A stretch of DNA of 35,878 bases from assembly GCA_031258715.1 (NCBI GenBank), contig JAIRMN010000157.1, forward strand, positions 1 through 35,878, read 5' to 3'. The translations under genes were made by a program, and so were the position numbers. Positions 1-35,878 of the stretch are shown piece by piece; position 1 is the stretch's first letter; each line of letters opens with the position of its first letter. Under the pieces are notes generated by a model, which had not been told where the DNA came from, did no database searches, and was given only the letters and a program-made list of their open reading frames with translations. This DNA is from Zoogloeaceae bacterium (lineage in GTDB: Bacteria; Pseudomonadota; Gammaproteobacteria; Burkholderiales; Rhodocyclaceae).

Positions 1-28
1 CGCGGAAGTCATTTTTTCGTCAAGTGCC

Positions 29-525
29 TCAAAATCGCCTGGTCGCCGCGCAAGAACAGGCCGAAACCTCATCTTCGGCGCGGATCGCGGAAAGGATAGG
101 ACAATCTTCCAGCGGGCCGCAACCCGGACACGCCGCCACCAGGCTGGCGAGCCGGGCGCGGATGCTTTCGAGGCAGGCGATCTGCGCTTCGATTTCAGCC
201 AGACGCCGGCTGGCGCGGGCTTTCACGCCCGCGACGCGGATTCGGCGTTGACCGAAAGATCCAGAAGATCGGCGATTTCCTCCAGGCTGAAACCCAGTTC
301 CTTCGCGCGCAGGATGAAATGTACCCGATCGACCGCGTTCCCCTCATATTCGCGGTAGCCGGAAGCGCCGCGCCGCGGGCATGGCAGCAAACCTTCGCGT
401 TCATAATAGCGCAGGGTATTCGTCGACACCCCGGTCGTCCTCGCCAGTTCCCCGATCGACATGGGCCGGGATAAAGATCGGGGCAAGGGCTGGAACAAGA
501 ACTTATCGCTGTGCATGCTCGTCAT
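29..525 (-). pseudogene. MerR-family metal-responsive regulator (CueR/HmrR-like), apparently frameshifted
   Basis: N-terminal part MSIGELARTTGVSTNTLRYYEREGLLPCPRRGASGYREYEGNAVDRVHFILRAKELGFSLEEIADLLDLSVNAES lies in the frame of ORF 223..2118. It continues in another frame as VAGVKARASRRLAEIEAQIACLESIRARLASLVAACPGCGPLEDCPILSAI (ORF 29..226). Frame change near 223-245. Exact start uncertain (525/528 or 462). Confidence 0.8.
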
Positions 526-566
526 CATGGGAAGGACACCAAAAGCCGGTTGGGAACACGGTTGGA

Positions 567-597
567 AAGTTAGCCTTGAAGTTGACTGCAAGGTCAA
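567..597 (-). promoter_or_regulatory. MerR-type promoter/operator upstream of merR
   Basis: Minus strand reads TTGACC-(19 nt: TTGCAGTCAACTTCAAGGC)-TAACTT. The 19-bp spacer carries an imperfect dyad CCTTGCAGTCAACTTCAAGG. Confidence 0.7.
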
Positions 598-629
598 AGA
601 CCGATTGTTGATATGTTGATTACGCCCGT

Positions 630-2384
630 TCATAAGACAAGCGTCGCGCCGCCCGTGGCGCCCAGATCCAGCGCCCGGTCGTGATAGGCGGCGACGCTTT
701 CCCGATGCGCGACGCTGACGATGGCGGCATTGGGCAGGCGCTCTTCCAGCAGGCGATACATCGCCGCCTCGTTGGCGGGGTCGAGCGAGGCGGTGGATTC
801 GTCGAGAAAGAGCCAGTCCGGCTTGTGCAGCAGGACGCGCGCGAAAGCCAGGCGTTGTTGTTCGCCGGGAGAGAGCCTTCTGTCCCAGTGATCGTACTCG
901 CCCAGTTCGCCCGCCAGATGTTCCAGCCTGACCGCGCGCAAAACTTCGGCGCACGCCTCCGCGCCGAAGCCCTGTTCGTCGCCGGGGTAGCACAGGCAGG
1001 CGCGCAGCGAGCCGAGCGGCAGGTAGCTTTTCTGGGGCAGGAACATCCTTGTGCCCTCCGGCAGGGCGATTCCGCCTTCGCCGTGCGGCCACAATCCGGC
1101 CATCGCGCGCAACAGCGTGCTTTTCCCCGCGCCGGAATGCCCCCGGATCACCCAGCGTTCGCCGGCCCTGAAAGTCAGCTCGTCGATGCGCAGCAGCGTT
1201 TCGCCACCAGGCAGGCGCAAATCCAGCGCGCGGAGGGAAAGGCAATCGGGCAGGGCATTCCGCGTGACGGCAATGCCGCCCGCCTCCTTCGCCTTCGTCG
1301 CCGCCTCGAACTCGATGAGGCGCAGGAAAACGGAACGCAAAAGCGCCAGATCCTTGTAGGCGAAAATGAACCAGGAGAGCGCCACGCGCACTCGGCTGAA
1401 GGAAGAAGTGAGCTGCTGCACCGCGCCCAGGGTGATCAGCCCGGCGAAATAGCGTGGTCCGACAATCAAGAGCGGCAGGTACACGCCAATTTCGATATAA
1501 CCCTCGTGGAACAGGGTGATCCGTTTCGTGTAATCCATGACGCGCCGCCAGTTCTCCCGGATCGCCATGAACGCGGCGGAAAGCCGCGCGGCCTCCGCGC
1601 GTCCGCCGGAATGAAAGGCGATCTGTTCGGCGTTTTCGCGCACCCGCACCATCAGATAACGGAAATGCGCTTCGTAACGCTGCTGGTAATAATCCACCCG
1701 CACCAGCGGATAACCGATCTTCTCCAGGAGCCAGGTGCCGAGCAGGGCGAAGATCACCGCCACCCACAACATGTAGCCGGGAATATCGATGGAGAGATCG
1801 CCCAGCGCGAAAGCGAGGCTGCCGGAGAGGTTCCAGACGATCACCGCGTAGGAGAAGAGCGTGGCCAGATTGGCGAGCAGACCCAGGAAAAGGCGCAGGC
1901 TGTCGCTGGAGAGCATCTGCAAATCCTCGCCGATGCGCTGATCCGGATTGTCGGCGCTGCCCGTGCGGGCGATCCGGTAATAGGCGTTCTCGTCCAGCCA
2001 GCGATGGAGAAAGACATCGGTCATCCAGGCGCGCCAGCGCATTTCCAGCGCCTGGAAAAACCAGGTGCGCGCGGTGATGAACGCCGACCAGAAGATGACG
2101 ATGACTGGATAAACCCACATCAGCTTCCAGAAAGCGGCCATGTCGCGTTCAGCCAGCGCGTCCCAGTAATCGCGCTGCCAGTAGGAAAGACGCACCCCGA
2201 CATAGGTGTTGCAGATGTCGATGCCGATGATGAGCGCCAGCAAGCCGCGCGCGCGCCAGCGTTCTTCCGACATCCAGTAGGGCAGGATCAGCCGCCAGGC
2301 GGAAGCAAGCCACCGGCCAAGCGGCGGCGCGGCGGCGGCGGGCCGTTCCCGCGCCAGGCGGCGGGTCACGGGATCGCCGGACAT
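630..2384 (-). CDS. ABC transporter, fused membrane domain + ATPase (YddA/SbmA/BacA-like, ABC_membrane_2 type)
   Basis: 584-aa ORF. TM N-terminus (SYWQRDYWDALAERDMAAFWKLMW), Walker A GHSGAGKST, signature LSPGEQQRLAFARVLLHKPDWLFLDESTASLD. Confidence 0.9.
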   Translation of the reverse strand: MSGDPVTRRLARERPAAAAPPLGRWLASAWRLILPYWMSEERWRARGLLALIIGIDICNTYVGVRLSYWQRDYWDALAERDMAAFWKLMWVYPVIVIFWSAFITARTWFFQALEMRWRAWMTDVFLHRWLDENAYYRIARTGSADNPDQRIGEDLQMLSSDSLRLFLGLLANLATLFSYAVIVWNLSGSLAFALGDLSIDIPGYMLWVAVIFALLGTWLLEKIGYPLVRVDYYQQRYEAHFRYLMVRVRENAEQIAFHSGGRAEAARLSAAFMAIRENWRRVMDYTKRITLFHEGYIEIGVYLPLLIVGPRYFAGLITLGAVQQLTSSFSRVRVALSWFIFAYKDLALLRSVFLRLIEFEAATKAKEAGGIAVTRNALPDCLSLRALDLRLPGGETLLRIDELTFRAGERWVIRGHSGAGKSTLLRAMAGLWPHGEGGIALPEGTRMFLPQKSYLPLGSLRACLCYPGDEQGFGAEACAEVLRAVRLEHLAGELGEYDHWDRRLSPGEQQRLAFARVLLHKPDWLFLDESTASLDPANEAAMYRLLEERLPNAAIVSVAHRESVAAYHDRALDLGATGGATLVL

Positions 2385-2549
2385 CGACGCGCGCCGCTGG
2401 ATTGTTTCGCGCCGCGCCGTCTGCTCGCGGCTGCGACGATGAACCCGCCCCGGTCATTGCGAAGGGAAAAGCCCGGCGGCAATCCATGCGGTTTGCCCCC
2501 CTGCCCTTCGCGCCTCTCCCCGCCCGCCTCGATTGCGCGCGCCATCCCA

Positions 2550-4721
2550 TCAATACGCCGCCCGCAGCGTGAGCAGGAAATTGCGCGGTTCGCCGTAGAG
2601 GTTGAAGTTGGAGACACTGCCGACACGGGCGTAATAAGTCTTGTCGAACAGGTTGTTTACATTGAGGGAAAGCGTCAGGTTCTTGTCGATGCGATAGGAA
2701 AGAAAGGCATGCGCGATCGTGTAGGCCTTTTGCGCGCGCGTCGCCGCCGCCGGGGTGTTGTTCTGCTGTATCCTGCTCGAATGGTTCGCGCCCAGGCCGA
2801 TGGTCAGCCCGTCCAGGCTTCCGCCGGAAAAGCGGTATGTGCTCCAGAGCTTGAACAGGTGTTCGGGGTTTATGGGGTTCAGGAGCGTGCCGTCTGTCGT
2901 CGCGCTGTTTTTCAGGTAAGTCGTCTGCTGGCGGGACCAGCCGGTCTGGATGTTCCAGCCGGGCGCGGGCGAACCCGACACCTCGATTTCCCAGCCCTTG
3001 CTTTCGACTTCCCCCGCGTCATAGTAGTAATAGACGCCGCCGCCGGAATGGTCGTTGTCCAGGATCGCCCGGTTCTTGTCCCGCAGCTTGAAGAACGCGA
3101 TCGAGGCAATCAGGTTGCCGTCGAAGAACTCTCCCTTGCCGCCGATTTCGTATTGCTTGCCGACGCGCGGCTGCACCGTGCCGCCGCCGTATTTCTGGGC
3201 CGTCTGGGGCGCGAAGATGTCGCTGTAGCTGGTGTAGAGGGAAACCTGCCGGTTTACGTCGAAGATCACGCCCGCGTAAGGCGTCACCTCGCCATGTTCT
3301 TCTCCGCCCGACTCCCAGTCCCCGGTCGGGCCAGCGGGCAGTGGCGTGTCACGGTAACGCCCGTCATAATCACTGACGCGCGCCCCGGCGATGACTGTCA
3401 AGGGGTCGGCAAGGCGAAGGCGCAACTGCCCATAATACCCGGACTGGCGATAATCTTCCTCCATCTTCAAGCTATAAGGCAGGTCGAAATCCGGGACAAG
3501 ATCCGGGTGGCCCAGGGGAATGCCCGTGGCGCTGGGAGCGACAACCCTTTTGTTGGCGTAACGAAGCCGCTCCCGGTTATAGCCCACCGTCGCCCGGTGT
3601 TCCCGCCCGAAGAGATGGAAAGGGCCGGAAGCGTACAGGTCGAAGCCGTCCCGCCTGTAAGTGGCGTCGTATGCGGCGCGGGTGTAATTGAGCGTGTTCG
3701 CGGCAGGGTTCACGCCGCTGCCCGGATTCGCGTAATGCGCGTCCCAACCCTGCTCGCGCTGGCTCAATTTCGCGGTGACGCGCCAGCCGTTATCGAAGCG
3801 ATGAGTCAATTCCGCCAGCGTGTCCTGGATATCCCACCTGGCCGTGCCCCAATCCGGGTTGAGATTCGTGCTGCGGGAGACGCCCAGGTGCCGGTTATCG
3901 GGGTTCGCGTAGGACGGCAGGCCGGTGAATAGCGCCCTGGTCTTGTCGCTCTGGGAAGCAAACGCCACGGAGAGCGTGGTGGCGGGCGTGATGTCCCAGT
4001 CCAGCGCGGCGTAGCCCAGGCGCTTTCTGGTATCCGTCGTGTCATAGAAATATTCCCGGTCGGTAATGGAAGCCACCACGCGGCCCCGCACCGAGCCACT
4101 CGCGTTGAGCGGGCCGCCCACGTCCGCCTGGAGGTTGTAATTGTTCCACGATCCGGCGGAAACGCTGGCGGAAAAGGCGCGTTCTTTCTGCCCGCGTTTC
4201 CTGACCAGATTGACCACGCCGCCGGGATTGCCCGAGCCCTGGAACAAGCCGGCGGAACCGCGCAATACCTCGATCTGCTCGTAGAGCGCCAGATCCAGTT
4301 GCTGCACGCCGGAAAGCGCGCTATAGGCAGGAACGCCGTCGAAGGTCACATTCATGCCCCAGCCCCGCGAACTGTATTGGCTCGCCTGCGTATCATTGGC
4401 GAGGACGCTTACGCCCGTCACCTGCCTGAGCGCCTCATCCACCGTCACCAATCCTTGATCCTCGATGCGCTCCCTGGTGATGACGGAGACCGATTGCGGA
4501 ATCTCCCGCGGTTTCACGGGTTCCTTGCCGCCGACGGACACGTCGCGGATATAGCGCGCGCCCGTGACCGTAACCGGTTCGAGCGTGACCGCTTCCGCTT
4601 CCTCTTCCGCCTGCGCCCATGCCGGGGACGAGGCAGCGACGCCAAGTGACGCGAACAGCGCGCAGATTACCCGGCGATCGACTCGGTGGGGGGTAAACTT
4701 GCTTTGCTTCTTCGTTGCCAT
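2550..4721 (-). CDS. TonB-dependent siderophore-type receptor (FhuE/FpvA-like)
   Basis: 723-aa ORF with signal peptide, plug domain (VTVTGARY...EIPQSVSVITRERIEDQG...GNPGGVVNLVRKR) and C-terminal barrel ending in aromatic residues (FLLTLRAAY). Confidence 0.93.
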   Translation of the reverse strand: MATKKQSKFTPHRVDRRVICALFASLGVAASSPAWAQAEEEAEAVTLEPVTVTGARYIRDVSVGGKEPVKPREIPQSVSVITRERIEDQGLVTVDEALRQVTGVSVLANDTQASQYSSRGWGMNVTFDGVPAYSALSGVQQLDLALYEQIEVLRGSAGLFQGSGNPGGVVNLVRKRGQKERAFSASVSAGSWNNYNLQADVGGPLNASGSVRGRVVASITDREYFYDTTDTRKRLGYAALDWDITPATTLSVAFASQSDKTRALFTGLPSYANPDNRHLGVSRSTNLNPDWGTARWDIQDTLAELTHRFDNGWRVTAKLSQREQGWDAHYANPGSGVNPAANTLNYTRAAYDATYRRDGFDLYASGPFHLFGREHRATVGYNRERLRYANKRVVAPSATGIPLGHPDLVPDFDLPYSLKMEEDYRQSGYYGQLRLRLADPLTVIAGARVSDYDGRYRDTPLPAGPTGDWESGGEEHGEVTPYAGVIFDVNRQVSLYTSYSDIFAPQTAQKYGGGTVQPRVGKQYEIGGKGEFFDGNLIASIAFFKLRDKNRAILDNDHSGGGVYYYYDAGEVESKGWEIEVSGSPAPGWNIQTGWSRQQTTYLKNSATTDGTLLNPINPEHLFKLWSTYRFSGGSLDGLTIGLGANHSSRIQQNNTPAAATRAQKAYTIAHAFLSYRIDKNLTLSLNVNNLFDKTYYARVGSVSNFNLYGEPRNFLLTLRAAY

Positions 4722-4798
4722 GATGCTCTCTCTTGGAAAATTCCGTTACCAACACAAATTCGGCCAGATGAAGCCGCCGACGCCAAAATACATTTGGA

Positions 4799-4829
4799 AA
4801 TCTAGCCTTGAAGTCGACTTCAAAGTCAA
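4799..4829 (-). promoter_or_regulatory. MerR-type promoter/operator upstream of the TonB receptor
   Basis: Minus strand reads TTGACT-(19 nt)-TAGATT. The spacer holds a perfect 16-bp palindrome TTGAAGTCGACTTCAA (4808-4823). Confidence 0.8.
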
Positions 4830-5240
4830 AGACGGATAAGTGATATGCTGATTACGCCCAATTCAATATGTTGATTACGCCCGTTCATAAGGCCGGCGCC
4901 GTGGGTGGCGATAAGGGCGCGCGCCTGCCGGACGCGCGTGAGCGCCAGATCAAGGGCTTCCAGGCGTGGCGGCAAGGGGCGAAATCGTCGCCCACGGCCG
5001 CCATGATCAGCGGCTCGCCGCCCAGCGATTTCAGGTTGTAAGCCAGGAGATAATCCTTCAAGGCTCGTTCGAGTTTTCGTATGGAAAAGCCGCCGGAAAA
5101 CTGGCGGCCTGGCGGGAAATAACCCCAATTCCCTGCGGATGCCGCGTCACACGACCAAGCGTTATCCCCGCTTTGAGCCGCCGCGTCCAGATTCTATCGT
5201 CATAAACTGGTTCTTGCGCGTTACGCGCGCTCCAATTTTC

Positions 5241-5269
5241 TTGACGCCATCGCGCGTTCTCCCTATAAT
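5241..5269 (+). promoter_or_regulatory. Sigma70 promoter for tRNA-fMet
   Basis: TTGACG-17 bp-TATAAT ending 13 nt upstream of the tRNA. Confidence 0.8.
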
Positions 5270-5282
5270 TGTCTCTTCCTGG

Positions 5283-5359
<77 letters not shown>

Positions 5360-5369
5360 GCGCGCGACG

Positions 5370-5405
5370 AACCCGGAACCGCCTGAAAGCGGCCGGGTTT
5401 TTTTG
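5370..5405 (+). terminator. Rho-independent terminator after tRNA-fMet
   Basis: AACCCGG-AACCGCCTGAAAGCGG-CCGGGTTTTTTT hairpin plus U tract. Confidence 0.8.
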
Positions 5406-5445
5406 TTGTCTGCGCTGTTGTCCGCGCGGCATGGGCGACCTTCAT

Positions 5446-5612
5446 CCAAAAACCAACTCCGGTTTGAAACCCCGCCCGATCGAGCGGCGCGAAGGTTGAG
5501 ACCCCTTTACTTACGGCCGGGGTTTCGACCGTAGCCATTGGGGAGGGGAAAGAAACCCCTTCCCAATGGCGTTAGACCGACAGCCCTGAAGGGCTGTCGC
5601 TAATTTCTTGCT
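5446..5612 (+). repeat. ~165-bp structured interspersed repeat (MITE-like), copy 1
   Basis: Begins after TTCAT: CCAAAAACCAACTCCGGTTTGAAACCCCGCCC...; ends ...GACAGCCCTGAAGGGCTGTCGCTAATTTCTTGCT. Matches the other four copies over nearly full length. Confidence 0.9.
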
Positions 5613-5640
5613 CGCCGCAAGGCAAGGCGCGCGCCCGCGG

Positions 5641-6387
5641 TCAGCGCGGCGCGGGCGCTTCTTCCATTTGGCGCAGGCCTTCCAGCGCCAAATCCGGTAT
5701 CTGTCGCGCGGGGAGCGCGGCAAGGAAAGGCAGAAGCGTCGGCGCCGCGCCGCCGGAAAGGAGACAGCAGGCGGCGTCCGGCAGGCGGAGAAAAGCGCGT
5801 TCGATGGCGCCGACCTGGGCTTCCAGGCAACCGCTGGCAATGGCGTCCGCCGTGTTGCGGGGAAAGGGACGCGCCGCGCCGGAAGCCGTGTCCGGCGATA
5901 GCGCCGTGCCCTGCGCGAGCGCCGCCCGCATCATCTGCAAACCCGGCAGGATCAGGCCGCCCATGAAGTTGCCCGCCGCGTCCAGGCTGTCGATGGTCGT
6001 GGCCGTGCCCGCCATGACGACCAGGCAGGGACGCGCTTCCAGCGCGCGCGCGCCAATCAGGGCGCACCAGCGATCCACGCCCAGCGTCTCCGGCGCGTGA
6101 TAGCCATTGACCACGCCCGATGCCGCCGCGCCGCTCCGGATGACGCTGACGGCAAGGCGCGGATAGGCCGCCCGCAGCACAGACGCCAGCATCGTTTCCC
6201 GCTCATGGTCGACCACGCTGGCCAGGCGCGCCGTGGATGGCGGCGTCGAAGAAGCGGCGGCAAGCGCCTGGGGCAGATGGGCAATGTCCGGCCAGGACAA
6301 AGCGCCCCGGCTTTGCCAGCCGTCCGCGCGCGCCAGGCTCAGCCCCCATTTCAGGCGGCTATTGCCCGCGTCCAGACAAAGGAGCAT
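5641..6387 (-). CDS. coaX: Type III pantothenate kinase
   Basis: MLLCLDAGNSRLKWGL..., ...TLGVDRWCALIGAR..., MAGTATTIDSLDAAGNFMGGLILPG motifs. Confidence 0.92.
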   Translation of the reverse strand: MLLCLDAGNSRLKWGLSLARADGWQSRGALSWPDIAHLPQALAAASSTPPSTARLASVVDHERETMLASVLRAAYPRLAVSVIRSGAAASGVVNGYHAPETLGVDRWCALIGARALEARPCLVVMAGTATTIDSLDAAGNFMGGLILPGLQMMRAALAQGTALSPDTASGAARPFPRNTADAIASGCLEAQVGAIERAFLRLPDAACCLLSGGAAPTLLPFLAALPARQIPDLALEGLRQMEEAPAPR

Positions 6388-7127
6388 CAGGCGTCTCCGG
6401 CGCGCAGGCTCAAATCGCCCGCCCAGAAAATCTGTTCGCCATCCGCGGCGGCAAGGCGTAACGCGCCGTTGTCATCGACGCCGAGATAGCGCCCTTCCGC
6501 CAGTACGCGCCCATTTTCCACGAGACGCACGGATTTCCCCTGGCCGGCATGACGCGCCTGCCAAGCGTCGCGCAGCGGCGCAAAGCCCCGCACGACGAAA
6601 TCCGCCCACATGAAATCCAGTTCCCGGACTATCGCCGCCAGGAGCGCGGGAGGGGATGCCGGCGTGTCCAGGCAGTCCGACAGCCCCGCCGTCGCCTGTT
6701 CCGGCAAGTCGAAAGACTTGAGGTTGAGGCCGATACCGATGATGACCGCGTCGCCCGCGCATTCAATCAAGACGCCCGCGAGTTTGGCGTCCTTCCCGTT
6801 TTTCCGGCAAAGCAGGTCATTGGGCCACTTGAGGCTCAAGGCGCGCGCGCCCAGCTTTTCCAGCGCCTGTAAAAGCGCCAGCCCCACGGCAAGGCTCAAC
6901 CCGGACAGCGTTTCCACGGGCTTTCCCCTGAAGAGCACGGAAAAAGTGAGGCTCTCGCCCGGCGAGGACAACCAGGCGCGCCCGCATCGTCCGCGTCCCG
7001 CCGTTTGCCGATCCGCAACCAGCACCTTGCCGGAAGGCGCGCCCGCCTCTGCCTGTTCGCGCAGCAAGGTGTTGGTGGAAGCGCATTCGGCGCGCCATTC
7101 CACGCGATCAGGGTTCAGCGTCATCAT
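6387..7127 (-). CDS. birA: Biotin--[acetyl-CoA-carboxylase] ligase, catalytic domain only (no N-terminal HTH)
   Basis: ECASTNTLLREQ..., DRQTAGRGRCGRAWLSSPGESLTFSVLFR, LKWPNDLLCR...KLAGVLIE. Confidence 0.92.
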   Translation of the reverse strand: MMTLNPDRVEWRAECASTNTLLREQAEAGAPSGKVLVADRQTAGRGRCGRAWLSSPGESLTFSVLFRGKPVETLSGLSLAVGLALLQALEKLGARALSLKWPNDLLCRKNGKDAKLAGVLIECAGDAVIIGIGLNLKSFDLPEQATAGLSDCLDTPASPPALLAAIVRELDFMWADFVVRGFAPLRDAWQARHAGQGKSVRLVENGRVLAEGRYLGVDDNGALRLAAADGEQIFWAGDLSLRAGDA

Positions 7128-8512
7128 GCGTCCAGCGCGAGTTCCTGAATCTTGCGCGTGATGGTGTTGCGGCCAATGCCCAGCGACTGGGCGGCCTCGA
7201 TGCGGCGGCCGCCGGTGTGGTTCAAGGCGCGCAGGATCAGGGTGCGCTCGAAAGCGCGCAGCAGTTTTTCATGGAGTTCCGGAGTAACGGCGGCAAGCAG
7301 GCGATCAACTTCCTTTGCCAGCGCGCTTTCCCAGTCGGCGGCTATCTGCGTGGTTGGCGCTTCACGCAGTTCCGGCGGCAGGTCGTTGATTTCCACCTGC
7401 TGGCCGGGGGCCATGACCGTGAGCCAATGACATAGGTTTTCCAGTTGCCGTACATTGCCGCCGAATTCCAGGTTGGTCAGGTATTTCAGGGCGGCCTCCG
7501 AAAACCGCTTGGCCTCGCCGCCCAGCTCCCGCGCACTCTTTTGCAGGAAATGCCGGATCAACAGGGGGATGTCCTAGCGCCGCTCGCGCAGGGCGGGCAG
7601 GCGGATGCGGATGACGTTGAGACGGTGGAACAGGTCTTCGCGGAACAGCCCTTCCTTGACGCGCGCCTCCAGATTCTGATGCGTGGCCGCAATGACGCGC
7701 ACATTGGCTTTTATCGGCGCGTGACCGCCGACACGGTAAAAATGACCATCGGAAAGCACGCGCAACAGACGTGTCTGTAGTTCCGGCGGCATGTCGCCGA
7801 TTTCGTCGAGAAAGAGGGTGCCGCCATCCGCTTGCTCGAAACGCCCGCGCCGCTGGTTCTGCGCGCCGGTAAACGCGCCGCGCTCATGACCGAAAAGTTC
7901 CGATTCGAGCAAATCCCTTGGAATGGCGGCGGTGTTGATGGCGACGAAAGGCGCCTCCTGGCGCGGGCTGTGGCGATGCAGGGCGCGGGCGACCAATTCC
8001 TTGCCGGAACCGGATTCGCCCGTGATCAGGACCGTGGCATGAGATTGGGAGAGACGCCCGATGGCGCGAAAAACTTCCTGCATGGCGGGCGCCTGCCCCA
8101 GGATTTCCGGCGTCAGGGCTACGCTCGCGGTAACGCCGGATTGGCGTGTGCTCTCTTCGATGGCCCGTCGTATCAGTTCGAGCGCCTGATCCACGTCGAA
8201 GGGCTTGGGCAGGTATTCAAACGCCCCGCCCTGGAAGGCGGCGACGGCGGACTCAAGGTCGGAATACGCGGTCATGATGATGACCGGCGTTTGCGGATGG
8301 CGCGTCTTGATGTACTTCAATAATTCCAGGCCGGAAGCGCCGGGCATGCGAATGTCGGAAATCATCGCCTGCGGCTGATCTCCGGCTTCCAGCGCCGAAA
8401 AGGCATCGTCGGCGCAGGCGAAGCTGGCAAAGGGAATGTTTTCACGCGCCAGGGTTTTTTCCAGCACCCAGCGAATGGAGCGATCATCGTCAATAATCCA
8501 GATTGGTTTCAT
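7124..8512 (-). pseudogene. ntrC: Nitrogen regulation response regulator NtrC (NR(I)), interrupted by an in-frame TAG
   Basis: Receiver + AAA+ (GESGSGKE, GAFTGA) in ORF 7574..8512, ending ...LPALRERR-TAG (7574-7576). The same frame resumes DIPLLIRHFLQKSAREL... through the Fis-type HTH (GRNTITRKIQEL) in ORF 7124..7561. The TAG replaces the Glu expected in RERREDIPLL. Confidence 0.9.
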
Positions 8513-9624
8513 TGCGGGCTTTCCGTGGGCGCGGGTTCAAAGGGATTCAAGGGCAGGCGAATCAGAAAGACCGTGTGACCGGGACGGCTTTCGCACTCAA
8601 TTGTACCTTGATGCTGCTGCACAAAACTTTGCGCCAGCGTCAATCCCAGTCCTGTGCCGTCCGGACGGCCGGAAACTAGTGGATAGAACATGCGCTCGCG
8701 CAAATCGTCGGCAATGCCGGGGCCGTTGTCGATGATAGCAACATCAATCGCCAGGCGGAAACGCCGCCGGGCAAGCGTGACCTGTCTTGCCGAACGGCTG
8801 CGAAAAATGATTTCCCCCTTGCCCGCCATCGCCTGGGCGGCATTGCGGGCAATATTGAGAAAGACCTGGATCAGTTGCTCGCGATCGGCGGTCAGGTCTG
8901 GAAGACTGGCGTCATAGTCGCGCAAAATGGAGAGCGTTTCCGGAAACTCCAGTTTGAGCAGGCTGCCCACGCGCTCCAGCGCCTCGTGCACACTCATCCG
9001 CTGCGCCTGCAATGTGGCGCGGTGCGGCGAGAGCAGCCGTTGCATCAGGTCTTGCAGACGATCCGCTTCCTGGATGATGACCTGGGTGTATTCCCGCAAG
9101 GCCGGGTTGTTGAGTTCGTGTTCCAGCAATTGCGCCGCGCCGCGTATGCCGCCCAGCGGATTCTTGATTTCATGCGCCAGGTTGCGGATCAGTTCCCGGC
9201 TGGCCTGCTGCTGCTCGATCAGGCGCTCTTCCCGGCTGGCCCTCAGTTGCTGGTCGATGGGCTGCAATTCCATCAACATACAAACTTCCGGCGCGTCGGG
9301 CGACTGCATGGGCGTTACCGTGCAGTTCAGGTGCAACGTCTCGCCCCGCGCCGTCGGCTTGCCGCGCCGGATTTCCACGTTCTGCCCGGTATAGCTCCAG
9401 TTGTTGGCCAGCGCCTTGCCCAGCGCCTGCTGGAGCGTCGCGGAATGGTCCATCACATCACGCAACGGTCGACGCGACAGGGCGCGTCCCGTCGCCTCCA
9501 GCAGGTTTTCAGCGGCGCTGTTGGCATAACAGATCCGATATTCGGCATCAAGCAGAAGAATGGCGGAGGCCAGATAATCCAGTCCGCCCAAGGGAGGAGG
9601 AAAGGCTTTTTGTGAAGTCGCCAT
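8509..9624 (-). CDS. ntrB: Nitrogen regulation sensor histidine kinase NtrB (NR(II))
   Basis: PAS region, H-box RNLAHEIKNPLGGIRGAAQLLEHEL, G boxes DNGPGIADDL and GTGLGLTLAQ. Confidence 0.93.
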   Translation of the reverse strand: MATSQKAFPPPLGGLDYLASAILLLDAEYRICYANSAAENLLEATGRALSRRPLRDVMDHSATLQQALGKALANNWSYTGQNVEIRRGKPTARGETLHLNCTVTPMQSPDAPEVCMLMELQPIDQQLRASREERLIEQQQASRELIRNLAHEIKNPLGGIRGAAQLLEHELNNPALREYTQVIIQEADRLQDLMQRLLSPHRATLQAQRMSVHEALERVGSLLKLEFPETLSILRDYDASLPDLTADREQLIQVFLNIARNAAQAMAGKGEIIFRSRSARQVTLARRRFRLAIDVAIIDNGPGIADDLRERMFYPLVSGRPDGTGLGLTLAQSFVQQHQGTIECESRPGHTVFLIRLPLNPFEPAPTESPQ

Positions 9625-9640
9625 GGCGCGGATGCCAGAA

Positions 9641-10126
9641 TCAGCGAAGGCTGCCGAGTTCCCGGTTCAGATCCTCGATGTTGCGCTCGTGCCGGGACAC
9701 GGCCTCCCGGAATGGACGCAGCCGGGTTTCGCGCCTTTCGGCGTCTTCCATCCCCGCCGGAACTTTTTCCTGCGTCGCCAGTTGGGTTTTCGCGCTCTCC
9801 AGCTTTTGTCGTTCGTCGGCAAGTTCCTGGTTCAGAATGACGCGCCGGGCGTCGTTGCGCGTTTTTTGCTCGTCCGCGCTCACCGACGGAAAGTCCGGCG
9901 GCGTTGTCGTGGAAGCCGCGCCGGGACGGTGTTTTCCGCTGCCAGTCGGCGGCGGCACGGCGGTATCGGCTTCAATCTGCATTCGTTTGCAATTGACCTT
10001 GTCGATCAGGACGTTGGTGATGGTGACGCGCCCCTCCGCGTCCGTGCAGCGATAAACCTGCCCCCAGGCAGGCGTCGACAGCAGGAATCCCGCGCACAAT
10101 GCCGCAACAGAAAAACGCATCATCAT
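9641..10126 (-). CDS. DUF4124-type exported protein
   Basis: Signal peptide then QVYRCTDAEGRVTITNV; coiled-coil C-terminus; directly upstream of ntrB. Confidence 0.7.
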   Translation of the reverse strand: MMMRFSVAALCAGFLLSTPAWGQVYRCTDAEGRVTITNVLIDKVNCKRMQIEADTAVPPPTGSGKHRPGAASTTTPPDFPSVSADEQKTRNDARRVILNQELADERQKLESAKTQLATQEKVPAGMEDAERRETRLRPFREAVSRHERNIEDLNRELGSLR

Positions 10127-10248
10127 CGCAAACTCCAGACAGAATGGGAAAAGTATAGATCAGCCAACCGTTCAGGGGCAGGGATTCCGCGGCGCGAATG
10201 GCTTATCATGGCAACCTTTGTCCGTTCTTCCAAAAAGGTGCAGGCGCC

Positions 10249-11268
10249 ATGAATATCCTTCTGACCGGCGGCATGGGCTATATCGGCAGCCATACGGCCG
10301 TCGTCTTGCAGGCGGCCGGGCATGAGGTCACGCTCTACGATAACCTCGTCAACAGCAGCGCCGATGTCCGCGCGCGCATCACGCGCATCAGCGGAAAGCC
10401 GTCGGCGCTCGTCGAAGCGGACATCCGCGACACGACATGCCTGCAAGACGCGCTGACGACATACGGCATCCACGCCGTCGCGCATTTCGCGGGACTGAAA
10501 GCGGTGGGCGAGTCGGTCGAAAAACCCATCGAATATTACGCCAACAATGTGCAGGGCACGATAAGCCTGCTGGAAGCCATGCGCGACGCGGCCTGCAAAA
10601 CCCTGGTATTCAGCAGCAGCGCCACCGTGTACGGCGAACCCCGCTACCTGCCGCTCGACGAGGCGCACCCCCTGAGCGCGACCAATCCCTATGGCTATTG
10701 CAAATTGCATATCGAGCGGATGCTTGCCGATATAAGCGCTGCCGACCCGGCGTGGAAAATCGCCTGTTTGCGCTATTTCAATCCGGTTGGCGCCCATGCG
10801 AGCGGATGGATTGGCGAAAATCCGGCGGGCATTCCCAACAATCTCATGCCCTGCATCGCCCGCGTCGCCAGCGGGCAACTGGCCGAACTCCAGGTGTTTG
10901 GCGATGACTACCCGACGCCGGACGGCACGGGAGTGCGCGACTACATTCATGTCATGGATCTGGCCGAAGGCCATGTGGCGGCGCTGGATTGGCTTGCCAC
11001 GCATCCCGGTTGCCATGCCCTCAACCTGGGAACCGGCCGAGGCTACAGCGTCCTGGAAATGCAAAGCGCCTTTGCCGCCGCCAGCGGGCGTCCCATCCCC
11101 TACCGCGTCATGCCGCGCCGTCCCGGTGATGTCGCCATGTGCTACGCCGATCCAGGCAAGGCGGAACGCGAACTCCACTGGCGCGCGACGCGCAGCCTCG
11201 AAGAGATGTGTTCGAGCGTCTGGCGCTTCCAGCAACAGATGACGACGGACAACGGCAGCCCGGCTTGA
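10249..11268 (+). CDS. galE: UDP-glucose 4-epimerase
   Basis: MNILLTGGMGYIGSHTAVVL, SSSATVYGEP, YGYCK, RYFNPVGAH, GTGVRDYIHVMDLAEGH. Confidence 0.95.
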   Translation: MNILLTGGMGYIGSHTAVVLQAAGHEVTLYDNLVNSSADVRARITRISGKPSALVEADIRDTTCLQDALTTYGIHAVAHFAGLKAVGESVEKPIEYYANNVQGTISLLEAMRDAACKTLVFSSSATVYGEPRYLPLDEAHPLSATNPYGYCKLHIERMLADISAADPAWKIACLRYFNPVGAHASGWIGENPAGIPNNLMPCIARVASGQLAELQVFGDDYPTPDGTGVRDYIHVMDLAEGHVAALDWLATHPGCHALNLGTGRGYSVLEMQSAFAAASGRPIPYRVMPRRPGDVAMCYADPGKAERELHWRATRSLEEMCSSVWRFQQQMTTDNGSPA

Positions 11269-11301
11269 GACGTCCGCTCTCCGCCAACACATACCGCGAC
11301 T

Positions 11302-11646
11302 TCAGCCCCCGCTTATCTGCGCTTTTTGCGTGGGAATGAACAGATGGATCAGAAGCGGCTTGCCGCCCTCTTCACGATAGCGATAGACCGCCTGCCTGCC
11401 CACCCACTGCGGAGACAAAAGACTGTTTGAAAAAACATGATCCTTTTCGCCAAGGCGGATGGTGGCATTTTGGATGAATCCATAGGTTTTCTGGTTGATG
11501 ACAATGCTGTTGTCTCCCACCTGTTCGATGGTGCCGTGCAAGATGCCGCTATCCTTACCGGAGGCTTCCTGCGCTTGCAGCGGCAGGCTGGCCGACATCA
11601 TCAGCAAGGCTGCCCACAGCACGGGTTTCAAGTATTTTTCCATCAT
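11302..11646 (-). CDS. Small exported protein of unknown function
   Basis: 114-aa ORF with signal peptide (YLKPVLWAALLMMSASLPLQAQEA). Confidence 0.6.
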   Translation of the reverse strand: MMEKYLKPVLWAALLMMSASLPLQAQEASGKDSGILHGTIEQVGDNSIVINQKTYGFIQNATIRLGEKDHVFSNSLLSPQWVGRQAVYRYREEGGKPLLIHLFIPTQKAQISGG

Positions 11647-11836
11647 TGCCCTATCTCCTTCATTAGCAAATCCAGCGCCAGGATTGACGCCAAGGTTGTC
11701 GACAACGTGTAATTATCTTCAGAAGAGGCATTTCCTCCTCCATCCTTTGGGCAGGCCTGTAATTTTACCGTCATGAAGTCAAGAATGGTCAAGCGATATT
11801 GTAATAAATGGGAAATTGTTCATTCAGCATTGACTT

Positions 11837-12697
11837 TCAGCCTAGGTACAGCCGATTGATTTCCTCGCCCCAGAAAAGGGCAATCATGCCGGCGGCGGCG
11901 AGATAAGGGCCGAAAGGAATCGGAATATGGCGGCCATGACGGGCAAAAAGGATGAGGGCAATCCCCACCAGGGCGCCGACCAGGGAGGAAATCAGCACGA
12001 TGGCCGGCAACATGATCCAGCCCAGCCAGGCGCCCAGCGCGGCAAGCAGCTTGAAATCGCCATAGCCCATGCCTTCCTTGCCGGTGACGAGCTTGAAGAG
12101 CCAATAGACCGACCACAGCGCCAGATAACCGGCCATTGCGCCAACGACGGCCTGTGAGAGCGGGACGAACTGACCGGAAAGGTTGAGGAGCAACCCGCCC
12201 CAAAGAAGCGGCAGGGTAATGACATCCGGCAGGAGTTGGGTATCCAGATCGATCACGGCCAGCGCCAGCAATGTCCAGAGCAAGGCCGCCGCCGCCGCCG
12301 CCTGGACGCCGGGACCGAAACGCCAGGCGGCGGCCAGCCCAAGAAGGGCGGCGGCCAGTTCGATCAGGGGATAGCGCGGAGAAATGGGCGCGCGGCAGAC
12401 GCGACACTTCCCGCGCAGGCAGAGATAACTCAGGACGGGAATGTTTTCCAGCGCTGAAATCGGATGCCCGCAATGCGGGCAACGGGAACGAGGCTTGGCG
12501 AGGTTGAAGGCCGGTTCGACCTCATCCTCGCCCTTGCCCGCGTCTCCCTGCGTTTCCGCGTATTGCGCGCGCCACGCGGCCTCCATCATTTTTGGAAGAC
12601 GATAGATGACGACATTCAGAAAACTGCCGACCATCAATCCCAGTACGCCCAGCATTCCTCCAAAAAAATCGGCGCGTAGCAGCAGGGAAGTCATCAA
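11837..12697 (-). CDS. pilD: Prepilin peptidase / N-methyltransferase
   Basis: CPHCGHPISALENIPVLSYLCLRGKCRVC zinc site, IDLDTQLLPD and GYGDFKLLAALGAWLG peptidase motifs. Confidence 0.95.
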   Translation of the reverse strand: MMTSLLLRADFFGGMLGVLGLMVGSFLNVVIYRLPKMMEAAWRAQYAETQGDAGKGEDEVEPAFNLAKPRSRCPHCGHPISALENIPVLSYLCLRGKCRVCRAPISPRYPLIELAAALLGLAAAWRFGPGVQAAAAAALLWTLLALAVIDLDTQLLPDVITLPLLWGGLLLNLSGQFVPLSQAVVGAMAGYLALWSVYWLFKLVTGKEGMGYGDFKLLAALGAWLGWIMLPAIVLISSLVGALVGIALILFARHGRHIPIPFGPYLAAAGMIALFWGEEINRLYLG

Positions 12698-13935
12698 CCA
12701 ACCATGGCGCCCATTTTGAAGATGGGCAGGTACATAGCCACCACCATGCCGCCGATGAGGATGCCCAGCACCACCATGATGATGGGTTCCATCAGGCTGG
12801 AGAGCGCCGCCACGGCATCATCGACTTCCGCTTCATAAAAATCGGCCACCTTGCCCAACATGGTGTCCAGTGAGCCGGATTCTTCGCCAATCGCCATCAT
12901 CTGGATGGCCATGTTGGGGAAGATGTTGGTGTTTTGCACGGCGGCGGTCAGGCTCACGCCTGTGCTGACGTCGCTCCGGATGTCGCTCGTGGCCTTTTTG
13001 TAGACGTAGTTGCCAGATGCCGCGCCCACGGAATCCAGCGACTCGACCAGCGGCACGCCCGCGGCGAACATGGTGGCCAGGGTGCGGTGCCAGCGCGCCA
13101 GCACGGATTTGCGAATCAGCTCGCCGAAAAGCGGCAGGCGCAACAGGTAGCGATCCATCGCTATCTGCATGGCGGTCGATCGCTTCCAGGTATAGAAGAA
13201 TAGCCACAGGCCCCCGACAGGCAGCCCCAGGACGAAGTACCAGTTGGCGACGACGAAATCCGATATGGCGATGACGACCTGCGTCGGCATCGGCAATTCC
13301 TGGTCGAAGCTCTCGAAAATGCCCTTGAAGGCCGGAATGACGAATATCATGATGATGGTGGTGACGATCACCGCCACGGCAATCACCGCGATGGGATAAA
13401 ACAGGGCGGATTTGATCTTGCTCTTGATGGAGAGCATCTTCTCCTTGTAGCTCGCCAGACGCTCCAGGATGCTGTCCAGGATACCCGCTTGCTCACCGGC
13501 GGCGACCAGGTTGCAGTACAACTGATCGAAATGGAGCGGGAACTTGCCGAAAGCGGCGGAGAGCGAGTTGCCGACCTCCACGTCCGCCTTGATGTCCAAA
13601 AGCAGCTTGCCGACCGAAGGATTGGAATGGCTGCGCCCAACGATGTCGAAAGCCTGGAGCAGCGGTACGCCAGCGCGCATCATGGTGGCCAGTTGCCGGG
13701 TAAAGAGCGAAATGTCCTTCTCGGTAATGGATTTTCCCCGCTTGAAACGCTGCGGCGTGATCTTGGAAACGCGGATGCCCTGGCGGCGCAGGTTGTTCTG
13801 CACGACGGTTTCCGTCACGGCGCGCATTTCGCCGCGCATCTGTTTGCCTTCCTTGTTCTTGCCTTCCCAGACAAAAACACGTTCCTTGCTTTCAGGATGT
13901 TTTGCACCAGAACGGATGCTTGCACTCGTGGCCAT
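12694..13935 (-). CDS. pilC: Type IV pilus inner-membrane platform protein PilC
   Basis: T2SSF-family protein, e.g. FTRQLATMMRAGVPLLQAFDIVG, MMAIGEESGSLDTMLGKVADFYE; overlaps pilD. Confidence 0.95.
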   Translation of the reverse strand: MATSASIRSGAKHPESKERVFVWEGKNKEGKQMRGEMRAVTETVVQNNLRRQGIRVSKITPQRFKRGKSITEKDISLFTRQLATMMRAGVPLLQAFDIVGRSHSNPSVGKLLLDIKADVEVGNSLSAAFGKFPLHFDQLYCNLVAAGEQAGILDSILERLASYKEKMLSIKSKIKSALFYPIAVIAVAVIVTTIIMIFVIPAFKGIFESFDQELPMPTQVVIAISDFVVANWYFVLGLPVGGLWLFFYTWKRSTAMQIAMDRYLLRLPLFGELIRKSVLARWHRTLATMFAAGVPLVESLDSVGAASGNYVYKKATSDIRSDVSTGVSLTAAVQNTNIFPNMAIQMMAIGEESGSLDTMLGKVADFYEAEVDDAVAALSSLMEPIIMVVLGILIGGMVVAMYLPIFKMGAMVG

Positions 13936-13951
13936 ATTTCCCCCTTGGTTT

Positions 13952-15682
13952 CTAATTGGTTGAACTCAGGACTTCTTCCAGCGATGTCATCCCCTGTTTG
14001 ATTTTCAGGATACCGGATTCACGCAGGGTTTTCACGCCATCCGCCGATGCCTGTTTGGCAATATCCATGACGGTGGCGTGATTCAGAATGAGATGGCGAA
14101 TCTTATCCGACATCGGCATGACCTGGTAGATGCCGATTCGCCCCTTGTACCCTTTGCCCTTGCATTTCATACAGCCCTTGGGACCGTACATGGTCCATTT
14201 TTCCGACAGGTCCTTTTCCGTAAAACCCGCGTTCAGGAGCGCGTCGCGCGGCATTTCCAGCGGCGTCTTGCAATCGGGACAGAGGCGGCGCACCAGACGC
14301 TGCGCCGAAATGAGCAGGATGCTGGAGGCAATGTTGAAGACGGGAATCCCCATGTCCACCAGCCGCACCACGGTTTGCGGCGCGTCGTTGGTGTGCAGGG
14401 AGGAAAGCACCATATGCCCGGTCTGCGCGGCGCGGACGGCGATTTCGGCGGTTTCCAGGTCGCGGATTTCGCCCACCATGATGACGTCAGGATCCTGGCG
14501 CAGGAAGGAGCGCAGGGCGCTGGCGAAGGTCAGTCCGGTCTTTTCGTCGACATTCACCTGGTTGACGCCCGGCAGGTTGATTTCCGCCGGGTCTTCCACC
14601 GTGGAGATGTTGGTGCCCGGACTGTTGAGGATGTTGAGGCAGGAATAGAGCGACACCGTCTTGCCGGAACCCGTGGGGCCGGTGGTCAGCACCATGCCGT
14701 AGGGACGCCGGATGCTGTCCAGCAAGGTGTTCTTCTGCTCCTCGGTGTAGCCCAGGACTTCGATGCCCATGGTCGTGGTGCTGGAATCGAGAATCCGCAT
14801 GACGATTTTTTCCCCATACAGGGTGGGCAGCGTGCTGACCCGGAAATCGATGATGCGGGTTTTGGTCACCGCCAGCTTGGTGCGCCCGTCCTGCGGCAGG
14901 CGTTTTTCCGAAATGTCCAGCCGGGAAATGACCTTGATGCGCGAAGCCAGTTTCTCCTTGATGTTCAGGGGCGGACTGGTCACTTCCTTCAGTACGCCAT
15001 CCACCCTGAAGCGAATGCGGTAGAACTTTTCGTAAGGCTCGAAGTGAATGTCGGAAGCGCCTTCGCCGATGGCGTCCAGCAATATCTTTTGCAGGAAGCG
15101 GACAATGGGCGCGTCTTCGACATCGGCATCGAGCGAAACGATGTCGGTGCGTTCCTCGAGTTCCTCGTTTGCCAGCGCCGAATCCAGATCGTCGCCTTCC
15201 ATCTCGCCGGCATCCGAGCGGTTCAACATGCTCTTGGCGTCTTCCGAGAGCCGGTCGGCCAAGCCCACCAGCTTGTCGACTTCCACGACCACGGTATCCA
15301 GCGTCATGCCGCTCTGGAAGCGGATGGCGTCCAAGCCGCGCCGATCAGCGGGGTCGGCGGTAGCGATGATCAGGCGGTTTCCACGCTGGCACAGCGGAAT
15401 GATGGCGTGTTGCTGCGCCAGGTTTTTGTCGATGGCCTGGGGCGCCTGCGCCTCGTCGTAGGCGTCGAGATCGAACAAGGGGACGCTGAAGGTGTCGGAC
15501 GCTAGTTTCGCCAGTTCGGAGGCGGAAATGATCTGGGCGCTGACCAGGGTCTCCGCAAAGGAGGTTTTGCTGGCGGACGACTGCGCCAGCAGACGCGCCG
15601 CATCGCTCTCCTTGATCAGGTTGCTTCGCACCAGCGCCAGCGCCAGCCCGCCCAGGCTCGATGTTGCAACAGATTCGGCCAT
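13952..15682 (-). CDS. pilB: Type IV pilus assembly ATPase PilB
   Basis: Walker A TTGPTGSGKT, Asp/His boxes, CPDCKTPLE...CMKCKGKGYKGR zinc motif, ends LEEVLSSTN-TAG. Confidence 0.96.
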   Translation of the reverse strand: MAESVATSSLGGLALALVRSNLIKESDAARLLAQSSASKTSFAETLVSAQIISASELAKLASDTFSVPLFDLDAYDEAQAPQAIDKNLAQQHAIIPLCQRGNRLIIATADPADRRGLDAIRFQSGMTLDTVVVEVDKLVGLADRLSEDAKSMLNRSDAGEMEGDDLDSALANEELEERTDIVSLDADVEDAPIVRFLQKILLDAIGEGASDIHFEPYEKFYRIRFRVDGVLKEVTSPPLNIKEKLASRIKVISRLDISEKRLPQDGRTKLAVTKTRIIDFRVSTLPTLYGEKIVMRILDSSTTTMGIEVLGYTEEQKNTLLDSIRRPYGMVLTTGPTGSGKTVSLYSCLNILNSPGTNISTVEDPAEINLPGVNQVNVDEKTGLTFASALRSFLRQDPDVIMVGEIRDLETAEIAVRAAQTGHMVLSSLHTNDAPQTVVRLVDMGIPVFNIASSILLISAQRLVRRLCPDCKTPLEMPRDALLNAGFTEKDLSEKWTMYGPKGCMKCKGKGYKGRIGIYQVMPMSDKIRHLILNHATVMDIAKQASADGVKTLRESGILKIKQGMTSLEEVLSSTN

Positions 15683-15888
15683 AACGAAATTCGTCCGTGG
15701 AAATGGTTATTGATGATGCAACGTCATGCAAATTTTGTAAAGTGAAAGTCATTGTTTTATCGTATTTTTCTCGTTTTTCCCTCTTTTTGGGTACAAAGAT
15801 TGCATCCGTTTTTGACCAGGTGCGGGGCAAGCCCTGCCCTTCAGGGCGGGGAAGGATAGCGCGGACGCCGTAGGCGTCCTTGCGGCGG

Positions 15889-16257
15889 TCAATGTGGCGT
15901 TTGTTGTTGTTCGATGTATTGGCGGATGATTTCGATGGGAGCGCCGCCTCAGCTTCCCGCGAAATAAGAAGGAGACCAGAGCGCGTTGCCCCACAGTTTT
16001 CTGCGGATGGCCGGGTAATGTTTTTTGCGGATCATCCTGGAAGAGACGCCCTTGAGACTGTTTACCAGCGCCGAGACAGCCACTTTTGGCGGATAGTTCA
16101 CCAACAGATGCACATGATCGTCTTCGCCGTCGAATTCCGCCAGTTGTGCCTCAAAATCGGCACACACGCTGGCGAAGATGCCGGAGAGGTCGTCAAGGAT
16201 TTCCTTTGTGAACACTTCGCGGCGGTATTTGGTCACAAAGACCAAATGAACGTGCAT
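15889..16257 (-). pseudogene. tnpA: IS200-like Y1 (HUH) transposase TnpA with in-frame TGA
   Basis: MHVHLVFVTKYRREVF..., HUH-like DDHVHLLV, ...LWSPSYFAGS-TGA-GGAPIEIIRQYIEQQQTPH. The stop (15949-15951) lies before the catalytic-Tyr region RQYIEQQ and occupies the position usually held by Cys. Confidence 0.88.
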
Positions 16258-16317
16258 GAGAAAAACACAGTTTCTGCCGTGCCGAATATCTTTGTCATTG
16301 AAAGTATAATACTGGAC

Positions 16318-16483
16318 AGCAAGAAATTAGCGACAGCCCTTCAGGGCTGTCGGTCTAACGCCATTGGGAAGGGGTTTCTCTCCCCTCCCCAATGGCTACG
16401 GTCGAGACCCCGGCCTTCAGGCCAGGGTCTCGACCTTCGCGCTTTTCTTACGGGCGGGGTGTCAAACCGGAGTTAGTTTTTAG
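16318..16483 (-). repeat. ~165-bp structured interspersed repeat, copy 2 (inverted), between tnpA and tnpB
   Basis: Reverse complement matches copies 1, 3, 4 and 5. Ends ...CAAACCGGAGTTAGTTTTTAG directly before the tnpB ATG. Confidence 0.9.
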
Positions 16484-17735
16484 ATGAAACGACTTCAAGC
16501 CTTCAAGTACGAACTGATGCCCAATGGCGAGCAGACGCGAAACATGCGCCGCTTCGCCGGGTCATGCCGCGTCGTCTTCAACGAGGCGCTGGCCTTGCAG
16601 AAGGCGCGGTTCGATGCCGGGGAGAAAAAGCTGGGCTGTGTGGGATTGTGCAAGCGGCTCACGGAATGGCGAAACGGCGAGCCGATGCCCTCCGGCCGCT
16701 TCGCGCCGTGGTTGAAGGTCTCCCCCGTACACCCGTTGCAGCAAACCTTGAAAGACCTGGAACGCGCATACAGGAACTTCTTTGAGAAGCGCGCCGGCTT
16801 CCCTCGTTTCAAGAAGAGGGGGCAAAAGGACGGTTTCCGCTACCCCGACCCGAAACAGATCAAACTCGACCAAGGCAACAGCCGTGTCTTCCTGCCCAAG
16901 CTGGGCTGGCTGCGCTACCGGAAGAGCCGGGAAGCGTTGGGCGAATTGCGAAATGCGACGGTATCCCTGTCGGCGGGCAAGTGGTTCATTTCCATCCAGA
17001 CGGAACGGGAAGTTTCCGACCCCGTGCCGGAAGCGACAAGCGCCGTAGGGATCGACGTGGGGATTGCCCGCTTCGCCACGTTGTCGGACGGTGCGTTCTA
17101 CACGCCCTCTTGACAGTTTCAGGAAACATGAACAACGGCTCAAACGCACTCAGCGGGCGATGAGCCGCAAGGTGAAATTCAGCCAGAACTGGAAGAAGGC
17201 GAAGGACAAAGTCCAGCGGCTGCACGCCCGCATCGGCAACGCCCGCCGCGACTACCTGCACAAGTGCTCGGCCACGATCAGCAAAAACCACGCGATGGTG
17301 GCCGTGGAAGATTTGCAGGTGAAGAACATGTCCCGTTCTGCTTCCGGCGCGAAGGATGCGCCGGGAAAGAACGTCCGGGCAAAAAGCGGGCTGAACAAAT
17401 CCATCCTCGATCAAGGCTGGTTCGAGTTCCGCCGCCAGTTGGAATACAAGCTGGCGTGGAACGGCGGCTGGCTGATTGCAGTGCCGCCGCAAAACACGAG
17501 CCGGACATGTCCGGCCTGTGGGCATGTGTCGGCGGAGAATCGCCAGACGCAGAGCCGCTTTCTCTGTGTGAAATGCGGTTTCGAGGAAAACGCCGATCTC
17601 GTCGGCGCGATCAACATCCTGGCGCGGGGACACCGCGTTGCAGCCTGTGGAGAGCCGGTGCAGTCAGGCCGCTCGGTGAAGCAGGAACCCGCCGAAGCGA
17701 TTCAAACCGGCTCAATGCCAGTCTGGACGCCGTAG
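16484..17735 (+). pseudogene. tnpB: TnpB (RNA-guided RuvC-like nuclease, OrfB), frameshifted
   Basis: ORF 16484..17113 ends GIDVGIARFATLSDGAFYTPS. Continues in +1 frame as (L)DSFRKHEQRLKRTQRAMSRK... with VAVEDLQVKNM (RuvC-II), CPACGH...CVKCGF zinc finger and NADLVGAINIL (RuvC-III). Confidence 0.9.
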
Positions 17736-17790
17736 GAATCCCCCGCCGAAAGAAGGGGGAGGATGTCAAACAGGGCACACCGATTGTCCG
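17600..17790 (+). ncRNA. Predicted omega-RNA region (tnpB 3' end + right end) and following guide
   Basis: By analogy with IS200/IS605 TnpB systems: right-end hairpin CCCCCGCCGAAAGAAGGGGG and AGGATGTCAA, then a putative guide beginning near 17770 (ACAGGGCACACCGATTGTCC). Boundaries not determined. Confidence 0.4.
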
Positions 17791-17862
17791 CTATTTTCCA
17801 TCAGGACATCGATACAATGCAAGGCCGCGCGGAAATCGCGCTTTTCGACATTTGACGTTGCC

Positions 17863-18537
17863 ATGAAAACTTTTGATCTCGTCGTTTTCGACTGGGACGG
17901 CACCTTGATGGATTCCGCCGCCGCCATTGTCCGCGCCATTCTTGCCGCCAGCCTCGAACTGGGTTTGACGCCGCCCGCGGAAGAAATGGCGCGGCGCGTC
18001 ATTGGCCTGGGACTGGACGAAGCCTTGCGCCATGTCGCGCCGGGATTGCCGTCGGCGCGTTACCCGGAAATGGCGGACGCCTACCGCCGGCATTATTTTG
18101 CCGGCCAGCGCGAACTGGTATTGTTTCCGGGCGTGGAAGACCTGCTCGCGCGGCTTGCCGAACGCGGCTTCCAACTGGCGGTCGCCACGGGCAAAAGCCG
18201 CCGGGGACTGGACGCGGCGCTGGACGGTTTTCATCTGCGCGCCCGTTTCCGGGCGCTGCGTTGCGCCGATCGGTGTTTTTCCAAGCCGCATCCGCAAATG
18301 CTGCTGGAACTCATGGAAGAATGCGGCGCCACGCCCGAACGAACCCTGATGATTGGCGATACCACTTACGATCTGGAGATGGCGAAGAACGCGAACGTTG
18401 CCGCCGTGGGCGTTTGCTATGGCGCGCATCCGGCCTCTGTCCTGCGCGCCGCCGCGCCGCTGGCCTGCATCGAGAGCGTGGCGGCGTTGAGCGATTGGCT
18501 GGAGAAAAATGCCAAAACGAAATCGACAGGGATTTGA
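17863..18537 (+). CDS. HAD-IA hydrolase, phosphoglycolate phosphatase-like
   Basis: DLVVFDWDGTLMDS, ATGKSRRGLD, KPHPQMLLELM, MIGDTTYDLEMAKNA. Confidence 0.88.
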   Translation: MKTFDLVVFDWDGTLMDSAAAIVRAILAASLELGLTPPAEEMARRVIGLGLDEALRHVAPGLPSARYPEMADAYRRHYFAGQRELVLFPGVEDLLARLAERGFQLAVATGKSRRGLDAALDGFHLRARFRALRCADRCFSKPHPQMLLELMEECGATPERTLMIGDTTYDLEMAKNANVAAVGVCYGAHPASVLRAAAPLACIESVAALSDWLEKNAKTKSTGI

Positions 18538-18557
18538 CTTGCGGGTATACTCTACGC

Positions 18558-18583
18558 GCGGTTCGCGGGTCGAACCGCTTTTT
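18558..18583 (+). terminator. Hairpin + T5, terminator-like, just upstream of sppA
   Basis: GCGGTTCG-CGGGT-CGAACCGC-TTTTT: perfect 8-bp stem, 5-nt loop, T tract. Confidence 0.6.
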
Positions 18584-18608
18584 CATGCTTTCTACGGAAA
18601 ACAACACG

Positions 18609-19583
18609 ATGAACACCGTCAATACGCCCGACAGTCCCCATTCCGGTTGGGAGCGCAAAACCCTGGAAAACCTGGTTTTCGCCACACTGAAAGAGCAGCG
18701 CGCCAAACGGCGTTGGGGAATTTTTTTCAAGCTCGCCGCGCTGGCTTATTTTCTCATCCTGCTGGTCATGGTGGCGGGATGGCAGACGGATCGCGAACCG
18801 ATTGGCGACGCGCGGCACACGGCGCTCATCAACCTGCAAGGCGTCATCGACGCGCAGGGCGAAGTGACGGCGGAGCGGATCAACGCCGCCCTCAAGTCCG
18901 CCTTTGAAAACCGGAATACGGCGGGCGTCATCCTGCGCATCAACAGTCCCGGCGGCTCGCCGGTGCAGTCGGGGATAATTTACGACGAGATCCGCCGCCA
19001 GCGGACGCTGCACCCCGACATTCCCCTGTACGCCGTGGTGGAGGACATCTGCGCTTCCGGCGCGTATTTCGTCGCGGCGGCGGCGGACGGCGTCTATGTC
19101 CATCAGTCCAGCCTGGTCGGCTCCATTGGCGTCTTGATCGACAGTTTTGGCTTTACCGGCGCGATGGAAAAAATAGGGGTGGAGCGCCGCCTGATGACCG
19201 CCGGAGAAAGCAAGGGCTTTTTGGACCCCTTCTCGCCCATGAAGCCGGAAGACAAGGCATATGTCGAATCCCTGCTGGCCGAGATTCACCAGCAATTCAT
19301 CGACGCCGTGCGCGCCGGACGGGGCGCACGCCTCAAGGAGACGCCGGAAATGTTCTCCGGCCTCGTCTGGAGCGGCGCAAGAAGTGTGGAACTGGGATTG
19401 GCGGATGCGCTGGGCACGGCGGACAGCGTGGCGCGCGAGGTGATCAAGGCCGAAAAGATCGTCGATTTCTCGGTCAAGGAAAACCTCGCCGAACGCTTTG
19501 CCAAGCGCCTGGGCGCGGACGCCGCCACCGGCTTCGGCCAGTCACTGAAAGAACAGATGACCCAGCAAGGGGCGTTGAACTGA
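18609..19583 (+). CDS. sppA: S49 signal peptide peptidase SppA-like
   Basis: Single TM N-terminus, VILRINSPGGSPVQSG, ICASGAYFVAAAADGVYVHQSSLVGSIGVL. Start could be 18585. Confidence 0.9.
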   Translation: MNTVNTPDSPHSGWERKTLENLVFATLKEQRAKRRWGIFFKLAALAYFLILLVMVAGWQTDREPIGDARHTALINLQGVIDAQGEVTAERINAALKSAFENRNTAGVILRINSPGGSPVQSGIIYDEIRRQRTLHPDIPLYAVVEDICASGAYFVAAAADGVYVHQSSLVGSIGVLIDSFGFTGAMEKIGVERRLMTAGESKGFLDPFSPMKPEDKAYVESLLAEIHQQFIDAVRAGRGARLKETPEMFSGLVWSGARSVELGLADALGTADSVAREVIKAEKIVDFSVKENLAERFAKRLGADAATGFGQSLKEQMTQQGALN

Positions 19584-19592
19584 TTTTTTCCC

Positions 19593-19626
19593 AAAAAAAC
19601 GCCAGGCGCAAAGCCTGGCGTTTTTC
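19593..19626 (+). terminator. Rho-independent terminator between sppA and cytochrome c4 gene (possibly bidirectional)
   Basis: AAAAAAACGCCAGGC-GCAAA-GCCTGGCGTTTTT. Confidence 0.88.
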
Positions 19627-19644
19627 CTAGTCAAGCTGGATTTC

Positions 19645-20271
19645 TCAGCGCAGGCCGCTCGCGTATTCGGAAACGGACTTGATGTCGTTGTCGGTCAGGC
19701 GTTCGGCGATGGCGCGCATCATGCCTTCCGGGTCGTTGGCGCGTTCGCCGCTGCGAAAGCGTTGCAACTGCAGGGAGAGATAAGCGGGAAGCTGCCCGGA
19801 AAGACGGGGATACTGGGCGGGCAGCCCCTGGCCGGACGCGCCGTGACAACCTGAACAGGCGGGGATGGCCTTGGCGGCGTCACCCGCGCGCCAGAGATTC
19901 CTGCCGCGCGCGATCAGGTTGGACTCTGTGGCGGCGGAAGGCGTCGCCTGCTGTTTGGCGTACCAGTTCGCTATGGCGCGCGCGTCCTCGTCCGTGGCGA
20001 CGGTGTAGGCCATGCCCGTCATTTCCGGGTCGCTGCGCCCGGCAGACTTGAAGTCGCGCAACTGCTTGATGATGTAATCGGGAACCTGGCCGGACAGATG
20101 CGGGTACTTGCCTGGATCGGCGCTGACGCCGGTTTCGCCGTGGCAGCTTGCGCAAACGGCGCCAACGAGCACGGGAGCCGCATTGGGATCGGCGGGCGGG
20201 ACGGCTTCCTGCGCCGCAACATTCAAGCCAAAGCCGGCAGCGACGAGCGCCAGCGCCATTGTGCGCATCAT
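19645..20271 (-). CDS. Diheme cytochrome c4-type protein
   Basis: Signal peptide and two CXXCH motifs (CASCHG, CSGCHG), each followed by the P.L.GQ pattern of class I cytochrome c. Confidence 0.92.
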   Translation of the reverse strand: MMRTMALALVAAGFGLNVAAQEAVPPADPNAAPVLVGAVCASCHGETGVSADPGKYPHLSGQVPDYIIKQLRDFKSAGRSDPEMTGMAYTVATDEDARAIANWYAKQQATPSAATESNLIARGRNLWRAGDAAKAIPACSGCHGASGQGLPAQYPRLSGQLPAYLSLQLQRFRSGERANDPEGMMRAIAERLTDNDIKSVSEYASGLR

Positions 20272-20384
20272 GAGGAGACTCCTTTGTGCAAATGAGGCGA
20301 AAAGTCCGGATGAGACATTCGTCTGGTCGTTGATATTTACAAACCTGCTATTCTATAGCAATTCGTTGTTCCTGGTCACTGACG

Positions 20385-20996
20385 ATGCCCCTTTTGCAGA
20401 ATGCCGCTTTTTTCACCACGGTCGCGCGCCTGCGCGATCTGCCTTGCGACGCCACTGCCGAGGTCGCTTTTTCGGGACGCTCCAACGTAGGCAAGTCTTC
20501 CGCCCTCAACGCCCTGGCCGGGCGCGTCCGGCTTGCCTTCGTGAGCAAGACGCCGGGGCGCACACAGCATCTCAATTACTTTATGGTCGCTCCCGGCAAA
20601 TATCTGGTGGATCTGCCGGGCTACGGCTTTGCCAAAGTGCCGGACGCCATCCAGGGTCAGTGGGAAAAGTTGATCGCGCCCTACCTGGAAGGCCGTGCAC
20701 CGCTGAAAGGACTATTGCTCATCATGGATTGCCGCCATCCGCTGACGGAACTGGATTGCCGCATGTTGAACTGGTTCGCCCCTACCGGACGCCCGCTGCA
20801 TGTCCTGCTCTCCAAGGCTGACAAGCTCTCCCGGCAGGCGCAGAACGCCAGCCTTGCCGAGGCGCGCGCCACCCTGAAGCCCTTGGGCGCGCAGTGTTCG
20901 GCGCAGTTGTTTTCCAGCCTGAAAAAAACCGGCGTCGCCGAATGCGAAAGCGTGCTGGCGCGCTGGCTTGGCCTTGCGCCCCAAGCCGCGTTCTGA
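20385..20996 (+). CDS. engB: Ribosome biogenesis GTPase EngB/YsxC/YihA
   Basis: GRSNVGKSSALNAL, KTPGRTQHLNYF, LVDLPGYGFAKVP, LLSKADKLSR. Confidence 0.95.
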   Translation: MPLLQNAAFFTTVARLRDLPCDATAEVAFSGRSNVGKSSALNALAGRVRLAFVSKTPGRTQHLNYFMVAPGKYLVDLPGYGFAKVPDAIQGQWEKLIAPYLEGRAPLKGLLLIMDCRHPLTELDCRMLNWFAPTGRPLHVLLSKADKLSRQAQNASLAEARATLKPLGAQCSAQLFSSLKKTGVAECESVLARWLGLAPQAAF

Positions 20997-22030
<1,034 letters not shown>

Positions 22031-22031
<1 letters not shown>

Positions 22032-22558
22032 TGTCGCGCCCCGAAACGGAAATGAATGACCCGGACGCCGTCCTGCAATTGAAGCCAAGGCGCTGGAAAT
22101 ACCTTTCCTTCCTCTCGATGTCGTGCGTGTTTTGTGTGGTCGGCGTGTTGCTTCTCATCGGGGATTGCGTCGTGGCAGGCGTCCTGATGACGGTGTTCTT
22201 CGGCCTCGCTTCCCTCGTTTTCGCGCTCTCGCTCATGCCGGGCAGCGTCTTCCTTCGCCTGGAACCGGAAGACATGACGATTCGCAGCCTGTATCGCACG
22301 TGGCGGGTAAGGCGGTCCGATATCTCGGCGTTCTTCGTCGCGCGGATTGGCGGGCGTGAAATGGTTTGCTGGGACTATTTGCCGACCTACGCGGGACAAC
22401 GGCACGGCAGGGCTTTCTCCCGCGGATTGACGGGCGTCGAGGCCGGTTTGCCGGATACCTATGGCCGATCGGCCGGGGAACTCGCTGATCTCCTCAATGC
22501 GTGGCGCGCGGCGTCCGTCGATCCGCCCCCTGGCAAGTCTGCCCAAACGGACGTCTAG
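22031..22558 (+). CDS. Membrane protein of unknown function, two predicted TM segments
   Basis: 175-aa ORF overlapping the hemB stop; FLSMSCVFCVVGVLLLIGDCVVAGVLMTVFFGLASLVFAL. Confidence 0.65.
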
Positions 22559-22852
22559 CGGCGCTTTGCGCCGCGGGTCGGGAATCTGGATTGCCCTCGC
22601 GGGCTGCAAGCGAGCGTAGCGGGGCAATCCAATTGGACGCGCGGGTGGTTTTGACGTTTCCTGCGACTGAATCGCCGGTTGGATTGCCGTGTAGAATGCG
22701 CTCCTCAACCGATACGTTCAATCGCGCCCCTGGAAGCATAAAAAATGCGCCGCTTCATTCCGCTGAATGTAAACTTTGCCTATCCGTTTTCATGGCGTCT
22801 GTCTTTTTCGGGCGGCGCGCCTCTATTCGGATAGCCTTCGGGATTTTGGGAA

Positions 22853-23824
22853 ATGGGCGTTCTGAAGTTTTTGGACTGGATTGAAAATAGCGGGCTAGGC
22901 TCGTCCCTTTCGCGGATTGGGCGTCTGTTTGTCCTGCAGCTCCTGGCGGCTTTCGTCGTCTATGGGCTGGTCGGGCTGCTTGGCGTCACGCTCTGGTGGC
23001 CGATCGCGCTCACCATCGAGTCGTTGCGAACAGCAACGGATCTGCCGTGGATCGCTTCCCTCATCGGAGGCATCGCGGCGCTGATCGCCTGTCTGCTGGG
23101 ACAGCGGCTTTGGCGAAGCGCGCCGCTTTTACTGTGCCTTCCGTTCTTTTGTTTCGCGTGGCTGTGGCTGGATTCGGCCTTGTTCGGTTGCCTGGCGGTC
23201 GGCGCGGCGGCGGCCTTGCTCGCCTGTCTTCTGGACGAGCCTTGGTGGTGGCGGCTGATTCATTTTCTTTTCGCGCCGCTCCTCTGGGTTGCGTTGCGGT
23301 TTCCCGTTTCTCCCTTCTGGCATCTGGCGGCCTTCGTGTTGCTGTTTCTGGTGTTTCGCGGCGCGGCGAGCGGGCGGATACCCTTGTTCCTGAGCGGCGA
23401 GCCTGCCGCCCGGCGCCTCGCCGCCCTCCTGCCCGCCAACGCGGCCATGCTGGATATTGGCGCGGGCATCGCCAGCCTCTTGTTGCCGCTCGCCCGGATG
23501 CGTCCCGATTTGCGTCTCACGGGTATCGAAAACGCGCCGCTACCCTGGCTCATCGGTTGGCTGCGCACCCGCAATACGGGAATAGACTGGCGCTGGGGCG
23601 ATTTCTGGAAACATTCGCTCGCGTCCTATCTGGCCGTATATGGTTTCCTCTCCCCCGCGCCCATGCCGGATCTCTGGTTGAAGGCCCGCCGGGAGATGCG
23701 TCCGGGCAGTCTCTTCATCAGCAACGCCTTCCCGGTTCCCGATGTCGAGGCCGAAACGCCGCCGGAAGCGGAAAGCGGCCTGACGTGGTATGTCTACCGC
23801 ATCCCCGGCGCGTGTCCGCCGTGA
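22853..23824 (+). CDS. Membrane-anchored class I SAM-dependent methyltransferase-like protein
   Basis: Multi-TM N-terminus followed by MLDIGAGIASLLLPLARMRPDLRLTGIENAP (SAM-binding motif I-like). Confidence 0.7.
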   Translation: MGVLKFLDWIENSGLGSSLSRIGRLFVLQLLAAFVVYGLVGLLGVTLWWPIALTIESLRTATDLPWIASLIGGIAALIACLLGQRLWRSAPLLLCLPFFCFAWLWLDSALFGCLAVGAAAALLACLLDEPWWWRLIHFLFAPLLWVALRFPVSPFWHLAAFVLLFLVFRGAASGRIPLFLSGEPAARRLAALLPANAAMLDIGAGIASLLLPLARMRPDLRLTGIENAPLPWLIGWLRTRNTGIDWRWGDFWKHSLASYLAVYGFLSPAPMPDLWLKARREMRPGSLFISNAFPVPDVEAETPPEAESGLTWYVYRIPGACPP

Positions 23825-24080
23825 ATGGAAGACGCGGCGTGAAGACGAATTGCGCCAACCGCCGCCAGCGCCGCGCGAACCTTTTCCAGCGGACAGCGTC
23901 ATGCCAGACCCTCCTTGGGCGCGTCCGTCCCATAGTTCCTCGCAATGGAGGGAGGCGAGGCGGAGAAAACGATTCAGCATGATAGCGGGCAGATCGAGGC
24001 GTTTCGGGAAATGTGTAACGGGAAGATGGCGCAAGGGTGTGATCCAAGCGGATGGACGCGGCCTTTCCGATGGCACGTCG

Positions 24081-24464
24081 TCATGAAATGCGCACATCGG
24101 CGGGAATCCATCGGTGTTTCTGGTGTTCCCGCAGGATTTCGCGGGTTTCCCTGGGATCGATGGCGAAGGTTTTTGCCATTTTTTCGACGGACAGCGTTCT
24201 TTTCCCTTCCCTTGTCTCCAGCGCCCCGTTTTCGAGAAGGCGCAGGACGGCTTCGCGCAGGCGGGCTTCTTTTTTCTTCCGTTCGATCATCAGGTGAAGG
24301 GAAAAGAGGCTGATCGCAAAAACCGGAAGGGCGAAAACGGCTATCGCGTACGCCTTCCCGGAAGTGAGGAGCGAATACAGGCTGAGTCCCAGGGAGAGGC
24401 CAGAGGAGAGCGCAAACAGCAGGAAAATGGCGATGCCATAGGTGCTGTTGTAAAACATGGGCAT
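24081..24464 (-). CDS. Small membrane protein with cytoplasmic C-terminal domain
   Basis: MPMFYNSTYGIAIFLLFALSSGLSLGLSLYSLL... two TMs, then ARLREAVLRLLENGALETREGKRTLSVEKMAKTFAIDPRETREILREHQ. Internal start of ORF 24081..24824. Confidence 0.6.
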   Translation of the reverse strand: MPMFYNSTYGIAIFLLFALSSGLSLGLSLYSLLTSGKAYAIAVFALPVFAISLFSLHLMIERKKKEARLREAVLRLLENGALETREGKRTLSVEKMAKTFAIDPRETREILREHQKHRWIPADVRIS

Positions 24465-24477
24465 GGCGCTGGATGAA

Positions 24478-25293
24478 TCAATGCCGTAGAGAGGAACTCG
24501 CCACCCGGAAGCCCTCGTCGAATCGCGCGCTGGGCAGGCGGTTGCCGCGGCGGGCGCAGTAGCCGAAGCGCGCGGGCAGCCCGGAGCTTCCGCCGCGCAC
24601 GGAGCGGTAGATGCCGCTTTTTGGCCCCCTGGGGTCTTTCGCGGGGCTGTGGCGGTAATAATCCCTGTCGTACCAGTCGCTGCCCCATTCGGACACATTA
24701 CCGAGCATGTCGTAGAGTCCCCAGGGGTTGGGTTTTTTTCGCGCGACGGGGCAGGGTTTCCCGGCAAGGCGTTCTTCCGGGCAGGTTGCCTTGTCGCCCC
24801 TGCCTTGCGGCGCGAAGCATTCATGCCGATCCGCGAAGGTTTCGTCCTCGCCGAACCAGTAGCGGCTGGTGGTTCCGGCGCGCGCCGCGTATTCCCATTC
24901 GGTTTCCGTGGGCAGGCGGTAGCGGCGGGTTTTTTCGCGCAGGTTCAGGCGTTCGATGAAGACTTGCGCATCGACGTAGGAGACGCCGTGGACGGGAAGC
25001 GCGTCGCCCGGATATTTGAACGGGATTTCCGGCAGTTCGCCCATCACGGTTTTCCACATCGCCTGCGTCACCAGGGTTTGCGAGAGGGCGAAGGGGCGGG
25101 AGATCGTCACCCTGTGTTGGGGGCGCTCGTGTTCATCCGCCGCGCGGTTTTTCTCCTCCGCGCCCATTTGAAAGTCTCCGGCGGGAATATAGACGAATTT
25201 CATCCCCAGGCTGTTGGCAAAGACCCGCGCGCCGGGTTCCATCCGCGCGGAGGGATGAAGGGCATCCCGGATTTTGTTCAGCCAATGGAGCAT
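24478..25293 (-). CDS. Formylglycine-generating-enzyme (SUMF1)/FGE-sulfatase domain protein
   Basis: GMKFVYIPAGDFQMGAEE..., RPQHRVTISRPFALSQTLVTQAMW, YRLPTETEWEYAARAGT, NPWGLYDMLGNVSEWGSDWY, SVRGGSS. Confidence 0.88.
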   Translation of the reverse strand: MLHWLNKIRDALHPSARMEPGARVFANSLGMKFVYIPAGDFQMGAEEKNRAADEHERPQHRVTISRPFALSQTLVTQAMWKTVMGELPEIPFKYPGDALPVHGVSYVDAQVFIERLNLREKTRRYRLPTETEWEYAARAGTTSRYWFGEDETFADRHECFAPQGRGDKATCPEERLAGKPCPVARKKPNPWGLYDMLGNVSEWGSDWYDRDYYRHSPAKDPRGPKSGIYRSVRGGSSGLPARFGYCARRGNRLPSARFDEGFRVASSSLRH

Positions 25294-25302
25294 GGGGGTT
25301 TT

Positions 25303-25635
25303 TCAATCCGAAAACAGGATGACCAGTCCCGCCAGCGGCCAGAGGATGGCCCAGTATTGCAGGGGAATCCAGAAAAAGGAATGGGAATTCCGGCAGGCCA
25401 GTCTTTCGCCGTTTTCGGGGTCGGTCAGGACTCTGACCGGCCGGCTGTTGAGCCAGCGCCCCCCGAACCAGAGCGCGCACGATCCCAGGAAGACGCCGAT
25501 GAGCGAAGCCAGATCTGCTTTCCCAAAGAGGAGAATGCTGTTCATCCCCAGGAGACGGTAGAGCAGGACGTCCATAAGCCCCGCCATGACGGGATGGACG
25601 AAGATTGCCAGGAATCCAAAGCCTTGCCAGATCAT
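25303..25635 (-). CDS. Small membrane protein, paralogue of 25973..26695 N-terminus
   Basis: MIWQGFGFLAIFV...VRVLTDPENGERLACRNSHSFFWIPLQYWAILWPLAGLVILF aligns with MIIWQGLGFLVVGI...GRTLIDEATGERVEIKSKHTLFFIPILFWPVIFAGLGVRFLF. Confidence 0.65.
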   Translation of the reverse strand: MIWQGFGFLAIFVHPVMAGLMDVLLYRLLGMNSILLFGKADLASLIGVFLGSCALWFGGRWLNSRPVRVLTDPENGERLACRNSHSFFWIPLQYWAILWPLAGLVILFSD

Positions 25636-25796
25636 CCAAAAACGAACTCCGGTTTGAGACCCCGCCCGATCGAGCGGCGCGAAGGTTGAGACCCCTTATT
25701 TACGGCCGGGGTTTTGACCGTAGCCATTGGGGAGGGGAGAGAAACCCCTTCCCAATGGCGTTAGACCGACAGTCCTGAAGGGCTATCGCTAATTTT
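25636..25796 (+). repeat. ~165-bp structured interspersed repeat, copy 3
   Basis: Begins after ATCAT with CCAAAAACGAACTCCGGTTTGAGACCCCGCCC; ends ...GGGCTATCGCTAATTT. Confidence 0.9.
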
Positions 25797-25825
25797 TCCG
25801 GGGAACAGGTTGGCACAACCTGCAA

Positions 25826-25901
25826 GCCGCGGCAATCCAGACGGCGGTTCGGTCTTCTGAAACGTCGAAGCAACTTGAGAGGCTGCCTGGATTGCCGCGG
25901 C
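25826..25901. repeat. Inverted-repeat REP-like element
   Basis: Perfect 15-bp inverted repeat GCCGCGGCAATCCAG (25826-25840) / CTGGATTGCCGCGGC (25887-25901). Confidence 0.7.
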
Positions 25902-25972
25902 CTTCGGCCTCGAAAGGACGGTTGGTGAATTGCTGCCGGTAACTTTTCTGTCATCCGTCTCCTGTCTCCCGA

Positions 25973-26695
25973 TCACCATTTCCGCCCGTCGTCCAGTTCG
26001 ATGAAGGCGTCTTCCTCGTTCGCGTAGAGGTGGAAGATCCAGACATCCTGGATTTGCTGGGAGATTTTCAGGGTTTCGCCGCCCATTTCCCGCAGGTAGA
26101 CCCTGGCGACGCGCCAATTCCGGCCCGCGTGTTCTTCCTCGCGCATCTCGTTGGTTTCAAGGCGCACGGGCATGGCGGATTCGTCGATGATGCTGCAGCC
26201 TTTTTGTTCTTCGAGAATTTGCAGACGTTCGAGGCGTTCGGCGGGATCGATCAATTTATCGTAATTCACCGGCCGCGAAGAAGCGGAAATGGCGTCGATG
26301 CTCTTTTGCATGGCTTTTTCAGAACCGCAGAGATGTCCCAGGGAGCGGATCAAGGTGCCCTTGAACTTGGGCGGCGAGGGTTCGGCAAAGAGGAAGCGGA
26401 CGCCAAGCCCCGCGAAAATCACCGGCCAGAAGAGGATGGGGATGAAAAAAAGCGTGTGTTTGGACTTGATCTCCACGCGCTCGCCGGTCGCCTCGTCGAT
26501 CAGCGTCCTGCCCTTCCCGCGCTTGAGATAAAGGCCCAGGAGAAGGGTGAGGAAGGCGGCCAGGAAGAGGATGGCCGCGTCCGCGAATTTCCCGTATCCG
26601 GCCATGCCGGGCTGGTTGAAAAGAGGCGTGACGATGAGCGCCGCCGCCGCCAGGATACCCACGACCAAAAACCCCAGGCCTTGCCAGATAATCAT
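25973..26695 (-). CDS. Membrane protein with C-terminal soluble domain, unknown function
   Basis: 240-aa ORF; MIIWQGLGFLVVGILAAAALIV... TMs followed by ~130-aa soluble region. Confidence 0.7.
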   Translation of the reverse strand: MIIWQGLGFLVVGILAAAALIVTPLFNQPGMAGYGKFADAAILFLAAFLTLLLGLYLKRGKGRTLIDEATGERVEIKSKHTLFFIPILFWPVIFAGLGVRFLFAEPSPPKFKGTLIRSLGHLCGSEKAMQKSIDAISASSRPVNYDKLIDPAERLERLQILEEQKGCSIIDESAMPVRLETNEMREEEHAGRNWRVARVYLREMGGETLKISQQIQDVWIFHLYANEEDAFIELDDGRKW

Positions 26696-26770
26696 GAGAG
26701 AAATTCTTTCCTCAAAAAAGTCAAGACGGCAGCGAACGCGATTCGCCGGAATGGCAAGAGGACCTGGCCG

Positions 26771-27934
26771 CTAATCGATGCAACGCAGCGGAACCCAGAT
26801 TTTGATTCCAACGTCATCGCGCCTGATGTTTTCGTTGCCGGTGCAGGCCGTGGCGTGGAGCTGAAAATACCACCATCCCTTGATGTCAACGTCCGTCACT
26901 TTGATGTTTACTGTTTCCTCCGACGCGTCTTTGTCCTGGACTATTCCGCAAATCCGCGCCTTGTCTCCCCAGTCGTTGATGCATACGCTCTGACCTCGGC
27001 GGATCCTTCCCATGCGGCGTTCTTTCTCCGCCAGCCGTTGTTCTTCGGCGCGGCGTTCTTCCGCCAGCCGCTGTTCCTCGGCGCGGCGTTTGTCTTCGCA
27101 AATCTGGGCGGCCGTGGTTTGCGGCCAGATGATGTTGCCCGCGGCGTTTTGCAAGACAGTCGTATCACAGACCGACGCCAACGCATACGAGACCACAGTC
27201 TGGCCGCGCGAATTGATGTAGCCCGATTTGCCATTCACCTTGACCCATGCCAGACCATTGGCGGCGAAGTCCCCTGCACCGTCAAAGCGCGGTGGGATGA
27301 CTTCCTCGCCCTTGGCGTTGATGTAACCGTATTTGCCATTCACCCAGACCCGTGCCAGACCATTGGCGGCAAAGCCCCTTGCATCGTCAAAGCGCGGCGG
27401 GATGACTTCCTCGCCCTTGGCGTTGATGTAACCCCATTTGCCATTCACCTTGACCCGCGCCAGAGCATTGTCGGCGAAGCCCTCTGTATCGTCAAAGCGC
27501 GGCGGGATGACTTCCTCGCCCCTGGCGTTGATGTAACCCCGTTTGGCATTCAACTCTCGACCCCCGACCGGCGCCAGAGCATTGTCGGCGAAGCCCCATG
27601 CCTTTACAAAGCGCGGCTTGATGACTTCCTCGCCCTTGGCGTTGATGTAACCCCATTTGCCATTCACCTTGACCACCGCCAGAGCATTGGCGGCGAAATC
27701 CCCTGCATAGTCAAAACGCGGCGGGATGACCATTTCGCCCTTGCCGTTGATATAGCCATGTTTACCATCGACGTCTATACGAAACAAACGCTCTTCCGCT
27801 TTCTGGGCGGCGACGGTTTCTTTCGCTTTTTCCTCTTTCACGAAGTCGGGAGCGCCCGCATCGAACGCCCCTGTTATTCCATATGTCATGACAGCTTGCG
27901 TGATCGACAGCAAAGCCACTGCCGCTGGCGTCAC
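26771..27934 (-). CDS. WG-repeat protein with coiled-coil and C-terminal domain
   Basis: About five tandem WG/YIN(A)KGEEVIPPRFD repeats with ~105-bp DNA period (27290-27740), then RRAEEQRLAEERRAEEQRLAEKERR. GTG start four codons after the stop of the preceding ORF, same frame. Confidence 0.8.
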   Translation of the reverse strand: MTPAAVALLSITQAVMTYGITGAFDAGAPDFVKEEKAKETVAAQKAEERLFRIDVDGKHGYINGKGEMVIPPRFDYAGDFAANALAVVKVNGKWGYINAKGEEVIKPRFVKAWGFADNALAPVGGRELNAKRGYINARGEEVIPPRFDDTEGFADNALARVKVNGKWGYINAKGEEVIPPRFDDARGFAANGLARVWVNGKYGYINAKGEEVIPPRFDGAGDFAANGLAWVKVNGKSGYINSRGQTVVSYALASVCDTTVLQNAAGNIIWPQTTAAQICEDKRRAEEQRLAEERRAEEQRLAEKERRMGRIRRGQSVCINDWGDKARICGIVQDKDASEETVNIKVTDVDIKGWWYFQLHATACTGNENIRRDDVGIKIWVPLRCID

Positions 27935-27943
27935 GCCGATTTT

Positions 27944-28354
27944 CTAGGCGAGGCGCTTTTGCTTGTTCCGCCATATCCAGGACAGCGGGACAATGCTGGC
28001 GCACACGATCATGATTGTCCCGGTGACGAGGATGCCCGCATCGCTATCGACCAAACGATGGATGAGAAGAACGCTCTCCGCGATTGACAAGAGCAAGGCT
28101 ATCAGCGCGGCAATGCCGATTTTCCGGGCGAGGTTTTTCCCCTGTCCGGTCATCTCCTGGGCGGCGGACGGAACGGAAGGCGCGGAATTTTTCAAAGTCC
28201 TGGCGCTTTCACGACCGGCGTCCGGAACGGGCGCCGCTTCCGCGCCATCCACGGCAAACGGGCCGGGATACCCGCAGTTCGGGCAGAATGCCGCCGCGCT
28301 GGAAATCTTTTTTCCGCAATCCGGGCAAGCGATCAGCATGATGCTGTTCTCCAT
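27944..28354 (-). CDS. Zinc-ribbon membrane protein
   Basis: CPDCGKKISSAAAFCPNCGYPGPF then two TM segments (IGIAALIALLLSIAESVLLIH; GILVTGTIMIVCASIVPLSWIW). Start may be 28339. Confidence 0.75.
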   Translation of the reverse strand: MENSIMLIACPDCGKKISSAAAFCPNCGYPGPFAVDGAEAAPVPDAGRESARTLKNSAPSVPSAAQEMTGQGKNLARKIGIAALIALLLSIAESVLLIHRLVDSDAGILVTGTIMIVCASIVPLSWIWRNKQKRLA

Positions 28355-28504
28355 TCATTCGTTGAAAATTCGCGGCAAACCACGCGGCCTTGCGGGGGCT
28401 GGCGTTTCCGACGGCCACGCGCCGGACAGTGATGTAGACTGGATAAGCAAGGCGCAATCCGACAAGCAGCCACGCCGTGAAGCGGCGTCGGCCTGAATGA
28501 ATTG

Positions 28505-28987
28505 CTAAGCCATATCGCTCGTAGGACTGGCAGCCAAAACATTTTGGTGAAACTCGTTGATGTGCATAACGGCCTTGTGCCCATAAGCGATATGGGGGAG
28601 CACAATCTCGCTGGATTTAGTGAAGCGATGACCGATGCGAACAGTGTAAGACTTGAGCAGCCAGCTCAGGAAATTGGGAAAGTAGACTGCGTCCTCGACG
28701 TCACGCCATTTGACGCCTGCCATACCTTTTGACTAGGGGAAAATGCCGCTGTACACCCACACACCCTGATCGTCCGTGTAAAGGACGACGCTACGGATGG
28801 TAAAAACTTGGACTACGAAGAGGCCAATCCAGAATGCCATGAAAATACCGCCCAACCAGCCATTGACATTAATCAGGGCGTATCCGATGGCAAACATGAT
28901 GAGAAAAACAATGACAGGACGGACGTAGGCCGTCCATGACATGATGTAGCGCTGGACGACCTCGACGGGTTGCTGCTGTGATTCCAT
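28505..28987 (-). pseudogene. Bacterial-PH-like membrane protein interrupted by in-frame TAG
   Basis: ORF 28733..28987 ends ...SVVLYTDDQGVWVYSGIFP-TAG. The same frame continues SKGMAGVKWRDVEDAVYFPNFLSWLLKSYTVRIGHRFTKSSEIVL... (ORF 28505..28723). TAG is one base from TGG (Trp). Confidence 0.7.
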
Positions 28988-29449
28988 GATTCCTCCTTGG
29001 TGTGTGGTGTTGGCCCAACGCTTTGTTACGGACGGTCACGAATGGAGGATAACCATTCTCATATGGGAAATCAAGGACGGAGGGCAGGGGACAGAAAAGC
29101 TGCCGGCGCATCGAGCCGCGGGTTGCGGATCGGGATGGCTTCGTCGCCGCGCTCCCGGGAATTCGTGCAGGCTGAAATGCTGGATGTCGAAAACGATGCC
29201 CGATCGCGCCGCTTCCCGTCCGGCCATTTTGTCGACCGTTATGCATCGCGGCGTGAAGGGTTTTTCCGATTGCGACCGGCAGGCCGTCGAGGGTGACGGC
29301 AAGCGTCACGGTCGACCTGCCATCCCCCCGCGACCGCTCATCGGCGGAATTCTGCGCGCTCAAACGCGAAATCTTCAGCGCGCTGCACGACAACGCCGCC
29401 GTGAAACCGCCGGAAGTCGAATATCTCATTTGAGGGCAGAGGATGGAGG

Positions 29450-29965
29450 ACAAACCCCTCGACAATCACGCAAGCCAAATGACGGATGCGCATAATGCGA
29501 TAAAAGAATCGCTCGACCGGGTTACGGTCCTTGTGCGGATGCCTATCATGCGGGCGCGGAACCCGCCGGTTCTTGCGCGGGGGAATGACCGCCCCGATCT
29601 GGCGAACAGCCAAGGCATCGAGAAGATCATCCGAGTCTTTTGGATGCCCCCGCCGCGCGCTGATGCGCCCGCACAATGGCGCTGTCGATGAATGTTTCTT
29701 CAAAATCGGCATCTTGGACCAGACGCGCGAAAACCTCCTGCCAGATTCCCTTGCGCGACCAGCGGGCAAAACGCTGGTAGACACTGTTCCAGCGTCCGAA
29801 CTCTTCCGGCAGGCCGCGCCAGGAACAGCCTGTCCGCGCAACCCATAGCACGGCTTCAATGAATAGCCGGTTGTCGGCAGCCGGGCGTCCCAGATCGCCT
29901 TTCTTGCCTGGCAAGAGCGCCTCGACGCGTTGATACTGGTCATCCCGCAGATACATCCATGCCAT
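29450..29965 (-). mobile_element. Degenerate IS5-family transposase remnant (IS427/IS1031-like)
   Basis: MAWMYLRDDQYQRVEALLPGKKGDLGRPAADNRLFIEAVLWVARTGCSWRGLPEEFGRWNSVYQRFARWSRKGIW...DADFEETFIDSAIVRAHQRAAGASK. Then, in another frame, DSDDLLDALAVRQIGAVIPPRKNRR...RNPVERFFYRIMRIRHL. Middle of the DDE domain missing. Confidence 0.85.
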
Positions 29966-30124
29966 CTCAATCTCCTGGGTAAAAGCCAAGCCATGAACAG
30001 AAAATGAAACGAGTGAATAGTCCACCCGCACCCATTGAATGCGAATTGGAATTTTAATCGGACAAATTATACGGCATCGCGTGGAGGACGGTTGCCAACG
30101 GACGCTATCGACCTGGAGAACACA

Positions 30125-30187
30125 ATGTATTCAAGCGATCTGGCGGAAGCCCAATGGAATATGTTGGCGCTCCAAGTCTCCTTCTGA
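30125..30187 (+). mobile_element. Truncated N-terminus of a second IS5-type transposase
   Basis: MYSSDLAEAQWNMLALQVSF* resembles the YPSDLTDAQW start of IS5-family transposases; only 20 codons. Confidence 0.5.
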
Positions 30188-30227
30188 CGCCGCGCTCGCA
30201 GCCAGACCAGGAAGCTTTCGCCTTCAT

Positions 30228-30393
30228 CCAAAAACGAACTCCGGTTTGAAACCCCGCCCGATCGAGCGGCGCGAAGGCTGAGACCCCTTACTTACGGCCG
30301 GGGTTTCGACCGTAGCCATTGGGAAGGGGAGAGAACCCCATCCCCAATGGCGTCAGACCGACAGACCTGAAGGGCTATCGCTAATTTCTTGCT
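30228..30393 (+). repeat. ~165-bp structured interspersed repeat, copy 4
   Basis: Begins after TTCAT with CCAAAAACGAACTCCGGTTTGAAACCCCGCCC; ends ...GGGCTATCGCTAATTTCTTGCT. Confidence 0.9.
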
Positions 30394-30448
30394 CAAGGCG
30401 GATCGGCGCGGGCAAGGGCGACAGATGTCCTGTAAGGGCAGGGCTTCG

Positions 30449-31027
30449 TCAAATCCGCGCCAGGGCCTTGAGCGCCTGGCGAATGCCTTCGTTCGTGGGG
30501 AGATCGGGGGGCAGGAGGCGGGTGGCGGCGAGGGCTTCCTTTTCGGAATATCCCAGCGCCAGCAGGGCGTTCAGCACGTCGTCCGCGGCGGCAATCTCCG
30601 GCGCGGACGCGCTGCCGCCCTGGGCGGCGGGGAGTTTGCCCTTGAGTTCCAGAAGCAGGCGTTCGGCGGTTTTTTTGCCGATCCCGGGGACGCGGGTCAG
30701 CCGTCCGCTTTCCTGGCGCGCCACGGCCTCGGACAAGTCCGAGACCGAGAGGCCGGAAAGCACCGCCAGCGCCGTGCGCGCGCCCACGCCGGAAATTTTC
30801 AGCAACTGGCGGAAGGCGGCGCGTTCATTGGCTCCGCCGAAACCGTAGAGAAATTGCCCATCCTCGCGCGTGACGTGGTGAATCAGGAGCGTCACCGGTT
30901 CGCCCAACGCGGGCAGGTTGTAAAACGTGCTCATCGGCACGTCGATTTCATAACCGACGCCGCCCGCGTCGAGCAGGATCTGCGGCGGGTTTTTTTCGGC
31001 CAGGAGGCCGGAGAGTCGTCCTATCAT
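30449..31027 (-). CDS. ruvA: Holliday junction branch migration protein RuvA
   Basis: [87 protein letters not shown]. Confidence 0.95.
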
Positions 31028-31530
31028 GATGTTTTCAGCGCCTCGATGCGTTTTGCCATGCCGCCCAATCCCGCGTGCGCGTGACAGATGGCGGCGGACA
31101 GCGCGTCCGAGGCGTCTGCCTGCGGCGCGCCGGAAAGATTGAGGAGGCGCATGACCATGTGCTCCACTTGCCGTTTCGCCGCCTTGCCCTGTCCGACCAC
31201 CGCCTGCTTGATTTGCAGCGCCGTGTATTCCGCCACCGGCAGGTTTCCGGCCACCAGCGCGGCAATGACCGCGCCGCGCGCCTGTCCCAGGAGCAGCGTG
31301 GAATGCGGATTCACATTGACGAACACCTTTTCCGCCACGGCTTCATCCGGCGCGTAGCGCGCCATGACTTCGCCCACGCCGACGAACAGCGTGCGGATCC
31401 GCTCCGGCAGGCGCGCTTTCGCGTTGGCGCGGATGCAGCCGCTGGCGACGTAACGCAGGACCGCGCCCTCCTTGTCGATGACGCCAAAGCCGGTCACGCG
31501 CAAGCCAGGATCAATGCCGAGGATACGCAT
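31024..31530 (-). CDS. ruvC: Crossover junction endodeoxyribonuclease RuvC
   Basis: [55 protein letters not shown]. Start chosen at 31530 inside ORF 31024..31656. Confidence 0.95.
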
Positions 31531-31613
31531 GGCGGAAGAGGAAGCAAAACATGCCGGGCAGGAAAGACAGGGAAAGGCCCCGCGACGGCAAGCCGCCGCG
31601 GGGTACGGAAGGA

Positions 31614-32798
31614 TTACAGATTCAACAGCGTCCGGGTGTGATGGGCGATCATCCATTCCTCGTTGGTGGGGATGACGAGCACATCGACGGTGCTCTCCGG
31701 GGCGCTGATGCGAACCTGGCGGCGCTCGTTGGCCTCGGAATCGAGCCGGATTCCCAGCCAGGCGGAAAGCAGGGTGACGCGGCGGCGGATTTCGGCGGCA
31801 TTCTCGCCGATGCCGCCGGTGAAGACCAGCGCGTCCAGGCCGCCCGCCGCCGCGGACATGGAGCCGATTTCGCGGGCGATGCGGTAGCAGAACAGATCGA
31901 CCGCTTCCCTGGCCTCCGGCTTCTCGCTGGCGAGCAGGGTGCGCATGTCCTGGCTGAGGCCGGAAACGCCGAGCAGGCCGGATTCCTTGTAGAGCAGGTT
32001 GGTGATTTCCCTGGCGTTCATGCCCTTGTTTTCCATCAGGTAGAGCAATACGCCGGGGTCGATGGCGCCGACGCGGGTTCCCATGACGAGGCCATCCACC
32101 GCCGTGAAGCCCATGGTGGTCGCCACGCCCTTGCGCCCCACCATCGCCGCCATGCTCGCGCCGTTGCCGAGGTGGGCGATGACGACGCGGCCTTCGGCGC
32201 GCGGCGAGTATTCCGGCAGGACGCGCGCGATGTATTCATAGGAAAGGCCGTGGAAACCATAGCGGCGCACGCCTTCCTCGGTGAAGGCGCGCGGCAGGCC
32301 GAAAATCTGCGCCTCATTGGGCTGGGCGCGGTGGAAGGCGGTATCGAAACAGCCGACCTGCGGCACATCGGGCATGAGCGACGAAATGGCGTAGATGCCC
32401 GCCAGATTGTGCGGCTGGTGCAGGGGCGCCAGCGGAATGAAGTTCGTGAGTTCTTCGAGCGTCTGTCCTTCCAGGCGCACGGGATGGGAAAAGATTTGCC
32501 CGCCGTGCACGACGCGATGGCCGACCGCGACGATCTTCCAGTCGGCGGCCTCGCCGGTAAACCAGGAAAGCAGGAAATCGAAGGCCTTCTGATGGTCGGG
32601 ATTGGCGACGGGCAAATCGGTGTTGGCGATTTTTTCGCCGTCCTTGTTCTTGGCGACCAGCTTGGCGACCGGGGTGCCGATGCCGTCGATTTGTCCGGAA
32701 ATGACCGCCGCGTCGCCCAATGCCTTTTCCAGGAGGGGAAAGAGGGCGAACTTGATCGAGGACGATCCGGCGTTGATGGTGAGGATGGCTTGACTCAT
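31614..32798 (-). CDS. ackA: Acetate kinase
   Basis: [62 protein letters not shown]. Confidence 0.96.
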
Positions 32799-32803
32799 GG
32801 CGG

Positions 32804-33757
32804 TTAGCTCCTGTTCTTCTGGTTGTTGGCGTGGACGATCAAGGCCGCGATGACGCAGGAGGCCGTGCGCGTTTCGGCGCTGTCGGCGCGGGAGGTGAGG
32901 ATGACCGGCGCCTTCGCGCCGAGCACGACGCCCGCGGTCAGGGCGTTGGCCAGGTATTCGAGCTGTTTGAACAGCACGTTGCCGACTTCCAGGTTGGGCA
33001 CCATGAAAATATCGGCCTGCCCGGCGACGGGCGAGACGATGCCCTTAATGGCGACGGCTTCCGGCGACACGGCGTTGTCGAAAGCCAGCGGGCCATCGAG
33101 CAGGCCGCCCTTGATCTGCCCGCGATCCGCCATTTTGCAGAGCGCGGCGGCTTCGAGCGTGGCGGGCATCTTGGGGTTTACGGTTTCCACGGCGGCGAGA
33201 ATGGCCACCTTGGGCGTGTCGATGCCGAGCGCCTTGCCCAGATCGATGGCGTTCTGGATGATGTCCGCCTTTTCTTCCAGCGAGGGCGCGATATTGACGG
33301 CGGCGTCGGTGATCAGCATGAGACGGGGATAAGTCGGCACGTCCATGACGAAAACGTGGCTGATGCGGCGGCTCGTGCGGAAATTGTTGGCGCGGGTGAC
33401 GACGGCGCCCATCAGTTCGTCGGTGTGCAGGCTGCCTTTCATCAACGCGCCGCTTTCGCCGTCGCGCGTCAGGGCCACGGCGGCATTGGCGGCCTCAATG
33501 CTGTCCTTGACATCGACGACGCGAAAGCCCTTGAGGTTGAGGCTGAATTCTTCCGCCACCGCGCGGATTTTCGTTTCAGGGCCGACGAGAATGGGATGGA
33601 TGATGCCGGCCTCCGCCGCCATCAACGGGCCGCGCAGGGATTCCCTGTCGCAGGGATAGGCCACGGCGACGGGGATCGGCGGAATATCCCGGGTGCGGCC
33701 AATCAGACGTTGCAGGCGCTCTTTTTTGTCTGCCAGGGGGGGGGTGTCGTTTTGCAT
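32804..33757 (-). CDS. Phosphate acetyl-/butyryltransferase
   Basis: Adjacent to ackA; PTA_PTB-family motifs ALMKGSLHTDELMGAVV, DAAVNIAPSLEEKADIIQNAIDLGKALGI, QADIFMVPNLEVGNVLFKQLEYLANAL. Confidence 0.9.
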   Translation of the reverse strand: MQNDTPPLADKKERLQRLIGRTRDIPPIPVAVAYPCDRESLRGPLMAAEAGIIHPILVGPETKIRAVAEEFSLNLKGFRVVDVKDSIEAANAAVALTRDGESGALMKGSLHTDELMGAVVTRANNFRTSRRISHVFVMDVPTYPRLMLITDAAVNIAPSLEEKADIIQNAIDLGKALGIDTPKVAILAAVETVNPKMPATLEAAALCKMADRGQIKGGLLDGPLAFDNAVSPEAVAIKGIVSPVAGQADIFMVPNLEVGNVLFKQLEYLANALTAGVVLGAKAPVILTSRADSAETRTASCVIAALIVHANNQKNRS

Positions 33758-33942
33758 AACAAACTCCAGGTGATAAGGGAAAATCAGGGGCAATCCGCCG
33801 GAAGCCGCTGGCGACGGCTTTTTTCATCGTCCAGACGTGCAACCCGACGCCGCCCTGAACGCGCATATTAACCCGAATGCGCGATGCCGTGGCGGGAAGA
33901 GTTCACGCCAGAACGCCCAGGTTTCCGGAAGCGCCTCCCCGG

Positions 33943-34689
33943 TTACGCCAGCCGTCGACGGGCAAGCGCGAGGGCGAGGCGCCAGGCGATGAAGGCGGTG
34001 GCGATCAGGGCGGCGACATGGATGAGGGGGTCGGGGGGAACATGGCCCTGCAGAAGCGGACGCGCCAGCGCGACGCCGTGGGCGAGCGGCAGCCAGGCGC
34101 CCAGGCTGGAGAGCCAGCCGGGCAGTTGGTCGACCGGGAAAAAGACGCCGGAAATCAGGGTCATGGGCGTGACGAACAGGGTGAAGTAATACATGAAAAA
34201 GCCATAGGACGAGGCCAGCGTCGTGAAAACCAGACCCAGCGCCGCGAAAGCCAGTCCCATCAGGAAGATCACCGGCAAGACCCAGAGCGCCAGGCTATCC
34301 CTTGTCAGTCCCATCAGGGCGATGACCAGCAGGATGGCCGCGCCGGAAAGCAGCGCCTTGCTGGCCGCCCAGACCAGTTCGCCCAGCAGTATGTCGGCAA
34401 GTCCCAGCGGCGTGTTGAGGATGGCTTCCCAGGTTTTTTGTTCGTGCATCCGCGCGAAGGCCGAATAGAGGGACTCGAAACTGGCGGCGTTCATGGTGGA
34501 AGCGCAGATGACGCCCGCCGAAAGAAAGACCACGTAAGGCTGTCCTTCCAGCGAAGGCAATAATCCCCCCAACCCATAGCCCAGGCCGAACATGTAGATC
34601 ATGGGATCGGCAAGATTGCCCAACAGGGCGGGCAAGGCCATCTTGCGCCAGACAAAGAAATTGCGCTGCCAGACCGCCACCCAGTTCAT
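33943..34689 (-). CDS. ABC-2-type transporter permease, NodJ-like
   Basis: 248 aa, multi-TM; FLSAGVICASTMNAASFESLYSAFARMHEQKTWEAILNTPLGLADILLGELVWAASKA, TPMTLISGVFFPVDQLP. Confidence 0.9.
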   Translation of the reverse strand: MNWVAVWQRNFFVWRKMALPALLGNLADPMIYMFGLGYGLGGLLPSLEGQPYVVFLSAGVICASTMNAASFESLYSAFARMHEQKTWEAILNTPLGLADILLGELVWAASKALLSGAAILLVIALMGLTRDSLALWVLPVIFLMGLAFAALGLVFTTLASSYGFFMYYFTLFVTPMTLISGVFFPVDQLPGWLSSLGAWLPLAHGVALARPLLQGHVPPDPLIHVAALIATAFIAWRLALALARRRLA

Positions 34690-34860
34690 CTAAAAACCAA
34701 CTCCGGTTTGAAACCCCGCCCGATCGAGCGGCGCGAAGGTTGGGACCCCTTATCTACGCTACGGCCGGGGTTTTGACCGTAGCCATTGGGGAGGGGAGAG
34801 AACCCCCTTTCCAATGGCGTCAGACCGGCAGTCCTGAAGGGCTGCCGCCAGTTTCTTGCT
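34690..34860 (+). repeat. ~165-bp structured interspersed repeat, copy 5
   Basis: Begins after TTCAT with CTAAAAACCAACTCCGGTTTGAAACCCCGCCC; ends ...GGGCTGCCGCCAGTTTCTTGCT. Directly abuts the ATG of the 33943..34689 permease. Confidence 0.9.
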
Positions 34861-35120
34861 TTCTTGTCGCGTCTCAACGTCCATGTCAAGGGATGGCCGT
34901 CTTTTCGGCGCTGTCACGGCAAGCGCGCCAAACGCGCCATTGGCCGATGCCGGCGGCGCGGCGCTCACCGCTCCGGAATCGCCCGCGCCCACGCGCCGGA
35001 AACCGCGCGTTCCTTTCTTCTTCGTGGACAGGACTTTCCCAAGGCGGGAAAACGGACGCAAGTATATCCCAACCTCCAGATCCATGTCCGGGACCCGCGG
35101 GACGCGATTCAAACGGGGGC

Positions 35121-35295
35121 GGAGGACAGGAATCAGGAAACAGAGAAAGTTACCGGCGTATCAAGCCGCGGGTCAGGCATCTGGATTGCTTCGCCGCTTC
35201 GCTCCGGAGAATGACGGACTTGGGCGCATGCCAAGCTGCGCCGCGCTTTTGACGAGGCGGAGGGCGCTCTGATTCCTGATCCCTGTCCCTCCTAC
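35121..35295. repeat. REP/BIME-like element with inverted GGACAGGAATCAGG-type ends
   Basis: GGACAGGAATCAGG...AAAGTTACCGGCGTATCAAGCCGCGGGTCAGGCATCTGGATTGCTTCGC... then ...CTGATTCCTGATCCCTGTCC. Related segments near 25930-25965 (inverted) and 29083-29140. Confidence 0.6.
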
Positions 35296-35488
35296 TGTTG
35301 TTTTTTTGCAACAAACTGAACTTTTTTTTGCCGGGGCGCGCGGCTTTTGCTTGGCGGGGGGGTTTTAGCGGCGTTATAGTCCGCCCTGCCTTGATTCCCG
35401 TGTTGCGCGCTTTCCCGTTTTTCCTCATGGCGGTTGTGCGGCGCGACGCGGTTTTTTAAACGTAGCACCACCTGTGGAGAAAAATTCC

Positions 35489-35878
35489 ATGCAAAAGAAA
35501 CTCATCGCGCTCGCCGTCGCCACCCTGGCCTCCGGCGCTGTGCTTGCTCAATCCAACGTGACCGTCTATGGCACGGTCGACGTCGGCTACACCAATCGCG
35601 GCGACGCCATCCATAGCAGCGGCTCCACCAACCAAATCAACTCCGGACAATCCGACACCAGCAAGATCGGCTTTACCGGCGTCGAAGACCTGGGCAACGG
35701 CAACAAGGTGCTCTTCGTGCTGGAAGCCGGTTTCCACGCGGACGACGGCACCATCAACGACCAACTGTTCAGCGAACAAGCCTTCCTGGGACTCACCGGC
35801 AACTGGGGCACCTCCATCGCGGGCCGCCTGGTCGCGCCGCGTCATGGCTTCCTCGCTTCCATCGACCCCTTCGGCGCG
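35489..35878 (+). CDS. Gram-negative general porin, N-terminal part (truncated by window end)
   Basis: MQKKLIALAVATLASGAVLAQSNVTVYGTVDVGYTNRG...SKIGFTGVEDLGNGNKVLFVLEAGF...RLFSEQAFLGLTG-type porin start; GGAGA Shine-Dalgarno upstream. Confidence 0.92.
   Translation, partial: MQKKLIALAVATLASGAVLAQSNVTVYGTVDVGYTNRGDAIHSSGSTNQINSGQSDTSKIGFTGVEDLGNGNKVLFVLEAGFHADDGTINDQLFSEQAFLGLTGNWGTSIAGRLVAPRHGFLASIDPFGA

Follow-up and report, generated by a model that had tools for sequence, protein, structure and literature searches.

MerR metal switches are textbook controls of efflux, MerR operators in spacers of 19–20 bp are well known, and TonB-dependent importers usually stand under Fur, ECF sigma/FecR or metal-specific repressors. 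MerR metal promoters characteristically carry a palindrome inside a spacer of 19 or 20 bp, with ACCTTCCC-(5)-TGGAAGGT as the operator consensus of CueR (PMC1526738), and MerR regulators activate by distorting the DNA (PMC7722741). The closest described systems are CueR with copA and cueO and ZntR with zntA in Escherichia coli and, on the side of TonB-dependent uptake, oprC of Pseudomonas aeruginosa (PMC6907878), bp2923-bfrG-bp2921 of Bordetella pertussis (PMC9426467) and the genes activated by MliR in Bizionia argentinensis (PMC9478572).

Here, we describe a promoter in a 35,878-nucleotide stretch of Zoogloeaceae DNA (hereafter the window), which forms the start of contig C5 in a 2.73-Mb genome of 233 contigs. 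We consider it probable that the site at 4799–4829 serves the neighbouring MerR-family metalloregulator as its operator and drives the genes for a TonB-dependent receptor, an ABC transporter and merR, most probably running on into copA, HMA genes and tonB-exbB-exbD. The operator reading is based on sequence, layout, conservation, half-site co-variation, gene linkage and regulon members in relatives; spacer distortion and activation by metal would follow by analogy with the family. As a MerR operator the element is of a known kind, and it is the wiring of the operon that we found undescribed in the literature searched: a divergent CueR-like sensor, exchangeable in metal type, joined to a metal pump and to all the parts of a TonB import line.

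Two promoters with 19-bp spacers

On the minus strand, positions 4829–4799 read TTGACT-TTGAAGTCGACTTCAAGGC-TAGATT, with the −35 hexamer at 4824–4829 and the −10 hexamer at 4799–4804, 19 bp apart. The operator dyad CTTTGAAGTC|GACTTCAAGG spans 20 bp (4806–4825, minus strand) and pairs at 9 of its 10 positions. Its inner 16 bp (4808–4823) are the perfect palindrome within a 19-bp spacer that the sequence-only reading had claimed, correctly base for base. The palindrome alone is no evidence, since about one perfect 16-bp palindrome is expected from the length and base composition of the window and two are found, the other being GCCGGACATGTCCGGC at 17500. When up to three mismatches are allowed, however, the operator 16-mer occurs twice in the window against 0.07 expected, both times in promoter layout, and two occurrences were reached in none of 100 shuffles. 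That reading had also proposed a genome scan for the regulon; searching the 2.73-Mb genome for the dyad and promoter positions with at most one mismatch returns only the receptor and merR promoters. Two further sites with two mismatches (on C80 and C171) come without the hexamers and were discounted as chance occurrences. A consensus scan for promoters with spacers of 16–18 bp detected neither promoter, as their 19-bp spacers would lead one to expect.

The merR promoter (597–567, minus strand) reads TTGACC-TTGCAGTCAACTTCAAGGC-TAACTT, with the −35 hexamer at 592–597, the −10 hexamer at 567–572, 19 bp between them, and a dyad at 574–593 that pairs at 8 of 10 positions. The similar layout noted earlier for this promoter is thus borne out, but the weaker autoregulation deduced from its degenerate dyad is not a conserved feature: in the orthologous locus L037 the merR promoter pairs at 9 of 10 positions (CCTTGAAGTCAACTTCAAGG), more than the 7 of 10 of that locus's own receptor site. 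A second promoter copy ahead of merR would provide autoregulation.

Both promoters are housed in a 73-bp direct repeat, unreported in the sequence-only reading, of which the receptor-side copy (4787–4859, minus strand) is 82% identical to the copy between the ABC gene and merR (555–627, minus strand). The duplicated promoter region as a whole covers 555–646 and 4787–4901, and its receptor-side copy also holds the stretch that surrounds the stop codon of the ABC gene (TTATGAACGGGCGTAATCAACATAT), as though it were a copy of the ABC–merR junction.

Directly upstream of the −35 hexamer lies a conserved AT-rich block (TAATCAGCATATCAnnnATCnGTCT-like; 4830–4854, minus strand), likewise absent from the earlier description. 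Across 15 promoters these 25 bp average 1.17 bits per column, against 0.44 further upstream and 0.36 downstream. The block recurs at 598–622 of the window and in L035, L037–L043, L117, L119 and L122, and in some promoters (L035, L043) it approaches a perfect ATATCAAT-N-ATTGATAT dyad. An UP element is one possible reading, a second operator or the site of a second regulator another.

Conservation of the switch and identity of its probable regulator

Related loci carry promoters of like form upstream of the receptor gene, of merR or of both. We collected 21 of them, and because they were picked via TTGAC ahead of receptor or merR genes, their hexamers (TTGAC of the −35 is invariant in all 15 aligned promoters) are partly selected for, whereas the spacer is informative: it is exactly 19 bp in 21 of 21. 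The half-sites co-vary, with 120 of 189 dyad pairs matched, a number that falls to 102.8 ± 5.1 once the right halves are exchanged between promoters (P=0.0006), and they do so within the termite-type clade alone (P=0.017); the same half-site swap over the 21 promoters gives no signal at the neighbouring centres tested. In L041 both arms have been rewritten, from TTGAAG...CTTCAA to TTCGCG...CGCGAA, and are still palindromic. Among 21 same-genus genomes, a 27-mer pattern scan gives 10 matches against none with the reversed-pattern control, and the matches lie only ahead of TonB-dependent receptor genes, merR or, in G002, a tonB-exbB-exbD operon, a putative regulon member elsewhere in a genome.

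Linkage of merR to the receptor–ABC pair extends over nine termite-type loci and five further genomes of the family. The order receptor–ABC–merR is found in L035, L037, L038, L040, L041, L042, L043 and L045, the order merR–(HMA)–receptor–ABC in L044, L047, L156 and L157, and merR–copA–HMA–receptor–ABC in L158. In L035, upstream of position 3296, the MerR-type promoter stands in two tandem copies ahead of the receptor gene. The comparison supports the proposal of a MerR-type operator in an over-long spacer: the 19-bp spacing is constant, the half-sites co-vary, a metal-type merR is linked in most modules and E. coli copA and cueO share the layout. The locus has what marks a MerR-family metal promoter, namely a palindrome between hexamers 19 or 20 bp apart and a linked cognate MerR-type gene, the latter frameshifted in the assembly of the window.

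This gene (29–529, minus strand) is intact in L035, L037, L038, L040 and others, and is split in the window by a one-base deletion near 237, which the sequence-only reading did not mention. The N-terminal part runs from about 529 to 223 and the C-terminal part, with CPGCGPLEDCPIL, from about 247 to 29; at 223–247 the window has GAATCCGCG where L037 has GAATCCGGCG, one base being missing. Full-length relatives score best with the CueR, MerR or ZntR models of NCBIfam, and none reaches an equivalog cutoff among CueR, ZntR, MerR and CadR/PbrR. Six intact relatives score 102.6–120.7 bits against 147.4 for CueR (TIGR02044). The nearest solved protein by phmmer is E. coli CueR, the two cysteines of the C-terminal C..CP loop of the regulator are invariant in 11 relatives (C112 and C121-P122), and the copper ATPase gene copA is linked in L035, L037, L040 and on contig C86 of the same genome, the junction to the window being unassembled. 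We nevertheless do not claim membership of CueR: the score is below the cutoff, Ser77 of CueR is replaced by Val in the window-type clade, and the operator, CCTTGAAGTYRACTTCAAGG here, departs from the CueR consensus in being even-centred like that of zntA, not odd-centred like those of copA and cueO. A paper cited in PMC6769254 links Ser77 in its title to the sensing of monovalent metals. The AGTCGACT core, which zntA also has, might suggest ZntR, a reading we reject for the window clade given the spacer of 19 rather than 20 bp, the CopA type of the nearest P1B pump and scores of 98–120 bits, far below the equivalog cutoff of 167.95. A search for the regulator across 399 genomes of the order (E<=1e-42) was empty, with the window's own frameshifted gene also below the cutoff, and tells us no more than that, outside the family, close orthologues are rare.

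Could the dyad be something other than the operator of the linked regulator? That it is a chance palindrome in an ordinary promoter, as the expected single occurrence per window would permit, is hardly credible: the second copy at merR, the constant 19-bp spacing, the co-varying half-sites and the genus-wide pattern of matches already contradict it as far as sequence comparison goes. MerR-family sites look alike, so that the dyad might belong to another regulator, SoxR-like or other, with merR a mere neighbour, and G006 indeed has the site before a receptor gene with no merR match at the cutoff used. We regard this as very unlikely, as site and merR occur together in four of the five site-bearing genomes while merR is present in only 6 of 21 (hypergeometric P ~0.011), the merR promoter itself bears the site, and the G006 contig is a 3.6-kb fragment. 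Less remote, and still improbable, is that the switch is a relic in the window strain, merR being a true pseudogene and both operators unregulated here though regulated in relatives. The one-base deletion removes the dimerisation helix and the metal site, and the genome holds no second close MerR (one match at E<=1e-12). Against this stand the position of the frameshift, about 237 bp from a contig end in a genome fragmented into 233 contigs, the two halves of merR, each still 87% against L006, and the perfect palindrome of the receptor promoter. Assembly errors are common at the contig ends of fragmented genomes. The one-base loss reflects either a recent pseudogene or an assembly error, and the switch may be broken in the window strain, given the frameshift in its assembly.

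The probable cargo of the switch and the direction of transport

Control by the linked MerR regulator would extend to a cargo that the sequence-only reading had missed, an operon for TonB-dependent import together with a linked metal pump. On the minus strand, the genes from the receptor promoter are those for the TonB-dependent receptor, the ABC transporter and merR. The receptor (2550–4721, 723 aa; PF00593, PF07715) scores 344.8 bits with the siderophore-receptor model TIGR01783, whose cutoff is 223.5, and has the ferri-pyochelin receptor FptA as its nearest solved structure (1xkw, E=4e-115), with FpvA, FauA and FhuE also near; it is accordingly placed among siderophore-type receptors, with ferric-siderophore transport as its predicted function. 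The ABC protein (630–2384, minus strand; 584 aa) is of the SbmA/BacA type with a fused ATPase, at 106.5 bits for PF05992, 166.1 for PF06472 and 65.4 for PF00005 against cutoffs of 24, 24.4 and 25, and its nearest solved structures are 6tqe, which we take to be Rv1819c, and ABCD4. For close relatives of its gene (67–86% identity), the main sources are MAGs of Zoogloeaceae, Azoarcus and 'Accumulibacter', together with Pseudothauera, Thauera and Azoarcus; the MAG series among them is presumably of termite-gut origin, judging from isolate naming. In L040 and L039 two SbmA-type ABC genes stand in tandem behind the receptor gene, perhaps for a heterodimer. The parts of the window scanned between 7574 and 35878 appear ordinary, with a sigma-54 response regulator, a histidine kinase, a type IV pilus ATPase, a PilC-type protein, a prepilin peptidase, ALAD, an acetate kinase and a WG-repeat protein.

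What follows merR is seen in relatives. In L035, L037 and L040 it is directly a P1B-1 ATPase, CopA (the L035 protein scores 567 bits with TIGR01511, cutoff 397, against 388 with TIGR01512), and in L041, L042, L043 and L045 a P1B-2 ATPase of the Zn/Cd (ZntA) type. In the genome of the window, contig C86 (L168) begins with the last 60 aa of a CopA that is 93% identical to that of L035, and continues with three small HMA-like proteins, tonB, exbB and exbD. The first of these small proteins (L168 232–459) occupies the slot of an HMA chaperone, next to two ordinary HMA proteins, and lacks both CxxC and a Pfam match. The simplest reading, drawn from the relatives, would be a single operon TBDR-ABC-merR-copA-HMA-tonB-exbB-exbD (TBDR denoting the receptor) cut by the contig break. 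The orders TBDR-tonB-exbB-exbD-ABC-merR-copA in L037 and merR-HMA-TBDR-ABC-tonB-exbB-exbD in L044 mean that all operon parts occur together in unbroken sequence elsewhere.

How would such a switch operate? By analogy with the family, the regulator dimer would sit on the 20-bp dyad, flanked by −35 and −10. As long as metal is absent, the spacer of 19 bp would stop RNA polymerase from using both hexamers well; the metal-bound dimer would kink and untwist the spacer and so turn the promoter on. The promoter would then drive the receptor gene, the SbmA-type ABC gene and merR, and transcription would most probably continue across the contig break into the P1B-1 copper ATPase, the HMA chaperones and a dedicated tonB-exbB-exbD, so that metal would turn on the receptor, ABC and merR genes and, should the operon continue unbroken, copA, HMA and tonB as well. 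Linkage suggests Cu(I) as inducer in the window clade, and copper is the favoured metal there, next to a sister clade with a Zn/Cd-type pump; the Val that the window-type clade has in place of CueR Ser77 speaks against taking Cu(I) as certain. Near the Ser77 position, four residues are deleted in the sister clade and a Cys lies close by, and sensor and pump seem to change together while receptor and ABC transporter stay.

What is an import line doing under an efflux switch? We tentatively propose, at somewhat short of even chances, a metal-stress import operon, in which an efflux-type MerR switch governs an efflux ATPase and, with it, a siderophore-type receptor, an ABC importer of the SbmA type and a TonB-ExbB-ExbD of its own, sensor and pump being swapped between Cu and Zn/Cd with the import pair constant, and toxic metal turning on chelate uptake. 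The proposal spans the family of the window genome: the termite-gut clade, Pseudothauera, Azoarcus and others. More speculatively, the import pair might take up a siderophore-like chelate, either to rescue the iron supply or to sequester metal, as the linked ATPase expels the toxic metal. Chelate uptake as detoxification would agree with the finding that survival of E. coli under copper depends on TonB and on the uptake of enterobactin (PMC8419524). The opposite direction, acquisition of copper rather than defence, would have receptor and ABC transporter import a copper chelate and the regulator repress at high metal, as CueR does with oprC in P. aeruginosa. It has precedents in the reported control of oprC by CueR (PMC6907878) and in the bfrG TonB-receptor operon, which copper down-regulates (PMC9426467), and HMA proteins in the operon would suit it. 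We nevertheless judge it unlikely: a 19-bp spacer, present in 21 of 21 promoters, belongs to MerR promoters that metal activates, the receptor falls within the siderophore-receptor model and lies nearest to FptA, FpvA, FauA and FhuE, and the sister clade combines the same receptor and ABC transporter with a pump of the Zn/Cd type, a pairing not predicted for a copper importer. We rank a stress response by uptake of chelate or iron above oprC-like copper feeding, on the grounds of the receptor class and of the existence of both Cu and Zn/Cd versions.

The joining of an efflux switch and pump to a TonB import line would either make chelate uptake a component of metal detoxification or mean that metal uptake is regulated in an unexpected direction. 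As the operator is conserved, the wiring is directly testable with a reporter, and the swap of Cu and Zn/Cd types between sister clades provides natural variants in which sensor, operator and pump can be compared.

Comparison with described systems

A search of the open literature found no description of this operon, and a plasmid search returned only receptors below 60% identity, with an efflux-type merR or copA beside the receptor in none of the three neighbourhoods read. Among the described systems, oprC and the H2-type T6SS of P. aeruginosa resemble this locus in that a CueR-type regulator controls a TonB-dependent receptor; there, however, control is by repression and serves copper uptake, the receptor is of another type, and no co-operonic ABC transporter, TonB or ATPase is described (PMC6907878). 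The bp2923-bfrG-bp2921 genes of B. pertussis are likewise a copper-regulated operon for a TonB-dependent transporter in a betaproteobacterium, but their regulation is post-transcriptional via the CruR upstream ORF, copper lowers expression and there is no MerR operator (PMC9426467). MliR of B. argentinensis is a MerR-like activator of a TonB receptor and TonB genes, yet it is a Bacteroidetes protein without effector domain or cysteines, unlinked to a metal pump (PMC9478572).

A plasmid of Acidovorax sp. DW039 has a receptor 40% identical to that of the window, followed directly by an 'ABC transporter ATP-binding protein/permease', and places the two under ECF sigma/FecR cell-surface signalling (FecI/FecR-type) instead of a metal MerR; in Comamonas a related receptor adjoins a Fur-family gene. 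With a comparable pair behind ECF sigma/FecR and a receptor beside a Fur-family gene, MerR control in the window looks like a rewiring.

At the level of the switch, the locus stands between two E. coli systems. With CueR and its copA and cueO promoters it shares a TTGACC −35, the 19-bp spacer, a TANNCT-type −10, CCTT/AAGG at the outer dyad edges, a regulator with a CPG...CPI metal loop and a linked P1B-1 copper ATPase; it differs in its even-centred dyad (centre 13.5 against 13.0), in Val for Ser77 and in having a TonB receptor and an SbmA-type ABC transporter as the first controlled genes. With ZntR and zntA it shares the even-centred 20-bp dyad with its AGTCGACT core and, in the sister clade (L041–L043, L045), the P1B-2 ATPase, whereas the spacer is 20 bp in zntA and always 19 bp here. 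Spacer length (19 bp) and CCTT/AAGG edges thus place the operator with copA and cueO, and its even centre places it with zntA.
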